A stretch of DNA of 64,000 nt from Pseudovibrio japonicus (GTDB taxonomy: Bacteria; Pseudomonadota; Alphaproteobacteria; Rhizobiales; Stappiaceae), in the NCBI RefSeq assembly GCF_014651595.1, contig NZ_BMXE01000001.1, positions 868,001 to 932,000 on the forward strand, written 5' to 3'. Position numbers and translations under genes: made by a program. Every line of letters starts with the position of its first letter. The stretch's first letter is position 1. Below are positions 1 through 64,000 of this stretch, piece after piece. The notes below the pieces were generated by a model that saw only the letters and a program-made list of their open reading frames with translations, had not been told where the DNA came from and did not search any database.

Positions 1-2
1 TG

Positions 3-197
3 GGCAGAATGCCATTCGTGCGCTGTCTGCCAGCGCCAAGCGGCTGTGTTTCCGAAGCGATCCTGGAAGCAGATCTGATCGAACAGCTGACAAATGGCGA
101 GACCGCGACCTTCATCATCTTTGAAACCCCGGAGGAAGGGATTGGTATTCCGATTTCTCTGACAGGTTTGAAAGATGCGATGGCGGCTCTTCCATAA
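3..197 (+). CDS. IalB-like invasion-associated protein, C-terminal part
   Basis: Only the last 64 codons lie in the window; the reading frame is open to the left edge, so the start is outside. The peptide contains a Cys-rich segment (GRMPFVRCLP, then SGCVSEA), a variable patch and the ending ISLTGLKDAMAAL. This matches the C-terminal pattern I know from the alphaproteobacterial invasion-associated locus B (IalB) family of periplasmic proteins. In that family the conserved cysteines probably form disulfides and the C terminus carries a similar SLxGFxxAxxAL motif. A hairpin with a T tract follows the stop codon. Function beyond periplasmic or surface location cannot be inferred from this fragment. 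Confidence 0.6.
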   Translation, partial: GRMPFVRCLPAPSGCVSEAILEADLIEQLTNGETATFIIFETPEEGIGIPISLTGLKDAMAALP

Positions 198-227
198 GCC
201 CTTCAGCTTCTCTTAGAGCATGAATTG

Positions 228-264
228 AAAGCCGATGTGATGTGAGTCGCTTCGGCTTTTTTTG
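228..264 (+). terminator. Rho-independent terminator after the IalB-like gene
   Basis: Arms AAAGCCGA (228-235) and TCGGCTTT (252-259) pair across a 16-base loop and run into seven T residues. It ends the rightward gene before the convergent DinB gene. Confidence 0.6.
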
Positions 265-290
265 TCTCGGCAGACCGTCACTCTTACTGC

Positions 291-869
291 CTAGCTGTCC
301 TGCCACTCACGCTGAGGCCAGATGTCGGTCTCTGAAAAGCCCAGAGCCGCAAAATCATCCTTGCGCGCTGCTTGGTCCCTCTCATTTCCCAAATAGAAGT
401 CATCCAACTGTGGCGGTTTGACAGAGGTTCCACTCAGCATGGCATGCACCTGTCCACGGTGGTGGATTTGATGCTGAAAGAGGTGCATCAGAATTCTATC
501 AGTTTGCTCTCGCCATGGTTTGTCATCTCGTAGCGTGCGTAAAGTAGACAGGTCTTCTGGTTTCCAACTTTCGACAAGCTTGACCAGCTTAGCGTCACTC
601 TTTCTTTGAGCGTCAAAGAGAGATGCAAGGTCCTCAAAGGGGTATTCAGGCTCAAACGCATTGATGCCAAGTGGCTTGCCTTCCAAAGCACTAGTGTAGA
701 ACCAATCCACGGTAATGTTGTGGTTCAGGGTCATCAAGATCGTGGGAAAGAAACTTGTTCGCTCTGCGATCAGTTCTTCCTTTGAGAGACTTTGGCAGCT
801 GGTTAGAAGCCGGAAATTTGCCCAGGCATTGTTTCTGGCCTGTGCGCTAAAGTATTGAAGTATGGTCAT
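291..869 (-). CDS. DinB family protein
   Basis: The 192-residue protein fits the DinB/YfiT-like four-helix-bundle superfamily in length and layout. It starts MTILQYFSAQARNNAWAN, the usual first helix in which a small protein begins with a W/N-rich amphipathic stretch. An internal HNITVDWF and a later HLFQHQIHHRGQ provide the three histidines that bind a divalent metal in this superfamily. Members include thiol-dependent transferases and damage-inducible proteins of unknown activity, so no substrate can be assigned. It is a single gene, transcribed leftward towards the IalB-like gene. The 280 bases upstream, shared with the divergent tldD, show no feature I recognise. Confidence 0.8.
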   Translation of the reverse strand: MTILQYFSAQARNNAWANFRLLTSCQSLSKEELIAERTSFFPTILMTLNHNITVDWFYTSALEGKPLGINAFEPEYPFEDLASLFDAQRKSDAKLVKLVESWKPEDLSTLRTLRDDKPWREQTDRILMHLFQHQIHHRGQVHAMLSGTSVKPPQLDDFYLGNERDQAARKDDFAALGFSETDIWPQREWQDS

Positions 870-1149
870 TACATTATCTTATTACTAGAAATTCGATAGA
901 CTGCGCCAACTGTTCTCTCCCAATGGATTAAAGGGTGGAGACACATCGCGGATTTCATAATCTACATGGGAAGTGGGTATATTGTGAAGGCAGATCCTGC
1001 TTGCAATAGAGCGTAGTTTTCCAACCTAGCTTGTCCCTCAATTTGTTGGGAGCGATGGCCCTTCCCTCCCCTTTATTGAATAGTAAGCCTTGAAACTGCA
1101 CTGATTGTTCGCCACAACAGGGTAAATCCATTATTTCGGAGTTTTACCC

Positions 1150-2574
1150 ATGAGCGACAAACCGATTGATCTTCTCCAGACATCAGGACTGGACGAGGAG
1201 ACAGCGCGCCAGATTACTGCGGCAGCGCTGAAAGGCGCCGATGATGGGGAACTTTATCTGGAATACAGCCAGAACGAAGGATTGGTGTTTGATAATGGAC
1301 GCTTGAAATCCTCCAGTTTCAGCACCGGTCAGGGCTTTGGCCTGCGCGCTGTTGTGGGAGAAGCTTCCGGTTACGCTCATTCAGACGATATCTCCGAGAC
1401 TGCGCTTAAGCGTGCTGCTGACGCTGTGGCCTCCGTGCAGAGTGGGCATTCCGGCACCTATGCAGCGCCGCCAGCGCGCACCAATCAGAAGCTCTATACG
1501 GATGAAAATCCGATTGGAAGCCCGAGCTTTGCGGAGAAAGTACAACTGCTGCAAGAGATTGATGCCTATGCTCGAGCGAAAGATACGCGCGTTCAGCAGG
1601 TGACAGTTTCGCTGGCAGGCAGCTGGAAGACGGTCGATATTCTGCGCGCTGACGGGCACCGCATCCGGGACGTGCGCCCGCTTGTACGCCTTAACGTTTC
1701 CATTGTTGCCGGTGATGGCGACAAGCAGGAAAGCGGCTCGTATGGCTCAGGTGGCCGCGAAGGATTTGGTGAGTTTGTTGCTGAAACCAGCTGGCAGCAT
1801 GCGGTTGATGAAGCGCTGCGTCAGGCTCTGGTCAATCTGGAAGCAATCCCTGCCCCCGCTGGTACATTTGATGTCGTGCTGGGCAATGGCTGGCCGGGTA
1901 TTTTGCTTCATGAGGCTGTGGGTCATGGTCTTGAGGGTGACTTCAACCGCAAGAAAACCTCTGCATTTGCAGGTCTCATGGGCCAGCAAGTTGCGGCTAA
2001 AGGCGTGACCATTGTTGATGATGGCACAATCTCCAAGCGACGCGGCTCTCTTTCCGTTGATGATGAAGGCACGCCGACGGGTCGCACCACTCTGATCGAA
2101 GACGGTATTCTTGTTGGCTACATGCAGGACCGTCAGAACGCACGTTTGATGGGCGTTGAGCCAACCGGAAACGGTCGGCGCGAATCCTTTTCACACCAGC
2201 CACTGCCGCGCATGACCAACACCATCATGGAGGCGGGCAATGATGATCCAAATGAGATTATCGAGAGCCTTGAAGATGGTATTTATGCTGTTTCCTTTGG
2301 TGGTGGTCAGGTGGACATTACTTCCGGCAAGTTTGTGTTCTCCTGTACGGAAGCGTATCGGGTACAGAACGGCAAGATTGGCGCTCCTGTGAAAGGGGCG
2401 ATGTTGATTGGCAACGGTCCGGATGCGCTCACTCGCGTAACTATGATTGGCAATGACATGAAGCTGGATCCGGGTATCGGAACTTGCGGCAAGGCTGGTC
2501 AGGGCGTGCCGGTCGGAGTTGGACAGCCAACTATGCGCATCAACGAGATGACCATTGGCGGAACGGCGACCTGA
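1150..2574 (+). CDS. tldD: Metalloprotease TldD
   Basis: The 474-residue protein is TldD, the zinc-bearing half of the TldD/TldE (PmbA) heterodimeric protease that degrades unfolded peptides and matures some RiPPs in enterobacteria. The HEAVGH motif at residues 254-259 is the characteristic HExxxH zinc site, and a later FSCTEAY supplies the family Cys ligand. Length is normal for the family. The start ATG has GGAG about nine bases upstream. The gene stands alone here with its own terminator, while its partner pmbA lies about 12 kb away on the other strand. The natural substrate in this organism is unknown. Confidence 0.95.
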   Translation: MSDKPIDLLQTSGLDEETARQITAAALKGADDGELYLEYSQNEGLVFDNGRLKSSSFSTGQGFGLRAVVGEASGYAHSDDISETALKRAADAVASVQSGHSGTYAAPPARTNQKLYTDENPIGSPSFAEKVQLLQEIDAYARAKDTRVQQVTVSLAGSWKTVDILRADGHRIRDVRPLVRLNVSIVAGDGDKQESGSYGSGGREGFGEFVAETSWQHAVDEALRQALVNLEAIPAPAGTFDVVLGNGWPGILLHEAVGHGLEGDFNRKKTSAFAGLMGQQVAAKGVTIVDDGTISKRRGSLSVDDEGTPTGRTTLIEDGILVGYMQDRQNARLMGVEPTGNGRRESFSHQPLPRMTNTIMEAGNDDPNEIIESLEDGIYAVSFGGGQVDITSGKFVFSCTEAYRVQNGKIGAPVKGAMLIGNGPDALTRVTMIGNDMKLDPGIGTCGKAGQGVPVGVGQPTMRINEMTIGGTAT

Positions 2575-2603
2575 TTGGCCTCATTCTTTATTGCAGATTT
2601 TCC

Positions 2604-2628
2604 AAAGGGGCAGCGATGCCCCTTTTTT
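2604..2628 (+). terminator. Terminator of tldD
   Basis: Arms AAAGGGGCA and TGCCCCTTT are separated by a GCGA tetraloop and continue into a T tract, 30 bases after the tldD stop. The hairpin lies just before the convergent transglutaminase-like gene. Confidence 0.85.
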
Positions 2629-2639
2629 GTTGGGTGCGC

Positions 2640-3389
2640 TTAGTCTGACAGCGGGATTTTCGGGACTTTGCCCGCGCGTATGCGGTCAGTGCGCCGATTC
2701 ATCACGTGACGGATCACGTTTTCATAAAGCAGCTTTGTTAGCAGCGAGAAGGCCTGCATGTGCTCTGCGTAGAAATCATCAGGGCTGTTGTAGGTTCCGA
2801 AGTCGTTGTTGATGCCGGTCTTCTGGATGTAGGTATCCTGCCCTTGCCAGTTGACCTGAGGCGCGCTGAGGCAGGTTGTGCCAACGCCATAGCCGCACAG
2901 GGATTGACGGTTTAGGGCAAATTCCTTTTGCAACGCTGAGAGGAACGGCTCATCGAGAATAAAGCCTTCCAGATTGATCCAACGGTCCTCAAGGTAGATC
3001 TCGACCCAAGAGTGCAGGATATCTTCTGGCGCGATTTGGTAGGCCAGTTCTGGCACAACACCGCGCTGCAGCTCCTTACGGATGGTGAAGCCGTGCAAGC
3101 GGCAGGGAATCTGGACCGCTCTCATCAACGCCATGAGCAGGGTTCCCTTAGTGTTGCACTGCCCTATTCCATCGGCAAGTACCTGACTTGCCGGGATATT
3201 ATCTGCTTTGTTGTAGCCGAACTTTATCTCATTGCTCACGAAGTCATAGACAGCGCCGGCGCGATCAAAGACCGGCAAGTCCATCCATTTACGCTCGTCC
3301 ACCAGTTGCCGGATACTCGGCGCGTGGAAGTCCAGCAGCGGGGTTTCTTTAAGCAGGAACTCTAATTGTGTGTTGGGTTGATCCAGCAT
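2640..3389 (-). CDS. Transglutaminase-like domain protein
   Basis: The 249-residue protein has no signal peptide and carries a transglutaminase-like cysteine-protease fold. The candidate nucleophile is Cys78 in GIGQCNTKG, followed by the usual hydrophobic helix. His126 lies in HSWVEIYL, and the third catalytic position is NLEG (Glu141 where Asp is more common). Bacterial members act as proteases or amide-bond enzymes on unknown substrates. The gene is monocistronic and convergent with tldD. The Glu substitution leaves activity uncertain, though some members tolerate it. Confidence 0.75.
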   Translation of the reverse strand: MLDQPNTQLEFLLKETPLLDFHAPSIRQLVDERKWMDLPVFDRAGAVYDFVSNEIKFGYNKADNIPASQVLADGIGQCNTKGTLLMALMRAVQIPCRLHGFTIRKELQRGVVPELAYQIAPEDILHSWVEIYLEDRWINLEGFILDEPFLSALQKEFALNRQSLCGYGVGTTCLSAPQVNWQGQDTYIQKTGINNDFGTYNSPDDFYAEHMQAFSLLTKLLYENVIRHVMNRRTDRIRAGKVPKIPLSD

Positions 3390-3672
3390 TTTGTGCCTCC
3401 AATCGAGAATGAATCGACTGTAAAGGCTCTAGTCACTGTAGGTTCAAGTGCTAATTTTTCCTTTGTTTTCCTGTAACCTCACGCCTCTATTGAATCCTGT
3501 AGGTTTTGAGTCCTGACGATTTGACATAGCTTGTTCTTAATGCGTTCAAGCCGATTTTACGGTGGGTCTGTAGCTTCTCTTTTCATGAATTGCCGCGCGT
3601 ATCCCGTTTCCAACGCCAAGTTCCACTCTTCGGAGATACGCTGCGAGAAACAAGAATGAGCCATATTCTTTC

Positions 3673-5577
3673 ATGATCACACTCCACGAACTGGATTTTG
3701 TGACAGACATTATGCTGTTTCTAAGCATGGCGATCCTGGTGGTTCCATTTGCCAAGCTGATCCGCGTTGGAACGATTGTGGGGTATTTGATTGCTGGTGT
3801 AATCCTGGGGCCATGGGGATTTGGACAGTATCTTGGCAGTCCGTTCAGCACACCGGATGAGCTTCGTCCAATAGGCGAGCTGGGCGTTGTTATGCTGCTG
3901 TTTCTGATCGGGCTTGAGCTTAATCCCAGCCGACTTTGGTCGTTGCGCAAGGAGATTTTTGGCTCTGGTGCTGCACAGGTGGCGTTCTCCGCTCTTCTGA
4001 TCGGAGGGACAATCTATCTGGTTGGACTCTCCTGGCAGAAGTCCCTCATTATTGGTCTCACTTTAGCGCTGTCTTCAACTGCTCTTGCCCTGCGCATCCT
4101 GCAGGGGCGCGGCGATCGAACTACGCCGATGGGGCAAACTTCCGTGGCGATCCTGCTGTTTCAGGACATGATGATTGTTCCAATCCTTGCGCTGATGGCC
4201 ATTGTTGCTCCCATCTCCATTGAGATCGGACACAGAGCGGGCTGGGAAACAGCGCTGATTATGGCTTCGACGGTGTTGCTGCTGGTTGCCGTCGGGCGCT
4301 TCCTGCTGACGCCACTCTTTCGCATATTTGCCCGTATCGGGGCCAGGGAAATGATGACGGCCTCCGCCCTGCTCACCGTTCTGGGGGCCGCTGCGCTGAT
4401 GAAAGCGGTTGGGCTTTCCAGCGCATTGGGAGCATTTATTGCGGGCGTCATGCTGGCGGAAAGTTCGTTCCGGCATGAGCTTGAGGCGGATCTGGAGCCG
4501 TTTCGTGGACTGCTGCTGGGTTTCTTCTTTATCACGGTAGGTATGTCCATTGATCTGGACTTTGTCACTCAAAACTGGGTGACTGTACTGGCCTGCAGCC
4601 TTGGCCTCATGCTTGTAAAGTGCCTGAGCGTGTTCTCGGTTGCGCGGCTTTCCGGTCATACGTCTGACAACAGTCTCCAAATCGGTGGGTTGCTGGCGCA
4701 GGCTGGAGAGTTCGGGTTCGTGATCTTTTCGGCTTCTGTCGCCGTTGATCTGCTCAACCAGCACCAGAACAGCCTACTTTCTGCGATCATCTCTCTGACC
4801 ATGGCCCTAACCCTCCTGAGCGTCCGTCTCACGCAATGGTTCGGTGCCAAGCTTACGCCTGAGCCCGTTAAGCCGGATATTCCCAATTCGGGGGGCGAGC
4901 GCACCAATGTGCTGGTGATCGGATTCGGGCGTTTTGGACAAACGGCCTGTCAGATGCTGATCGAGCAGGGCTCAACCGTGACCGTTCTTGATACCGACCC
5001 ACAGCACATTCGGGAGGCCTCCCGGTTTGGCTATCGGATTTTCTACGGAGACGGACGGCGCTTGAACGTGTTACGGGCGGCGGGCGCGGATAATGCCAGT
5101 GTGATTGCGGTGTGTACCGAACGGGCAGCGACCACCAGCCAGATCGTACGGATGGCAAAAACACAGTTCCCGCTGGCGAAGATCTTTGCCCGCGCTCATG
5201 ATCGCCGTCATGCTATCCAGCTTGTGACCGTTGGGGCGGACTATCAGTTGCGCGAAACGTTGGAGTCCGCCTTTCAGTTCGGTCGGGAAATTCTGGAGGA
5301 ACTTGGGGAGGATGAGGACCGGACCCACGACATATTGAAGGATGTGCGCCGCAGAGATGCTGAGCTTTTGGCACTGCAGCAGGTTGGTGGGCTTTATTCC
5401 GGTTACAAGAAATTCAAGCTGCCGGATGTACCTGTGAAACCGCTGAGGAAGCCAAAGGCAGAATCGACCGCACTGAACGAGCCAGCGCGTCGTTTGGCCG
5501 AAGCGGACAGGCAGGCTGCGAAGGAGCAAGCTGACAGTTCTGACAAACATTCAACATCCAAACGCAGTTCCGACTAG
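3673..5577 (+). CDS. CPA2 family K+/H+ antiporter with TrkA-N domain (KefB/KefC-like)
   Basis: This 634-residue inner-membrane protein has about twelve hydrophobic segments in residues 1-390, which form the Na+/H+ exchanger domain of the CPA2 family. A cytoplasmic Rossmann domain (TrkA-N/RCK) begins near residue 413 with VLVIGFGRFGQTA. It ends in a highly charged, probably disordered tail of about 70 residues. The family exports K+ in exchange for H+ and is gated through the nucleotide-binding domain. An earlier ATG at 3656 runs straight into a stop, so 3673 is the first usable start. A second, clearly paralogous antiporter follows 109 bases downstream. No KefF/KefG-type ancillary gene is nearby. 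Confidence 0.88.
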   Translation: MITLHELDFVTDIMLFLSMAILVVPFAKLIRVGTIVGYLIAGVILGPWGFGQYLGSPFSTPDELRPIGELGVVMLLFLIGLELNPSRLWSLRKEIFGSGAAQVAFSALLIGGTIYLVGLSWQKSLIIGLTLALSSTALALRILQGRGDRTTPMGQTSVAILLFQDMMIVPILALMAIVAPISIEIGHRAGWETALIMASTVLLLVAVGRFLLTPLFRIFARIGAREMMTASALLTVLGAAALMKAVGLSSALGAFIAGVMLAESSFRHELEADLEPFRGLLLGFFFITVGMSIDLDFVTQNWVTVLACSLGLMLVKCLSVFSVARLSGHTSDNSLQIGGLLAQAGEFGFVIFSASVAVDLLNQHQNSLLSAIISLTMALTLLSVRLTQWFGAKLTPEPVKPDIPNSGGERTNVLVIGFGRFGQTACQMLIEQGSTVTVLDTDPQHIREASRFGYRIFYGDGRRLNVLRAAGADNASVIAVCTERAATTSQIVRMAKTQFPLAKIFARAHDRRHAIQLVTVGADYQLRETLESAFQFGREILEELGEDEDRTHDILKDVRRRDAELLALQQVGGLYSGYKKFKLPDVPVKPLRKPKAESTALNEPARRLAEADRQAAKEQADSSDKHSTSKRSSD

Positions 5578-5686
5578 GTTTTCAGGAAAACTTGTTTCCT
5601 CTCAGGGACAATTAAGGTATTTCCCTCAGAGTCGATGTAAATCAGCAAAAATTTCTTTGGTGATTTGAATTTCGTTTCAGGTATCA

Positions 5687-7465
5687 ATGGCAGAAGCTCA
5701 CATCCCCCCGTTCTTTATCGAAACTATTGTGGTCCTTTCTGCGGCCGTAATTGCTGTGCCAATTACCAAGCGGATTGGTTTGGGCGCTGTGGTGGGCTTT
5801 CTCGCCGCCGGTGTTGCCATTGGGCCTTATGGTATCGGCTTCTTCAACGAACCTGAACGCATATTGGGCTTTGCCGAACTGGGTGTCGTACTGCTGCTGT
5901 TTGTGATTGGGCTGGAACTGGAACCAGCTCGATTATGGATCATGCGGCGAGACATTTTCGGTCTGGGGACGGCCCAGGTCCTCATATCCGGTTTCGTGCT
6001 AACCCTGTGCGCCATGCTGTTTGGTATGACCTGGCAGGTGGCACTGATCGCCGGTCTTGGTCTGGCCTTGTCTTCGACGGCTTTTGCGTTGCAGATGCTA
6101 CAAGAGCGTGGACACCTGAGCACCAAATATGGCCAACGGGCTTTCGGAATTCTGCTGCTTCAGGACATTGCCATTGTACCACTGCTTGCGATGGTCAGCA
6201 TTCTGGCCCCTGCTGATGCAGATGTGCAAGGGACTTCCATCGCCATCCAAGTGGTTACAGTGATTGCAGCGGTTGGCTTTGTGATCTTTGCCGGACGTTA
6301 TCTGCTTTCTCCCTTGTTCCGGCTCTTAACCGCATCAGGTGGTCGCGAACTAATGATTGCAGCTGCCTTGCTTGTTGCTTTGGGCAGTGCGGGCCTTATG
6401 AGTCTGGTTGGGCTCTCCATGGCGCTTGGGGCCTTCCTGTCTGGCGTGATGCTAGCAGAATCCAGCTATCGCCACACACTGGAAGCGGACATCGAGCCGT
6501 TCCGCTCCATGCTCATGGGACTGTTTTTCATGACCGTGGGTATGGAACTGGAGCTGGATCTGATCGTTGCAAACTGGCAGCGCGTTGTGGTGGCTGTTGT
6601 GGTCCTGATGCTTGCCAAAGGCGTGCTGCTATGGGGTCTTTCCCGGTTATTTGGCTCTTCAAATTCCGATGCGCTTCGCGTTGCTGTTACACTTCCGCAA
6701 GGTGGTGAATTTGCCTTTGTGCTGTTCGCTACGGCGACGGCAGCGTCGATCCTGCCTCAAGAGACTGCAAACATCCTAAGTGCGGTTGTTATCTTGACTA
6801 TGCTTCTGACGCCTCTTGGTGCAGTTGGCCTCGACTTCATCGCAGAGCGTATGAAGAAGCGCGGTGATACGAGCAATAAGATCGAGAGTTTTGAAGACGC
6901 CTGTCCAAGTGTATTGATCATCGGGTTTGGACGCTTCGGACAAACGGCCAGTCAGATGCTCATCTCCGAAGGTGTTTCCGTGACAGCGCTCGACAACAAC
7001 CCGGAACGCATCAAACGGGCACAGCAGTACGGATACAAGGTTTATTATGGAGATGCGACGCGGCCTGACGTGTTGAAAGCAGCTGGCGGCGACAACGCGA
7101 CGCTGATTGCCCTTTGTATCGAGAATGATCAGGTGATGAAGCAGGCAATCCTGCAAATCAGATCCGCGTTTCCAAACGCTGCTCTTTATTGCCGTGCAAC
7201 CGACCGTGCGCATGCGCTGGACCTTACCCGACTGGGTGTTGATTACCAGATCCGCGAGACGTTTGAATCCAGCCTGACCTTTGGGCGTAAAGCTCTTGAA
7301 TATCTCGGACTGCCTGCTGACCGCATTGATGAAGTTGAGAGTGATGTTCGCAAGCGGGACGACGAACGCCTTGCAATGCAGCTGGCTGGCGGCGAAATGG
7401 CAGGCTCTGACATGCTGCTTCAACGCACCCCGCGCGACAAAGACAAACCAGACAATCCTGACTAA
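5687..7465 (+). CDS. CPA2 family K+/H+ antiporter with TrkA-N domain, paralogue of the preceding gene
   Basis: The 592-residue protein has the same architecture as its upstream neighbour: multispanning exchanger domain, then a TrkA-N Rossmann domain starting VLIIGFGRFGQTA. The charged C-terminal tail is shorter. Shared stretches such as GFGRFGQTA and ALGAF(I/L)(A/S)GVMLAESS(F/Y)RH show a tandem duplication. The products probably handle K+ or Na+ efflux under alkaline or electrophile stress, but ion and gating ligand cannot be read from sequence. An AGGT lies shortly upstream of the ATG. The following regulator and MATE gene may be a separate unit. Confidence 0.88.
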   Translation: MAEAHIPPFFIETIVVLSAAVIAVPITKRIGLGAVVGFLAAGVAIGPYGIGFFNEPERILGFAELGVVLLLFVIGLELEPARLWIMRRDIFGLGTAQVLISGFVLTLCAMLFGMTWQVALIAGLGLALSSTAFALQMLQERGHLSTKYGQRAFGILLLQDIAIVPLLAMVSILAPADADVQGTSIAIQVVTVIAAVGFVIFAGRYLLSPLFRLLTASGGRELMIAAALLVALGSAGLMSLVGLSMALGAFLSGVMLAESSYRHTLEADIEPFRSMLMGLFFMTVGMELELDLIVANWQRVVVAVVVLMLAKGVLLWGLSRLFGSSNSDALRVAVTLPQGGEFAFVLFATATAASILPQETANILSAVVILTMLLTPLGAVGLDFIAERMKKRGDTSNKIESFEDACPSVLIIGFGRFGQTASQMLISEGVSVTALDNNPERIKRAQQYGYKVYYGDATRPDVLKAAGGDNATLIALCIENDQVMKQAILQIRSAFPNAALYCRATDRAHALDLTRLGVDYQIRETFESSLTFGRKALEYLGLPADRIDEVESDVRKRDDERLAMQLAGGEMAGSDMLLQRTPRDKDKPDNPD

Positions 7466-7611
7466 GCAGATCAGGACGTGGGGCGGCAGACTTGACGAGA
7501 ACTCATTTGAAGCACATGTAATGCGAAGGGTGTGCCCACCCTCCTTTTACATATTTCGTGATTTACGGCACTGCTTTCGTGCCTGTTCCACTTTAAATCA
7601 AATGGTTCCAC

Positions 7612-8034
7612 ATGGCTGGTGAATACTCAATCGGTGATCTTGCGGTGAAGGCTGGCGTTAAAGTCCAGACCATTCGCTTTTACGAACAGAAGAAGCTGCT
7701 TCCTGAACCTCCACGGACGGGCGGCGGCCAGCGTCGTTACAGCGAAGAGCACCTGAACCGATTGTCCTTCATCCGCCATGGCCGCGACCTAGGGTTTTCT
7801 TTGGAGATGATTGAGAGCCTTATGCTTCTCAAGGAACACCCCGAAGACGATTGTGCGGGTGCAGACCAAATTGCGCGGGCTCATCTTGCCCAGGTGGAAG
7901 ACAAAATTTTGCGTCTGAAAAGCCTGCAAACCGAGCTCAAAAAGATGCTGGTACATTGTTCCAGCGGAAAGATACATGATTGCAGGGTCATTGAGGCCCT
8001 CTCCTGCGATTGCTACCAGCATCGCAAAAAGTGA
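7612..8034 (+). CDS. MerR family transcriptional regulator, metal-sensor type
   Basis: The 140-residue protein has an N-terminal winged helix-turn-helix (EYSIGDLAVKAGVKVQTIRF, residues 4-23), a coiled-coil dimerisation helix and a Cys-rich C terminus. Cys81, Cys116 and Cys124 sit with spacing close to the metal-binding cysteines of MerR (82/117/126) and ZntR (79/114/124), with extra Cys132 and Cys134. This suggests sensing of a soft metal or thiol-reactive compound. It lies seven bases upstream of a MATE exporter gene and very likely controls it. A short inverted repeat GGCAC-N7-GTGCC at 7567-7583 could be its operator. The inducer is unknown. Confidence 0.82.
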   Translation: MAGEYSIGDLAVKAGVKVQTIRFYEQKKLLPEPPRTGGGQRRYSEEHLNRLSFIRHGRDLGFSLEMIESLMLLKEHPEDDCAGADQIARAHLAQVEDKILRLKSLQTELKKMLVHCSSGKIHDCRVIEALSCDCYQHRKK

Positions 8035-8040
8035 GTTTCT

Positions 8041-9405
8041 ATGTCCAGAACAACTACTGCCGGCACGCGCGATGCGAAGTTCACCTATGGCTCGACCATG
8101 CGCCATGTTCTGGTGATGACGTCTACCGGCTCTGTCGGATTGATTGCCATTTTCCTCGTTGATTTTGCAAACCTTTTTTACATCGCCCAGTTAGGCATCG
8201 AAGAGCTGGCGGCTGCTATTGGTTACGCCGGTACGGTCATGTTCTTCAACTCCGCAATCGGCATTGGGCTTTCCATCGCGGCGAGTGCGTCGGTTTCCCG
8301 GCGCATTGGGCAAGGTGATACGAAGGCAGCGTACCGCCTTGCCAGCATGTCCCTGATTATCTCGACCCTAATCTCTTTTGTGGTTGTCGCGGGCAGTCTG
8401 GCATTCGTCGAAGATTTTGCGCGGCTGCTTGGTGCAACTGGGCGCACATTAGAATACACTGTGCACTTCCTTTACATCGTCGTGCCCTCCATGCCGTTCC
8501 TTGTGGGTGCCATGGTGCTTTCCGCCTTGCTGAGATCAGTTGGCGATGCACGCGGGGCGATGTTTGTCACGCTCTCCAGTGGATTTGTGACAGCAATCCT
8601 TGATCCGATCCTCATTTTTGGATTTGACATGGGGCTTACCGGAGCTGCGTTTGCTTCGGTAACCTCGCGTGTGGTGATGGTTGTGGCAGGATTTTACCTG
8701 CTGATTGTCAAACACCGTATGTTCGGCAAGCCGGAGATCTCAAAGACTGTCAAAGATACGGTTGATCTGTTCAAGGTCGCAGTCCCAGCCATGTTGACCA
8801 ACCTTGCCACGCCTGCCGGGAGTGCTTGGATCATCTCCGAAATGGCCCAGTTTGGTGATGGTGCCGTTGCTGGCTTTGCGATCGTGGGACGGATTATTCC
8901 AGTTGCCTTTGGTGCGCTCTTTGCACTTTCCGGCGCGGTTGGCCCAATTATTGGCCAGAACTTTGGCGCTCTCGAATTTGACCGACTGGGCAAGGTGGTG
9001 AGGGATTCATTGGTACTGATCGTGATCTACACACTAGCAGCCTGGGGCTTACTATTTGTTTTGCAAGAACAATTGGTACAGTTTTTCAACGCGGAAGGGG
9101 ACAGCGCTTCTCTGATCTTCTTCTTCTGCACATTCGCAGCGGCAGGCTTTTTGTTCAATGCGGCGCTGTTCGTTACCAACGCTGTCTTTAACAATCTGGG
9201 TTTCCCGGTTTACTCCATGCTGTTTAACTGGGGCAGAGCGACACTGGGCACGATCCCCTTCACGATTGTTGGTGCGTATTTTTATCAGGCAAATGGTGTG
9301 TTGGCAGGTCAGGCTATAGGCGGCGTTGTCTTTGCTTTTCTCGCACAATATGTGTGCTGGCGTACGATTGAGAAAATCCGCCAAGAAAAGCTGGCCGTTG
9401 CTTAA
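8041..9405 (+). CDS. MATE family efflux transporter
   Basis: The 454-residue inner-membrane protein has about twelve hydrophobic segments in two similar halves, as in MATE (NorM/DinF-like) antiporters. These use Na+ or H+ gradients to export cationic drugs and metabolites. Typical features are an early segment with NLFYIAQLG and internal VSRRIGQGD, then the second-half GPIIGQNFGA. The gene starts seven bases after the MerR stop, so the two form an operon. The context suggests export of a compound sensed by the Cys-rich regulator. The substrate is not predictable from sequence. Confidence 0.88.
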   Translation: MSRTTTAGTRDAKFTYGSTMRHVLVMTSTGSVGLIAIFLVDFANLFYIAQLGIEELAAAIGYAGTVMFFNSAIGIGLSIAASASVSRRIGQGDTKAAYRLASMSLIISTLISFVVVAGSLAFVEDFARLLGATGRTLEYTVHFLYIVVPSMPFLVGAMVLSALLRSVGDARGAMFVTLSSGFVTAILDPILIFGFDMGLTGAAFASVTSRVVMVVAGFYLLIVKHRMFGKPEISKTVKDTVDLFKVAVPAMLTNLATPAGSAWIISEMAQFGDGAVAGFAIVGRIIPVAFGALFALSGAVGPIIGQNFGALEFDRLGKVVRDSLVLIVIYTLAAWGLLFVLQEQLVQFFNAEGDSASLIFFFCTFAAAGFLFNAALFVTNAVFNNLGFPVYSMLFNWGRATLGTIPFTIVGAYFYQANGVLAGQAIGGVVFAFLAQYVCWRTIEKIRQEKLAVA

Positions 9406-9575
9406 TTCTCCCCCGGCGTTTTACCGGATAAGATAGCCAATCTTGGCATTACAGAGATTTTGGGAGGCGCTTTTCTGACGGAAAATCGCTTTCCACTTTT
9501 CGATGATATGCAGTAGCCTTTTTAGCGTTTGGACGGTAAGAAGGAAAAAATGAAACAACTCTGGATGCAGAACTA

Positions 9576-9797
9576 ATGAACCGTTTTGAACAACCGCGCG
9601 TTCCAACAGAAGCACGTATCCGCTACATGGATGGTGATTATCAGGTGAAATCACCCGGTAACTTCGTAAAGTGTGCGATCACTGGCAAAACGATCATGCT
9701 TGAAGAGCTCAAGTACTGGAGTGTATCGCGTCAGGAAGCTTATGTGGACGCGGAAGCTGCCCTCAAAGCCTATGAGAACAACGGGCAGATGGCTTAA
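9576..9797 (+). CDS. DUF2093 domain-containing protein
   Basis: This 73-residue soluble protein contains the ARIRYMDGDYQV, GNFVKCAITGK and ELKYWSV(S/D)RQEAY segments typical of DUF2093, a small alphaproteobacterial family of unknown function. The cysteine in VKCAITGK and the YWSV motif are the most conserved points I recall. The last bases are shared with lpxK, which ends on the opposite strand in the same TTAA. This gene is commonly found next to lpxK in related genomes, which hints at an envelope link but proves nothing. Confidence 0.8.
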   Translation: MNRFEQPRVPTEARIRYMDGDYQVKSPGNFVKCAITGKTIMLEELKYWSVSRQEAYVDAEAALKAYENNGQMA

Positions 9798-10807
9798 GCC
9801 TTCACCGTTTCAAGCACATGTGTCAGGCGCTCGAGCAGAGCGTCTGGATCCGCGATCTTCATTTCCACTTCAAGAACACTTGCCACATTTGCAAGCCTTG
9901 ATATGGACTGCTCTTCGCGGCCATTGAGGCGTACGTAATCCTTGGTGGTGGTGATTGGCAGCAGGTCTTGTTCCTCTGCAACACGCAGGATCAGGCGCGC
10001 ATCATCCTTGGTGAAATAGTGATGATCCGGGAAGGCCATGGTTTCCACGACTGTTGCTCCGGCCTCCTTCAGACTGGCGAAGAGTTTTTCCGGCCGTCCA
10101 ATACCTGCAAACGCCAAAACACGTTCTCCTTCCAGAGCATCTGCTGAGACAGGCCGGATTGCTGCGTGCATCAGATCAATACCAGCTTTTTGAGCTTGCT
10201 CTTGCTGCTTAGCACTCGCCTCTCCGTCCCCGACCACCATCAACAGACCAACCCGCTGCAACTGCTTTTTAAAGGGCATCCTCAAAGGACCTGCGGGAAT
10301 GCACCTGGAATTGCCAACACCGGTCTTGGCGTCCAGCAGGACGATGGAGAAATCCTTGTGCAGGGACGGGTTCTGGAAGCCATCATCCATGATGATGACA
10401 GAGATGTCCTGCTGCTCCAGTAGTTTAGCGCCAGCTGTGCGGTCAGCGGAGATCACTGTCGGGCCGCGGCGTGCAAGCAATAGGGCCTCGTCACCAACTT
10501 CCATGGCGGCATGTTTGGCCGGTTCAACAAGCAGCGGGCCTTTGTGGGTTCCTCCATACCCGCGCAGGAGAAAGCCGGGTTTATGCCCTGCATCCTTCAG
10601 CAGTGTGTTCAGCGCGAGCGCAAAAGGCGTTTTGCCGGTACCGCCGGCAGTGAAATTGCCGATGCAGATGACAGGCTTGCGTGCTTTGTACCTTGGGATG
10701 TATTTGAAGCGCCTCGTTGCCAAGTAGCCATAAAGGGCGCCAAATGGGCTCAGAAGTCTGGATTGCCATGTTCCGTCTTGAGTCCACCAGAAGTCAGGAG
10801 CGTTCAT
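9794..10807 (-). CDS. lpxK: Tetraacyldisaccharide 4'-kinase LpxK
   Basis: The 337-residue enzyme phosphorylates the 4' position of the lipid A precursor (disaccharide 1-phosphate), the sixth step of the Raetz pathway, at the cytoplasmic face of the inner membrane. The N terminus has a membrane-associated helix, followed by the P-loop in GNFTAGGTGKTPFAL (about residues 51-65). Further on is the conserved MDDGFQNP motif, which carries the catalytic Asp pair. Length is normal. It starts three bases after the waaA stop, so the two are translationally linked at the end of a leftward envelope operon. Confidence 0.95.
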   Translation of the reverse strand: MNAPDFWWTQDGTWQSRLLSPFGALYGYLATRRFKYIPRYKARKPVICIGNFTAGGTGKTPFALALNTLLKDAGHKPGFLLRGYGGTHKGPLLVEPAKHAAMEVGDEALLLARRGPTVISADRTAGAKLLEQQDISVIIMDDGFQNPSLHKDFSIVLLDAKTGVGNSRCIPAGPLRMPFKKQLQRVGLLMVVGDGEASAKQQEQAQKAGIDLMHAAIRPVSADALEGERVLAFAGIGRPEKLFASLKEAGATVVETMAFPDHHYFTKDDARLILRVAEEQDLLPITTTKDYVRLNGREEQSISRLANVASVLEVEMKIADPDALLERLTHVLETVKA

Positions 10808-10810
10808 GGA

Positions 10811-12100
10811 TCACTCCTCCCCGACTTCAGCGCGGGCTACGGGCAGATATTGCTGCAGCTCAAGCTGGGTAGCGGCCAGTGCCCCACGACCGGATTCCAC
10901 TAGCGCTTTTGCAGCATCGGCGCGTTTTTGAACTTCATCTGGATTAATCAGCAAGGTTTCAATCTGAGCTGCAAGCTCCGCGGCATTGTGCACTAGAAGT
11001 ACGCCGCCTTCTTTCGCGAAATGGCGATAGATCCATGCAAAGTTATGGGTGTGAACACCAGAGAGAATTGCACAGCCGACCTGAGCTGGTTCCAGAAGGT
11101 TGTGCCCGCCAACCGCGGTGAAGGAGCCACCCATGAACACAATTGGTGCCACGCGGTAGAACAATCCCAGCTCGCCAAGCGTATCGGCGATATAGATGTC
11201 GGTGGTGTTGGTCAGGGCTTCATTTTTGGAGCGTTGCGCGCAAACAAGCCCCATTTGCTCCAACTCACTGCGGATTTCCTTAGCGCGGACTGGATGTCTG
11301 GGGACTATGATTGTGAGTAGGCGATCGAATTTCTGCTTCAGCTCTTTGTGAGCCTTGGCAATCTCTGCCTCTTCCTCCGGGTGGGTGCTGGCTGCCAGCC
11401 ATCTTGGGCGCCCTTCGAGCTGATTTTTGAAAGCAGCGAGTTCTAACGGATCACAGCTCGGGATGTTACCGTCGAATTTGATGTTGCCTGTGGCCCTGAC
11501 ACGCACAGCGCCCAGTTGCTTGAACCGTAGTGCATCCTCATCAGACTGTGCCAAAACACAATCAACGGTTCCGAATACAGAGCGTGCGAAAGACGGCACT
11601 CGGTTCCAGTTTGCATAAGAGCTTTCGGACATGCGTCCGTTGACGATAATCAACGGGATCTGGCGCTTTTCCAGCTCGTGGAATGTTGCGGGCCAGATTT
11701 CGGATTCCACCGTGATCGCCAGACACGGGGTCCAGTGGTTCAAAAATCGTTTGATGTTGCCACGGGTGTCGTAGGGCAGAAATTGGTGGATCACACCGTC
11801 AGGGGCTGACGCTTCAACAACCTGCGCGGACGTTAATGTGGCTGTTGTCAAAAGGACTTTTGAACCAGCATCGACCACTTGCTGTGCCAGTGGCAGGACG
11901 GCATTGGCCTCTCCCACACTTGCAGCATGAATCCAGATCAGATTTCCGGCAGGACGTGCTTTGGAGGAGACCCCGAACCGTTCGCCCTTGCGGCTTTGAT
12001 CTTCTTTGCCCTGGCGCGCGCGTAGCTTGTACAAACCAACAAGCAGCGGCGCAGCCAGACGACCGAGACCCTGATAGACTCTGAAGATCACTGAACTCAT
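10811..12100 (-). CDS. waaA: 3-deoxy-D-manno-octulosonic acid (Kdo) transferase WaaA
   Basis: The 429-residue protein is a GT-B fold glycosyltransferase that adds Kdo from CMP-Kdo to the lipid A precursor. It has an N-terminal membrane anchor (residues 1-25) and the family signature IWIHAASVGEANAVLPL near residue 54. The acceptor-side catalytic Glu lies in that GEA motif. The C-terminal CMP-Kdo binding half contains FMGGSF and GHNLLEPAQ. Placement between a DUF374 acyltransferase-like gene and lpxK is the usual rhizobial lipid A cluster. Whether it adds one or two Kdo residues cannot be told from sequence. Confidence 0.95.
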   Translation of the reverse strand: MSSVIFRVYQGLGRLAAPLLVGLYKLRARQGKEDQSRKGERFGVSSKARPAGNLIWIHAASVGEANAVLPLAQQVVDAGSKVLLTTATLTSAQVVEASAPDGVIHQFLPYDTRGNIKRFLNHWTPCLAITVESEIWPATFHELEKRQIPLIIVNGRMSESSYANWNRVPSFARSVFGTVDCVLAQSDEDALRFKQLGAVRVRATGNIKFDGNIPSCDPLELAAFKNQLEGRPRWLAASTHPEEEAEIAKAHKELKQKFDRLLTIIVPRHPVRAKEIRSELEQMGLVCAQRSKNEALTNTTDIYIADTLGELGLFYRVAPIVFMGGSFTAVGGHNLLEPAQVGCAILSGVHTHNFAWIYRHFAKEGGVLLVHNAAELAAQIETLLINPDEVQKRADAAKALVESGRGALAATQLELQQYLPVARAEVGEE

Positions 12101-12121
12101 GGGACCCAGTTCTGCCAGTGT

Positions 12122-12847
12122 TTATTTTTTGCCTGATTTGGCGACTGCGTAAGCTCTTTCAGTCACTTCGTTCATCCGGTCTTCCAGAAGCTGACGAAGT
12201 TCCTCAAGCTTTTCATCGTCCGCATCAGGCGGTACTGTTATAAAATCACCTAAACATACCGCAATCCGGCTGAACGGCAAATTGATAGAAGCCCTATCCC
12301 AAGTATCAAGGTCATAATGACGACTCGTGGCGACTGCTGACGGTAGAATTGGCCGACCGGAGTGCTTGGCCAGCTGAATAATCCCTTTTCCGACCTTGCG
12401 CGCAGGACCTTTTGGAACATCTGCGGTCAGTGCGACGCAGGCGCCTTCTTTGAGTGCCCGCATCGCTTCCATGAACCCGCGCATGCCTCCACGCTTTCTA
12501 ATCTGTGAGGCACGTTGCGCACCGGAGGCGCGGATCAGACCGATCCCCAGTTTCTTTACGCAGATTGCCTGCATGTCACCATCGGCACTGCGGGAAATCA
12601 TCACCCGCACATCCCAGCCTTTGGGGACGCCAAAGGGGCACATGAAATGCTGACCGTGCCACATAGACACGATGTACGGAACCTGATCCTTGGTGTCCTG
12701 AACGTAATTAGGAGGGTCCTGCGTGAAACTACTCGTTTTACGCACAAGAAGCAGGTAATACGCCATGGCATAACCCACCAGCTTAATTACAAGCGGGTTT
12801 TTGCCGAGTTTTTTCAACATTTCATAGGCCCATATTGTCGCGGGCAT
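12122..12847 (-). CDS. DUF374 lysophospholipid acyltransferase family protein
   Basis: The 241-residue membrane-associated protein belongs to the DUF374 branch of the LPLAT acyltransferase superfamily. It has a hydrophobic N-terminal helix, a WHGQHFM segment that may correspond to the HX4D-like active site region, and SRSADGDMQA followed by LTADVPKGPARKVG, both conserved in this family. The gene sits between DUF4170 and waaA in a lipid A cluster, which suggests a role in lipid A or phospholipid acylation, but the reaction is not established. An internal ATG at 12823 is an alternative start; neither has a clear Shine-Dalgarno sequence. Confidence 0.8.
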   Translation of the reverse strand: MPATIWAYEMLKKLGKNPLVIKLVGYAMAYYLLLVRKTSSFTQDPPNYVQDTKDQVPYIVSMWHGQHFMCPFGVPKGWDVRVMISRSADGDMQAICVKKLGIGLIRASGAQRASQIRKRGGMRGFMEAMRALKEGACVALTADVPKGPARKVGKGIIQLAKHSGRPILPSAVATSRHYDLDTWDRASINLPFSRIAVCLGDFITVPPDADDEKLEELRQLLEDRMNEVTERAYAVAKSGKK

Positions 12848-12868
12848 AGCCGCCGAGAGGCGCAGTAC

Positions 12869-13111
12869 TTACTTGTTTTCTGAGCAAGGATCAAGCAAGC
12901 GGTGCATGTGCACGATAAAGTACCGCATCAGAGCATTATCAACGGTGCCTTGTGCCTTTGCTTTCCACGCAGCATGTGCTTCTGCATAGTTCGGGTAAAT
13001 CCCTACAATGTCCAGATCTTTAAGATCCTTGAAGCGAACATTGCTGATATCTTCTAATTCGCCACCAAACACGAGATGAAGTAGCTGTTGATTTTCTTCT
13101 TGAGCACTCAT
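12869..13111 (-). CDS. DUF4170 domain-containing protein
   Basis: This 80-residue soluble protein matches DUF4170, a small alphaproteobacterial family. Recognisable segments are LHLVFGGEL near the start, DIVGIYPNYAEAHAAWKAKA in the middle and DNALMRYFIVHMHRLLDP at the end. Function is unknown. It lies in the leftward envelope cluster between the cysQ-like gene and DUF374, an arrangement repeated in related genomes, so it may have an accessory role in lipid A synthesis. This is context only. Confidence 0.8.
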   Translation of the reverse strand: MSAQEENQQLLHLVFGGELEDISNVRFKDLKDLDIVGIYPNYAEAHAAWKAKAQGTVDNALMRYFIVHMHRLLDPCSENK

Positions 13112-13161
13112 GGTGTTCGCTCACCTTCTTCACAAACAGTCCGACCGGAACCCGATAGGGA

Positions 13162-13956
13162 TTAGCCCCCTACGGAGATTCCCTGAAGCCTTTTAAACAA
13201 TTTGGCAGAAGATGCCACTAGTCCGGGGTGATTTGTTTTCGTTTTATTGTAGTAGAGCGTTGATCCGGACAGGTCTACCAATTGGCCACCTGCCTCGCTG
13301 ATTATTAAATCCGCTGCGGCAAGATCCCAGTCCCGCGCTCTGGCACGTGCCAGACCGGCGTCCAATTTCCCACAGGCGACCAGTGCAAAACGATAGGCCA
13401 ATGAGCCCAGATAAGGGCTAAAGCGAATCTGCTCACGCTTTACGCCTTCCTTTCCAAGAAAGCTGGTGGGGCCTGCAATGTACGCTCCGGTCACGTCTGA
13501 GCGATCTGAAATAGCAATTTTTTCCTGATTAAGGAAACTTCCTCCACCCTTTTGCGCTGTGTAGAGCTCATCGCGAACAGGGCAAAAAATTACACCGACA
13601 GTCGGGCGACCATTTTTCACCACCGCTAATGAAAGGCACCATTCATCGCGACCATTCAAAAACGCACGTGTTCCGTCAATTGGATCAATGATAAACACCG
13701 TTTCATGGTCCTTACGTGTGAGATCATCCTCGGTTTCTTCGGAGAGCCAGCCGTATTCGGGGCGTGCGTTGCGCAGCTTGGAGGCAAGGAACTGATCGAC
13801 TTCGATATCTGCCACTGACACCGGGGTGTCGCCTTCTTTGGTCCAGCTTTTTGGTGAGTTTCCAAAATAAGACAGAGCGATCTTGGCGCCCTGTTGAGCT
13901 GCTGCTACCAGCAGCTCCAGGTCTTCTTGCAGGCTATATGTATTAGCTTCCGGCAA
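13162..13956 (-). CDS. Inositol monophosphatase family protein, CysQ-like 3'(2'),5'-bisphosphate nucleotidase
   Basis: The 264-residue protein has the three metal/phosphate motifs of the Li+-sensitive phosphatase superfamily: GWLSEETEDD, then IIDPIDGTRAFLNG, and near the C terminus WDLAAADLIISEAGG. Within the superfamily it is closest to the CysQ group, which hydrolyses 3'-phosphoadenosine 5'-phosphate from sulfate assimilation. An inositol or sugar phosphatase role cannot be excluded. Its start overlaps the end of pmbA by 14 bases, so translation is coupled. The association with pmbA and lipid A genes is conserved in alphaproteobacteria. Confidence 0.85.
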   Translation of the reverse strand: MPEANTYSLQEDLELLVAAAQQGAKIALSYFGNSPKSWTKEGDTPVSVADIEVDQFLASKLRNARPEYGWLSEETEDDLTRKDHETVFIIDPIDGTRAFLNGRDEWCLSLAVVKNGRPTVGVIFCPVRDELYTAQKGGGSFLNQEKIAISDRSDVTGAYIAGPTSFLGKEGVKREQIRFSPYLGSLAYRFALVACGKLDAGLARARARDWDLAAADLIISEAGGQLVDLSGSTLYYNKTKTNHPGLVASSAKLFKRLQGISVGG

Positions 13957-15286
13957 TCGTCAGTCCTTCGATAACCACGGTTGGTGTAGCCACTGCGTAT
14001 CGCTCATCCAGATCAGATGCGGGGGTCAGATTCAGGAACATGTCCTTGAGGTTGCCTGCAATGGTGATTTCGCTAACCGGGTAGGCAATTTCGCCGTTCT
14101 CGACCCAGTAGCCGGAGGCACCACGGGAGTAGTCACCTGTTACACCATTTGCTCCGTGACCGATCAGATCGGTTACCAGCAGACCTTCGCCGATATCCTT
14201 CAAGATCTCTTCAGGTGTTTTCTCTCCGGCGTGAAGGGTCAGGTTGGTTGCGCCTGGCGAGGTGGTTGATCCGGACCGGCGCGCGCGGCCATTGGAGGAC
14301 AGGCCGAGTTCTCGGGCGGAGTATCCATCCAGGAACCAATGACCCAAGATACCATCCTCAATCATGTTGAGGTACTCGGCACCAGTGCCCTCCGCATCAA
14401 ACGGCGCGGTTCCACCGCCACGGGCTTTGAAGGGATCGTCGGAGATGGTGATCCCATTGCCAAACACCTGCTTGCCCATTTTGTCTTTTAGGAAGCTTGT
14501 ACCACGGGCAATGGATGCGCCGTTGATTGCACCGGCAAAGTGGCCAAGCAAGGAGCGTGCGGTGCGAGGTTCATAAACCACTGGTGCCTTGCGGGTCTCT
14601 AGTTGGCGTGGATTGAGGCGGCGTACTGTGCGTTCACCGGCAAGCCGACCCACTTCTTCCGCCGACATCAGGTCATCCCAGTAGGTTCGGGAATCGAATT
14701 CGTAATCGCGCTCCATGCCGGTGCCCTCCCCGGCAATAGCCGTCATGGAGAACCCGGAGCGGGAGCGCTGGTAGGCACCAACAAAGCCGTGACTTGTGGC
14801 AAGCACAATACCAGAGAGGCCCCAGCTTGCCCCGGCTCCACCAGACTTGGAGACGCCGTCCACGGCCATTGCCGCAGCTTCAGCTTCCAGCGCTGTTCTG
14901 GTCAACTCATCTGCGCTAACGTCGCGCGGATCAATCAGGTCCAGCTGAGGGATCTCATTCAGGAGGCGTTCTGGCTCAGCAAGACCGGCATATGGGTCTT
15001 CCGGTGTGACTTTCGCCATTTCAACCGCACGGGCCGCAAGTTCAGCTGGATCATCGCTTGCGTTGGAAGAGATGCTGGCAACTTGCTTGCCGAGGAATAC
15101 GCGCAATGTGACTTCGTTGCCCTCTGCACGATCAGTGCCTTCTACCTTGCCTTCGCGCACGGACGCAGACAATGACATGCCCGTGACTGCTATCGCATCA
15201 GCAGCATCGGCGCCCGCTGCTTTTGCGGCTTCCACCAAGCTTAGTGCCTGCTCTTCAAGCTTCGGGTTGGCAATAGCATCAGACAT
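13943..15286 (-). CDS. pmbA: Metalloprotease accessory subunit PmbA/TldE
   Basis: The 447-residue protein is the zinc-less partner of TldD in the TldD/TldE protease. It lacks the HExxxH motif of TldD but keeps the fold-specific segments, including GTSFLKDKMGKQVFG and LVTDLIGHGANGVTGDYSRG. A longer reading frame to 15430 exists, but the ATG at 15286 is preceded by AGGAGG at ideal distance and opens with MSDAIANPKLEEQAL, like homologues, so I take it as the start. It heads the leftward run pmbA-cysQ-DUF4170-DUF374-waaA-lpxK. Confidence 0.93.
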   Translation of the reverse strand: MSDAIANPKLEEQALSLVEAAKAAGADAADAIAVTGMSLSASVREGKVEGTDRAEGNEVTLRVFLGKQVASISSNASDDPAELAARAVEMAKVTPEDPYAGLAEPERLLNEIPQLDLIDPRDVSADELTRTALEAEAAAMAVDGVSKSGGAGASWGLSGIVLATSHGFVGAYQRSRSGFSMTAIAGEGTGMERDYEFDSRTYWDDLMSAEEVGRLAGERTVRRLNPRQLETRKAPVVYEPRTARSLLGHFAGAINGASIARGTSFLKDKMGKQVFGNGITISDDPFKARGGGTAPFDAEGTGAEYLNMIEDGILGHWFLDGYSARELGLSSNGRARRSGSTTSPGATNLTLHAGEKTPEEILKDIGEGLLVTDLIGHGANGVTGDYSRGASGYWVENGEIAYPVSEITIAGNLKDMFLNLTPASDLDERYAVATPTVVIEGLTIAGS

Positions 15287-15604
15287 TCGCACGGACCTCC
15301 TGTTGTCTTGCCCTTTGTGTTTAGGGGGTGCCTGTCTTGAGAGCAAGTATACCCGCCAAGAATCGCAGGGCTGTACGCAGAAATTGCAGTGCTTGGACTG
15401 ATCGAACGTGACCGACAAATGCGCCCGCATAATGATAGTTAGAATTTTATCTAGTTCAGCAGAGATTCGCTAAGCCTTTTAAAAAACTGGGTTTCTTAAC
15501 CATTCGAGTTAAGAAGTTACGCAGATTTTACACTGTATTTTTCATCTAGTTTAAAGAGAAAATGACTTGAAACTTTCGCATTTTGTGGAGGGAGGGGCAG
15601 TTCC
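15287..15604 (+). other. Intergenic region between pmbA and DUF6101 genes
   Basis: This 318-base divergent gap is AT-rich in its right half. It holds the inverted repeat TTCTTAAC-N7-GTTAAGAA at 15493-15515, a perfect 8-base dyad that could be an operator for either neighbour. No reading frame here looks coding. Confidence 0.5.
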
Positions 15605-16213
15605 GTGATCAACTACAAATCGCAGTTTCCGGGAGATGCGAGTAACGACAACCGCCTTAATCGTGTGCGTATGTCTTTGCCGTTTCGCATGCAAGCGAAC
15701 CTGCCTGATGATCTTCTTGAAACTCCGGGTGTTAACAGGTCGGATATCCGCATTGATGCGGACAAGGTCCTGATCCGCCGGGACATGGGCGGACTTCCGC
15801 TCACCCTAACGGTGCCGCTAGGCTCTTATTCAGGTATCGCCGCCAAGGTGAGCGTAAATGAAATGAGTGGTGAACTTGATTATCAGATCATTTTGCTACA
15901 CCGCGACCATGCCTTGAGTATCCCCCTTTATCTGAATACAGATATGGATCTCACGGCAGATCACTGGGAGGCGTGGTCAAATGCGCTCGCGCTTCCGCTG
16001 TTGACCCTAGACGACGATGGTACCTGCAAGCTGGCCCGCCTTGGGCTGAGCGCTTGCTCTCAAGGCGAGGCGCTACCACGCAGAAAGCTGCGTGCGCTTA
16101 CAGAACGGCGCCCGCGTTTTCTTGTTGTGCGCAAAACAGGTAAGCCGACACCCTTGCAAAAATTTCTTGCCAGCTCCCGTCGCTTCACATCCTTGCGGCG
16201 CCGGAATACCTAA
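15605..16213 (+). CDS. DUF6101 family protein
   Basis: The 202-residue protein, between pmbA and ubiA, fits the alphaproteobacterial DUF6101 family as I know it from the same neighbourhood in other genomes. It has an N-terminal MSLPFRMQANLP segment, a beta-rich centre with KVLIRRDMGGLPLTLTVPL, a middle part mentioning amino-acid pattern LYLNTDMDLTADHW, and a basic C terminus (FLVVRKTGKP). There is no signal peptide or transmembrane segment. Function is unknown. Its stop codon overlaps the ubiA stop on the other strand. The family call rests on context as much as on motifs. Confidence 0.65.
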   Translation: MINYKSQFPGDASNDNRLNRVRMSLPFRMQANLPDDLLETPGVNRSDIRIDADKVLIRRDMGGLPLTLTVPLGSYSGIAAKVSVNEMSGELDYQIILLHRDHALSIPLYLNTDMDLTADHWEAWSNALALPLLTLDDDGTCKLARLGLSACSQGEALPRRKLRALTERRPRFLVVRKTGKPTPLQKFLASSRRFTSLRRRNT

Positions 16214-17154
16214 ATGTAGTAGGTGGCGAGGCCATCCAGAACCAGTCCAACAAACAGGATCAGGCCGAAGGTGGAGTTTGACTTGAAGAGTTCAAGGCAC
16301 TGATCGCCATCATCGATATCAAGAGTGCGGATCTGCTTGAGCAAATGGAAGGCGCCAAGCGCCAGTCCCGCATAGGCAAGTGGACCGCTGCCTGCAAGCA
16401 TGAAGGCACCAGCAAACAGAAGCACGGTTGCCCCATAAAGTATGACCAGTGCCTGACGGGTTTTTTCGCCAAACAAACGCGCCGTTGAGCGCACGCCGAC
16501 CAGAGCGTCGTCCTCTTTGTCCTGATGGGCGTAAATGGTGTCGTAGCCAATTGTCCAGAGGATACCGCCGCAATAGAGGAGCACTGGCGTTAGTGACAGG
16601 CTGCCAAAGACTGCGGCCCAGCCCATCAAAGCACCCCAGGAGAACGCCAGACCCAGCACTAACTGTGGCCAGTCGGTGATGCGCTTCATAAACGGATACG
16701 CAGCTACAATCACAAGCGAAGAGATGCCCAAGATAATCGTGAAGGTGTTGAACTGCAGCAGCACAACAAACCCCACAAGCGCCTGCAACACCATAAAGAC
16801 CTTGGCTTGTCTACTGGTGACCTGACCTGATGGAATCGGGCGTGAACGAGTACGCTCGACCTTGTCATCAATGTCCTTGTCGACAAGGTCGTTATAAGTG
16901 CAGCCAGCACCGCGCATTGCCACTGCGCCAATAAACATCAGCACCGCGTACCAGATATTGAGGATCGCAGAGCCTGCCACATTGGAGGCAAGCGCCAGAG
17001 ACCACAGACACGGCCACATGAGCAGGTACCAGCCGATTGGCCGCTCCCACCTTGCCAGACGGGCAAAGGGGCGCAGTCCCGCAGGCAGGCGCGTATCAAC
17101 CCAATGACGCTTTACCGCATCTGCAACTGGTCCAGTGTCTTTGGTCTTGAACAT
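16210..17154 (-). CDS. ubiA: 4-hydroxybenzoate polyprenyltransferase UbiA
   Basis: The 314-residue integral membrane enzyme attaches a polyprenyl chain to 4-hydroxybenzoate in ubiquinone synthesis. Both Asp-rich metal-diphosphate motifs are visible: NDLVDKDIDDKVERTRSRP (NDxxDxxxD) and YAHQDKEDDALVGVRSTA. Eight to nine hydrophobic segments follow the UbiA pattern. The open frame extends to 17283, but the ATG at 17154 has GAGGTGGTA directly upstream and gives the expected N terminus, so I choose it. Confidence 0.94.
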   Translation of the reverse strand: MFKTKDTGPVADAVKRHWVDTRLPAGLRPFARLARWERPIGWYLLMWPCLWSLALASNVAGSAILNIWYAVLMFIGAVAMRGAGCTYNDLVDKDIDDKVERTRSRPIPSGQVTSRQAKVFMVLQALVGFVVLLQFNTFTIILGISSLVIVAAYPFMKRITDWPQLVLGLAFSWGALMGWAAVFGSLSLTPVLLYCGGILWTIGYDTIYAHQDKEDDALVGVRSTARLFGEKTRQALVILYGATVLLFAGAFMLAGSGPLAYAGLALGAFHLLKQIRTLDIDDGDQCLELFKSNSTFGLILFVGLVLDGLATYYI

Positions 17155-17224
17155 TACCACCTCACCGTTGTTCTGAAGCTTGGCTGCGTTCATTCGCATT
17201 TTCGCCGCTGGCTCCAGACTGGCT

Positions 17225-17713
17225 CTAGAAACTGAGAGGAAATTCCTCCTCATATGGAATTGTCTTTTCCAACAGATCGACACTTTGCGTCAAGAAGCCA
17301 AACTCCTCGAAGAACCGTTTTCTGGTCTTGCCCTCCGGTCTCTTCAAAGAAACTTCCATTTTCACCACGGATTTGCGTGCCAGATCGTCCTCCAGTTCGT
17401 GTAGGACCGAGGGTAAAAGCCGTTCAATCCCCTCCACGGGAGCGAGCGCTACCTGTTCAATGAAGCCAACTTTGCCCCCTGCCCGCACGCTATAACGATA
17501 GCTCACAAGGACAAAGCCGCAGCTTTTTCTTCCACTCCTGATCAACCATGCTTGCCCGGCGCTTGGGTCAACCAACAGACGACGGGCGGTTTCTTCCAGT
17601 GAGTGGACCGGCTCAGAGAGCGTGTCCTGCTCCCCCCACTTTGCGAGCAGCCCGAAGAACTCATTCATGAACATTGGGGTGATCAGCAAGAGTTCTACTG
17701 ATGGACGGGGCAT
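17225..17713 (-). CDS. GNAT-like acetyltransferase domain protein
   Basis: The 162-residue soluble protein looks like a GNAT-fold N-acetyltransferase. It has an N-terminal helix pair, then CGFVLVSYRYSVRAGGKVGFIEQVALAP, which resembles the beta4-beta5 region, followed by a segment in the acetyl-CoA site, and SLKRPEGKTRKRFFEEFGF, which resembles the final helix and strand with the usual GF. The acetyl-CoA P-loop (Q/RxxGxG/A) is not clear, so catalytic activity is uncertain. It is a single gene between ubiA and purD. Confidence 0.55.
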   Translation of the reverse strand: MPRPSVELLLITPMFMNEFFGLLAKWGEQDTLSEPVHSLEETARRLLVDPSAGQAWLIRSGRKSCGFVLVSYRYSVRAGGKVGFIEQVALAPVEGIERLLPSVLHELEDDLARKSVVKMEVSLKRPEGKTRKRFFEEFGFLTQSVDLLEKTIPYEEEFPLSF

Positions 17714-17833
17714 TTTGGTCTCTCCGGGGCGGTTGTTCGTTTACTGTCAGGGTGACTCATGTTACAGGCTGCATCACACTCTAGACGCACAACCTGGGAA
17801 CCTGTTCCCTTCTTATTTTCAGGGTCTACTTCA

Positions 17834-19114
17834 ATGAATATTCTGCTGATCGGTTCTGGCGGGCGTGAGCATGCGCTGGCATGGTCTTTGGCGAAATCTC
17901 CTGTGCTCAACGAGCTGTTTGTTGCTCCGGGCAACGCGGGCATAGAACAGTTTGCCAAGTGTGTTGCACTAGATCCAACAGATCACCGCAGTATTGTCGA
18001 GTTCTGCCGTTTGCATGACATCCATTTTGTTGTGGTCGGTCCAGAGGCGCCACTGGTTGATGGCCTGGCTGACAGCATTGAACATGCTGATATTCGCGTG
18101 TTCGGTCCTTCTGCTGCCGCGGCGCAGCTGGAAGGTTCCAAAGGCTTTACCAAGGACATGTGCGCACGGGCCAACGTGCCGACCGCTGCATATGGCCGGT
18201 TTGACAATGCGGAGGCCGCAAAGGCCTATGTTCGCGAACAAGGCGCACCGATTGTTGTCAAAGCTGACGGGCTTGCAGCTGGTAAAGGCGTGATCATGGC
18301 CATGACCGAGCAGGAAGCGCTTGATGCTGTCGACAGCTGCTTTGACGGGGCCTTTGGGGATGCTGGCGCCGAGGTTGTTGTTGAAGAGTTTCTTGTGGGT
18401 GAAGAAGCAAGCTTCTTTGTTCTTTCCGACGGTGTACATGCTCTGCCGCTGGCGACCGCTCAGGACCACAAACGGGCGTTTGATGGTGATGAAGGACCAA
18501 ATACAGGTGGCATGGGGGCTTACTCTCCAGCGCCTGTCATGACCCGCGAGATGGAAGAGCGGGTGATGAAGGAGATCATCCACCCAACCATCGCGGATAT
18601 GAAGGCACAGGGCCATCCGTTCAAAGGCGTGTTTTACGCTGGTCTGATGATCACCAAGGGTGGGCCGAAGCTGATTGAATACAACGTGCGCTTTGGCGAT
18701 CCTGAATGTCAGGTCCTGATGATGCGTCTTAAAACCGATCTGCTTCCTATTCTGCTTGGCTGTGCTGAGGGGACTTTGGATCAGGTTGATGCAGAGTGGT
18801 ACAAAGATCCTGCGATCACGGTTGTTATGGCGTCCAAGGGCTATCCGGGCTCCTATGAGAAACTAACCGAGATCAAAGGATTGGAAGAGGCTGCGGCTGA
18901 TCCTGATGTGGAGATTTTTCATGCAGGAACGGTTTCTGCTGAGGACAAGCTGCTGTCAAACGGCGGGCGTGTCTTGAACATCACCGCACGGGCACCAACG
19001 GTTTCTGAAGCGCGCGACAAAGCTTACGCGGCCATTGAGAAAATCGACTGGCCGGAAGGGTTTTACCGCCAAGACATCGGCTGGCGTGCTGTTGAGCGTG
19101 AGAAGCAGGGCTAA
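17834..19114 (+). CDS. purD: Phosphoribosylamine--glycine ligase PurD
   Basis: The 426-residue ATP-grasp enzyme ligates glycine to phosphoribosylamine, the second step of purine synthesis. It opens [17 protein letters not shown], the family N-terminal signature. It contains [13 protein letters not shown] (ATP-grasp), [11 protein letters not shown] and [12 protein letters not shown], which carry substrate and metal ligands. The frame is open from 17759, but the ATG at 17834 matches homologues. A strong terminator follows 20 bases after the stop. It is monocistronic. Confidence 0.97.
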
Positions 19115-19134
19115 GCAAATTAGCTGAGTTTACG

Positions 19135-19163
19135 AAGAGCGGCTTACATGGCCGCTCTTTTTG
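19135..19163 (+). terminator. Terminator of purD
   Basis: The arms AAGAGCGGC and GCCGCTCTT flank a 7-base loop and run into T residues, 20 bases downstream of purD. Confidence 0.85.
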
Positions 19164-19183
19164 TTTCACCAGGGACTCTAGGT

Positions 19184-19216
19184 GAAAAAAAATCCTCCGA
19201 AGCAAGCTTCGGAGGA
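19184..19216 (-). terminator. Minus-strand Rho-independent terminator downstream of luxR
   Basis: TCCTCCGAAG (19193-19202) and CTTCGGAGGA (19207-19216) are perfect 10-base arms around CAAG. On the minus strand the hairpin is followed by eight T residues, so it stops leftward transcription. The only leftward gene upstream is luxR, whose stop is 207 bases away. Confidence 0.8.
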
Positions 19217-19423
19217 GTTGAATTTATCTACACTATTCGGTCGGGCCACGACAGCCTGTACCCAACCAACAGATCAAATCGATAAACTACCACAAACAAC
19301 TGCATGAAGCGCAATGGATGTCATGCAGGGGCTAAAGTGCAACCTCCAGCGACGTTAAGTATGCATAGATGCTTAGCTTAGAACAATTGGGGATTTTCCC
19401 TCATGGCGTTTAGTCGCATGAGC
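19217..19423 (-). other. Non-coding stretch between luxR and its terminator, possible 3' UTR or small RNA
   Basis: On the minus strand, 207 bases separate the luxR stop from a strong terminator. No coding frame is apparent. CTGCATGA and TCATGCAG around 19300 can form a stem. A long structured 3' UTR or a separate small RNA could lie here. The region on the plus strand after purD is otherwise empty. Confidence 0.35.
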
Positions 19424-20191
19424 TTAAGGCGAAAGCAGCTGAAAGGTCATTGCGCGGGCGACTGCATGCGTGCGGTTGGTCACTCGCAGTCGTTGGCAGG
19501 CGCGCTTGATGTGGTGCTCTACGGTCTTTTCAGAAAGATTGAGTATGTGCGCGATCTCTTTGTTTGCCCTACCCGCCGTCAACCAGAGCAGACATTCATG
19601 CTCTCGAGGCGTAAACCCAAAGAACTCACCCAGAGTTTCTGGCTCCTGCACATGGGAATGGAACAGCTGCACTGCGCCCTTCAGGGTTGCATAGCTCTCG
19701 GCCATCTGCGCATCAAAGGCGGCTTGTGTGCGTTCGCACGAGGCGAAGCTTGCGCCGCCGACAAGTTGCGTGTTGGAGCAATCGAGCGGAATGGTCACGC
19801 CGAACTTCAGACCCGCTGATCTAACATCGTTGAAGAACTCGTCATCAACCAGATCAGTTGGATTAATGGTGTAATCGGTCCAAAGCTGATCTATCGGGTT
19901 GCCGCTGAGCAGATGGCTCATACCCGGGTCTTTGAAGTAATAGCGGTTGGTGTTGTAGTGGTCTACCCAGTCACGCGCATGGTTGGACAGGCAGATTGGC
20001 TGACGGTCCTCCACACGGCCCTCAATTTTGGGCACGATGATGTAGGCGCCTTTTTCAAAGCCCAGCGTTTCGGCAAAGAGTGTCAGCTCTTCCCAGCGGG
20101 CTTGCACGGTGGAACAGTTCCATAGCTCTTGAGAAAACTGAAGTAAGTTTCGGTCAAAGCCTGCCGGATAGCCCATAGAATAGTTCATCAT
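19424..20191 (-). CDS. LuxR family quorum-sensing-type transcriptional regulator
   Basis: The 255-residue protein has an N-terminal autoinducer-binding domain and a C-terminal LuxR/GerE helix-turn-helix (about residues 193-250, GFTPREHECLLWL to THAVARA). The AHL-pocket residues of the family appear conserved: Trp75 and Tyr79 in RDWVDHY, Asp88-Pro89 in FKDP, Trp104 in QLWTDY and Gly131 in LKFG. It therefore probably binds an acyl-homoserine lactone or a related signal. No luxI-type synthase is present in this window, so it may be a solo receptor. A dyad at 20231-20247, just upstream of its start, is a candidate operator shared with the divergent patatin gene. Confidence 0.88.
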   Translation of the reverse strand: MMNYSMGYPAGFDRNLLQFSQELWNCSTVQARWEELTLFAETLGFEKGAYIIVPKIEGRVEDRQPICLSNHARDWVDHYNTNRYYFKDPGMSHLLSGNPIDQLWTDYTINPTDLVDDEFFNDVRSAGLKFGVTIPLDCSNTQLVGGASFASCERTQAAFDAQMAESYATLKGAVQLFHSHVQEPETLGEFFGFTPREHECLLWLTAGRANKEIAHILNLSEKTVEHHIKRACQRLRVTNRTHAVARAMTFQLLSP

Positions 20192-20230
20192 TTACACCGC
20201 AAGATTGGAGCAGTGCAGCATATCAGCCAA

Positions 20231-20247
20231 TTAAACCGCACGTTTAA
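20231..20247. promoter_or_regulatory. Inverted repeat in the luxR/patatin divergent promoter region
   Basis: TTAAAC-CGCAC-GTTTAA is a perfect 6-base dyad 40 to 56 bases upstream of the luxR start. Its size and position suit a binding site for a dimeric regulator, possibly LuxR itself. There is no similarity to the canonical Vibrio lux box, so this is inference from position. Confidence 0.35.
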
Positions 20248-20410
20248 CTGTCAGCACCAAAACATTCGATATGTTTGCCCCAACGCCCATCTATCGTTTA
20301 TCTATATACGTCGCCTATGATTATCGTTGTATTTCTTCCAATTTTCAATTGGAAAGCAAGGGAGAGAACCTATATTTTCGAATGATAGCAATTCAAGGAA
20401 CACACCTTCG

Positions 20411-21256
20411 ATGAGCACTCCCAAGATAGGTCTCGCCCTTGGCGGCGGAGGTGCCCGTGGCCTCTCCCATATTGTTGTCTTGCAAGCGCTTGATGACATG
20501 GGGCTGACTCCGCACGCCATTACCGGCACCTCTATTGGCGCCTTGGTTGGTGCCGGATATGCGGGCGGGATGAGTGGTGACCAGCTGGAGGCCTACACGC
20601 TGGAAACGCTTGGCGAGTGGAAGAAGGTTCTGGGCAAGCTGGTTGAAGTGAGTATGCCCAAGCGCTTTGCAGATTTGCTGGGTGCTGGCAGCACTTTCGG
20701 TCAGTTCAACTCCAAACGTGTGCTTGAAGTCTTTGTGGGTGAAGTGCTGAAGAACGACTTTTCGGAGCTCTCCATCCCGTTTCAGGCGATTGCCGCTGAC
20801 TACTACAAAGCCGAGGAAGTGCGTTTTTCAAAAGGCAGTCTGGTTGATGCGGTTGCTGCAAGTATTGCCATTCCTTTTGTCTTCAAGCCGGTACATCTCA
20901 ACGACACGGTCCTCATTGATGGCGGTGTCGTAAACCCGTTGCCCTTTGATGTGCTGCCCGATGATTGTGACATTGTCATTGCGGTGGATGTGGTGGGCAC
21001 CCCCCGAAAACCCGAAAAGCGCAAGTCGCCCAGCGCAACCGAGAGTGTATTCGGTGCAACTCAGATCCTGATGCAGACCATTTCTCAGGAAAAACTGAAA
21101 ATGCGACCACCTGATCTCTCAATTTTCCCGAATATTAAGCAATATCAGGTACTTGATTTTTTGAAGGCGCGTGAGATCCTCGAAGATAGCGCGGGGCTTC
21201 GTGAAGAAGTAAAGGTTGAGCTTGACCGGAAGATCGAGAACTACCTAATCTCCTAG
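20411..21256 (+). CDS. Patatin-like phospholipase family protein
   Basis: The 281-residue protein is a patatin-like (RssA/YchK-type) serine hydrolase. It opens with the oxyanion-hole motif GGGGARG at about residue 11, followed by the nucleophile elbow GTSIG (Ser catalytic). The Asp of the Ser-Asp dyad lies in IDGGVVNPLP. There is no signal peptide, so it is probably cytoplasmic or peripheral, acting on lipids or acyl esters. The frame is open from 20327, but the ATG at 20411 with AAGGA upstream gives the conventional N terminus. It is divergent from luxR and 15 bases upstream of fdhD. Confidence 0.88.
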   Translation: MSTPKIGLALGGGGARGLSHIVVLQALDDMGLTPHAITGTSIGALVGAGYAGGMSGDQLEAYTLETLGEWKKVLGKLVEVSMPKRFADLLGAGSTFGQFNSKRVLEVFVGEVLKNDFSELSIPFQAIAADYYKAEEVRFSKGSLVDAVAASIAIPFVFKPVHLNDTVLIDGGVVNPLPFDVLPDDCDIVIAVDVVGTPRKPEKRKSPSATESVFGATQILMQTISQEKLKMRPPDLSIFPNIKQYQVLDFLKAREILEDSAGLREEVKVELDRKIENYLIS

Positions 21257-21271
21257 AAAGAACAGAAAGAA

Positions 21272-22036
21272 GTGGAGCCTGGGTTGTCTATTCTGGACCC
21301 TGAGAGGCAAGCATCAATTGCTGATAGCAGAAAGCTTCCTCCCGAAGTGCCGGTTGCGGTGACACTGAACGGAGAAGGCTTTGCCGTGTTTATGGCAACC
21401 CCCAGAGATCTAGAGGACTTCGCCGTTGGTTTTGCCATTAGCGAGACAATTGTTTCAGGCATTCAGGAGGTTCACGGCCTCACCTTGCACGAGCATGGTG
21501 AGGAAGGGATCAGTGTCAATCTGGATATCGATGATGAACCGTTTTTCACCGCCATCAAGCGTAAGCGCCTGCTGACGGGTACCTCCGGCTGCGGCCTATG
21601 CGGCCTTGACAGCATCCGCGCTGCGTTGCGCACGCTTACGCCGCTTTCTCCACAACCTGCGCCTAAGACGGAGAGCATCAGCACCACGTTTGAGGCTATG
21701 CAGGCCGAACAGACGCTCAATGGTATTTACGGTGGGGGCCTGCATGCATCCGCCGTGTGCTGCGGGGATCAAATTCTGGCGGTGCGGGAAGATATTGGCC
21801 GGCACAACGCCATGGACAAGGCCCTTGGTGCCGGTGCCCGCAGCGGTGAACCGGTTGATCTGGTGATCACAACAAGCCGTTGCAGCTCCGATCTGGTGCA
21901 AAAGGCCGTCAGTGCCCGTGTAGGCACCCTTGCGGTTATGGCAACGCCAAGCGATCTTGCGGTCAAATTGGCACAAGAGAACTGTTTAAACCTATTTAGC
22001 TGCAACCGTGGATACAGCTTCACCCGCTATAGCTAA
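21272..22036 (+). CDS. fdhD: Formate dehydrogenase accessory sulfurtransferase FdhD
   Basis: The protein is FdhD, which transfers sulfur from IscS to the molybdenum cofactor and is needed for formate dehydrogenase activity. The essential CxxC lies in GTSGCGLCGLDSIR. VREDIGRHNAMDKALG and TTSRCSSDLVQKA are the other family signatures. I list the GTG at 21272. The in-frame TTG at 21284 has a better GGAG at seven bases and is an equal alternative, giving about 250 residues. It lies directly upstream of the molybdopterin oxidoreductase gene, its presumed client. Confidence 0.93.
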   Translation: MEPGLSILDPERQASIADSRKLPPEVPVAVTLNGEGFAVFMATPRDLEDFAVGFAISETIVSGIQEVHGLTLHEHGEEGISVNLDIDDEPFFTAIKRKRLLTGTSGCGLCGLDSIRAALRTLTPLSPQPAPKTESISTTFEAMQAEQTLNGIYGGGLHASAVCCGDQILAVREDIGRHNAMDKALGAGARSGEPVDLVITTSRCSSDLVQKAVSARVGTLAVMATPSDLAVKLAQENCLNLFSCNRGYSFTRYS

Positions 22037-22081
22037 CGACTCATCAAGTTCATGGCGTTTTAAGAGCCTGAGGAGTCCGGG

Positions 22082-24376
22082 GTGTCCGACAGTATTATTG
22101 CAAAGAAATCAACAGCTCCCGTTGGTGGCTGGGGTGCAGTGTGGCGTTGCGGTCAGGCTTTGATGCAAAACACTTCGCTGTTTCCGGCCTTGCAGAGCGT
22201 TCGGCAAATCAACCAGCCAGACGGGTTTGTTGGCCCGGGCAGTGCTTGGACTGCCCCTGAAAAAACCTCCTCCATCGAATTTTGCGAAAGCGGCGTTAAA
22301 GCCGTGGCTGCGGAGATGACCGACAAAAAGGTCACCGAAGCGCTGCTTCAGGACTACACGGTCTCCCAGCTGCGGACACTCTCTGACTTTGAGCTTGAGG
22401 ATCTGGGACGCCTCACCGCGCCACTGCGGTACAACAGACTTACTGATCGCTACAGCGAAATTACATGGGCGGAAGCCTTTAAGGAAATTGGTGCTGAGTT
22501 GCGCGCCCTGAAGGATCCGAAACAGGCGGTGTTTTACGCTTCCGGACGGGCCAGCAATGAAGCGGCGTTCCTCTACCAGCTCTTTGGTCGTCTTTACGGG
22601 ACCACCAACTTTCCCTCCAGCTCCAACATGTGCCATGAGGCCAGCTGCATTGCACTGGAGGAAGCAATCGGCAGCAGCTGCGGGAGCGTCAGTCTGGAAG
22701 ACTTCGGCAAAGCCGATGCCATCTTTGTGTTTGGACACAATCCGGGTGCAAACGATCCGCGTATGCTGCCTGTGCTGCGCGCAGCCACCCGGCGCGGTGC
22801 CCATGTTGTTTCCTTTAACCCGTTTAAAGAGCGTGGGCTGGAGCGATTTGCCGATCCAAAAAACCCACTTGAGATGATGCGGCTTGGCTCCTCCCCTGTG
22901 GCGAGCCACTTCTTTACCCCCAAGCTTGGCGGTGACATGGCGGCGGTGCGCGGCATGGTGAAAGCCATTCTTGCCTGGGATTATGAGCGCATTCTCACGC
23001 ACAGCCTGATCGATCGGGTCTTTATTGATGAGCATTGCGCTGGTTTCGAGGCCTATGAGAAGGCACTGGAATTAACGCCGTGGAAAGAGATTGAGGACCA
23101 GTCCGGCCTTTCCCGTGATCAGATTGAGAGAGCTGCACTGATTTATCTGCAATCTGACAAACCCATCATCACCTGGGGCACAGGCCTTACCCAGCATAAA
23201 CACTCGGTTGCGACCATTCGTGAGATCATGAACCTATTGTTCTTATGCGGCAATGTGGGCAAGGCCGGTGCCGGGGCCTGTCCGATGCCGGGCCATTTGA
23301 ATACACAGGGCATCCGACGTATGGGCCTAACCTCTCGCCCCAGCGCGGACCTCCTCGATGCTCTGAAACAAGCGTTCACCTTTGACCCGCCCAGCGACCG
23401 CGGAACGGATGTGGTGGACACCATCAAACAGATGCATGACCGCAAACTGCGCGTTTTCATTGGTCTTGGAGGCAATTTTGCCCGTTCGGCGCCGGATACA
23501 GATCTGACTGAAGAAGCACTGCGGAAGTGCCGATTGACGGTGAACATTGCGACCAAGTTGAACCGCAGCCATTTGATGACTGGTGCTCTGTCTTACATTC
23601 TGCCGTGCCTTGGACGCAGCGAGCGTGATGAGCAACGTTCCGGGGAGCAGATGGTGACTATTGAAGACATCTTTTCCAGAGTGCGCAGCTCCTCTGGTGT
23701 CAATCCGCCGGCCTCTGATCTCCTGATGTCAGAACTGGCAATTGTTGCCGGACTTGCCAGAGCAACGCTCGGCTCGCAGAAGATCAACTGGAGCCAGCTC
23801 ATAAATGACTATGACCAGATACGAGAGAAGATCGAAGAGGTTCTACCCGTGTTTGCCGGATTTGACGGCTGGGTACGAACCCCCGGTGGCTTTTCTCTGA
23901 GCAACCCGATTGCGGGGCGGCGGTGGGCGACTGCTTCCGGTAAGGCGGAGTTTTCCGCCAGCTCTTTACCACTTGCGACCTCAGCCCAGCAGACCGCAAA
24001 AGCCTCAAAACTTACATTCACCTTGCAAAGCTTGCGCGCCAACGACCAGTTCAACACCTCCATTTACACGTCCAACGATCCCTACAGGGGCATTTCCGGT
24101 GGGCGGCAAGTAGTTTTCATGAACCCGATTGATATGCGCCGGGCGGGCATTTCCAAGGGTGACAGGGTAGATTTGCGCGGGATGAACGAAGATGGTCGGA
24201 CCCGTCAGGCCCTAGGGTTTCAGGTGGTGCCCTATGACATACCGGAGGGGTGTGTTGCCTCCTACTTTCCGGAGGTGAATGTTCTGGTTCCGGTCTCTTC
24301 AACCGGTGACCAATCAGGTACGCCCACCAGCAAGGCTGTTCCTGTTTCTATTTCAAAATCCCTCAGGCGGGCGTGA
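22082..24376 (+). CDS. FdhF/YdeP family molybdopterin oxidoreductase
   Basis: The 764-residue protein belongs to the formate dehydrogenase-like FdhF/YdeP family (TIGR01701) of bis-MGD enzymes. It opens VGGWGAVWRCGQAL (GGWG signature) and has SSNMCHEAS with Cys184 at the likely Mo-ligand position. Later come VVSFNPFKERGLE, GLTQHKHSVATI and C-terminal TSNDPYRGISGGRQVVFMN, typical of the family. The N-terminal segment reads DGFVGPGSAW at residues 47-56, where the members I remember have DGFxCPxCAW, so two cysteines expected near an Fe-S cluster are Gly51 and Ser54. The substrate of the family is not established. FdhD upstream supports a Mo enzyme. It starts with GTG. Confidence 0.85.
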   Translation: MSDSIIAKKSTAPVGGWGAVWRCGQALMQNTSLFPALQSVRQINQPDGFVGPGSAWTAPEKTSSIEFCESGVKAVAAEMTDKKVTEALLQDYTVSQLRTLSDFELEDLGRLTAPLRYNRLTDRYSEITWAEAFKEIGAELRALKDPKQAVFYASGRASNEAAFLYQLFGRLYGTTNFPSSSNMCHEASCIALEEAIGSSCGSVSLEDFGKADAIFVFGHNPGANDPRMLPVLRAATRRGAHVVSFNPFKERGLERFADPKNPLEMMRLGSSPVASHFFTPKLGGDMAAVRGMVKAILAWDYERILTHSLIDRVFIDEHCAGFEAYEKALELTPWKEIEDQSGLSRDQIERAALIYLQSDKPIITWGTGLTQHKHSVATIREIMNLLFLCGNVGKAGAGACPMPGHLNTQGIRRMGLTSRPSADLLDALKQAFTFDPPSDRGTDVVDTIKQMHDRKLRVFIGLGGNFARSAPDTDLTEEALRKCRLTVNIATKLNRSHLMTGALSYILPCLGRSERDEQRSGEQMVTIEDIFSRVRSSSGVNPPASDLLMSELAIVAGLARATLGSQKINWSQLINDYDQIREKIEEVLPVFAGFDGWVRTPGGFSLSNPIAGRRWATASGKAEFSASSLPLATSAQQTAKASKLTFTLQSLRANDQFNTSIYTSNDPYRGISGGRQVVFMNPIDMRRAGISKGDRVDLRGMNEDGRTRQALGFQVVPYDIPEGCVASYFPEVNVLVPVSSTGDQSGTPTSKAVPVSISKSLRRA

Positions 24377-24555
24377 TTTTGCAGGAGGTGTAGTGTTTCG
24401 CCCATTGAAGGAGAAAGAAGCAAGAGAGCTGGCATCCGACGAGATTCAAACTAAGTTCGTTTGACTAAGTCGCTCTTATAGTATTTCCGACTTAGGCTCG
24501 CCAAAATACCTATCTATCGAGAAATGAAAAAGAAAAGCTTCGATAGGACTAGCAA

Positions 24556-25371
24556 ATGTCATTATCCGCTTCCCCTACGCATTACACACATGGGAGCGAT
24601 AAAAGCTCTTACTGGCGTTACAGGCTATTCAACGACGTTTTGCAGCCAGCGACGGAACATGGCTTATCGGAGTTACCGTTGAGGCCGGACATGGAGGTTC
24701 TAGAAGTTGGCTGCGGCATTGGCGATACCGCCTGTTACTTTGCTCAGGAAGTCTTTCCCGACGGACACGTCACCGCCTTTGATGTTGCGGAGGAACTTTT
24801 AGCCTTTGGGCCTGAGCAAGCCAAGTCACGCAACATCCAGAATATCAGCTTTATTTGCACCGATGCCTTTGATTTCGATTATTCACCAGAGCAATATGAT
24901 CTTATTCATGCTCGCTGCGTACTTAAGCATTTAAGTGATCCAACTTTTATAGTTTCCAAACTCTTTGAAGCACTTAAGCCTTCTGGGTGGTTGTTTGTAG
25001 AAGAAGAATATACACCTGTTCGCGGAACAGACACTGAATGTTGGCAAAAGCGATTTGCGATTTGGATATGGTTACTTGTGCGTGCAGCAGGTGGGCACCC
25101 GTATTATACGCGGCACCGTCTACCCGCCAGTATGGAGTCAATTGGCTTTCGGAACATTCGAGCGGAGAATTATGTATTTACGCCCAACCAAAAAAAGTAT
25201 TTCGAGATGATTTATCTGGCGCTTTCCAAGGAGCTGCGGTCTGGTCTTCTGGAAAAAGGGATCGCAAGTGAACAGCAAATTGAAGACTTGCAGGACATAT
25301 TCCAAAACGTTGATACTTCAATGTCCCAGCAGGCACTAAACATACCGCAGGTTTTTGGCCGCAAACCATAG
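24556..25371 (+). CDS. SAM-dependent class I methyltransferase
   Basis: The 271-residue soluble protein has the class I Rossmann signature VLEVGCGIGDTACYFAQEV (motif I, near residue 50). DVAEELLAFGPEQAKSR marks the acidic loop and YDLIHARCVLKHL is motif IV. The C-terminal part carries no recognisable substrate domain. The substrate is unknown; UbiE-like small-molecule methylation is a guess. It is a single gene in a region of mixed orientation, with no operon partner. Confidence 0.82.
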   Translation: MSLSASPTHYTHGSDKSSYWRYRLFNDVLQPATEHGLSELPLRPDMEVLEVGCGIGDTACYFAQEVFPDGHVTAFDVAEELLAFGPEQAKSRNIQNISFICTDAFDFDYSPEQYDLIHARCVLKHLSDPTFIVSKLFEALKPSGWLFVEEEYTPVRGTDTECWQKRFAIWIWLLVRAAGGHPYYTRHRLPASMESIGFRNIRAENYVFTPNQKKYFEMIYLALSKELRSGLLEKGIASEQQIEDLQDIFQNVDTSMSQQALNIPQVFGRKP

Positions 25372-25435
25372 ATCAGCTCCGTGTTACACAAACACATCAG
25401 ATAATGTGGAGGAATTGCCCGCTACATCCCACAGG

Positions 25436-26593
25436 TCATCGTAGAGGAGGCGTGCATGAATGGGCAGAAGTTCCTATGATTTTGGCGTGCCCATCAACCT
25501 CAGTAAAATCAATCAGTTTCTGCATATAAGGCAGGATATCAAGCTTTTTGCTGGCGACCCATTCGTCATTGTAGAGTGTGTCCAGATAGCGTTCTCCGCT
25601 GTCGCAAAGCAGGGTAACGATCGAGCCGTCTTCTTCGTTTTGCATCATCTCTTTTGCCAGCGCCAGTGCCCCATAAAGGTTCGTTCCTGTTGACCCTCCA
25701 CATTTGCGCAGAATAACGCCTTCCAACCATCTGATTGTTGCAATGCTTGCGGCATCGGGGATATCGAGCATGCGATCAATCACATCCGGTAGGAAGGAAG
25801 GTTCCACTCTTGGTCTGCCGATCCCCTCAATGAGTGAGGGTTTGCTTCTGGTGATGCTGTGATCTCTATTGCGATAGAACTCATGAAATACCGAGTTTTC
25901 CGGATCGACCACGCAGAGCTGGGTGTTGGCGTAGTCTTCCGTATGGAGCCTGATGTAACGACCAATGGTGGCCGTGGTGCCACCTGTGCCGGCGCTCATA
26001 ACAACCCATCTGGGGGCCGGAAAGCGCTCAAGTTTCATTTGCGAAAAAAGACTTTGCGCTATGTTGTTGTTGCCGCGCCAATCGGTGGCGCGCTCGGCAT
26101 AGGTGAACTGGTCCACGTAATGACCGCCTAGTTCTGCCGCGAGCCGTTCCGCTTCCCTGTAGATCTGGCGGGGCTCCACCAGATGGACCTCCCCGCCCAG
26201 CGCTTCAATCTCGCGGATCTTACCGGTAGCGGTTGCCTTCGGGGCGATGGCGACGAACGGATTGCCGATAAGCTGCGCGAAGTAGGCCTCCGAGATCGCC
26301 GTTGAGCCAGAGGAGGCTTCAACAATTGGCATACCCTCCCTAATCCAGCCGTTACAGATACCGTAGAGGACAAGCGAGCGCGCCAGCCTGTGTTTGAGGC
26401 TACCGCTTGGGTGGGTGCTCTCGTCTTTGAGGTAGAGATCAATACCCGCTTTGGTGAGCTTGGGGATATTCAGCTTGATCAGGTGGGTGTCGGCGGAGCG
26501 GCGGTAGTCAGCCTCGATGTTCTTGATGGCCTGCAGCGCCCATTCTCGCTCTGAGGGTTTGGGGTGATTGGTGTGGCTGTTGAATTCCAGCAT
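25436..26593 (-). CDS. PLP-dependent cysteine synthase family protein, Cds1-like L-cysteine desulfhydrase
   Basis: The 385-residue fold-type II PLP enzyme carries the Schiff-base lysine in HPSGSLKHRLARSL. The phosphate-binding segment is SAGTGGTTATIG, and the N terminus has the SADTHLIKL segment found in the Cds1 group. In that group, described for mycobacteria, the enzyme splits L-cysteine to sulfide, pyruvate and ammonia. Substrate specificity is inferred from family resemblance only. The frame is open from a GTG at 26653. I chose the ATG at 26593, which has AGGT upstream; the ATG at 26632 is an alternative. An AraC regulator lies directly upstream on the same strand. Confidence 0.8.
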   Translation of the reverse strand: MLEFNSHTNHPKPSEREWALQAIKNIEADYRRSADTHLIKLNIPKLTKAGIDLYLKDESTHPSGSLKHRLARSLVLYGICNGWIREGMPIVEASSGSTAISEAYFAQLIGNPFVAIAPKATATGKIREIEALGGEVHLVEPRQIYREAERLAAELGGHYVDQFTYAERATDWRGNNNIAQSLFSQMKLERFPAPRWVVMSAGTGGTTATIGRYIRLHTEDYANTQLCVVDPENSVFHEFYRNRDHSITRSKPSLIEGIGRPRVEPSFLPDVIDRMLDIPDAASIATIRWLEGVILRKCGGSTGTNLYGALALAKEMMQNEEDGSIVTLLCDSGERYLDTLYNDEWVASKKLDILPYMQKLIDFTEVDGHAKIIGTSAHSCTPPLR

Positions 26594-26780
26594 ATAGATA
26601 CCTGATCCGCCGTTGCTTTGGTCCCTCTCCATGTTTCGGGAGACCTTTCTCACAGCAAGTATACCCGCTGCGTTGCCAGTGGGTTGGATCGATCTTTCCG
26701 TTACAAAACAGAGAGTAAAGCGGAGGGTGCAAATGGGAGGATTTACGTAAAAGAAAGGCTATGCTGTGACGGCGAGCGCT

Positions 26781-27521
26781 TCAGTTGTGGCTTGTCAGGG
26801 AGGCGCGGTATTGGGCTCTGTATTGTGAGGGTGTCAGGCCGACGTGTTTTTTGAAGATGTTCGTGAAGGAGGATGCGTTTTCGTAGCCGACCTGAAAGCT
26901 GATGGAGGTGATGGATTGATTGGAGGAGCGAAGCAGGTCCAGCGCTTTGTCCAGCCGCATTTCCAGTTGCAGCTGTTTTGGGGATTTGCCGAAGGATGCT
27001 TTCAGTTTCTTTTGCAGGCTGCTGACCGAGTACCCTTCCTCCCTCGCAAGCTCCGAGATTTTTGTGCGTGCGGTGAGCTGTTCTTTGACGCTGTGTAGTC
27101 TTTCGCCAGCTGCAGTTGCTTCTGTTCCTCTGCCTGTTGCCAGTTCGAGGGCGGTGTTTAGGATAGACGAGGCGCCAACAGCGTCGGACTTGAACGTATC
27201 AGTGAGTGACGCAACAAAGTTCAGGTAGTTGAGCGCGAGGGGGGACAGATCAAGCTGGCTGTCGTGGGCATTGCGAAAGAAGCGGGAGACGGCAGCTTTG
27301 TCGCTCACGTCGATGATGAGGAAACGGCTGCCGGAAGTGGTTTCGCTATCGTGCAAGGTTTCAGGTGCGATGAGGCCGACAGAGCCGACCTTCAGCTCCC
27401 TGAAGCGGCCTCCAATCTCGATATTCATCTCGCCGTGAAGCGGAATAACGGCCTGTGCGAACGCGTGGCGGTGCCCGAGTTCCAACCGGTCATATTCGCG
27501 GATAACAGCTTGAAACGACAT
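26781..27521 (-). CDS. AraC family transcriptional regulator
   Basis: The 246-residue protein has an N-terminal cupin-like sensor with FAQAVIPLHGEMNIEIGG, followed by a C-terminal pair of helix-turn-helix motifs. The second contains ITSISFQVGYENASSFTNIF and ends HVGLTPSQYR, the AraC signature. It is transcribed towards the Cds1-like gene, 187 bases away, and diverges from an EamA exporter, so either may be its target. The ligand is not predictable. Confidence 0.88.
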   Translation of the reverse strand: MSFQAVIREYDRLELGHRHAFAQAVIPLHGEMNIEIGGRFRELKVGSVGLIAPETLHDSETTSGSRFLIIDVSDKAAVSRFFRNAHDSQLDLSPLALNYLNFVASLTDTFKSDAVGASSILNTALELATGRGTEATAAGERLHSVKEQLTARTKISELAREEGYSVSSLQKKLKASFGKSPKQLQLEMRLDKALDLLRSSNQSITSISFQVGYENASSFTNIFKKHVGLTPSQYRAQYRASLTSHN

Positions 27522-27751
27522 GTTCTGCTTCCAGATCTCAACTCATCGTGCGGGTGCTTGTTACGCTGACAGCTCCATAAGGGATACAGCGTAGGCCCAC
27601 AAATCTCAAAAAGAAAATCAATTTCCTGATTTGCCTAAGTGTAAATGGTCGGTGATGGGGCATGATCTGCGCTGCTCTGCCGGGAGCTTCAGAACGGCAG
27701 TGGAATCTTTTGGGGCAACTGGCCCCTCGTTTGTGCAGGCGGAATTATTAC

Positions 27752-28642
27752 ATGTTACAGAACCAGAGAGCAGGCAAGACAAACGCTGCGACTATGATTG
27801 GGAGCATCTCTGTTATCTTATGGGGTACTCTTGCGGTCCTCACGAAACTTACGGGGGATCAGTTTCCTCCGTTCCAGCTGTTGGCTATGACGTTTACGGT
27901 CGCCACGCTCATACTCTCCGGTAAGTTGCTGAGCGGGAGGGCTGATCTGCGTTCGGCCTTCAAGATACCATTCTCCGCCTGGCTGCTGGGTGTGGGGGGA
28001 TTGTTTGGGTTTCATGCGCTTTATTTCGTTGCATTGCAGAATGCGCCTGCGGTTGAAGCCGGGTTGATTGCGTATATCTGGCCGCTTCTCATCGTACTCT
28101 TTTCCGCGTTTTTGCCCGGTGAAATGATCAGTAAACGGCATATTTCGGGGGCATTTATTGCGCTGGCTGGCTATTGGGTTCTGCTGGGCTGGGGCACTAC
28201 TGCGGGCAATCTACAGTGGGAGTATATGGTCGGTTATATGGCCGCTGCGGGGTGCGCGTTGATCTGGTCCAGCTACTCCGTGCTGAGCCGTTTGATCAAG
28301 AGCACCTCCTCTGATGCGGTGATCGGCTATTGCGCTTTGACCTCCGTATTGGGCTGGCTCTCGCATTTCCTCTGGGAGACAACAGCTGTTCCTGCCAATC
28401 TGACTCAGGTCATTGCTGTGATTGGCTTAGGTTTGGGGCCAGTCGGGATCGCGTTTTATACGTGGGATTTTGGGGTCAAGCACGGCAATGTTCAGCTGCT
28501 CGGCGTGCTGGCCTATGGGGCACCACTGATCTCGACACTGCTGCTGATCGTGTTTGGTGAAGGGACTCTTGCAGCCAATATTGTGGTCGCTGCGCTTGCT
28601 ATTGCAGGTGGTTCACTGATTGCGGCGAAGCGGACGGCTTAG
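27752..28642 (+). CDS. EamA family DMT transporter, YddG-like
   Basis: The protein is about 296 residues with ten predicted transmembrane helices in two EamA repeats, as in drug/metabolite exporters. GFHALYFVALQNAPAVEAGL and YIWPLLIVLFSAFLPGE resemble the aromatic amino acid exporter YddG group. An upstream frame from 27662 is spurious; the ATG at 27752 or the one at 27794 are the likely starts. It is divergent from the AraC gene. Export of an amino acid or metabolite is likely but the substrate is unknown. Confidence 0.8.
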   Translation: MLQNQRAGKTNAATMIGSISVILWGTLAVLTKLTGDQFPPFQLLAMTFTVATLILSGKLLSGRADLRSAFKIPFSAWLLGVGGLFGFHALYFVALQNAPAVEAGLIAYIWPLLIVLFSAFLPGEMISKRHISGAFIALAGYWVLLGWGTTAGNLQWEYMVGYMAAAGCALIWSSYSVLSRLIKSTSSDAVIGYCALTSVLGWLSHFLWETTAVPANLTQVIAVIGLGLGPVGIAFYTWDFGVKHGNVQLLGVLAYGAPLISTLLLIVFGEGTLAANIVVAALAIAGGSLIAAKRTA

Positions 28643-28664
28643 GAGGGGCTGTAAAGCAAGTGCC

Positions 28665-29654
28665 TCATTTGTTTTTCATCTTTATGATCAGTGTTGCAGC
28701 TTCTATCTTGGCGAGGTTCAGCTGCTCTGTAGTCAGCACTTTTGCCACTTCCTCTCGTCTTTGTAGTGCCGTTGCGCTGCCAGATGTTGCCGCCAGCGAA
28801 AGCCAGGCATATGCGGATTTGTAATCCTGCGGCATTCCCATGCCGGTTGCATGGAGGGCCCCCAGATTGATCTGCGCGGGAACATGCCCCTGCGTCGCTG
28901 CCATGCGCAACCATATTGCGGCTTCGAGATAGTCTTGCTCTACACCCTGCCCATTGGCGAGCATGATGCCAAGATTAAGCTGGCTGGTCGCATTGCCTTG
29001 TTCTGCTGATAGCCGGTACCATCTTGCAGCTTCGGTGAAATCCTGCTGCACACCGTTGCCCTTCTGGTACAAGAAACCCAGATTAAGTTGAGCAACCTCA
29101 AAACCTTGTTCGGCAGCGAGGCGATAAAAGTTTGCTGCCTCGCGGTAGTTTTGTAGCACTCCGCGGCCCTCGGCATACATAGTTCCAAGATTGGTCTGCG
29201 CAGCCACATCACCTTGCTTGGCTGCCAAATGATAGTATCTAACTGCCTCAGCATAGTTCTGCGGAAAGCCAAATCCCTTTTCGTGCATGAGGCCGAGATT
29301 ATATTGTGCCTCGGCTAACCCCTGCTCCGCCGCCAAGCGATACCAATTTGCAGCTCTTTCATAATCCTGCTGTCCGTCAACCCCGAGGAAGTTCATAGCT
29401 CCTAAGGTGTTTTGTGCTCTCGCGTGGCCCTCGTCTGCTGCAAGACGATACCACTCAACAGCTTCAGCGAGGTTCTTCTCAAAAACCACGCCACGTGCGT
29501 ACAAACTCCCCATGAGGAAATAGAAGTCGACCTGCGCACGCCGCATCTCCTCCTCCACCCTTTGCAGGTGAGGTTCAGGTACATGGAATACCGAAAGCCC
29601 CAGTACAGAGGCTAAAATGGCACCCAATACCATTATCAGATAGGCGCGCTGCAT
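28665..29654 (-). CDS. Sel1-repeat protein (seven repeats)
   Basis: The 329-residue protein begins with an N-terminal hydrophobic segment (MQRAYLIMVLGAILASVL), which may be a signal anchor. It then has about seven Sel1-like repeats of roughly 36 residues, with the pattern AxWYRLAAxxGxAxAQxNLG repeated throughout. Sel1 proteins are alpha-solenoid scaffolds for protein interactions, often at the envelope. The frame begins at 29687, but the ATG at 29654 has AGGAAG immediately upstream. A longer paralogue lies just upstream. The ligand or partner is unknown. Confidence 0.8.
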   Translation of the reverse strand: MQRAYLIMVLGAILASVLGLSVFHVPEPHLQRVEEEMRRAQVDFYFLMGSLYARGVVFEKNLAEAVEWYRLAADEGHARAQNTLGAMNFLGVDGQQDYERAANWYRLAAEQGLAEAQYNLGLMHEKGFGFPQNYAEAVRYYHLAAKQGDVAAQTNLGTMYAEGRGVLQNYREAANFYRLAAEQGFEVAQLNLGFLYQKGNGVQQDFTEAARWYRLSAEQGNATSQLNLGIMLANGQGVEQDYLEAAIWLRMAATQGHVPAQINLGALHATGMGMPQDYKSAYAWLSLAATSGSATALQRREEVAKVLTTEQLNLAKIEAATLIIKMKNK

Positions 29655-29858
29655 GTTTTCTTCCTGAATCAAACATTTGAAATGCAACCAGACTCAGACT
29701 CAACAAGAGCAATAGTAAACACAGCAGATATAAGCGCTATCGGAGGAAAGGCAGGGCAGAATTTTACATTGTTAATCCCTCTTTCCCTGGAAGAAGGTCT
29801 TTTCTAACACAGCGTTTGATGAAGGCAGGAACTTAAAGGACGTAACGAAGCTAGAGCC

Positions 29859-31172
29859 TCATTCGCTTTTCATCTTAGCAAGAAATTCTGCTGCTTCCTG
29901 CTTAGCTTCGTTAAACTCCTGTAATGTAAGTTCCTGTGCGATTTTGTTCATATTTTGCAGAGCGTTATCGCTTCCGCTCGCTGCAGCGATTGAGAACCAA
30001 ACGTATGCACGCTTAAAGTCCTGTTGCACAATCCTGCCTTGTACAAATAGTATTCCCAGAGCATTTTGTGCTTTGAAGTCGCCTCGCTCTGCTGCAAGCC
30101 ACCAAAACTTTTGCGCTTCTGCGTCACTCTGAGGAACACCTTGACCGTCAGCAAATGACTTCCCAAGATTATAGAGCGCACCAGCGTGGTTTTGCTCAGC
30201 AGCAAGCAGATACCATTCGTTTGCTTTGACTTGGTCCTTGTGGATTCCGCGACCGTCATCATACATCATCCCAAGGTGAAACTGCGCTTCGGCTAAACCC
30301 TGTTCTGCTGCAAGACGAAACAAATTCACTGCCTTAACATCATCTTTTGCAACACCCTCTCCATACAGATATTTGCGTCCAAGATTAAACTGGGCATATC
30401 TATGACTTTGCGCAGCAGCAAGGCGCCACCATTTCATTGCATCAGCATAACTCTTTGGTACGCCTTCGCCATGATCATACATCACACCAAGGTTCACCTG
30501 CGCGTCAGCATACCCATTATCCGCCGCAAGGCGGTACCATTTGATTGCTTCGTTCTTATCTTCGGGTACACCGATGCCGTAGTTGTAAAGTAACCCGAGA
30601 TTATGTTGAGCAACGATGTGTCCTTGTGCTGCAGCTAGAAACCACAACTCTCTTGCAGTCTCCAAGTTCTGCGGGACGCCCTGCGCAAGGTAGTACATTT
30701 TTCCCAGATTGTACCACGCAGCCATCTCTCCGGCATCAGCTGCCAACCGGTACCACTTTACAGCTTCACCGTAATCTTGCGGCACACCTTGTCCAACTTC
30801 ATACATGGTACCTAGGTTGTTTTGTGCAAAACCGTTTTGTTGTTCAGCAGCTAGGCGATACCACGCAATTGCTTGTGTGTAGTCTTGAGGAACTCCCTGA
30901 CCATTCTTGTACATCGTCCCCAAACTGAACTGGGCACTAGCATTTCCCTGATCTGCAGCCAACCGAAACCACTTTAACGCCTTAGCATAGTCTTTTGGGA
31001 CTTCCTTCCCATCAAAATACATCTCGCCAAGCCGTACTTGGGAATCAGCCCCCCCACCCTTGGCCAATGCCAAGGTAGTTTCAAAGTTACCGGCAAAGAC
31101 GTGAGAAGAATGGAGGCATACAATGAAGACGAGCCATGCCTGCATTATGATTTTTTGATAACGGAAATGCAT
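29859..31172 (-). CDS. Secreted Sel1-repeat protein (ten repeats)
   Basis: The 437-residue protein opens with a probable signal peptide (MQAWLVFIVCLHSSHVFAG after nine residues), and carries about ten Sel1-like repeats with the same WYRLAAxxGxAxAQ core as the neighbouring paralogue. The N-terminal reading frames of the pair resemble each other (MHF...MQxA.L), so the duplication includes the leader. Sel1 repeats make an alpha-solenoid; a periplasmic scaffold is likely. The start could instead be the internal ATG at 31145. Neither has a clear Shine-Dalgarno sequence. Confidence 0.78.
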   Translation of the reverse strand: MHFRYQKIIMQAWLVFIVCLHSSHVFAGNFETTLALAKGGGADSQVRLGEMYFDGKEVPKDYAKALKWFRLAADQGNASAQFSLGTMYKNGQGVPQDYTQAIAWYRLAAEQQNGFAQNNLGTMYEVGQGVPQDYGEAVKWYRLAADAGEMAAWYNLGKMYYLAQGVPQNLETARELWFLAAAQGHIVAQHNLGLLYNYGIGVPEDKNEAIKWYRLAADNGYADAQVNLGVMYDHGEGVPKSYADAMKWWRLAAAQSHRYAQFNLGRKYLYGEGVAKDDVKAVNLFRLAAEQGLAEAQFHLGMMYDDGRGIHKDQVKANEWYLLAAEQNHAGALYNLGKSFADGQGVPQSDAEAQKFWWLAAERGDFKAQNALGILFVQGRIVQQDFKRAYVWFSIAAASGSDNALQNMNKIAQELTLQEFNEAKQEAAEFLAKMKSE

Positions 31173-31237
31173 AATTCTAATACTCTAAACCTCAACTAAT
31201 GATTCAAAGCATAACTCAGTTAAGGCGCGGGCTCCAT

Positions 31238-31699
31238 TTAATCCCTCTTTCCCTGAAAGAACGTCTTCAGCATTGCGGCTGCATCGGTTTCGGCTAGACC
31301 GGAGTAGACGTCGGGGGTGTGGTGGCAGGTGGGGGAGGAGTAGAAGCGGACGCCGTGGTCTACGCCGCCGCCTTTGGCGTCCCCTGCCCCGTAATAGAGC
31401 CTGCGGATGCGGGCAAAGGAAATTGCAGCTGCACACATTGGGCATGGTTCCAGCGTCACGTAAAGATCGCAGCCTTCCAGTCGCTGGGAGCCGAGCTGCT
31501 TTCCCGCTTCGCGAATAGCCAGCACCTCTGCATGGGCGGTCGGGTCGTTCAGCTCCAGCGTGCGGTTGCCAGCAGATGAGAGAACTTCTCCATCCTTGAC
31601 GACAACGCAGCCAATGGGAACTTCGCCGCGCGTTTCTGCTGCGCGGGCTTCCTCCAGCGCCAGATCCATATAGTCGGACTTCAATGTGGGTGTCTTCAT
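31238..31699 (-). CDS. tadA: tRNA adenosine(34) deaminase TadA
   Basis: The 153-residue zinc enzyme converts A34 to inosine in tRNA-Arg(ACG), allowing wobble decoding. The HAEV motif supplies the Zn-ligand His and catalytic Glu, and PCPMC supplies the two Cys ligands. GDAKGGGVDHG follows as in TadA. The frame extends further upstream to 31768, but the ATG at 31699 gives the usual N terminus. The gene faces away from the pseudouridine synthase gene across a 481-base gap. Confidence 0.93.
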   Translation of the reverse strand: MKTPTLKSDYMDLALEEARAAETRGEVPIGCVVVKDGEVLSSAGNRTLELNDPTAHAEVLAIREAGKQLGSQRLEGCDLYVTLEPCPMCAAAISFARIRRLYYGAGDAKGGGVDHGVRFYSSPTCHHTPDVYSGLAETDAAAMLKTFFQGKRD

Positions 31700-32180
31700 G
31701 TGCGTCAAGCTAGTGCGTCTGGCGGAGAAGTGGAAGCCAGTTTTTGCGAGAAAGACCCGCAAAACCAAAGATAACGTGGTGCATCACGCTCAGTTTGCCA
31801 GCCAGCCGCTTTTTGTTCTGCCCCCAACCCAAGATCGTTTGTCAATGAGGCTGAGTGGTTGATTTCGCAAAATTGAAAAAAAAACCATCATCTGCTTTTG
31901 CCCCTTTGCCAACGGGCGCCGGTTAGGTTATGACCGTGCCTAGAACACGCCCGCGTTTTGAATGTATTCACGCGGCGTGGTCCGACTTCTTTTCTTTTGA
32001 GCGAATTCTTGTCGTCTGATTGGATCCAATCAAACCGAATGCGCTCTAACGACATTCGAATATTGTGTGGCATCTGACAGACTGCTGGCCAGCCAAGGCG
32101 GTGACGCCTATGTGTGCTTATCCAGTGTATCTGTGCAGAGTGTAGAAAGTTAAAGGCCCCGGTTCGCCGGGCAAGAGCCA
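31700..32180 (+). other. Intergenic region between tadA and the rluB-like gene
   Basis: This divergent gap of 481 bases has no convincing reading frame. It includes a perfect 16-base palindrome at 32017-32032, and a GGCCCCGG/CCGGGC segment just ahead of the pseudouridine synthase start that may fold over the start. No RNA family recognised. Confidence 0.4.
32017..32032. repeat. 16-base perfect palindrome
   Basis: TGATTGGATCCAATCA is self-complementary throughout and is followed by ACCGAATGCGCTCTA. The latter resembles tail segments of rhizobial intergenic repeats. It may be an operator or a remnant of such a repeat. Confidence 0.5.
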
Positions 32181-34154
32181 ATGAAAAACAGCGGTAAAAA
32201 ACCAACTAGCTCCCCCCGCAAATCCGGCGAGCAGACCAAGAAATCCTCCGGCGAAAAAAAACAGAACCAGACAGTGACCGTTTCGGGCGAACGCATTGCC
32301 AAGGCAATGGCACGTGCTGGTCTGTGCTCTCGCCGTGAAGCTGAAACCTGGATTGAAGCAGGCCGTGTCAGCGTGAATGGCAAAGTGCTGGACACCCCAG
32401 CTGTTACCGTGACCCAGAAGGACAAGGTTATCGTTGACGGCAAGCCTTTGCCGACCCGCGAACGAACCCGTCTGTGGCTCTTCCATAAACCACGGGGCAC
32501 GGTCACCACCAACAAAGACCCTGAGGGCCGTAAGACTGTCTTTGACATTCTGCCAGCTGACATGCCGCGTGTCGTTACTGTTGGCCGTCTGGACATCAAC
32601 ACCGAAGGTCTGCTGCTGTTGACCAATGACGGTGGTCTTTCCCGTGTGATTGAATTGCCTGCCACTGGCTGGCTGCGCCGCTACCGTGTGCGCGCTTATG
32701 GCAAGGTGACTCAAGAGCAGCTGGATGCACTGAAAGACGGTGTTGCTATTGACGGTGTTCTTTATGGCGCTATTGAAGCGACGCTGGACACTGAAAAGGG
32801 TGACAATGTTTGGCTGACCATTGGCCTGCGCGAAGGTAAGAACCGCGAAGTTAAGCGTATTCTTGAACACCTTGATCTTTCCGTGAACCGCTTGATCCGT
32901 ATCTCCTTTGGCCCGTTCCAGCTGGGCGACCTTGGTGACAGCGAGGTACAGGAAATCCGTGGCCGCGTGCTGCGCGATCAGCTGGGCGAACGCCTTGTTT
33001 CTGAAGCCGATCTGGACTTTGACGCACCTATCGTCAACCAGATGGATACCCGTACGAGCAAGCAAGCCGAACAGAAGAAAAAGAGAAAGTCTTCTGGCGG
33101 AGCTGGTGCTGGCTGGATCAGCGCCAAGGATGCGGCGGCTGTTCTTGCCAAGAACAAAACAAAACCCGTGCGTCAGGACAGAGACAAGAAGGATGGCGAG
33201 GGCTCTGAGCAGAACCCGTTTGGTGGCCGCAAGCGCGTTGGCGTGAAGCCAACCTTTGGCGAGCGCAAGTCATTCGGTGACCGTGACCGCGGCGAGCGTA
33301 AGTCATTTGGCGACCGGGATCGCGGTGAGCGTAAGTCGTTCGGTGATCGTGATCGTCAGGCTGGCCCATCGCGTTATGGCAGCAACGAACGTGGTTCATA
33401 CGGCAAACCTCGCCGTGTCTTCAGTGCTGATGGCAGCGTAGATACCTACACTCCAAGTTTTGACGAAGACGATAGCAGGCAGAGCGCTGCAAAGCGCAAG
33501 CCAGAAGAGCGTCGTTTTGGCACCCGCACCAAACGCGGTGATTTCGACGTTGCCCATGGCGGCAAAAAACGCACGGCTGAGGCAGATGCTCCAAAACGTG
33601 ACGACCGTCGCGGTGGTGGCTTCAACCCGGCAGACAATGCGCGCTATTCCGGCGATACCGGTCCAACACCAGGTGAGCGTCGCTTCTCAAACCGTCGCTC
33701 CCGCGATGATGCGCCCTCCGATGAAAAGCGCGGCGGCTTCAATAAGGGACCTCGCGGCGATAAGCGTGACGGTGGTCGTGACGGCGATAAGCGTGGCTTC
33801 AGCAAAGGTCCACGTGAAGGTGGCCGTGATGGCGACAAGCGCGGCTTTAGCAAAGGACCACGCGAGGGTGGCCGTGATGGCGGCAAGCCGGGCTTCAGCA
33901 AAGGTCCACGCGAGGGTGGCCGTGATGGCGACAAGCGTGGCTTCAGCAAAGGTCCACGCGAAGGTGGCCGTGATGGCGACAAGCGTGGCTTCAGCAAAGG
34001 TCCGCGCGAAGGTGGCCGTGATGGTGGCAAGCCGGGCTTCAGCAAAGGCCCACGTTCTGGTAAGAACTTTGGTGGAGATAAAGCGCGCGGTGGTCGCCCA
34101 GGTGGTGATCGTTCTGGCGCACCTCGCGGAAACAAGGGTGGCAAGAGATCGTGA
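32181..34154 (+). CDS. RluB-type 23S rRNA pseudouridine synthase with long repetitive basic tail
   Basis: The N-terminal 290 residues are a standard RsuA/RluB pseudouridine synthase. There is an S4 RNA-binding domain ([18 protein letters not shown], residues 37-54), then the catalytic Asp138 in [17 protein letters not shown]. The remaining ~365 residues are low-complexity, rich in Gly, Arg, Lys and Asp. They include an 11-residue unit [11 protein letters not shown] (three copies) and a 16-residue unit [16 protein letters not shown] (six copies). Such tails may bind rRNA or DEAD-box helicases, by analogy to other RGG-like tails. It is followed by rsmD with a one-base overlap of stop and GTG start. 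The target nucleotide is inferred from family. Confidence 0.88.
33258..33356 (+). repeat. Tandem 33-base repeat within the pseudouridine synthase gene, three copies
   Basis: Three consecutive units at 33258, 33291 and 33324 encode [11 protein letters not shown]. The third positions differ between copies, so the repeat is kept at protein level. Confidence 0.85.
33783..34070 (+). repeat. Tandem 48-base repeat within the pseudouridine synthase gene, six copies
   Basis: Units begin at 33783, 33831, 33879, 33927, 33975 and 34023, each encoding [16 protein letters not shown] or a close variant (GGKPGF in copies three and six; the sixth ends differently). A degenerate copy precedes them. The alternation of GDKR and GGKP copies suggests a higher-order unit of three copies was duplicated. 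Confidence 0.9.
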
Positions 34155-34711
34155 GAATTGTTGCTGGACGCTTCCGGGGAACTGCACTCGCTACGCCCAA
34201 GACACAAAATACACGGCCTACCAGTGACCGGATGAGAGAGACCATTTTCAATGTGCTCGCTCATTCCTACGGCAATCCGGTTCAGGACGCTCGCGTTCTG
34301 GACCTGTTTGCAGGGACCGGCGCGCTTGGTCTGGAGGCCATGAGCCGCGGCGGGAAGTACTGCGTGTTTGTTGAGGACGCAGTTGAGCCGCGTGGTTTGA
34401 TCCGCCGGAATGTGGAGACCACAGGTTTGATGGGCGCCACAAAAATTCTACGACGGGATGCGACCTCGCTCGGTCAGGTGGGCACCATGGCACCGTTCGA
34501 TCTGGTGTTTCTGGATCCTCCTTACCGCAACGAGCTGGGCGAGAAGGCTCTGGCGAGTGCTGCGGCAGGTGGCTGGCTCAACGCAGGCGCGCTTTGCATC
34601 TGGGAAGAGGATGCAAGTGTTTCGCCGGTGATCCCCGATGGATTTGAGGGCTTGGATGCGCGCCATGCAGGCGACAGTCAGATCCTCGTTGTGCGGTACA
34701 CCGGCATGTAG
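34151..34711 (+). CDS. rsmD: 16S rRNA (guanine(966)-N2)-methyltransferase RsmD
   Basis: The 186-residue SAM-dependent enzyme methylates G966 of 16S rRNA. It starts with [17 protein letters not shown], contains [16 protein letters not shown], the SAM motif [17 protein letters not shown], and the catalytic DPPY in [13 protein letters not shown]. All are RsmD signatures. The GTG start overlaps the preceding gene's stop, so the pseudouridine synthase and RsmD are co-translated, joining two rRNA-modification activities. A strong terminator follows. Confidence 0.95.
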
Positions 34712-34739
34712 GCCAGAGGGCCATATATATAATGAGTAA

Positions 34740-34780
34740 CAAAAGGCCTTCCCGGTACGGTTTCGGGAAGGCCTTTTTTG
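34740..34780 (+). terminator. Terminator of the rRNA-modification operon
   Basis: AAAAGGCCTTCCCG and CGGGAAGGCCTTTTTT form a long stem after rsmD, followed by TTG. It is near-symmetric and could act in both directions. Confidence 0.9.
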
Positions 34781-35483
34781 TTGGGCTGATGGTCCTCCTC
34801 CCCGCCCCCCCTGTGGTGCCGGTTTGTTGGGGCGGTGAACAGCGCCACTTCTGGGCCGAGTCGTACTGCGAGGAGCGGGCGGGCGGGCTGAGGCTGGGGT
34901 GTTTGTGGCGGATCGGGTCTGAAGTGGTACCTGCGACGTGAAATGTGAGGATCTACGCGAGCGCGGCTCACACTTCACATAGGAACGCGTCAAACCTCAA
35001 AAGAACGCAGAATTCCCCAAAACAGCGCAAACAAGCCAATTACCACTAATACTTGCTAATACTACCACTATACTTATCAGGGAATTTGGCTTTATCCTGA
35101 TACTGGCCGCACTCTAGGCTTTGATTCGAGAGACGCAGGTTGCATATAAGAGTGCCTTTGGAATCTATGTAGCGGCTTTTTAATGAACAATAACAGGTAC
35201 TTAATTCGCTAAAATGTACCCCTATATTTAGTTTGTAACATCTACCTATTTAGGGGGAAAAGCGTTGCAGGAATGAAACAGCAGTTTCGATTAGCTTGAT
35301 AACTCTACGTTATTTTGAGAGTTATTGTTGCATCTATAAGGATGTACTGGCATCAATTGCTGCAGGGAATTCGCGTACACAAAAATAAAATCAGTTTTGC
35401 TTAGGCAGCACTGGGCCGCCTTAAGTAGTTTTGTCTATTAACCTTGTTTGAGGAGTGGGTTTCAACCCGATAGGAGTCGAATT
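34781..35483 (+). other. Long non-coding region upstream of the porin gene
   Basis: The first 170 bases are GC-rich; the rest is AT-rich, unlike the coding neighbours. GTGAAATGTGAG (34939-34950) and CTCACACTTCAC (34967-34978) form an imperfect inverted repeat with one mismatch. No coding frame or known riboswitch is visible. Length and composition suggest a regulated promoter and long 5' leader for the porin. Confidence 0.45.
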
Positions 35484-36791
35484 ATGCGCCACTTTACAAC
35501 TAGCGCCGCAGCAGCGCTTATGATGAGTGCCACTCCGGTCCTTGCAGCCGATCTTCCCGTTGCGCCGGAGCCCGTAGAATACGTCCAGATATGTGACGCC
35601 TACGGTATTGGATATTTCTTTATTCCAGGCACTGATACCTGTTTGAGAATCCGAGGTCGTGTTCGTGCTGAATACCGCTTCAATAACTTTGGGGACAGCC
35701 CAAGTGACTGGTCTGACCGGACAAGAAATGACACATCCACTCGTGCACGTGGTTACCTCCGCTTCGATGCTCGCACTCAAACAGAATATGGTCTGCTTCG
35801 CGCGTACATTGATTTCTTCGCGACAGTGGATACGCCAGGCTTTATACAAACCGACAGCTCAGATCCGAACGTGAATAACCCGGTCGGTTCGTTTGGAGTT
35901 CAGCAGGATAACACTGTTCCGACGCTTGACTTTGCGTTCGTGCAGTTTGGCGGTATGACCATTGGTCGTGCACAGTCCTTCTATGACTTCTGGACCGGTT
36001 ATGCATATGGTGCGATCACTACCGTTGCGTATTCTGACCGAAACCTCTGGCTCGGCGGTTATACCTTCGATCTGGGTAACGGCTTGTCCTCCAGCATATC
36101 TGTGGAAGACAGGACTGCTCGTCAGCAAGACCTCTTTGTTGGTGAATATCAAGACCCACGCTTCTTCTTCCAGGGTTACGGCGGTATGCGCTTCCCAAGC
36201 CTTGTTGGAAACATCCGACTTGATCAGGGTTGGGGCTCAGCACAGATCATGGGTGCATTGACCGAGGTTCGTTTTCTTGAAGCCTTCCCATCTGGTAAAC
36301 TTGGATGGGCCGTCGGTGGTGGTGTGGAATTTGATATTCCATGGTTCACCACCAACTGGTTCTCCGGCTTCCAGGGTGTTATTCAGGCAACCTGGGCGCA
36401 AGGTGCACTTGGTTACGTTAACAGTGACTGGCAGAACATTCTCTTTGACGGAACAGATCTGACTACCGATGGGGACGGCCTTGCTACCGGTTGGTCCATT
36501 GCCGGTGGCTTCCGAGCTGACTTCACTCCAGAGTGGAATGCAGCAATTCAGGCTTCCTTCGCTCATGCTAACCAGAAATTCCTGCCGAACCAGGACCAAT
36601 GGGATGTTGTTGGTAAGATCGGTTGGGTACCTGTAAGCGGCTTCGAAATTGGTACTGAGGTTGCCTACCGGAACGTTGATAGGGGCTTCATCTTCCAGGA
36701 GGACTTTAACCAGTTTGAAGATGTCCCAGTTGATGAGTTTGGTGGCCAAAACATCATTGCAATCCTACTCCGTGTTCAACGGGACTTCTGA
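35484..36791 (+). CDS. Outer membrane porin, Omp2/Porin_2 family
   Basis: The 435-residue precursor has a signal peptide (MRHFTTSAAAALMMSATPVLA, cleavage after Ala) and the Porin_2 entry motif CDAYGIGYFFIPGTDTCLRI. This is followed by alternating beta-strand segments ending in a C-terminal Phe (LRVQRDF), as expected for a trimeric beta-barrel that lets small hydrophilic solutes through the outer membrane. The frame is open from 35448. AGGAG lies ahead of the ATG at 35484, so that is the start. Monocistronic with its own terminator. Confidence 0.94.
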   Translation: MRHFTTSAAAALMMSATPVLAADLPVAPEPVEYVQICDAYGIGYFFIPGTDTCLRIRGRVRAEYRFNNFGDSPSDWSDRTRNDTSTRARGYLRFDARTQTEYGLLRAYIDFFATVDTPGFIQTDSSDPNVNNPVGSFGVQQDNTVPTLDFAFVQFGGMTIGRAQSFYDFWTGYAYGAITTVAYSDRNLWLGGYTFDLGNGLSSSISVEDRTARQQDLFVGEYQDPRFFFQGYGGMRFPSLVGNIRLDQGWGSAQIMGALTEVRFLEAFPSGKLGWAVGGGVEFDIPWFTTNWFSGFQGVIQATWAQGALGYVNSDWQNILFDGTDLTTDGDGLATGWSIAGGFRADFTPEWNAAIQASFAHANQKFLPNQDQWDVVGKIGWVPVSGFEIGTEVAYRNVDRGFIFQEDFNQFEDVPVDEFGGQNIIAILLRVQRDF

Positions 36792-36843
36792 GGCCACATG
36801 TCAGAACCCATCGATTACCTAGTGTAGTCGAGAATACGAACTG

Positions 36844-36882
36844 GAAGGGGCGGATCATTGATCCGCCCCTTCTGGTTTTTTT
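36844..36882 (+). terminator. Terminator of the porin gene
   Basis: A 13-base stem (GAAGGGGCGGATC with GATCCGCCCCTTC) with a three-base loop is followed by TGG and seven T. It lies between the porin and the convergent mutL. Confidence 0.9.
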
Positions 36883-36892
36883 GCTTTAAAAA

Positions 36893-38845
36893 TTAGTGCC
36901 GTCCAAACAGGCGCTCGATATCGGAGAGCTTCAGCTCAATCCATGTTGGTCTGCCGTGATTGCATTGACCGGACTTTGGCGTTGCTTCCATGTCACGAAG
37001 CAGATTGTCCATTTCTTCCGGACGCATTCTCCGTCCCGCTCTAATTGAGCCGTGGCAGGCCATCGTTGCAGCCACTAGATCCAGCTTTTCCCGAATGCGA
37101 GTCGAGCTATCATACTCTGCAAAGTCATCCGCCAGGTCTTGCACCAGCGCCTTGATGTTCAACCGCCTGAGCATTGACGGAGTTTCTCGGACCGCAATTG
37201 CCCCCGGACCAAATCGTTCCAGGACAAGGCCGACCTCTTCCAATTCGGGTGCTCGTTCTTCCAGACGCGCGACATCTTCTTCAGGCAGGTCTACAATCTC
37301 CGGGATGAGGAGCATTTGGCGCGATACATCGCGTTTTGCCAGATCCTCTTTGAGTTGCTCATAGACAAGACGCTCATGCGCGGCGTGCTGATCTACGATC
37401 ACCAGCCCGTCTTTGGTTTGCGAGACAATGTAGGTTTCGTGGATCTGTGCTCTTGCAGCTCCAAGCGGGAAACTCTCGCGATCCTCGGGAAGCTCATGCA
37501 CGTGAGCTCGTGAATCAGCTGAAGGAGCATCAACCTGATGGTAAGTTGGTGCACCTACCGATGGCTGTGCAAGTCCATGCTCGGGTGGAGCCGTATAGGT
37601 TGCTGTTGCTTCCATCAGGCCTAGCTGTGTTTCGCTCGATCCAGCTTCTGGAATATCGGTAGCACTCCAAGCTCCTGTCATCTGCTGCTCAGGCCGATAG
37701 GAGGATTGCTCCCAGGAATAGTTTTGTGGCGCTTCCCGGTGGCCTTGGGGTGTATGTACTGATGCACCTGAATGAATATTGAAGCCTGCGCTCTGGCCCA
37801 TTGGGCGAATCGCGTTGATGGCAGATTGGGTGTTAGCTGTGGAGGCGCGGAAACCGGATTGTACGAAGGCATTTTTAAGCGCACCGATCATTAGTCCGCG
37901 AACGAGCTGGCCGTCTCTGAAGCGCACGTCTGCTTTAGCCGGGTGAACGTTCACATCCACTTGATGCGGGTCGAGATCGATGTTCAGCACGACAATTGGA
38001 TGGCGGTCCCGTGAAAGCACATCAGAATAGGCTGCCTTCAGGGAGCCTAAGAGCAACTTATCTCGAACGGGACGGCCATTGACGAAGAAAAACTGGTGCT
38101 GGGAGTTGGCGCGATGGAAGGTTGGCAGGCCTGCATAACCGTAAAGATGGACACCTTCTCTCAATGCCTCGATCTCCATGGCGTTCTTTGTGAACTCGGC
38201 CCCGAGGATTTGGCCGATACGGGCCAGATCTGCGTCATCTCCCGTACAGGCTGGCAGCTCCAGCTGGCGGCGATCGGAACCGGAGAGTGTGAAGCGCACT
38301 GTTGGGTTGGCAAGGGCGATGCGCTTAATGATTTCTGTGATTGCGGTTGCTTCGGCGCGGTCGGATTTCAGGAACTTCAGACGTGCTGGCACGGAGAAGA
38401 AGATATCCTTTACTTCTACTCGCGTTCCGGAGTTCAGGGCTGCCGGTTCAATGTCGTGATTCTGACCGCCTTCAACCTCAATCTTCCAGGCGTGTGGTTC
38501 GGAGACATGGCGTGTTGTGATTTCAAGCCGCGAGATCGCGCCAATGGAGGGCAGCGCTTCTCCGCGAAAACCCATGGTGCGGATGTCCATGAGGTCATCT
38601 TCAGGCAGTTTTGACGTGCAATGGCGTCGGACTGCCAGTTGCAGGTCTTCCTTCGTCATACCGGCGCCATTGTCCGTTATGCGCAACAGGCTTTTGCCAC
38701 CGGAGGCTGTTACGATTTCGATGCGCGTAGCCCCGGCATCGACCGCGTTTTCAACCAGCTCCTTGACGACACTTGCTGGCCGCTCAATCACTTCACCAGC
38801 GGCAATTCTGTTGATCGTCGTATCGCTAAGTTGTCTTACCGCCAT
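36893..38845 (-). CDS. mutL: DNA mismatch repair protein MutL
   Basis: The 650-residue MutL has an N-terminal GHKL ATPase with ELVENAVDAGATRI (motif I), DNGAGM and TMGFRGEALPSIG. The low-conservation linker covers residues 330-450. The C-terminal dimerisation domain contains DQHAAHERLVYE, a DQHA-x2-E-x4-E motif that marks MutL with latent endonuclease activity. This fits a bacterium without MutH. Typical length. It ends six bases from the ATTAGTG after the porin terminator. Confidence 0.95.
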   Translation of the reverse strand: MAVRQLSDTTINRIAAGEVIERPASVVKELVENAVDAGATRIEIVTASGGKSLLRITDNGAGMTKEDLQLAVRRHCTSKLPEDDLMDIRTMGFRGEALPSIGAISRLEITTRHVSEPHAWKIEVEGGQNHDIEPAALNSGTRVEVKDIFFSVPARLKFLKSDRAEATAITEIIKRIALANPTVRFTLSGSDRRQLELPACTGDDADLARIGQILGAEFTKNAMEIEALREGVHLYGYAGLPTFHRANSQHQFFFVNGRPVRDKLLLGSLKAAYSDVLSRDRHPIVVLNIDLDPHQVDVNVHPAKADVRFRDGQLVRGLMIGALKNAFVQSGFRASTANTQSAINAIRPMGQSAGFNIHSGASVHTPQGHREAPQNYSWEQSSYRPEQQMTGAWSATDIPEAGSSETQLGLMEATATYTAPPEHGLAQPSVGAPTYHQVDAPSADSRAHVHELPEDRESFPLGAARAQIHETYIVSQTKDGLVIVDQHAAHERLVYEQLKEDLAKRDVSRQMLLIPEIVDLPEEDVARLEERAPELEEVGLVLERFGPGAIAVRETPSMLRRLNIKALVQDLADDFAEYDSSTRIREKLDLVAATMACHGSIRAGRRMRPEEMDNLLRDMEATPKSGQCNHGRPTWIELKLSDIERLFGRH

Positions 38846-39047
38846 AACCGCTCCGTCTTAAAACATTGTCATGCTTAATACATGGCGCATCCAAATCAAA
38901 TTTGTGACAGAGATTTGCGTCCAGTATCAATGCGGGGTGCGGTGATGATATCTACTTGCCGCCGCCGCCAGCTCAAGCTATGAGGATTTGGCTCAAGTCT
39001 ACTCTTTTTTCAAGAGCGTATCCAAGTTTCCTCCAAGAGAACCTCAT

Positions 39048-39902
39048 ATGAAGCAGCAATCCCCAATCACCGGCCTTGGCCAGATCGCAGATCAATTCAA
39101 TGGCATTCTATGTGATGTCTGGGGTGTTTTACATAATGGGGTGAGCTCTTATCCTGCAGCAATTGAAGCGCTTGAGACGTATAAGGCCCATTATAACGGA
39201 CCTGTCGTGCTGATTACCAATGCGCCCCGTCCTGCCAATGAGATTGCAGAGCACCTGCGGGGCTTGGGTGTTCCTGAAACCTGTTACGATTCGATTGTCT
39301 CGTCAGGAGATGTGGTTCAGGCGGATCTTCGGGCCATGGACCATGCAAAAGTCTATCATATCGGTCCGGAAAAGAATCATAACTTGTTTCACGGCAGCAG
39401 CTTTGACTTTGTGGCGCCTGAGGCTGCGGATGTTGTTGTTTGCTCAGGCCTGAACGACAGGCGGGTGGAAGAGCCGGAGGACTACCGCTCCCATTTTGAG
39501 GAGCTTTTGAAGCTTGATCTGGCTCTCATTTGTGCCAACCCAGACATTGTTGCCGAACAAGGCGACAAGTTGGTCTGGTGTGCTGGCGCTCTGGCAAAGC
39601 TTTATGAGGAAATGGGCGGACGGGTCATTATTACAGGCAAACCCCACCATCCGATCTACGATATGGCGTGTTCCAAGCTTAATGCACATGCGGGCAGAGC
39701 GCTTGAGAAATCCGAAGTTCTAGCGATTGGAGATGGTCTGCCGACAGACATCAGAGGCGCAAACGCACAGGGCATTAGCGCGTTGTTTCTAACCGGTGGT
39801 ATTCATGCAGCAGATCTGTCTAGTGGTGCCAATACGGTTGGCACTATGCTCAAGAACGAAGGGCTGCAGGTGCACAGCTTTATGGAACGTCTGAACTGGT
39901 GA
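39048..39902 (+). CDS. TIGR01459 family HAD-type hydrolase
   Basis: The 284-residue protein is a HAD superfamily phosphatase with a NagD-like C2 cap. The nucleophile motif is CDVWGVLHNG, where the first Asp is the nucleophile. VLITNAPRP is motif II and GDGLPTDIRGANAQG is motif III/IV with the Mg ligands. The TIGR01459 family is frequent in alphaproteobacteria; its substrate is unknown. A TTG at 38988 lies in frame, but the ATG at 39048 gives the usual start. It is a single gene. Confidence 0.85.
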   Translation: MKQQSPITGLGQIADQFNGILCDVWGVLHNGVSSYPAAIEALETYKAHYNGPVVLITNAPRPANEIAEHLRGLGVPETCYDSIVSSGDVVQADLRAMDHAKVYHIGPEKNHNLFHGSSFDFVAPEAADVVVCSGLNDRRVEEPEDYRSHFEELLKLDLALICANPDIVAEQGDKLVWCAGALAKLYEEMGGRVIITGKPHHPIYDMACSKLNAHAGRALEKSEVLAIGDGLPTDIRGANAQGISALFLTGGIHAADLSSGANTVGTMLKNEGLQVHSFMERLNW

Positions 39903-40082
39903 TCGTGCGGCGGTTTTAGCTTGGAACTGAACCAGATTTTTGATTTTAATCGAGCCTTGTGAGAAGGCCGGCATCAACTTACCGGATATATTGCAAAGCA
40001 GTCTGCGTCTTTTCTGAGTGAGCAAACTGCTTTTGCCTCTTTATTGAGGGCTGATGTTGCCCACTCGCCGAGCGCGATCAAG

Positions 40083-40754
40083 TTAGGCGAACAGCTTGTC
40101 GATGTCGTCTTGCTGTACGTCTCCGAGCATTGCGTCGATCTCATCCTGAGAGACACCTTCGCCCTTTTGCTGAGGCCCGTGAAGAATCAGTTCACGCTTG
40201 CGGCGCTCTTCCTCGGTTTCTTCAAGAGGGCTATCTTCAATTTCCTGCTTGAGGCGCAAGCGCTCAACAAAGTTAGACACACGCTCGTCAATTGTGTTCA
40301 GCGTATTAACCACCTTGGAGATGCGCTGACCAGTGATGTCCTGAAAGGCACAGGCCTGAAAGATCTCCATCACCTGATTGTTGACGGTGTCCTGATAGGC
40401 TTGGGTATCGTCCGGGTCAGCAGCCATGATGGCTTCAGCTGCTTCCATGATTGTGTGCGTTGCCTCCTCGGTTGAGGAAACAATAGCATCCAGCTCCCGG
40501 CCAGCTTCAGGTATATGGTTATCTCTCATATCCGCGACACGAAGCTTGCTGATCTCGGCTTTCATCCGAGCAATTTCTGCGCCGATTTCTGCCAGTTCCA
40601 AGGTCACCGCAGGTTGGACGTGTTCAATGATGTCCCCCATTGACCCTGTCATAACCTCGGCAAGACCCATCACATCAGTGAGTGTAACTTCGCTCGATTT
40701 CTCACGGCTTTCTTCCAAAAAGTCTATGAGTTGCTGAATATCAATTTTGCTCAA
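40083..40754 (-). CDS. cheZ: Chemotaxis phosphatase CheZ-like
   Basis: The 223-residue all-helical protein resembles CheZ, which speeds dephosphorylation of CheY-P. It has ACAFQDITGQRISKVV in the long helical hairpin, holding the catalytic Gln of CheZ, and a C-terminal QDDIDKLFA resembling the CheY-binding tail. The cheY gene lies 181 bases upstream on the same strand. Many rhizobia lack CheZ and use a second CheY as phosphate sink, so its presence is notable. No flagellar or receptor genes are in the window. Confidence 0.8.
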   Translation of the reverse strand: MSKIDIQQLIDFLEESREKSSEVTLTDVMGLAEVMTGSMGDIIEHVQPAVTLELAEIGAEIARMKAEISKLRVADMRDNHIPEAGRELDAIVSSTEEATHTIMEAAEAIMAADPDDTQAYQDTVNNQVMEIFQACAFQDITGQRISKVVNTLNTIDERVSNFVERLRLKQEIEDSPLEETEEERRKRELILHGPQQKGEGVSQDEIDAMLGDVQQDDIDKLFA

Positions 40755-40934
40755 AACAACACTCTTCCCTTTACCTAAGTAGGGAACGTCTCCGCCAGCA
40801 AGCTAACTTGTCCGCCAGTTCAGAGCTCTACCCGACCTTGTAAATCGGTCAGTTGGGTGCACAGAAGGGTTGGGGCGCATTCCATAAGGCGTCCTCACCC
40901 CAGCCCGTGTTCTTCAAATTGTGCGCAAGGCAAA

Positions 40935-41318
40935 TTAGTCAGCGAAAACCGCTTCGATTTTGCCCTTAAGCGTTTGCGCGTTAAACGGCTTAACGATGTA
41001 GTTGTTAACCCCTGCCTTTTTCGCAGCGATCACGTTTTCCGTTTTAGACTCAGCTGTAACCATGATGAATGGCGTCTTCGTCAGAGCCGCATCCTGTCTG
41101 ACCTGCTTAAGCAGCTCGTAGCCAGTCATCGGTTCCATGTTCCAATCCGAGATAATCAGGCCATAGCGACGCTGCTTCATCTTCTCGTAGGCCTCAGTGC
41201 CATCAGCCGCATCATCGATGTCCGTAAAGCCCAGTTGCTTCAACAGGTTACGAATGATTCGAATCATGGTCTTATAATCATCGACGACCAAAATTGGCAT
41301 CTGAAGATCAAGGGCCAT
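40935..41318 (-). CDS. cheY: CheY-like single-domain response regulator
   Basis: The 127-residue protein is a stand-alone receiver domain. The acidic pair is in ILVVDDYKTM. The phospho-acceptor Asp is in IISDWNM, Thr in MVTAES and Lys in IVKPFN, all consistent with CheY, which controls flagellar motor switching. The frame extends to 41378. GGAG lies six bases ahead of the ATG at 41318, so that is chosen. CheZ lies downstream, and the two form a chemotaxis output module. Confidence 0.85.
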   Translation of the reverse strand: MALDLQMPILVVDDYKTMIRIIRNLLKQLGFTDIDDAADGTEAYEKMKQRRYGLIISDWNMEPMTGYELLKQVRQDAALTKTPFIMVTAESKTENVIAAKKAGVNNYIVKPFNAQTLKGKIEAVFAD

Positions 41319-41596
41319 GTACAACTCCATATTCTCAAGAGGCTGCCGTTGCCTCTCTGCTATACTCACGGCGACCACGACATTGTTCGGTCACACCGGA
41401 CGCAGGTGTCCTTCCAAAAAAGGGGTCCCCACCAATTCAACTTCGCGAAATTAACCGCGCTACGTTATAGTTAGGTTAATTTCTCTAATACGATTTCAAT
41501 AATGCTAAAAGCCTAATTGTTTTTTATGGGCCTGGTTACTAGCTTTTCTCCGCGTTTTACAGGCAATAATGCCTGTGGTTAATCCGAGGAAACACC

Positions 41597-42043
41597 ATGC
41601 TCAGCCTCCGTCCGCTTGCCTATGAAGACCTTTCCGTCGGCATGACCGAAGTTTTTGTTAAGCACGTCAGCTCTCAGGACATTGTCGGTTTCGCGGAGGT
41701 TTCGGGTGATCGAAACCCGATCCACCTGTCAGAGCACTTTGCGGCCAAAACCCCATTCAAAACTCGTATTGCTCACGGCCTTTATACCGCGAGCCTTATC
41801 TCAGCCGTACTTGGCACACGGCTTCCGGGCCCAGGTGCAATTTATTTGTCTCAATCTTTAAATTTCCGCGCGCCTGTGTATATCGGCGACGATATCGAGG
41901 TTCGGGTGAGCGTTGCAGAGCTGATTGATAAGGGCTGCCGCGCGCGGCTGGATTGCAAATGTCTGGTGGACGGCAAGGTGGTTCTGGAAGGGGAAGCAAT
42001 GGTGAAAGTCCCTGCTCAGGCAGAAATGGATATCCCCCTTTAA
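41597..42043 (+). CDS. MaoC-like hotdog-fold dehydratase
   Basis: The 148-residue single hotdog protein matches the MaoC/(R)-specific enoyl-CoA hydratase family. The catalytic dyad region DRNPIHLSEHFA is typical (Asp and His), and RIAHGLYTASLIS follows it. LSQSLNFRAPVYIGD is the later signature. It probably hydrates a trans-2-enoyl-CoA in fatty acid oxidation or polyester metabolism; the exact substrate is unknown. Single gene with no obvious partner. Confidence 0.85.
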   Translation: MLSLRPLAYEDLSVGMTEVFVKHVSSQDIVGFAEVSGDRNPIHLSEHFAAKTPFKTRIAHGLYTASLISAVLGTRLPGPGAIYLSQSLNFRAPVYIGDDIEVRVSVAELIDKGCRARLDCKCLVDGKVVLEGEAMVKVPAQAEMDIPL

Positions 42044-42211
42044 TTGAAATTTCCTGCGAAGAACTTGCAGTTTCTTGTGTCCGGTCCAGCAAACCTTCTC
42101 TGAAGAGCTTGACGGGGCGGGCTCCACACGGCACCGTCTCGCAAAATTCTAGAAATTTAGAGTATGTTGCGCTCTAAGCATTTGTGCACCAGACTCTGGA
42201 TCTTCATTTTC

Positions 42212-42262
42212 ACGCGTATTCTTATCCGAAAACCGGAACCGCCTTTCGGGAGTACGCTCTAG
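42212..42262. repeat. Rhizobiales-type intergenic palindromic repeat
   Basis: The core TTATCCGAAAACCGG and TTTCGGG with a CGCTCT end matches, from memory, an intergenic palindrome frequent in Rhizobiales. CCGAAA (42226-42231) and TTTCGG (42244-42249) are the inner arms. It lies just upstream of ribF. Function unknown; maybe a mobile or regulatory element. Confidence 0.55.
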
Positions 42263-42277
42263 CGGGAAGTACAGTTC

Positions 42278-43279
42278 ATGGGTGAGCCGGTCAAACAGGC
42301 GCATTCTTTTCAGCATATTACCGACCTAGCGCAGTTTCCTGACAAACTGCGCGGCGGTGTTGTCGCAATCGGGAATTTTGATGGTGTGCATCGCGGGCAC
42401 CGGGCTGTACTTGATTTAGCGCGGGATGAGGCTGCCAAGCGCGGCGTCCCTGCCCTTGCCATGACGTTTGAGCCGCATCCGCGGACGTTCTTCCGGCCAG
42501 ATCAGCCGGTGTTTCGGTTGACGCCAAGCCACATCAAAGCAGAGATCCTTGAAGCGGAACATCTGGATGGTGTGATTGAGCTGCCTTTTACGAAAGAGTT
42601 CGCCAGTATGCCTGCGGAGGATTTTGTGAAGAATATTCTGGTTGAGCGTCTGGGAATTTCGCAGAGCATCACCGGATATGATTTCCACTTTGGCAAAGGC
42701 CGTCAGGGAACGCCTGAGTTTTTGCGCGAAGCTGGTGAGACCAATGGGTTTACGGTGACCATTGTTGGAGCAGAAGGCGATGAAGGCGGCGAGGTGATTT
42801 CCTCAAGCCGCATTCGTGAGGCTCTTGCGAAGGGTGATCTGGCGACGGCGAATGGTTTGCTGGGATACCGCTATTTTGTTGAGGCGACCGTTCAGCATGG
42901 CGAAAAGCGTGGCCGTGAGTTGGGGTATCCGACTGCCAACCTGAAGCTTGCTGATAATTGCGAGTTGATGGAAGGCGTTTACGCGGTTCAGGTCAAGATT
43001 GACGGTCTGATGCATGACGGTGTGGCGAGCTTTGGTCGCCGCCCGACCTTTGATGATGGCGCACCACTGCTTGAAGTGCATGTGTTTGACTTTAGCGGCG
43101 ATTTGTATGAAAAGCTGGTCACCGTCTGCTTTATCGGCTTTATCCGGGCCGAACTTAAATTTGACGGCATTGAAGGCTTAATTAGCCAGATGGATCAGGA
43201 TAGTGCAGAAGCGCGCGCGATGATTGCTTCCATGCGACCGCTTTCACATCTGGATCAGATGCTTAACACCGATTCCTAG
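42278..43279 (+). CDS. ribF: Bifunctional riboflavin kinase/FAD synthetase RibF
   Basis: The 333-residue enzyme phosphorylates riboflavin to FMN and adenylates it to FAD. The N-terminal nucleotidyltransferase domain begins with GNFDGVHRGH, an HxGH-type motif, and has ISSSRIREALAKGD near residue 170. The C-terminal kinase domain carries GRELGYPTANL, then VASFGRRPTFDDG. The length is typical. A degenerate intergenic repeat lies upstream and a hairpin follows the stop. In some genomes ribF precedes ileS; here two EamA genes separate them. Confidence 0.96.
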   Translation: MGEPVKQAHSFQHITDLAQFPDKLRGGVVAIGNFDGVHRGHRAVLDLARDEAAKRGVPALAMTFEPHPRTFFRPDQPVFRLTPSHIKAEILEAEHLDGVIELPFTKEFASMPAEDFVKNILVERLGISQSITGYDFHFGKGRQGTPEFLREAGETNGFTVTIVGAEGDEGGEVISSSRIREALAKGDLATANGLLGYRYFVEATVQHGEKRGRELGYPTANLKLADNCELMEGVYAVQVKIDGLMHDGVASFGRRPTFDDGAPLLEVHVFDFSGDLYEKLVTVCFIGFIRAELKFDGIEGLISQMDQDSAEARAMIASMRPLSHLDQMLNTDS

Positions 43280-43316
43280 AGCGTTGCGGCAGTCAACGAA
43301 GCCGCTGTAATGCTCT
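43278..43316 (+). repeat. Hairpin after ribF, AGAGCG/CGCTCT-type
   Basis: AGAGCGTTGCGGC and GCCGCTGTAATGCTCT can pair imperfectly across about ten bases. No T tract follows, so this may be a repeat remnant rather than a terminator. Confidence 0.4.
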
Positions 43317-43403
43317 CCTGAATCGCAATTTACTGAACACCCCCCAACAATGAACAATCAAAGTGCGGGGTGCTCTTCGGTCCAGAACCCAGAAAGAGAC
43401 ATC

Positions 43404-44342
43404 ATGACATCAGTGACCATACGGGGCGGGACAGGCGGCTCCGATAGTGTGTTGCATGGCGTGTTGTTGATGGTGTTCGGGTTGCTCATTCTTTCGAGCA
43501 CTGATGGGGTGGTGAAGTATCTTTCCGAGTTTTTCTCACCATTAACCATCTCCTTTTTTCGATTTTCCGTGCAGCTTTTCATCATTCTGGTGATTGCACT
43601 GTTTCAGAAACGCAGCTGGTACAGCCTACTCAAAGAAACCACCCTTCCGCTGTTCTGCCGCGGATTGCTGTTGGCGCTGGGATCAGTCTTTGTCGTCTTT
43701 GCCCTGAAGTTTCTGCCGCTGACAGATGCGCTAGCTATCTTTTTTGTGCAGCCGGTCATTCTGGTGGTGTTGTCTGCCGTCCTCCTGAAGGAACGGGTTG
43801 GTCCGAAACGCTGGTTAGCAGTTTTGATCGGCTTTGCGGGTGTTGTTGTCATCATGCGGCCGGGCACAGGTGTGTTCCATCCGGCGAGCCTGCTCATGCT
43901 GGCAGCCGCGTTCACATTTGCCTGCTATCTCATTTTGACGCGGAAGCTCTCCGGGCAAGCCTCGCAGCTGGCGATCCAGTTTGCGACCGGGTTTGCCGGG
44001 ACCATCCTGATCCTGCCGATCATCATCTACGCGGGGCTGAGTGGCTTTGGCGGCGATCTGATCATTGCAGATCAAACTGCCAGTTTCACATTGCCTGTTT
44101 TGTTTCTGTTTTGCCTTGGCGGAGCCGGTCTGTTTGCGCATGTTCTATTGGTCAAAGCCTTTGAAAGAGCGCCTGCTTCGGTTCTTGCGCCGATCAATTA
44201 CGTGGAGATTATCTCTGCAACAATCATCGGGTACCTGGTCTTCAACGAGATCCCGGATGAGTTTGTTTGGTTGGGAGTTGGCCTGCTGATTTGTAGTGGC
44301 CTGATACTGGCGCATGCGGAGCGAAAGCCGTCTCGCACATAA
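43404..44342 (+). CDS. EamA family DMT transporter (first of tandem pair)
   Basis: The 312-residue integral membrane protein has ten predicted helices in two EamA repeats. Segments such as LPLTDALAIFFVQPVILVVL and ERAPASVLAPINYVEIISATI are typical of the RhaT/EamA exporters. The ATG at 43404 has AAAGAG upstream; an ATG at 43350 is less likely. The next gene is a clear paralogue. Substrate unknown; such proteins export metabolites such as amino acid derivatives or S-adenosylmethionine. Confidence 0.82.
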   Translation: MTSVTIRGGTGGSDSVLHGVLLMVFGLLILSSTDGVVKYLSEFFSPLTISFFRFSVQLFIILVIALFQKRSWYSLLKETTLPLFCRGLLLALGSVFVVFALKFLPLTDALAIFFVQPVILVVLSAVLLKERVGPKRWLAVLIGFAGVVVIMRPGTGVFHPASLLMLAAAFTFACYLILTRKLSGQASQLAIQFATGFAGTILILPIIIYAGLSGFGGDLIIADQTASFTLPVLFLFCLGGAGLFAHVLLVKAFERAPASVLAPINYVEIISATIIGYLVFNEIPDEFVWLGVGLLICSGLILAHAERKPSRT

Positions 44343-44504
44343 TGTTGAGGGGCAGAACAGGTATTCTTTAGATAACCGCACTGAATAGCTTCAGGCCAAC
44401 GGATTGTTTTGGTTGCACGAAACGATAGCAAGTGCGTCAATATGGACACCTACCCGTAGCTCTGGCTCTGATATGTCAGCGTGCCCCCAGATTTCGAGAA
44501 CAAC

Positions 44505-45479
44505 ATGACGACAACAACGGTCTCGACAGACAGTCATACCTCCAATGCCGGATTGCATGGCATCCTGTTTATGATTGCCGGCATGTCGCTGGCGCCTTTG
44601 ATGGACGGTACAGCCAAATACCTCAGCGCGTTCATTTCACCAGTCGAGGTCTCTCTCGGGCGTTTTTTCTGTCAGGCCCTGATTGTTCTTTTGGTTGCTG
44701 GTTTCATGGGGCGCTCCTTTGGCTCTCTGATTAAGGAAGTCAACCGCATTCAACTGGTGCGCGGAGCATGTCTGGCGGTCTGTTCGATCTTCTTTTTCAG
44801 CTCTCTTAAGTACATGCCGCTTGCCGACGCAATTGCGATCTTCTTCGTACAGCCGATGATTTTGACAGTACTATCCGCTGTTGTATTGAAAGAGAAGGTG
44901 GGCGTTCGCAGGTGGGCTGCTGTTGTGGTCGGGATGATTGGTGCGCTGATCATCATTCGCCCAGGATCAAGCGCGTTGGGGTGGCCTGCCCTGTTGCCAC
45001 TGGCGGCGGCAACGTCTTTTGCTGTCTACCTTGTTTTGACGCGCAAACTTTCAGGCAGCGTTTCTCTGCTTGGCACCCAGCTTGCAGCTGGCATTGCTGG
45101 CGTATTGACGCTCACGCCATTGGTGGTTCTTGCCAGCTTTCTGGGATTTGAGGGTGCATCGTGGACCACACCGGAACTATCTCACCTGCCATTGTTCATT
45201 CTGATGGGCATTATCTCGTTCTTCGCGCATGGCTTTATTGTTCAGGCGTTTGACCGTGCGCCTGCATCCGTCCTTGCTCCGCTCGGCTACATCGAGATCA
45301 TCAGCGCCACAATCGTTGGCTATGTTCTGTTTGGGGACATTCCTGACATGTTTGTATGGCTGGGTGTTGCTCTGATTGCAGGCGGCGGGCTTTACATTGC
45401 GCATCGGGAGCGGACCGCCACAAAGCGCCAGGCGCTGAGCGAAGAGCTTGTCGAGAATTCACCGAAGCGACATTACTGA
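44505..45479 (+). CDS. EamA family DMT transporter (second of tandem pair)
   Basis: The 324-residue protein has the same ten-helix architecture as the preceding gene and shares stretches such as ADAIAIFFVQP, LTRKLSG and DRAPASVLAPLGYIEI. The pair therefore arose by tandem duplication. The ATG at 44505 is preferred to the GTG at 44481. Two different copies next to one another suggest either different substrates or a paired function. The two open frames lie 162 bases apart. Confidence 0.82.
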   Translation: MTTTTVSTDSHTSNAGLHGILFMIAGMSLAPLMDGTAKYLSAFISPVEVSLGRFFCQALIVLLVAGFMGRSFGSLIKEVNRIQLVRGACLAVCSIFFFSSLKYMPLADAIAIFFVQPMILTVLSAVVLKEKVGVRRWAAVVVGMIGALIIIRPGSSALGWPALLPLAAATSFAVYLVLTRKLSGSVSLLGTQLAAGIAGVLTLTPLVVLASFLGFEGASWTTPELSHLPLFILMGIISFFAHGFIVQAFDRAPASVLAPLGYIEIISATIVGYVLFGDIPDMFVWLGVALIAGGGLYIAHRERTATKRQALSEELVENSPKRHY

Positions 45480-45593
45480 GGCTTAAGAGGCGCCTGCCGG
45501 CCTTCTGAATAATTGCTTCTGGCCCTGATAATATTGAGCTTTGTTGTCAGAGCCCCTTTATTCCTTGCATGACCGCTGCTAAAAGCACTCATT

Positions 45594-45683
45594 ATGTTAG
45601 CCAAGTTTGAAAATAACAGGACTGCTCCTTTGACCTCTTTCAAGGTGTGCCAATTTCGAATTATTGGCCCGGCCTTCAGTTGA
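45594..45683 (+). CDS. Candidate ileS leader peptide with tandem Ile codons
   Basis: The 29-codon open frame runs ATG (45594) to TGA (45681). Its last part encodes QFRIIGPAFS, with two adjacent ATT codons at 45660-45665, 16 bases ahead of the stop. Upstream of the ATG there is no clear Shine-Dalgarno site. However, an in-frame TTG at 45630 has AGGA eight bases ahead, giving 17 codons. A hairpin overlaps its end and a terminator-like hairpin follows. These suit a ribosome-mediated attenuator sensing Ile-tRNA charging. Coding function is inferred from these features; only two regulatory codons is fewer than in classical leaders. Confidence 0.4.
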   Translation: MLAKFENNRTAPLTSFKVCQFRIIGPAFS

Positions 45684-45712
45684 GACGCCCGTCGGCGCCC
45701 TGAAGTACCGGG
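45668..45712 (+). promoter_or_regulatory. Hairpin over the end of the leader peptide frame
   Basis: CCCGG (45668-45672) and CTTCAG (45674-45679) pair with CTGAAG (45700-45705) and CCGGG (45708-45712). This gives an 11-base-pair interrupted stem with a 20-base loop. The loop holds CCCGTCG (45688-45694), which can also pair with the 3' arm of the downstream terminator. Confidence 0.5.
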
Positions 45713-45722
45713 AGACCTCCAA

Positions 45723-45746
45723 CCGTCGCAGAGGCGGCGGGTTTTT
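45723..45746 (+). terminator. Candidate attenuator terminator upstream of ileS
   Basis: CCGTCGC (45723-45729) pairs with GGCGGCGG (45733-45740, one G-U pair) around AGAG, followed by G and five T residues. Because ileS starts 74 bases later, this would end transcription prematurely. The CCCGTCG upstream (45688-45694) competes for CGGCGGG (45735-45741) by seven base pairs, a possible antiterminator. Confidence 0.45.
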
Positions 45747-45819
45747 CAAGCTTGCGCAATTTCTTGCGCTTTACCAGATGCCTATGGGCAAACAGATGCC
45801 CACATAAGCGGACTGCCAA

Positions 45820-48753
45820 ATGACCGATACTATGAGCCGCGATTATTCGAAAACGCTCAACCTGCCTCAAACCGATTTCCCAATGCGGGCGGGCCTTCCA
45901 AAGAATGAACCCAAGATCCTTGCCAAATGGGCAGATCAGGACCTTTACAAGGCGCTGCGTGAGCAATCCGCAGGCCGCCCAAAGTTCATTTTGCATGATG
46001 GCCCTCCCTATGCGAACGGCAACATCCATATCGGCCATGCGCTGAACAAGACCTTGAAGGACATCATCAACCGCTCCATGCAGATGCAGGGCTTTGATGC
46101 GAACTATGTTCCTGGCTGGGATTGTCATGGTCTGCCGATCGAATGGAAGATTGAAGAGCAGTACCGCAAAAAAGGCAAAAACAAAGACGCTGTTCCAATC
46201 AACGAGTTCCGCAGGGAATGCCGCGAGTTTGCGGATAAATGGGTTGATGTTCAGCGCGAGGAATTCAAACGTCTGGGCATTGAAGGTGACTGGGATAACC
46301 CATACCTGACCATGCGCTACGACAGTGAAGCTGTGATCGCGAACGAACTGATGAAGTTTGCGACCAGCGGTCAGCTGTATCGTGGTTCCAAGCCGGTTAT
46401 GTGGTCCATCGTTGAAAAGACCGCGCTGGCTGAAGCGGAAGTGGAGTATGAAGATCATACCTCCCACACCATCTGGGTGACCTTCCCGGTTGTTTCCGGC
46501 AATGAAGCGTTGATCGGCAAGAAGGTGGTGATCTGGACAACCACTCCTTGGACCATCCCTGCAAACCGCGCGATCTCCTTCTCTCATGACATCAGCTATG
46601 GCATCTACAAGGTGACCGAGGCTGCTGAGGACAACTGGGCGAAGGTTGGCGAAGAATTCATCATTGCTGACAAGCTGGCTGAGTCTGTCTTTGGAGCGTC
46701 CCGCGTTGATGCTTATGAGCGTGTTTCTGACGTCGATGTGAGCACAATCGAGTACTGTGCGCACCCGTTGCGCGGTGCTGAAGGTGCTGGCGATTACTTC
46801 GACTTCAACGTGCCTATGCTTCCTGGTGAGCATGTGACTGACGACGCCGGTACAGGCTTTGTGCATACGGCGCCGGGTCATGGTCAGGAAGATTTCCAGA
46901 TGTTCCTGGAACACCGTGAAGCGTTTGCAAAAGCTGGCACCGAGCAGGTTCCGATGACCGTTCAGCCGGACGGGTCTTACTACCCGCATGTGCCGCTGTT
47001 TGAAGATAAGTACATCCTTGACCGCAAAGGCAAGGAAGGCTCCACCAACAAGGCAGTTATCGAAAAGCTGGCCGAGGTTGGCGGGCTGATGGCGCGTGGC
47101 CGCGTAAAGCACTCCTACCCGCACTCCTGGCGCTCTAAAGCTCCTTTGATCTTCCGGAACACACCGCAGTGGTTTGTTTACATGGACAAGGAACTGTCTG
47201 AAGAAGCAAAAGGCGACACTCTGCGCGCCCGCGCTCTGAAGGCGATCTCCGAGACACGCTTTGTCCCTGCCACCGGCCAGAACCGCCTGAACGCGATGAT
47301 CGAAACCCGCCCTGACTGGGTACTTTCCCGTCAGCGTGCCTGGGGTGTGCCGATCACCGTGTTTGTGAACAAGGAGACCGGCGAGGTTCTCAAAGACGAG
47401 GCCGTCAACCAGCGCATCTTTGACGCTTTCCAGAAGGAAGGCGCAGACGCATGGTTTGAAGAAGGCGCAACACAACGCTTCCTTGGTGATGCATATGATG
47501 CTGCCAACTTCGAAAAAGTGACGGACATCCTCGACGTCTGGTTCGATTCCGGTTCTACCCACGCATTCTGTATGGAGCGCCGCGAAGACCTGAACCCACA
47601 CCGTAAGGGTCTGGGTGGCGAAGACTACGTTCTATACATGGAAGGCACTGATCAGCACCGTGGCTGGTTCCACTCTTCCCTGCTGGAAAGCTGTGGCACA
47701 CGCGGTCATGCACCGTACGATGCTGTGATCACTCATGGTTTCACCATGGATGAGCAGGGTCGCAAGATGTCCAAGTCTTTGGGCAACACTGTTGCGCCTC
47801 AGGACGTCATCAAGCAGTACGGTGCCGATATCCTGCGTCTGTGGGTTGGTTCTGTTGACTATGCGGAAGATCAGCGCCTTGGCCCTGAGATCATCAAGAC
47901 CAATGTTGATGCTTACCGCAAGATGCGCAACACGCTCCGCTTCATGCTCGGCTCTCTTGCCCACTATGAAGGTGAGGAAGTTGCTCTTGAAGATATGGAT
48001 GAGCTGGAACAGCTGATCCTGCATCGTCTGGCTGAGCTGGATGTACTGGTTCGTGACGCATATAATGCGTTCGACAGTAAACGCATCTTCTCCACCCTGT
48101 TCAACTTCATGATTGTTGAGCTATCAGCGTTCTACTTCGACATCCGTAAGGATGCGCTGTATTGCGATGCGCCTTCTTCCAAGAAACGCAAAGCCTCTCT
48201 TTATGTGCTTGAGCAGTTGTTCCGTCACTTGACCATGTGGCTGGCTCCAATCCTGCCATTCACCATGGAAGAAAGCTGGTCCTACCGATATGGTGAACAA
48301 GCAACCTCGGTTCATCTGCAGCAGTTCCCTGAAGTTTCCTCTGCATGGAGAAACGACGAACTGGCAGCGAAATGGAGCAAGGTTCGTGCGGTTCGCCGTG
48401 TGATCACGGGTGCTCTGGAAATTGAACGGCGTGAAAAGCGGATTGGTTCTTCCTTAGAAGCCCATCCAACGGTTTACGTTTCCGACGCGGACCTGATGGC
48501 TGCTCTGAATGGTCTGGACATGGCGGAAATCAGCATCACCTCCCAGTTGAACCTGTCTTCTGACAGTGCGCCGGAAGGTGCGTTCACTCTGGAAGATGTG
48601 GCTGGTGTAGGCGTTGTGCCGGGCCTGGCTGAGGGTAACAAGTGCGCGCGCTCCTGGAAGATCCTTCCAGAAGTTGGCACGGATGCTGAATATCCAGAGC
48701 TGACCTTGCGCGATGCAAATGCTATGCGTGAACTGGACAGCACTGCTGTCTAA
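45820..48753 (+). CDS. ileS: Isoleucyl-tRNA synthetase
   Basis: The 977-residue class I synthetase charges tRNA-Ile. HIGH is at residues 70-73 ([11 protein letters not shown]) and KMSKS at residues 649-653. It has the CP1 editing domain between them ([16 protein letters not shown]) and WGVPI and WFDSG motifs. The C-terminal Zn-ribbon found in E. coli IleS is reduced: CARSWK remains but the usual four-Cys pattern is not obvious. The ATG at 45820 gives [20 protein letters not shown]. lspA begins nine bases after the stop. Confidence 0.97.
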
Positions 48754-48762
48754 GCAAACACT

Positions 48763-49287
48763 GTGACGAGGGAATTAGCCTTGAAGAAACTGAAGTTCTG
48801 GGGACATCACAGTTCCCTCGTCCTGCTTATTGCGATCATCGGTCTGGTTGTCGATCAGATCGCCAAGTTCTGGGCCGTTGGTCACTTTTCAATTGGCGGG
48901 GTTCCTTCGATTTCGGTGGGCCCGTTTATTGATCTGGTGCTGGTCTGGAACAAAGGTGTTTCCTACGGCCTTTTCCAGCAGACGAGCGAGATTGGACGCT
49001 GGGGACTAGCCGTCTTTACTTTGCTTGCTTCAATTTTTATCTGGTTCTGGAGTGCGCGGGTGACTAACCGCCTGGAAGCCTTCTGCCTTGCGCTGGTTTT
49101 ATCGGGCGCTCTGAGCAATGGCTTCGACCGCCTCTATTATGGCCAAGTCGTCGATTATATCTATTTCCACGTGGGGGATTTTTCTTGGTACGTCTTCAAT
49201 CTTGCTGATGCATGGATTGTGATTGGCGCTGCCGGGTTGCTGTTCGACACTTTATTTCTTGGCAAAAATAAGGATAGTCGGCCCTAG
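48763..49287 (+). CDS. lspA: Lipoprotein signal peptidase LspA
   Basis: The 174-residue inner-membrane aspartyl protease cleaves the signal peptide of prolipoproteins after diacylglycerol attachment. Four transmembrane helices are visible. The conserved catalytic Asp residues are in VDQIAKFWA region, NKGVSYGLF and FNLADAWIVIGA. GTG at 48763 is the likely start; TTG at 48781 is an alternative. It forms an operon with ileS, an ordering common in proteobacteria, and a lipoprotein gene follows. Confidence 0.94.
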   Translation: MTRELALKKLKFWGHHSSLVLLIAIIGLVVDQIAKFWAVGHFSIGGVPSISVGPFIDLVLVWNKGVSYGLFQQTSEIGRWGLAVFTLLASIFIWFWSARVTNRLEAFCLALVLSGALSNGFDRLYYGQVVDYIYFHVGDFSWYVFNLADAWIVIGAAGLLFDTLFLGKNKDSRP

Positions 49288-49485
49288 AACCGCCCGATTT
49301 CCAATTATATGTGGGGACGATCGGGTACTTCTGGGCATAACTACACACTAAGGGCCTTCATGGTTTTGTGATTCCTGTTTTAAGGTGGAATCACTCGTTC
49401 ATGAGGACTACAGATTTCGCAGGCTGTCATATGACCCGTGAAGCCTGTCAAACACCATATTGATGGTGATCGGGAAACAAGGGTA

Positions 49486-50226
49486 ATGAAATTGCAAAGC
49501 CGTAGCAAAAAATTCGTTGTTCGGGCCACTTTCGTTTGCGGGCTCTCTTTGGCACTGTCTGCCTGCATGACAGGCAATGGTGAGTTCAGTGAAGATACCG
49601 AAGCCACCGATGTAAGCTTGATGGCTGGTGTTATGAGCGCCGTTGGACTGGAATCTCAGAAGAACCCTGATATCGAGTACAAAGAGCGCGCTCCACTTGT
49701 TATGCCGACGCAGGGTGGGAACCTGCCAAAGCCTGATACCCGTAGTCTTTCCGAGGTCGCCAGCAACTGGCCAGTCGATCGCTCCAAGGAAGAGCTGGAA
49801 GAAATTCGCGCGTTCTATAAAGTTGAACCGGGCGAGCCGCTGAGCATTGAACAGATGCGCGGGCATCCTTCTGTGGCGAAGGCTTCCGCACGTCCTCGCA
49901 ATTTTGAAGCAGAAAAACGTGAGCAACAGCTGCTTGACGGTGACAAGCTGACCCCAAGCGAGCTATCAGCCCTTGGCAAAAGATATCAGGAAGCGAAGAA
50001 ACTTCTTGGTGGCGGCAAACAAACGGACTCTCCGGTCTGCGCCCCAGGAGATCCTACCTGTACGCCAACACGCAAGTATCTGACCGAACCACCAGTTGAC
50101 TACTCCACTCCTGTTGAAGGCGTTGCGTTTGCGACCCCGGAGGTGGACGAAGACGAAATTGTCCGCAAAAAACGTGAAGCTGCTGCGATTGAAGATGGCG
50201 CTCGCATTGATATGAGCAAGTATTAA
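49486..50226 (+). CDS. Alphaproteobacterial lipoprotein of unknown function
   Basis: The 246-residue precursor has a short signal peptide with a lipobox LSAC (Cys27), so it is a substrate for the neighbouring LspA. Downstream is a hydrophilic protein with an APLVMPTQGGNLPKP segment, resembling the DUF3035-type lipoproteins found between lspA and the M16 peptidases in related genomes. No catalytic motif. The frame starts earlier (49438), but the ATG at 49486 has AAGGG close upstream and makes the lipobox plausible. Confidence 0.7.
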   Translation: MKLQSRSKKFVVRATFVCGLSLALSACMTGNGEFSEDTEATDVSLMAGVMSAVGLESQKNPDIEYKERAPLVMPTQGGNLPKPDTRSLSEVASNWPVDRSKEELEEIRAFYKVEPGEPLSIEQMRGHPSVAKASARPRNFEAEKREQQLLDGDKLTPSELSALGKRYQEAKKLLGGGKQTDSPVCAPGDPTCTPTRKYLTEPPVDYSTPVEGVAFATPEVDEDEIVRKKREAAAIEDGARIDMSKY

Positions 50227-50278
50227 GAATACCCGCTCAACGGGAGCTTATGCTTTCTTAAATGCCTAAAAAACCATG

Positions 50279-50308
50279 AAAAAGGTGCGACGGTGTTCGC
50301 ACTTTTTT
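50279..50308 (+). terminator. Terminator after the lipoprotein gene
   Basis: AAAAAGGTGCGA pairs with TCGCACTTTTTT across a six-base loop, ending in T residues. It separates the ileS-lspA-lipoprotein group from the M16 pair. Confidence 0.8.
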
Positions 50309-50412
50309 CATTATAGCGGCAAGAGATTACGAATAATTCACGAGGAGATTAACCACAGTCGCGCTATACATAAGGGAGCTGTGTCCTTGCTCATTTTAAA
50401 GGGAGCCCCTAC

Positions 50413-51822
50413 GTGACTGGTCGATCTCTCACGCTTAAAGCCCTTGCTTTAGGTCTCGTTGTTTTCGCAAGCCCAGTATTGCCCGTGGCTGCGGATACGA
50501 CAGGCAAAGCTTCAATCGAAGACTTTTCAAAAATCCTCATTGGTGGAGCAGAAGTTTCGCAAACCACGCTCGACAATGGCCTTCAGGTGGTTGTCATCCC
50601 GGACAGACGCGCTCCAATTGTCACGCATATGGTGTGGTATCGCGTTGGCGCTGCGGATGAAGATCCGGGTAAATCGGGTCTGGCGCATTTTCTCGAACAT
50701 CTCATGTTCAAGGGAACTAAAAATACACCAGAGGGTGAGTTCTCCAACATGGTTGCGCAGGTAGGCGGGCAGGAGAACGCGTTCACCTCGCAGGACTACA
50801 CGGCTTACTATCAGCAGGTCGCCAAAGAGCATCTGGAAATGGTGATGGGCTATGAAGCCGATCGGATGGCCAACCTGATCCTCACCGACGAACAAATCAA
50901 CCCGGAGCGGGACGTGGTGCTTGAAGAGCGCTCACAGCGCGTTGATCGCAACCCGTCGGCACGTCTTTCTGAAACCTTCGATCAGGTGCTGTTTCCAAAC
51001 AGCCCTTATGGGACGCCGGTTATTGGCTGGAAGGATGAAATCCAAGAACTGGACAAAGACGATGCAATCGCCTTTTACGATACGTACTACACACCAAACA
51101 ATGCCATCCTGATTGTGGCTGGTGATGTGAGCGCCGACGATGTACTCAGGCTTGCGAACGAGACTTATGGCAAGGTGGAACAGCGTGCGGATCCGGGTTC
51201 CCGTGATCGTCCGCATGTCCAGATCGTGCCGGGTGATCGGGAAGTGAGCCTGCAAAGCGATCAGGTAGCTCAGGCAAGACTACAGCATGGCTGGGTGGTC
51301 CCAAGCACCACGACAGCACTGCCCCATGAAGCCGAGGCGCTGGAAGTTCTCTCAGACATTCTGGGTGGCGGTGCCAACAGCCGACTCTACAGAGCGCTGG
51401 TGGTTGATGACGGCGTGGCAACCAGTGCAGGTGCCTGGTACCAATCCACCGCGCTGGATGACACCCGCTTCATTCTCTATGCAGCTCCCAAAGATGGCGT
51501 TGCACTGGAAGAGCTGGAAGGCAAGGCTCTTGCAATCGTGAATGACGTACTTGAAAACGGCGTGACCGCTGAAGAAGTGGACCGCTCCAAACGCTCAATG
51601 CTGGCCTCCGCGATCTATGCGCAGGACAAGCAGGACGTTCTGGCGCGTATATTCGGAACGGCTTTGACCACCGGAGGGTCGGTCGAGCAAGTCCAGACGT
51701 GGCCTGCACGGGTTGCGCAGGTGACACCTGATCAGGTGCGTGCCGTTGCTCAAAAATACCTTAGTGAAACAAGTGTGGCGAGCTATCTCATGCCTGCTGC
51801 GACACCAGAAACCGTAGAGTAA
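50413..51822 (+). CDS. M16 family zinc peptidase, active subunit
   Basis: The 469-residue exported protein has a signal peptide (LALGLVVFASPVLPVAAD) and an inverted zinc motif HFLEH (His92, Glu95, His96), typical of the pitrilysin/M16 family. GTG start at 50413 is supported by a GGGAG eight bases upstream. The family degrades peptides in the periplasm and works as a heterodimer with an inactive partner. The partner gene follows after 11 bases. The substrate is unknown. Confidence 0.92.
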   Translation: MTGRSLTLKALALGLVVFASPVLPVAADTTGKASIEDFSKILIGGAEVSQTTLDNGLQVVVIPDRRAPIVTHMVWYRVGAADEDPGKSGLAHFLEHLMFKGTKNTPEGEFSNMVAQVGGQENAFTSQDYTAYYQQVAKEHLEMVMGYEADRMANLILTDEQINPERDVVLEERSQRVDRNPSARLSETFDQVLFPNSPYGTPVIGWKDEIQELDKDDAIAFYDTYYTPNNAILIVAGDVSADDVLRLANETYGKVEQRADPGSRDRPHVQIVPGDREVSLQSDQVAQARLQHGWVVPSTTTALPHEAEALEVLSDILGGGANSRLYRALVVDDGVATSAGAWYQSTALDDTRFILYAAPKDGVALEELEGKALAIVNDVLENGVTAEEVDRSKRSMLASAIYAQDKQDVLARIFGTALTTGGSVEQVQTWPARVAQVTPDQVRAVAQKYLSETSVASYLMPAATPETVE

Positions 51823-51833
51823 GGGGCTACTCC

Positions 51834-53189
51834 ATGAATGCTAAAGTACTTACCGTAGCGCCTGCATCTGCTTCCCGTTTGACAGCAAGCCTGCTGGCCT
51901 TGTTTGCGCTGACACTCTTGTTTGTTGCTGGCTTTGCTCAAACCAGTCAGGCCATTGAGATTCAGGAAGTCGAAAGCCCCAATGGGATCACTGCATGGCT
52001 GGTGGAAGACTACACTGTTCCAATCATCGCACTGAACTTTGCGTTTGCCGGTGGCAGCTCTCAGGACGCTGATGACAAGCTGGGCGTCACCAATTTGCTG
52101 AGCACCATGCTTGACGAAGGTGCGGGCGATCTCGACTCAGAAGCTTTTCAGGCGCGCCTTGAAGATCTGACCATGAGCCTTTCTTTCCAGAGCGGACGTG
52201 ACTTCTTCTATGGCTCGTTCCAGAGCCTGCAGAGCAACAAAGAACATACCTTTGAAATGCTTCGCCTTGCGCTCAATGAACCACGTTTTGATGAAGGGCC
52301 GCTGGAGCGCATGAAGGCGCAGACCGTTGCAAGCATTCGCCGCAGTCTGCTGCGTCCGGACGCTCTTGCTGGCCTGACCCTGTCCAAGACGCTGTTTCCT
52401 GACCACCCGTATGGCCGGCCAAGTCGGGGAACGGAAGATACGGTTGCCGCGCTCACATCGGATGATCTGAAAGCGCAGCGTGCCAAGATCTTTGCGAAAG
52501 ACAATCTGAAGATTGGTGTTGTTGGTGCAATCAGTGCTGATGAGCTGGCTGAGGTGTTGGATAAGGTCTTCTCAGATTTGCCTGAGACCGGTGATCTAGT
52601 TGACATCCCGAATGTTGAACCAGCCACTGATCAAGACGTTCATGTTGATTTTGATAGCCCGCAAACATCCATTCAGTTCGCTTTGCCGGGTTATGAGCGT
52701 CACGATCCAAAGTTCATGCCTGCATTTGTGATGAACCACATTTTCGGCGGGGGTACGTTCTCGTCCTGGCTTTATGACGAGATCCGCGAGCAGCGTGGTC
52801 TGGCCTACTCGGTTGGTTCCCATCTGATCCCTTACGAGCACACAGCACTGCTTATGGGGTCGACAGGCACCCGGCCAGACAGAGCGGCTGAAGCAGTTGA
52901 TATCATCAATCAACAGATGCATCGTATGGCAGATAGTGGACCGACTCCTGCCGAGCTTGAGGAAGCAAAGTCTTACCTGACAGGCTCCTATGCCCTCAAC
53001 TTTGACAGTTCCAGTAGCATTGCACGTCAGTTGACCGGTATTCAGGTTCAAGAACTGGGTATCGATTACATCGACAACCGCAATGGAATGGTTGAAGCGG
53101 TGACACTGGAACAGGTTCAGGAAGTCGCCAAGGATCTGTTTGATGGCATTGAGCCAACCTTTGTAACGGTCGGCGAACCAGAGAGCTAG
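51834..53189 (+). CDS. M16 family peptidase homologue without zinc motif
   Basis: The 451-residue exported protein has an N-terminal hydrophobic stretch (LLALFALTLLFVAGFAQ) and the M16 fold, but lacks HxxEH where expected (NLLSTMLDEGAGDLD). A C-terminal RGLAYSVGSHL, with the Arg/Tyr pair used for substrate binding in this family, is present. It would be the non-catalytic subunit of the heterodimer. The gene is in an operon with the active subunit. A terminator overlaps the end of the neighbouring convergent gene. Confidence 0.9.
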   Translation: MNAKVLTVAPASASRLTASLLALFALTLLFVAGFAQTSQAIEIQEVESPNGITAWLVEDYTVPIIALNFAFAGGSSQDADDKLGVTNLLSTMLDEGAGDLDSEAFQARLEDLTMSLSFQSGRDFFYGSFQSLQSNKEHTFEMLRLALNEPRFDEGPLERMKAQTVASIRRSLLRPDALAGLTLSKTLFPDHPYGRPSRGTEDTVAALTSDDLKAQRAKIFAKDNLKIGVVGAISADELAEVLDKVFSDLPETGDLVDIPNVEPATDQDVHVDFDSPQTSIQFALPGYERHDPKFMPAFVMNHIFGGGTFSSWLYDEIREQRGLAYSVGSHLIPYEHTALLMGSTGTRPDRAAEAVDIINQQMHRMADSGPTPAELEEAKSYLTGSYALNFDSSSSIARQLTGIQVQELGIDYIDNRNGMVEAVTLEQVQEVAKDLFDGIEPTFVTVGEPES

Positions 53190-53213
53190 CTCCCAGCTAA
53201 AACGAAAGATCAA

Positions 53214-53250
53214 GGAGGCGAGTTGAGGTAATCAGCTCGCCTCTCTTTTT
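53214..53250 (+). terminator. Terminator of the M16 pair, overlapping the tipF end
   Basis: GAGGCGAG (53215-53222) pairs with CTCGCCTC (53236-53243) and runs into T residues. It overlaps the last codons of the TipF-like gene on the other strand. Confidence 0.75.
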
Positions 53251-54653
53251 ACAGAGCGTGGGTTTGGTGCGCCTTGCAGCACATCTGCGCGGACCGGACG
53301 CGGCGGTGAGAACAGGAAGCCCTGTGCGCAGCGAATGTCCATATCAAGAAGCTCAAGAACGGCGCTTTCACTTTCCACATGATCCACGATCAGCTCTATA
53401 CCGTAGCGCTGCAACAAGCTGCCAAAATCAGCAGGGTGGATGTTGCTCTTTGCCAGATCATCTTCATGCTGCAACAGGCGGGACGCATGCAGTTTTGCAA
53501 AGCGGAAGCCACGGTCTGCCAAGGTGCGGAAGTCCATGCGCAGATCGGTGATACGGTCCACCGAGAAGCGGAAGCCAAGCTCCGCGAGTGCTGCCAAACT
53601 TTCATATTCAATCGCGCTCATGACAGCCACATCAGCCTGTGAAAATTCAAAGATCAACAGGTCAGAGTAAGTATCGTTGGCGCGCACAAACTCGAGGAAG
53701 CCGGGAAAGAAGTTCTCGTCCATCAGCGTGCTTGGCGACAGGTTGCAGAACAGACCTGCTTCTCTGTTGCGGGTTGCCAAGCGTTTGAGAATCTGGAGGG
53801 AGCGGAACAGCAGGATATTGTCGATGGCAGGCATCTGGCCAGTGCGGTCGGCTTCCTGCAGAAACTCGATGGGCTCCAGTGAATCGCCATTGGCTTTACG
53901 CAGACGGGTCAGCGCTTCGTAGTAGCGCACGCGGCGCTGTGGCAGTGTCACGATGGGCTGGAGGTAGAGATCCACCCTGCCCGCTTCGATGCTTGAGCGG
54001 ATTTCCTCGGCCAGCGCTGCATTGGGATGGTGCATGCGCGGGGCTGCCGGGCGCTTCATCTCCGGAGCGCGTGGCTGAGTGAATGGTTCCTGAGCATAGG
54101 CCATGGGCTGCTCTGCAGCAGGCGCAAACGCTGGCTCTGGCTGCCGCACACGGCCCGCAGCTGATTCCCTCGCCGCTTGCGGTGCGGACAGGCGCTGTGC
54201 GGGTTGCGGCTGGAGCTTGGCTTGTTGGGCGCGCTGGTCCTCAATGGCAAGGCCCTGATCCTCGATCCGGGTTTCCATGTCGGCCATGGCTTCTGCCATC
54301 TGTTTTACGAGGGAGCCGATGACTTCCACCTCGGCAAACAGCGGATCAATCTCTTCACGGGTCCGGCGCGGGATGTTGTGCTCAACACCGGTGAGACGGC
54401 CTTCCAGATTGCCCACATCATCATCAATGACGGCTATGCGCTCTTCCAGGCGATCGACCGCATCAGACATCGCTGACTTTTCCTGAGAGCGGGTCAACAT
54501 GAAATGGATGAAGATCATGGTGCACATCGCCGTCAAGGAAACGGTGAAGGCTTCACCAACCGGACGCGCAAAAAGATAGACCATTACGGTGCCCAAAGAG
54601 GCAGCAATGGCCGAAATAGAAAACAAAATGGAAATGTTCGCCAAACGCGTCAT
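53232..54653 (-). CDS. TipF-like membrane EAL-domain protein, degenerate
   Basis: The 473-residue protein has two transmembrane helices (residues 8-30 and 33-53), a coiled coil around 60-150, a Pro/Ala-rich linker (150-210) and an EAL domain (215-460). This layout matches Caulobacter TipF, a c-di-GMP-binding factor in flagellar assembly. The EAL motif is retained (EALTR, 246-250) and NLS at 304-306 too. However, the DDFGTG loop is VDRITD (365-370) and the EGVE motif is DHVE (424-427), so hydrolysis of c-di-GMP is unlikely. It may act as a binding effector. No flagellar genes are close by. Confidence 0.75.
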   Translation of the reverse strand: MTRLANISILFSISAIAASLGTVMVYLFARPVGEAFTVSLTAMCTMIFIHFMLTRSQEKSAMSDAVDRLEERIAVIDDDVGNLEGRLTGVEHNIPRRTREEIDPLFAEVEVIGSLVKQMAEAMADMETRIEDQGLAIEDQRAQQAKLQPQPAQRLSAPQAARESAAGRVRQPEPAFAPAAEQPMAYAQEPFTQPRAPEMKRPAAPRMHHPNAALAEEIRSSIEAGRVDLYLQPIVTLPQRRVRYYEALTRLRKANGDSLEPIEFLQEADRTGQMPAIDNILLFRSLQILKRLATRNREAGLFCNLSPSTLMDENFFPGFLEFVRANDTYSDLLIFEFSQADVAVMSAIEYESLAALAELGFRFSVDRITDLRMDFRTLADRGFRFAKLHASRLLQHEDDLAKSNIHPADFGSLLQRYGIELIVDHVESESAVLELLDMDIRCAQGFLFSPPRPVRADVLQGAPNPRSVKREAS

Positions 54654-55033
54654 GTCCTCAAGAGTACCTATTGGTCCGAATCACCAGAAACATACCTGAA
54701 TTTTGCCGCATTTACTGATGGTCTTCGAACCCTATACCCATCATATTTCTAGGGAAAACCCCTGTTGTCCCCGCATGAATGCCTATAAAGGTGCCCATAT
54801 CCTCGATGCGCTGTATTTTTGCGATAGTCCGCTGCAGAAGTTGAACACACAAATCGAACTCCCCCGACATTTTATTAGGCAGAAAAGCTCTTAAACGCGT
54901 TCTGAAGCGGAGAAAATAACTGCATAATGCAATCAAGATTCAAAACGAAAAGAGTTTGTTTACCCTGTTTGCACAAACTCGCAGGTGTCGAAGCACTTCG
55001 GCCTGATGTATTGATTTTTGAGGTTGCCTGCCA
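54654..55033 (+). other. Intergenic region upstream of the sigma54 activator
   Basis: This 380-base gap includes the inverted repeat GAGTTTGT-N13-ACAAACTC at 54952-54980, a possible operator or hairpin near the 5' end of the activator transcript. A smaller CGAAG-CA-CTTCG follows. Nothing coding is supported. Confidence 0.4.
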
Positions 55034-56479
55034 ATGGGATCCCCCAAAACTAACGATAGGTTTTTGAACGCCTGTGTCGTGGACACCAACCGTGCAGAGG
55101 CTCGTAAAACCAGCAATGCTTTGTCAAAGCATGTCACTTGCGGACAACCTGCGCATGTCCTTGCCAGCAAGGATCATGCCGTCGCCTTTTTGCGGCATAC
55201 CTCGATCAATATCATCATTGTCGACCTTGAATGCATAGGCGGCGACGCTGAACTTGCTGATCTTGTTGCTGCTGCTCCGCATGCGGTGATGATCGCGGTC
55301 AGCGCCAAGGGGTCTGTTAGTCGGGCCATGAATGCCATGCGCAATGGCGCACATGACTTTTTGACCAAGCCGTACACCAGCGAGATGTTGTTGGAGAAGC
55401 TTGAATCGCACCTTGGTGTTTTCAAGAAAGCCACGCCATCGCGAACGGCTTCGGCGAAACCTGAGGTTGCTCAGGGCTCAAAGCCTGCAAAGGCCCCTAC
55501 TCAGTTTGAAGGTTTGGTGGGGTCTTCCAGCCGTATGCAGAGCGTTTATGCGCAGATCAACCGGATGGCCACATCCAGCGCACCGGCGTTCATTACCGGA
55601 GAATCGGGCACCGGAAAGGAACTCTGCGCGCAGGCGTTGCACAACAGATCAGCGCGAAAAAATGGTCCTTTTGTTGCAATCAACTGTGGAGCGATTCCCG
55701 CCAATTTGATGGAGTCGGAAATCTTCGGTCACGTCCGTGGTGCGTTCACCGGAGCGGATGAAGCGCGAGCGGGTGCAGCGGAACTTGCCGATGGCGGCAC
55801 TCTGTTTCTTGATGAAATCGGCGAAATGGAACTTTGTCTGCAGAGTAAGCTGCTGCGCTTCCTACAAACGGGCTCGATCCAGCGGGTTGGAGAACACAAG
55901 CAGCGCTCGCTGGACCTGCGCGTAGTTTGTGCCACCAACAGAGATCCAAAGACCGAGATTACCGCTGGCCGCTTCCGTGAGGATTTGTTTTATCGCCTTC
56001 ATGTCCTGCCGATCCGACTACCGGCACTTCGGGAGCGCCGCGAAGACATACCTGCGCTCGCCCAGACCTTCCTTGAGAGGTATGCGGCGGAGGAAAATCG
56101 CAGTTTCAAGCGCTTTTCAACTTATGCGGAAGCACTTTTGTTGCAGCACAGTTGGCCGGGCAATGTGCGCGAACTAGAGAACGTCATTCGTCAACTCGTG
56201 GTCATGAATGACGGAGAGGAAGTGACTGAACTCATGCTCTCCCCATTGCTGCGTGAGCAAACGGTTCCGGTTCTGTCAGACATTACATTTACCGAGAGAG
56301 AAGCAGCGCCTTCGTTGGGCCGCTCAATCGAGCCATTGTGGTTTCAGGAAAAGCAAATCATCGAGACAACACTGGAAACTTTTGACGGGAACATTGCTCT
56401 GGCGGCAGCTGCTCTGGAAATCAGCCCCTCCACGATCTACCGGAAGAAGCAATCCTGGGCTGAACGGGCCAGCGCCTAA
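55034..56479 (+). CDS. Sigma-54-dependent response regulator (NtrC family)
   Basis: The 481-residue protein has an N-terminal receiver (phospho-acceptor Asp64 in IIVDLE, Lys112 in TKPY). It has only one acidic residue where two are usual at the start of the receiver. The AAA+ domain has Walker A GESGTGKE (189-196), the sigma54-contacting GAFTGA loop (236-241) and Walker B LFLDE (257-261). The Fis-type helix-turn-helix is at about 455-475 ([14 protein letters not shown]). No sensor kinase gene lies alongside, so the cognate signal is unknown. The ATG has GAGG upstream. Single gene. Confidence 0.9.
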
Positions 56480-56652
56480 TACTCTGCGTGGTAAATACTT
56501 AACCATTGCAAGAGGAATACCTTCACAACACGTCGCTTTACTGCCTCAGAAAATGAGGCAGTATTGTGTCCCTTAGATTTAGCAGCTATACCACCGCCAA
56601 GAATCAGGTGAGTGCCGCGGATGTTATACCCGCAGGCTCTAGGGGGCTAAGA

Positions 56653-57228
56653 ATGCCATTTACAATGAGAGGGATGTCGGCTTCCGCAAGAGCCGCAGCC
56701 TGTTCCATTTTTGCGACTGCTTTATTGGGCGGCGTCGCATCTGCTGAAGATATGCCTGTGCTGAGCGCTGACTTTACAGCTGCACAGACCGCTTCTGCCG
56801 TTGCATGGCAGCAGCAACCACTCGCTTTCACAGCTGCAAAATTCATCGCATTGCCAGCGGACAGCTACGGCTCTTACACGCCATTGGAGGTTGCCGAGTT
56901 CCAAAGTGGTGATCCGCTGACGGTCTACGCCGAGCCGGTTGGCTTCTCCCATAAGGAGATGGGCGACAAGTATGCGATTGATCTGAGTGTTGACTTTGAG
57001 CTGCGCAACACCACCGGTCAGGTGCTGGCATCTCAGGACGGGTTTACTGTACTGCATTCGGAAAGCTTCAATCAGATCCGTGAGTACCAGACCTCCTTGA
57101 GCTTCAATCTGCAGGGGCTGCAAGCTGGTGAGTATGTGCTGAAGGTTCAGTTCAACGACGAGAACTCGGATAAATTGGGTAGCTTCGAGCTTCCGTTTTC
57201 GATGAAAGAGTCTCCTCTTCAAAACTGA
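56653..57228 (+). CDS. Secreted hypothetical protein
   Basis: The 191-residue precursor starts at the ATG at 56653, preceded by AGGGGG six bases upstream. It has a signal peptide ending ATALLGGVASAED. The mature protein is predicted to be mostly beta (VYAEPVGFSHKEMGDKYA, then a C-terminal repeat of hydrophobic strands), with no catalytic motif that I recognise. Upstream frame from 56566 gives no better N terminus. A terminator follows. Function unknown. Confidence 0.65.
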   Translation: MPFTMRGMSASARAAACSIFATALLGGVASAEDMPVLSADFTAAQTASAVAWQQQPLAFTAAKFIALPADSYGSYTPLEVAEFQSGDPLTVYAEPVGFSHKEMGDKYAIDLSVDFELRNTTGQVLASQDGFTVLHSESFNQIREYQTSLSFNLQGLQAGEYVLKVQFNDENSDKLGSFELPFSMKESPLQN

Positions 57229-57255
57229 CCGGGCATGAATTTGCTCTAAAAGATA

Positions 57256-57290
57256 AAAGGCTGGCTTTAATATTAAGGCCAGCTTTTCTT
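57256..57290 (+). terminator. Terminator after the secreted hypothetical
   Basis: GGCTGGCTTTAAT and ATTAAGGCCAGC pair almost fully, followed by TTTTCTT. It separates this gene from groES. Confidence 0.75.
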
Positions 57291-57605
57291 ATGTCTTGGT
57301 ACAGACAAATTATGTGCAGAGAGCACAGGCCGTCCATTTGTCTAATCTGAGTTGAAAGCACCTTCTGGTTCCCCCAATTTCTCGCGGTATTCTACTATTT
57401 TTCGCAGTTCAGAAAATTTTTTTGCCGCTCTCTCCTTGACTAAATCAGAGGGTGAAACTACATCATTTCCCGGTTGTTAGCACTCTGCCTTTGGGAGTGC
57501 TAATGATTGTGGGGCCGTGAGGTTTCACCCACTCTCAAAGTTTTTAACCTTCGCGTCCGGGCGTTGCCTAAAAGGGGCGCTCGCGTATGAGAGGAAGAGC
57601 CTATT
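57291..57605 (+). promoter_or_regulatory. groESL promoter region
   Basis: This 315-base gap ends at groES. Candidate -35 CTTGAC (57435-57440) and -10-like CTACAT (57458-57463), 17 bases apart, could be a heat-shock-type promoter. A CIRCE element lies just after it. GAGGAAG at 57591 onward is the groES ribosome binding site. Confidence 0.4.
57477..57503. promoter_or_regulatory. CIRCE operator for HrcA
   Basis: TTAGCACTC-N9-GAGTGCTAA is a perfect match to the CIRCE consensus, the binding site of the heat-shock repressor HrcA, placed downstream of the presumed promoter and about 100 bases before groES. hrcA is not in this window. Confidence 0.97.
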
Positions 57606-57893
57606 ATGAAGTTTCGTCCGCTACACGACCGTGTTGTCGTTCGCCGTATCGAGTCTGAAGAAAAGACTGCTGGTGGCATCATCATCCCTGACACAGCAAA
57701 AGAAAAGCCTCAGGAAGGTGAAGTTGTTGCTGTTGGCGCAGGCGCACGCAAAGACAACGGTGAGCTGATTGCCATCGACGTTAAAGCTGGTGACCGCGTT
57801 CTGTTCGGCAAATGGTCCGGTACTGAAGTCAAGATCGATGGCGAAGACCTGTTGATCATGAAGGAATCCGACATCATGGGTATCCTGGCTTAA
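57606..57893 (+). CDS. groES: Co-chaperonin GroES
   Basis: The 95-residue protein forms the heptameric lid of GroEL. It begins [14 protein letters not shown] and has the flexible-loop motif [18 protein letters not shown]. Ends [18 protein letters not shown] upstream and groEL 64 bases downstream define a classic operon. Confidence 0.98.
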
Positions 57894-57948
57894 TTCCAAG
57901 CCACTGTTGAGACCCTTAGATCCCTTCTGTAATTCAAGAATTAAGTGA

Positions 57949-59610
<1,662 letters not shown>

Positions 59611-59639
59611 GCCAAGCCAACTAACGCTTAAACGAATTA

Positions 59640-59664
59640 GGGCACCTTTTGAGGTGCCCTTTTT
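59640..59664 (+). terminator. Terminator of groESL
   Basis: GGGCACC and GGTGCCC pair around TTTTGA, followed by six T residues. Confidence 0.9.
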
Positions 59665-59733
59665 TGTTGTCTAAACTCGTGCTAAGTAGTTTCCTCTATT
59701 TGTCTTTTTGAGTTTCCAGCCCGTGATTGAGCA

Positions 59734-60417
59734 ATGTACAAAGCCATAGTATTTGACCTTGATGAAACCCTCCTCGACCGAACCAGTTCCTTGAGGGACT
59801 TCTTCCGAGCCCAAGCTATGCGATTGGAACTCAACTATTCTTGTGGCGTTGAGCAGGCACTTCTAAGGTTTTTGGAATTGGATCAACGAGGCCGTGTTTT
59901 GAAAGTTGAGGTCTATCGCCAACTGCTCAAAGAGCTTTTGGCTAGCACAAAGTTCTCAGCTGAAGCACTTGCCTACGATTATGAGAGCCATTTCTGGCGG
60001 CACGCGAAAGCCTTTGATGGTATGGATACTCTGTTTGCCACCATGTCAAAACTGGGCATAAAAACCGGCATCATAACCAACGGCCAGACGCATATTCAGC
60101 TGCGCAGCCTGCTGGCGCTCAATCTGGACCGCATGGTGGACACCTATCTGATTTCCGAGAGTGAGGGATTGCGCAAGCCAGATACCGCTATCTTTCAGCG
60201 TGCTCTGGATCAACTCAGTGTAGAAGCTCAGGAGTGCCTATTTGTTGGCGATAGTCCCGAAGCTGATGTTCTGGGTGCTCAGAAAGCTGGTCTCAAAGCT
60301 GCCTGGTTCGATAATGGGGCTCTACTTTCTGCAGAGACAGAATTTAGGCCAGAGCTCGTGATTCATTCACTCAAAGATCTACAGTGGCATTTGATTGAAG
60401 TCTGCCAATCAGCTTGA
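59734..60417 (+). CDS. HAD family hydrolase
   Basis: The 227-residue protein is a HAD-IA phosphatase. The nucleophile motif is FDLDETLLDR; the second is IITNGQ; the last is VGDSPEADVLGAQKAGL. It resembles the YjjG-type or phosphoglycolate-type nucleotidases in layout, but the substrate cannot be assigned. A four-helix cap is inserted after the first motif. Single gene downstream of groESL. Confidence 0.85.
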   Translation: MYKAIVFDLDETLLDRTSSLRDFFRAQAMRLELNYSCGVEQALLRFLELDQRGRVLKVEVYRQLLKELLASTKFSAEALAYDYESHFWRHAKAFDGMDTLFATMSKLGIKTGIITNGQTHIQLRSLLALNLDRMVDTYLISESEGLRKPDTAIFQRALDQLSVEAQECLFVGDSPEADVLGAQKAGLKAAWFDNGALLSAETEFRPELVIHSLKDLQWHLIEVCQSA

Positions 60418-60529
60418 GTGCATGAAGCAGCCCACCAATTTTGCTGATCACAGGGAAGCTCGGGTTGCCCCTTTTAAAGCGTAGGTTCTTCTGCCATGCT
60501 GCGGCCGCTGGAAATTGGAGGGGTGTTGG

Positions 60530-61192
60530 ATGACAGATCGCGTAGCTTTGGTATTTGGAGCAACCGGGCTTGTCGGCTCGGAAGTCGTGAAACTGCTTGT
60601 TGCGGATGCGTCTTACAGCGAGGTTCATGTGCTTGTGCGCCGGGAGCTTGGTTGGGGCGATGAGAAGCTGCATGTGCACTTGACCGATTTCAGAGACCTT
60701 TCCTCTCTTCAGCTACCAAGCAATGTAACGGATGTCTTTTGCTGTTTGGGAACCACGCAGAAAAAGGCGGGGTCGAAAGAGGCGTTTTACGCGATCGATT
60801 TTCAGCTGACGTTTGATCTGATCCGCATGGCGCGTGAGGCAGGTGCGGAGCAGCTGTTGATGATCTCTTCGATCGGAGCAGCTGCAAACAGTTCCAGTTA
60901 TTATCTGAAAGTCAAAGGTGAGCTTGAAGAGGCTGTTCGCTCCCTTTCCTTCTCCAGCACAAGTATCCTGCGGCCCTCCGTGCTGCTTGGGGAGCGGCCA
61001 GAGCATCGCTTTGCTGAAAGCCTTGCCGGAGCGGTGTTGCCGCGTCTTTCGATTCTGCTGATAGGGGCACTTCGCAAGTACCGCCCTATCGAGGGGAAAG
61101 CTGTTGCGCGGGCACTTGTGGCTTATGCTGATGAGCAGAGGCCAGGATTTCGCGTTCTGGAGAGCCATGAGATTGCAGCGAAAGCTGTCTAA
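60530..61192 (+). CDS. Atypical SDR / NAD(P)-binding oxidoreductase
   Basis: The 220-residue protein has the NAD(P)-binding motif VFGATGLVGSEV at its N terminus and resembles the HTATIP2/NmrA-like group of atypical short-chain dehydrogenases. The catalytic pattern YxxxK is present as YYLKVKGELE, with Ser in LLMISSIGA. Substrate unknown. A TTG at 60515 lies just upstream, but the ATG at 60530 with GGAGGGG six bases away is the likely start. Confidence 0.8.
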   Translation: MTDRVALVFGATGLVGSEVVKLLVADASYSEVHVLVRRELGWGDEKLHVHLTDFRDLSSLQLPSNVTDVFCCLGTTQKKAGSKEAFYAIDFQLTFDLIRMAREAGAEQLLMISSIGAAANSSSYYLKVKGELEEAVRSLSFSSTSILRPSVLLGERPEHRFAESLAGAVLPRLSILLIGALRKYRPIEGKAVARALVAYADEQRPGFRVLESHEIAAKAV

Positions 61193-61742
61193 GGGTATTG
61201 GCGCTCGCACAACAATTGCAGAAAACTTATTCCCCTTGGCAGCAGCGCCTCTATGCTTTTCATATGCCCACGTGACGGGTTGCTGGCGGACCGGCCGTCA
61301 GTGTGTCGTGGGCTGGGTGGGGCTGCCGGAAGAGGTAACGAACCTTTCGGCGGTCCGGTGTGACCGAACTTCAAACGTGACCGCATGGTTTGAGGGGAAG
61401 GGCCCAGGAATATAGGGTATCACGCGGTGGCAAATGCGGGTGTTGTAAGAGGGAAACCTCTTGCCTCAGCCAAGTTTGCCAAGGACGGCGGAACTGTTTT
61501 GGGGCGGAAACGTGCCGGGATAAGCCACTATCCTTCCGGGAAACCGGCTATCGTGCCTTATAGGCAAAAGAGGCGACGTAGTTCACCAAAAGAAAACCCG
61601 GGCAAGGCGACAGCCAATGCCGAAAAAACATATCTAACAAGTAGCGCAGGTGTTGCCTGCTCGCCTTGCTCATCCCGACTTTCGGGAACCCAGCTTCAAC
61701 ACCACATGGCCGTCCATGTGGTGCATTTGGTGCTTGGACGTC
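61193..61742 (+). other. 550-base region without a recognised gene
   Basis: GC-rich and structured, with several inverted repeats, but no supported gene. The open frame at 61427-61891 has no family match and runs into the neighbouring gene. Elements such as CGGAACTGT and GCCACT in order recall cobalamin riboswitch pieces, but the decisive parts are absent. Could be a decayed gene or an undescribed RNA. Confidence 0.35.
61700..61723 (-). terminator. Hairpin downstream of the MFS gene, possible terminator
   Basis: CACCACATGG and CCATGTGGTG are perfect 10-base arms around CCGT, 20 bases after the MFS stop (on the minus strand). No T tract follows, so activity as a terminator is uncertain. Confidence 0.4.
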
Positions 61743-63119
61743 TTAATTGCGAGCCTCTGGTTTTCCGTCATTCTTGTGGAACAGAACGTAGATGTCTTCC
61801 AGTGAGACGTCTTTGGTCTCCGGCGCGCGCCGGATGGCGTAGACGGTTCCGATGCAGCAGCATATGGCGAAGAACAGGAAGATCTCGTTGATGGTGAAGA
61901 GCTCGTTCAGTCTTGGGAAGCCGAAGACCACGATGAATGTGAAAACCCAGTTGACCGTTACTGCAATCACCATTCCCTTGGCCCTCAGATAGTTCGGGAA
62001 TACCTCTGACATGTATACCCATGGCAGAGGCCCCATAGAGAGGGAGTAGGAAACCGCATAAAGGCACAGACCGGCCACCGAAAGAGCGGTGCCAATTTCG
62101 CTTTCCATTAAGAAACCACCGACAATCAGGAACTGGGAGAGCGCGCAGGCGGGCAAACCGTAGACCATCAGTGGGCGGCGGCCAACACGGTCAATCAGAA
62201 ACAGGCTGGCAGCGGCGGCCAGTGCCAGTGCGGAGCCCAGACCAACGGTGGCGGAGAGCCTGCTTGCCTCCTCGGAAAAACCCAGATCGCCGAACAACTC
62301 CGGCGCGTAGAGGATGACCGCATTGATGCCGCTCAGTTGCTGGAAAAGAAAGGTTATGACCGTAAAGCTTGTGATTGGGCGATTTCTAGAATTGATCAGG
62401 TCCAGCCAGCCGCCTTTTTGGTCCGCCACTTCCGCGAGATCCTCTTCAATCCTTTTAACGTTGCCCTTGGCCCAGTCCTGCGGCTGTTTGGGTTCAATCT
62501 TTTTAAAGACTGCTCTGGCTTCGTCCGAGCGGTTGGCCATGACGAGCCAACGGGGGCTTTCTGGTGCACTCCAGATGCCGTAGAGCAAGAGCGCGCCGGG
62601 AATGGCAGAGAGCAGGAACATGAACTGCCAACGGTTGATGGTCTCAGCGCTATAACCAAGATCCAGCGTGATCAGGTTGGTCAGGTAGCCAATCAGAATG
62701 CCGAAGGAAATCATGAACTGGAACGCCCCGAGCAAGCGTCCGCGGATTTTACGGGGTGCTATTTCTGAGACATATTGAGGGCCGGCCATTGAGGACAAGC
62801 CAATTCCCATGCCGATGAGAGAGCGGGCGAACGTAAGCAGGTAAAGGTCATGCGCGATGCCAGATAATCCGGCTCCTGTGATGAACAGCAGGGCGGCGAT
62901 GATGACGGTTACCCGCCTGCCATAGGCATCGCTGAGATAGGCGCTGAGGTACGCGCCGATCAATCCACCGATGGACAGGGAGGCAACCAGCAGGCCGCCC
63001 CAATAGGCAGAAAAGTGAAACTGCGCCTGAATTGGTTCATAAGCGCCAGCGATGACCCCCTCGTTGTAACCGTAGAGCATTCCGCATAGCACCGCGATGC
63101 CTGCCAGAAGGACAATCAT
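61743..63119 (-). CDS. MFS sugar-porter family transporter
   Basis: The 458-residue protein has twelve hydrophobic helices and sugar porter signatures: GRR after helix 2, PESPRWL mid-protein, RVGRRPLMV and the C-terminal PETKDVSLEDI. It probably takes up a sugar or polyol by H+ symport. The N-terminal GYNEG replaces the usual GYDxG. The ATG at 63119 has AAGGA upstream; a TTG at 63125 is not needed. No sugar catabolic gene is nearby. Confidence 0.88.
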   Translation of the reverse strand: MIVLLAGIAVLCGMLYGYNEGVIAGAYEPIQAQFHFSAYWGGLLVASLSIGGLIGAYLSAYLSDAYGRRVTVIIAALLFITGAGLSGIAHDLYLLTFARSLIGMGIGLSSMAGPQYVSEIAPRKIRGRLLGAFQFMISFGILIGYLTNLITLDLGYSAETINRWQFMFLLSAIPGALLLYGIWSAPESPRWLVMANRSDEARAVFKKIEPKQPQDWAKGNVKRIEEDLAEVADQKGGWLDLINSRNRPITSFTVITFLFQQLSGINAVILYAPELFGDLGFSEEASRLSATVGLGSALALAAAASLFLIDRVGRRPLMVYGLPACALSQFLIVGGFLMESEIGTALSVAGLCLYAVSYSLSMGPLPWVYMSEVFPNYLRAKGMVIAVTVNWVFTFIVVFGFPRLNELFTINEIFLFFAICCCIGTVYAIRRAPETKDVSLEDIYVLFHKNDGKPEARN

Positions 63120-63412
63120 GCGCAATCCTTTCTAGACCTGAAGAAAAGTATAGGCGCAGGGCTCTAACCAACCAGAGGACACACCACTTTGAATTGAAGT
63201 GTTTTTAAAAAGACCCCACTAACGGTTCGCCACCTTCCAGAAAGGTCTCATACCTGTTTCCAGTCATTTCAACGGGATGGGGGCCGTGCGCTATGCTTGT
63301 TGGAAATTACTGCTCTAAGCTTTGCGAGGGCTTATCCTTCAACTAAGCTTTCCAGCTATACTTATGCGCAGGGTATTTTGCAGCGCGCGCCCTTTATCAC
63401 TCAGGACTTACT

Positions 63413-63883
63413 ATGATTGTTCTTCAGGACTTCCCCGCAGACCGCTTTGACGAGTTTCAGGCAGTTTCCATCTCTGAATATGCTCTGGATCTGGTGGCAA
63501 ATCGCAGGATGGATGAGCAGGTTGCGCGCAGATTGGCCAGTGAGGGTTTGTCAAAGGCCTTTCCTGAGGGGAAAAGTACTGAACAGAACAAGCTGCTCAG
63601 CATCGTAAACAAGACTGAGGCTGGCGACATAGCTATCGGTTCTTTGTGGTACGCGCTTCACGATGACGGCTCCGCCTTCATCATGGACTTCATGGTGTAT
63701 GCGGACCATCGCGGAAAGGGATATGCGTCCAAGGCGCTTGAGGCGTTGAAAAGCACGCTCAAAGCAGAGGGACTGACGCGCGTTGGCCTTCGCGTTGCCC
63801 CTGACAATCACGCGGCCATCCGTGCCTACGACAAAGCTGGCTTTAACGTCACTGGCTGGAACATGTCTGCGGATCTGTTGTAG
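63413..63883 (+). CDS. GNAT family N-acetyltransferase
   Basis: The 156-residue protein has the acetyl-CoA pyrophosphate loop HRGKGYASKAL and the C-terminal RVAPDNHAAIRAYDKAGFNVTG, both typical of GNAT enzymes. The substrate is unknown. The ATG at 63413 is the first plausible start. Another gene begins 34 bases downstream. Confidence 0.88.
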   Translation: MIVLQDFPADRFDEFQAVSISEYALDLVANRRMDEQVARRLASEGLSKAFPEGKSTEQNKLLSIVNKTEAGDIAIGSLWYALHDDGSAFIMDFMVYADHRGKGYASKALEALKSTLKAEGLTRVGLRVAPDNHAAIRAYDKAGFNVTGWNMSADLL

Positions 63884-63917
63884 GAGCGGACTAAAGCTTG
63901 ATACTAGGATATATTTA

Positions 63918-64000
63918 ATGAGTGTTACCCATCTACGCCCTGAGCGTTTTGCTATTTCAGAGCTGAGTGAGAAGCCCCAGTTTTTGGAGACTGCCGCTGA
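63918..64000 (+). CDS. Partial CDS at the right edge
   Basis: Only the first 27 codons are in the window: MSVTHLRPERFAISELSEKP and onward, open to the edge. An AGGA lies upstream. The start resembles some GNAT proteins, but too little is visible for a family. Confidence 0.4.
   Translation, partial: MSVTHLRPERFAISELSEKPQFLETAA

Follow-up and report, generated by a model that had tools for sequence, protein, structure and literature searches.

A conserved CGA-ATT-A codon context and hairpin before ileS: a probable codon-programmed amino-acid gauge in Alphaproteobacteria

INTRODUCTION

Ribosome-mediated attenuators are known from the trp, his, pheS and ilv systems, and in the T-box leaders of ileS and leuA one specifier codon picks the amino acid. 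The trpL leader of Sinorhizobium is reported to be leaderless (PMC10117765). Nearest to the element treated here is uORFC-8-2, the cysS leader of Rhodobacterales, likewise an upstream ORF of an alphaproteobacterial aminoacyl-tRNA synthetase gene, with cognate codons and a paired region around them; in the available text it has two tandem Cys codons and a U run in its consensus, and it is described for one order and one gene (PMC8632094). Ribosome profiling in Caulobacter names an 'ileS leader CDS', CCNA_03934, a small CDS before ileS in the same class; the likeness is one of name and position alone, and the available part of that report names it without codon, hairpin, footprint or mechanism (PMC4117421). 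Term searches of the open-licence literature, within the passages they returned, gave no description of the element, the cysS attenuator being the closest (PMC8632094).

Stem-loops of dnaX and HIV whose stem begins at +12 were reported to strongly hinder the binding of aminoacyl-tRNA to the A site (Bao and colleagues, PMC8861025; PMC7282821). According to the available sections of the first report, the hindrance tolerates a stem one base further away, not two, in dnaX a spacer of five bases leads to a stem of 11 bp, and extending the stem by six pairs removed the pausing effect (PMC8861025). In yeast, CGA is reported to be read via I-A wobble, and codon pairs led by CGA are slow (PMC6379720).

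The window analyzed here is a stretch of 64,000 nt of Pseudovibrio japonicus (contig NZ_BMXE01000001.1), in which a ribosome-mediated attenuator had been predicted before ileS. We consider it likely, at roughly three chances in four, that 45594-45712 is an amino-acid sensor read by the ribosome before ileS, and that the same module with CTT serves leuA. Judging from its sequence, the element is probably a codon-programmed amino-acid gauge. Compared with uORFC-8-2, it uses one codon in the context CGA-NTT-A, has no general U tract, and occurs in many families and before several targets.

RESULTS

The leader locus before ileS in the window

The locus comprises the following parts, all on the + strand.

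45557..45562, +, predicted -35-like hexamer TTTATT, 17 nt before the -10-like hexamer, from sequence
45580..45585, +, predicted -10-like hexamer TAAAAG, 8 nt upstream of the leader ATG, from sequence
45594..45683, +, leader ORF MLAKFENNRTAPLTSFKVCQFRIIGPAFS, probably leaderless, 29 codons, ATG at 45594 and TGA at 45681-45683
45657..45663, +, CGA-ATT-A, a fixed Arg codon, the putative sensing Ile codon and then A, with CGA proposed for the P site and ATT for the A site
45663..45667, +, five-base spacer from the putative sensing codon to the stem, its first base shared with CGA-ATT-A
45668..45712, +, hairpin H1, CCCGG(C)CTTCAG / CTGAAG(TA)CCGGG, conserved, with covariation across the class in its compact form
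45723..45746, +, second, terminator-like hairpin H2 with T5, partly kept within the genus and not a feature of the class
45820..48753, +, ileS, isoleucyl-tRNA synthetase, the downstream gene (TIGR00392, E 4.7e-245)

The original prediction had named a short frame, an ATT pair, H1, a terminator-like hairpin with a T tract and a seven-base pairing, and all of these are present. The ATT ATT pair of the leader ORF occupies 45660-45665, and the leader stop codon lies between the two arms of H1. H2 consists of CCGTCGC/GGCGGCGG at 45723-45740, with T5 at 45742-45746, and CCCGTCG at 45688-45694 is able to pair by seven bases with 45735-45741.

The predicted promoter sits upstream of the leader and does not place a start site downstream of 45746, a possibility raised together with the original prediction. 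Its -35-like hexamer is a weak consensus match that the promoter scan did not report, and CTTTATTCC in that region does not vary among the 10 genus sequences. The -10-like hexamer is unchanged in the same ten and, since it lies 8 nt before the leader ATG, transcription is predicted to start at or adjoining that codon. This geometry is nearly that of the ileS transcription start of Methylorubrum, for which the available text of a dRNA-seq study gives TTCCCC, 17 nt, TAGAAG, 7 nt and A, and places the start 150 nt ahead of ileS (PMC9320726). As for the two start codons proposed earlier, the ATG at 45594 is borne out by its presence in 10 of 10 aligned genus sequences, in frame in 9, and the TTG at 45630 is not needed. 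One locus (L007) carries a 23-nt tandem duplication in the leader that puts the usual ATG out of frame, with a later ATG in frame, and is a natural test of the leaderless start.

Judged by folding energy alone, the two hairpins are unremarkable (91 nt, z -0.45, with 62 of 200 shuffles folding as well); the 230-nt leader gives z -2.13 (3 of 200 shuffles), and it is the comparative data that decide. Rfam returned no match at gathering scores in the window or in 15 loci, and a weak OmrA-B match (18.5 bits vs a cut-off of 40) was set aside as chance. Between H2 and ileS (45754-45802) lie two further hairpins, GCGCAA/TTGCGC, which frays at its top in the genus, and TGGGCA/TGCCCA, which is identical in all 10 genus sequences; the repeat CAGATGCC near them makes an alternative fold possible. 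Tandem EamA-family (DMT-type) transporter genes (43350-44342 and 44481-45479) are found upstream of ileS.

The element is spread across Alphaproteobacteria

In a DNA search, the stretch around the hairpin is all that matches in more distant relatives. Defined as an in-frame CGA-ATT-A, four bases and a GC-rich hairpin (CCCG...CGGG), the element is spread across the Alphaproteobacteria. The exact 21-nt pattern, searched over 84,980 species genomes, occurs in at least 118 stretches, and 108 of the 118 matches listed are co-oriented with ileS and lie 78-226 nt ahead of it, for 8 the fetched locus ends before ileS, and 2 are elsewhere. Judged from 80 titles of the 118 listed, they are mostly from Rhizobiales and Acetobacteraceae.

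A second set was anchored on ileS and came from a search in which ileS was found in 353 of 386 genomes; its 110 upstream regions (30 automatic loci plus 80 places fetched among the best-scoring matches) are not a random draw. CGAATTA, four bases and CCCG with a hairpin are found in 47 of these 110 regions across the class, and 63 lack a clear copy. The filter had passed 51, from which L223, L233 and L285 were removed as chance and L226 as degenerate. CGAATTA itself is present in 47 of 47 element-bearing leaders, a figure to be read with the filter, which allowed at most one or two mismatches in 12 positions. Two degenerate ileS leaders are seen outside the 47: L226 has CAA-ATT-G and a good hairpin, L195 CGA-ATC-A and a weak one. 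In a pattern search, the ATT element occurs in 131 of 386 genomes, often not at ileS, and a reversed control pattern gave 16 matches in total (summed by eye).

With the first base of CGA taken as +1, ATT lies at +4 to +6 and the first base of the stem at +12, exactly 11 nt on, and this spacing is constant. It is identical in 46 of the 53 CGAATTA occurrences in the ileS-anchored set; six of the other seven are ribF coding sequence or chance by eye, and the seventh (L216) is a true copy that was mis-measured.

The leader frame is conserved and probably leaderless

Frame statistics were taken from 177 non-redundant copies, from which L305, L308, L309, L310, L315 and L318 had been removed as chance; copies less than 110 nt from the locus edge were skipped, and those at least 80% alike were collapsed. 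The CGA frame has an open in-frame ATG in 174 of the 177 (24 and 13 for the other two frames), and a stop comes within 60 nt in 153 (59 and 31). From this conservation of frame we infer that the leader ORF is translated. A run of regulatory codons is absent: there is one constant codon, and the next is mostly Thr or Ser unless it is Ile (ATT 29, ATC 42, AGC 34, ACC 23, ACG 20, and others). The two adjacent Ile codons originally proposed as the sensor give way to one fixed Ile codon, followed by ATT in only 29 of the 177.

TTGAC occurs 50 times at 33-39 nt before the in-frame ATG vs 45 times over the rest of the range from 10 to 100, and for out-of-frame ATGs, taken as a control, once at 33-39 nt vs 17 times elsewhere. 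A -35-like word was found for 87 of the 174 copies, and the base profile built from those 87 has T and A at -13/-12 and C at -1, with no Shine-Dalgarno sequence before the ATG. As the ATG stands where the promoter would put the 5′ end and is not preceded by a Shine-Dalgarno sequence, the leader ORF is probably leaderless.

H1 covaries in register with the codon

Covariation was scored on 33 copies of equal length, picked by their CCCG and CGGG ends and used because the 3′ arms of short hairpins came out of MAFFT misaligned. Pairing in the stem is 93.0%, and its two-sided changes number 31 vs 9.8 in shuffled copies, with 0 of 500 shuffles reaching that number; the four basal pairs, on which the copies had been selected, are invariant, and only the inner six pairs are informative. 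Slid versions of the stem pair in 32-64% in the same 33 copies. Among Ile-codon hairpins of the ileS-anchored set that lie in register and have at least 8 perfect pairs, CGAATTA is present in 20 of 22 among the carriers and in none of the 11 from the other regions, and a stem of this regularity is found in 20 of the 47 carriers. The H1 loop varies freely across the class. Compact copies have stems of 10-11 bp, and those of Rhizobiales and of the window are longer and interrupted.

In these comparisons the frame, the CGA-ATT-A heptamer and H1 are conserved far beyond chance. The core of the original prediction, an Ile codon in a leader peptide before ileS that would be read by the ribosome, is upheld by the conservation of frame, codon and hairpin in many genomes of the class and by the exchange of this codon for a Leu codon before leuA; when the regions upstream of ileS were aligned, the Ile codon proved conserved and H1 covaried in relatives.

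The codon follows the gene

Codons and genes were counted for copies with a closed hairpin of -9 kcal/mol or better, with genes sought within 1.4 kb. The 156 ATT copies include 104 before ileS, 40 before a gene for a small ACT-like protein and none before leuA, with no sought gene for 5, where the ileS count is inflated by the ileS-anchored retrieval. Among the 21 CTT copies, 14 precede leuA (2-isopropylmalate synthase), 1 precedes the ACT-like gene, none precedes ileS, and 6 are without a sought gene. Comparing ileS plus ACT-like with leuA (144/0 for ATT and 1/14 for CTT), Fisher's test gives 3.6e-19, with the kinship of the genomes ignored and with a LeuA query and an ACT-like model built from the same loci. 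The eight codons before CGA show the same preference: Ile makes up 13.3% in ATT leaders vs 4.2% in CTT leaders, and Leu 25.0% in CTT leaders vs 8.3% in ATT leaders.

When the codon was left free, 79 of the 150 listed matches were parsed, and they comprised ATT in 28 (22 with a well-paired stem), CTT in 4 (4) and, in the remaining 47, 27 codons, with 14 well paired and at most 2 of these per codon. The CTT pattern was found in 29 of 289 genomes and, as a bare pattern, is not above the reversed control (36 listed matches vs about 95, summed by eye). GTT (Val) was found in 2 of 183 genomes, which belong to a single genus, where it is in frame and forms a tandem with a CTT copy before an ACT-like gene; here too the bare pattern is not above the control (2 vs 5 matches, summed by eye), and the Leu and Val versions are set apart from it only by hairpin and gene. 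A TTT (Phe) version was sought and was absent from all 193 genomes searched.

In 8 of the 14 leuA leaders, a second CGACTTA with a second open frame follows 107-164 nt further on (chance about 0.02 per locus), and 3 of these 8 have a stem of 5 or more pairs beginning in the same register. Since the second frames keep CGA-CTT-A, the codon pair itself seems to be the functional unit. At L371, L378, L379, L383, L392, L394, L395 and L396 two Leu leaders thus stand one after the other, and L394-L396 have GGGGGGCTCTCTCGACTTAT in common.

The leuA leaders also bear on a nascent-peptide arrest, in which a ligand would be sensed through the R-I-x-x-P motif of the peptide. R-I/L-x-x-P is indeed common to the copies; however, what follows P varies with the pairing (PAF, PAS, PVL), Arg and Ile are kept as the single codons CGA and ATT, beyond amino-acid identity, Ile becomes Leu with the target gene, and the second leuA ORFs keep CGA-CTT-A without a CCCG hairpin. 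We regard such an arrest as highly improbable. The RNase E site consensus offers another reading, in which GAAUU by the hairpin is a cleavage site in a processing element, or the region is the gene of a free small RNA. An AU-rich single strand does adjoin a stable hairpin, and in the window genome the region ends in a terminator-like hairpin, but the reading frame (174 of 177), the constant spacing and the change from Ile to Leu with leuA are left unexplained, and we give this reading only the slightest chance.

Target genes of the ATT element

The first recognised gene was also determined for 72 copies in 70 loci, and as 40 of the places were fetched by choice, mostly not at ileS, the proportions are not frequencies. 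This gene was ACT-like in 44, ileS in 15 (including L338, where ileS lies more than 1 kb downstream), NTF2/SnoaL-like in 4 and AAA_33 in 3, with none in 6. Three loci (L312, L313 and L314) have one element and then an ACT-like gene directly followed by ileS, and in L302 and L303 the ACT-like gene is followed by citramalate synthase (TIGR00977 for L303). The ACT-like label is weak, with acetolactate synthase small subunit at E 6e-4 in 1 of 4 members scanned, Pfam ACT_5 at E 0.09 in 1 of 5, and a best PDB match at E 0.87, which we take to be an ACT-bearing prephenate dehydratase; the ileS and leuA links are independent of it.

ATT copies also stand before the NTF2/SnoaL-like gene at four loci (L325-L328) and before the AAA_33 ATPase gene at three (L336, L343 and L345), with leader peptides that end in RIxxPA; we know of no isoleucine link for these genes. 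In L334 (154 and 354) and L335 (156 and 356), two ATT elements 200 nt apart precede one ACT-like gene.

Terminators and the output step

The original prediction had the H1 loop switching the H2 terminator. In such a classical trp-type attenuator, CCCGTCG would pair with the 3′ arm of the terminator at 45723-45746, and stalling on Ile codons would lead to antitermination. The pairing and the terminator-like hairpin do exist in the window genome, and H2 keeps its pairing in the genus with a few two-sided changes, but shifting H2 by 3 columns gives an equal score, and its T tract is not maintained within the genus. The loop pairing itself has no two-sided, compensatory changes among ten genus sequences and is broken in three of them (L008, L009 and L010), and across the class the loop is free to vary. 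Nor is a terminator before ileS a general feature: downstream terminator-like hairpins are not enriched over shuffles, with 11 of 130 ileS copies vs 7.5 expected and 0 of 35 ACT-like copies vs 1.2. A trp-type switch is therefore very unlikely on these data.

H1 could itself be the terminator, with a ribosome paused on ATT hindering the lower stem so that starvation leads to read-through. This is suggested by the 35 of 130 ileS copies in which the 8 nt after H1 include at least 4 T, such as GGGTTTTTGG in the Rhizobium loci L036 and L054, and the same holds for 7 of 35 ACT-like copies. Such a tail is absent, however, from 95 of the 130 ileS copies and 28 of the 35 ACT-like copies, H1 in the window is followed by AGACCTCC, and in the register measured in the available reports a stem at +12 can stay folded beside the ribosome (PMC8861025, PMC7282821). 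We consider it unlikely that H1 acts in this way.

The leader stop is reached before the hairpin ends in 99 of 104 ileS copies and 11 of 14 leuA copies and in only 17 of 40 ACT-like copies; in the other 23 of these 40 the leader ORF runs past the hairpin, and in several its frame overruns the next start codon. No common sequence signature of the output step was found among the copies, and this step probably differs between lineages, for example a T-rich tail in Rhizobium vs an ORF past the hairpin at ACT-like genes.

DISCUSSION

Comparison between genomes establishes, at the level of sequence, a frame that reads as translated, a codon context with its spacing, a covarying hairpin and a match between codon and gene. 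What we infer from these is the sensing of charged tRNA, the pause and its sign, and the output step. In our model of a ribosome-read amino-acid sensor, a leaderless mRNA would start at the leader ATG, and the ribosome would read 21 codons and reach CGA-ATT-A. When CGA occupies the P site and ATT the A site, the base of the GC-rich hairpin would lie just at the mRNA entry, so that the residence time on ATT would depend on charged tRNA-Ile. If Ile-tRNA is plentiful, the ribosome would pass, open the hairpin and stop inside it; if it is scarce, the ribosome would wait before the closed hairpin, and ileS expression would be expected to rise. The CTT module would serve leuA in the same manner, and in one genus GTT beside CTT would serve the gene of the small ACT-like protein.

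More specifically, we tentatively propose, as a possibility with less than even odds, a one-codon gauge of charged tRNA in which the +12 hairpin would compete with aminoacyl-tRNA for the A site, CGA would sit in the P site by I-A wobble, and a swappable NTT (Ile, Leu or Val) would set the amino acid. Such a gauge would amount to a T-box counterpart that is modular and translated, would be old within the Alphaproteobacteria, and would control ileS, leuA and a small ACT-like protein tied to isoleucine synthesis. The slowness of CGA is carried over here from yeast to bacteria by analogy. Given the reported result that six added pairs abolish pausing (PMC8861025), the longer, interrupted stems of Rhizobiales and of the window count against the sensor model.

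The likeness to pausing stem-loops such as those of dnaX and HIV gag-pol lies in the stem at +12 and a five-base spacer as in dnaX; compact copies have stems of 10-11 bp (11 in dnaX), and the longer stems are those of Rhizobiales and of the window. Unlike these, the element has no slippery sequence, no frameshift product is proposed, and the A-site codon would carry the specificity. Frameshifting was considered and rejected; the +1 frame is open in the window and closes soon in L010 (by eye).

With trp-type attenuators the element shares a short translated leader, codons for the regulated amino acid and a hairpin at the end of the frame, and it is probably leaderless like trpL; it differs in that no conserved terminator or antiterminator was found and in the use of one codon whose distance to the hairpin is constant. 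A single specifier codon and the same target genes recall the T-box. A T-box proper was rejected, as the window and 15 loci have no Rfam match, the codon lies in a conserved translated frame, and no antiterminator was seen. The element senses like a leader-peptide attenuator, has a specifier like a T-box and a geometry like that of pausing stem-loops, and fits none of these definitions fully.

If our reading is true, the element would represent a widespread control of branched-chain amino acids in Alphaproteobacteria that is absent from Rfam. As the codon changes with the target gene, its specificity can be read from the sequence. The finding suggests a regulatory role for a pausing stem-loop outside frameshifting, and whether a single codon, rather than a run of codons, may report on charged tRNA becomes a testable question.
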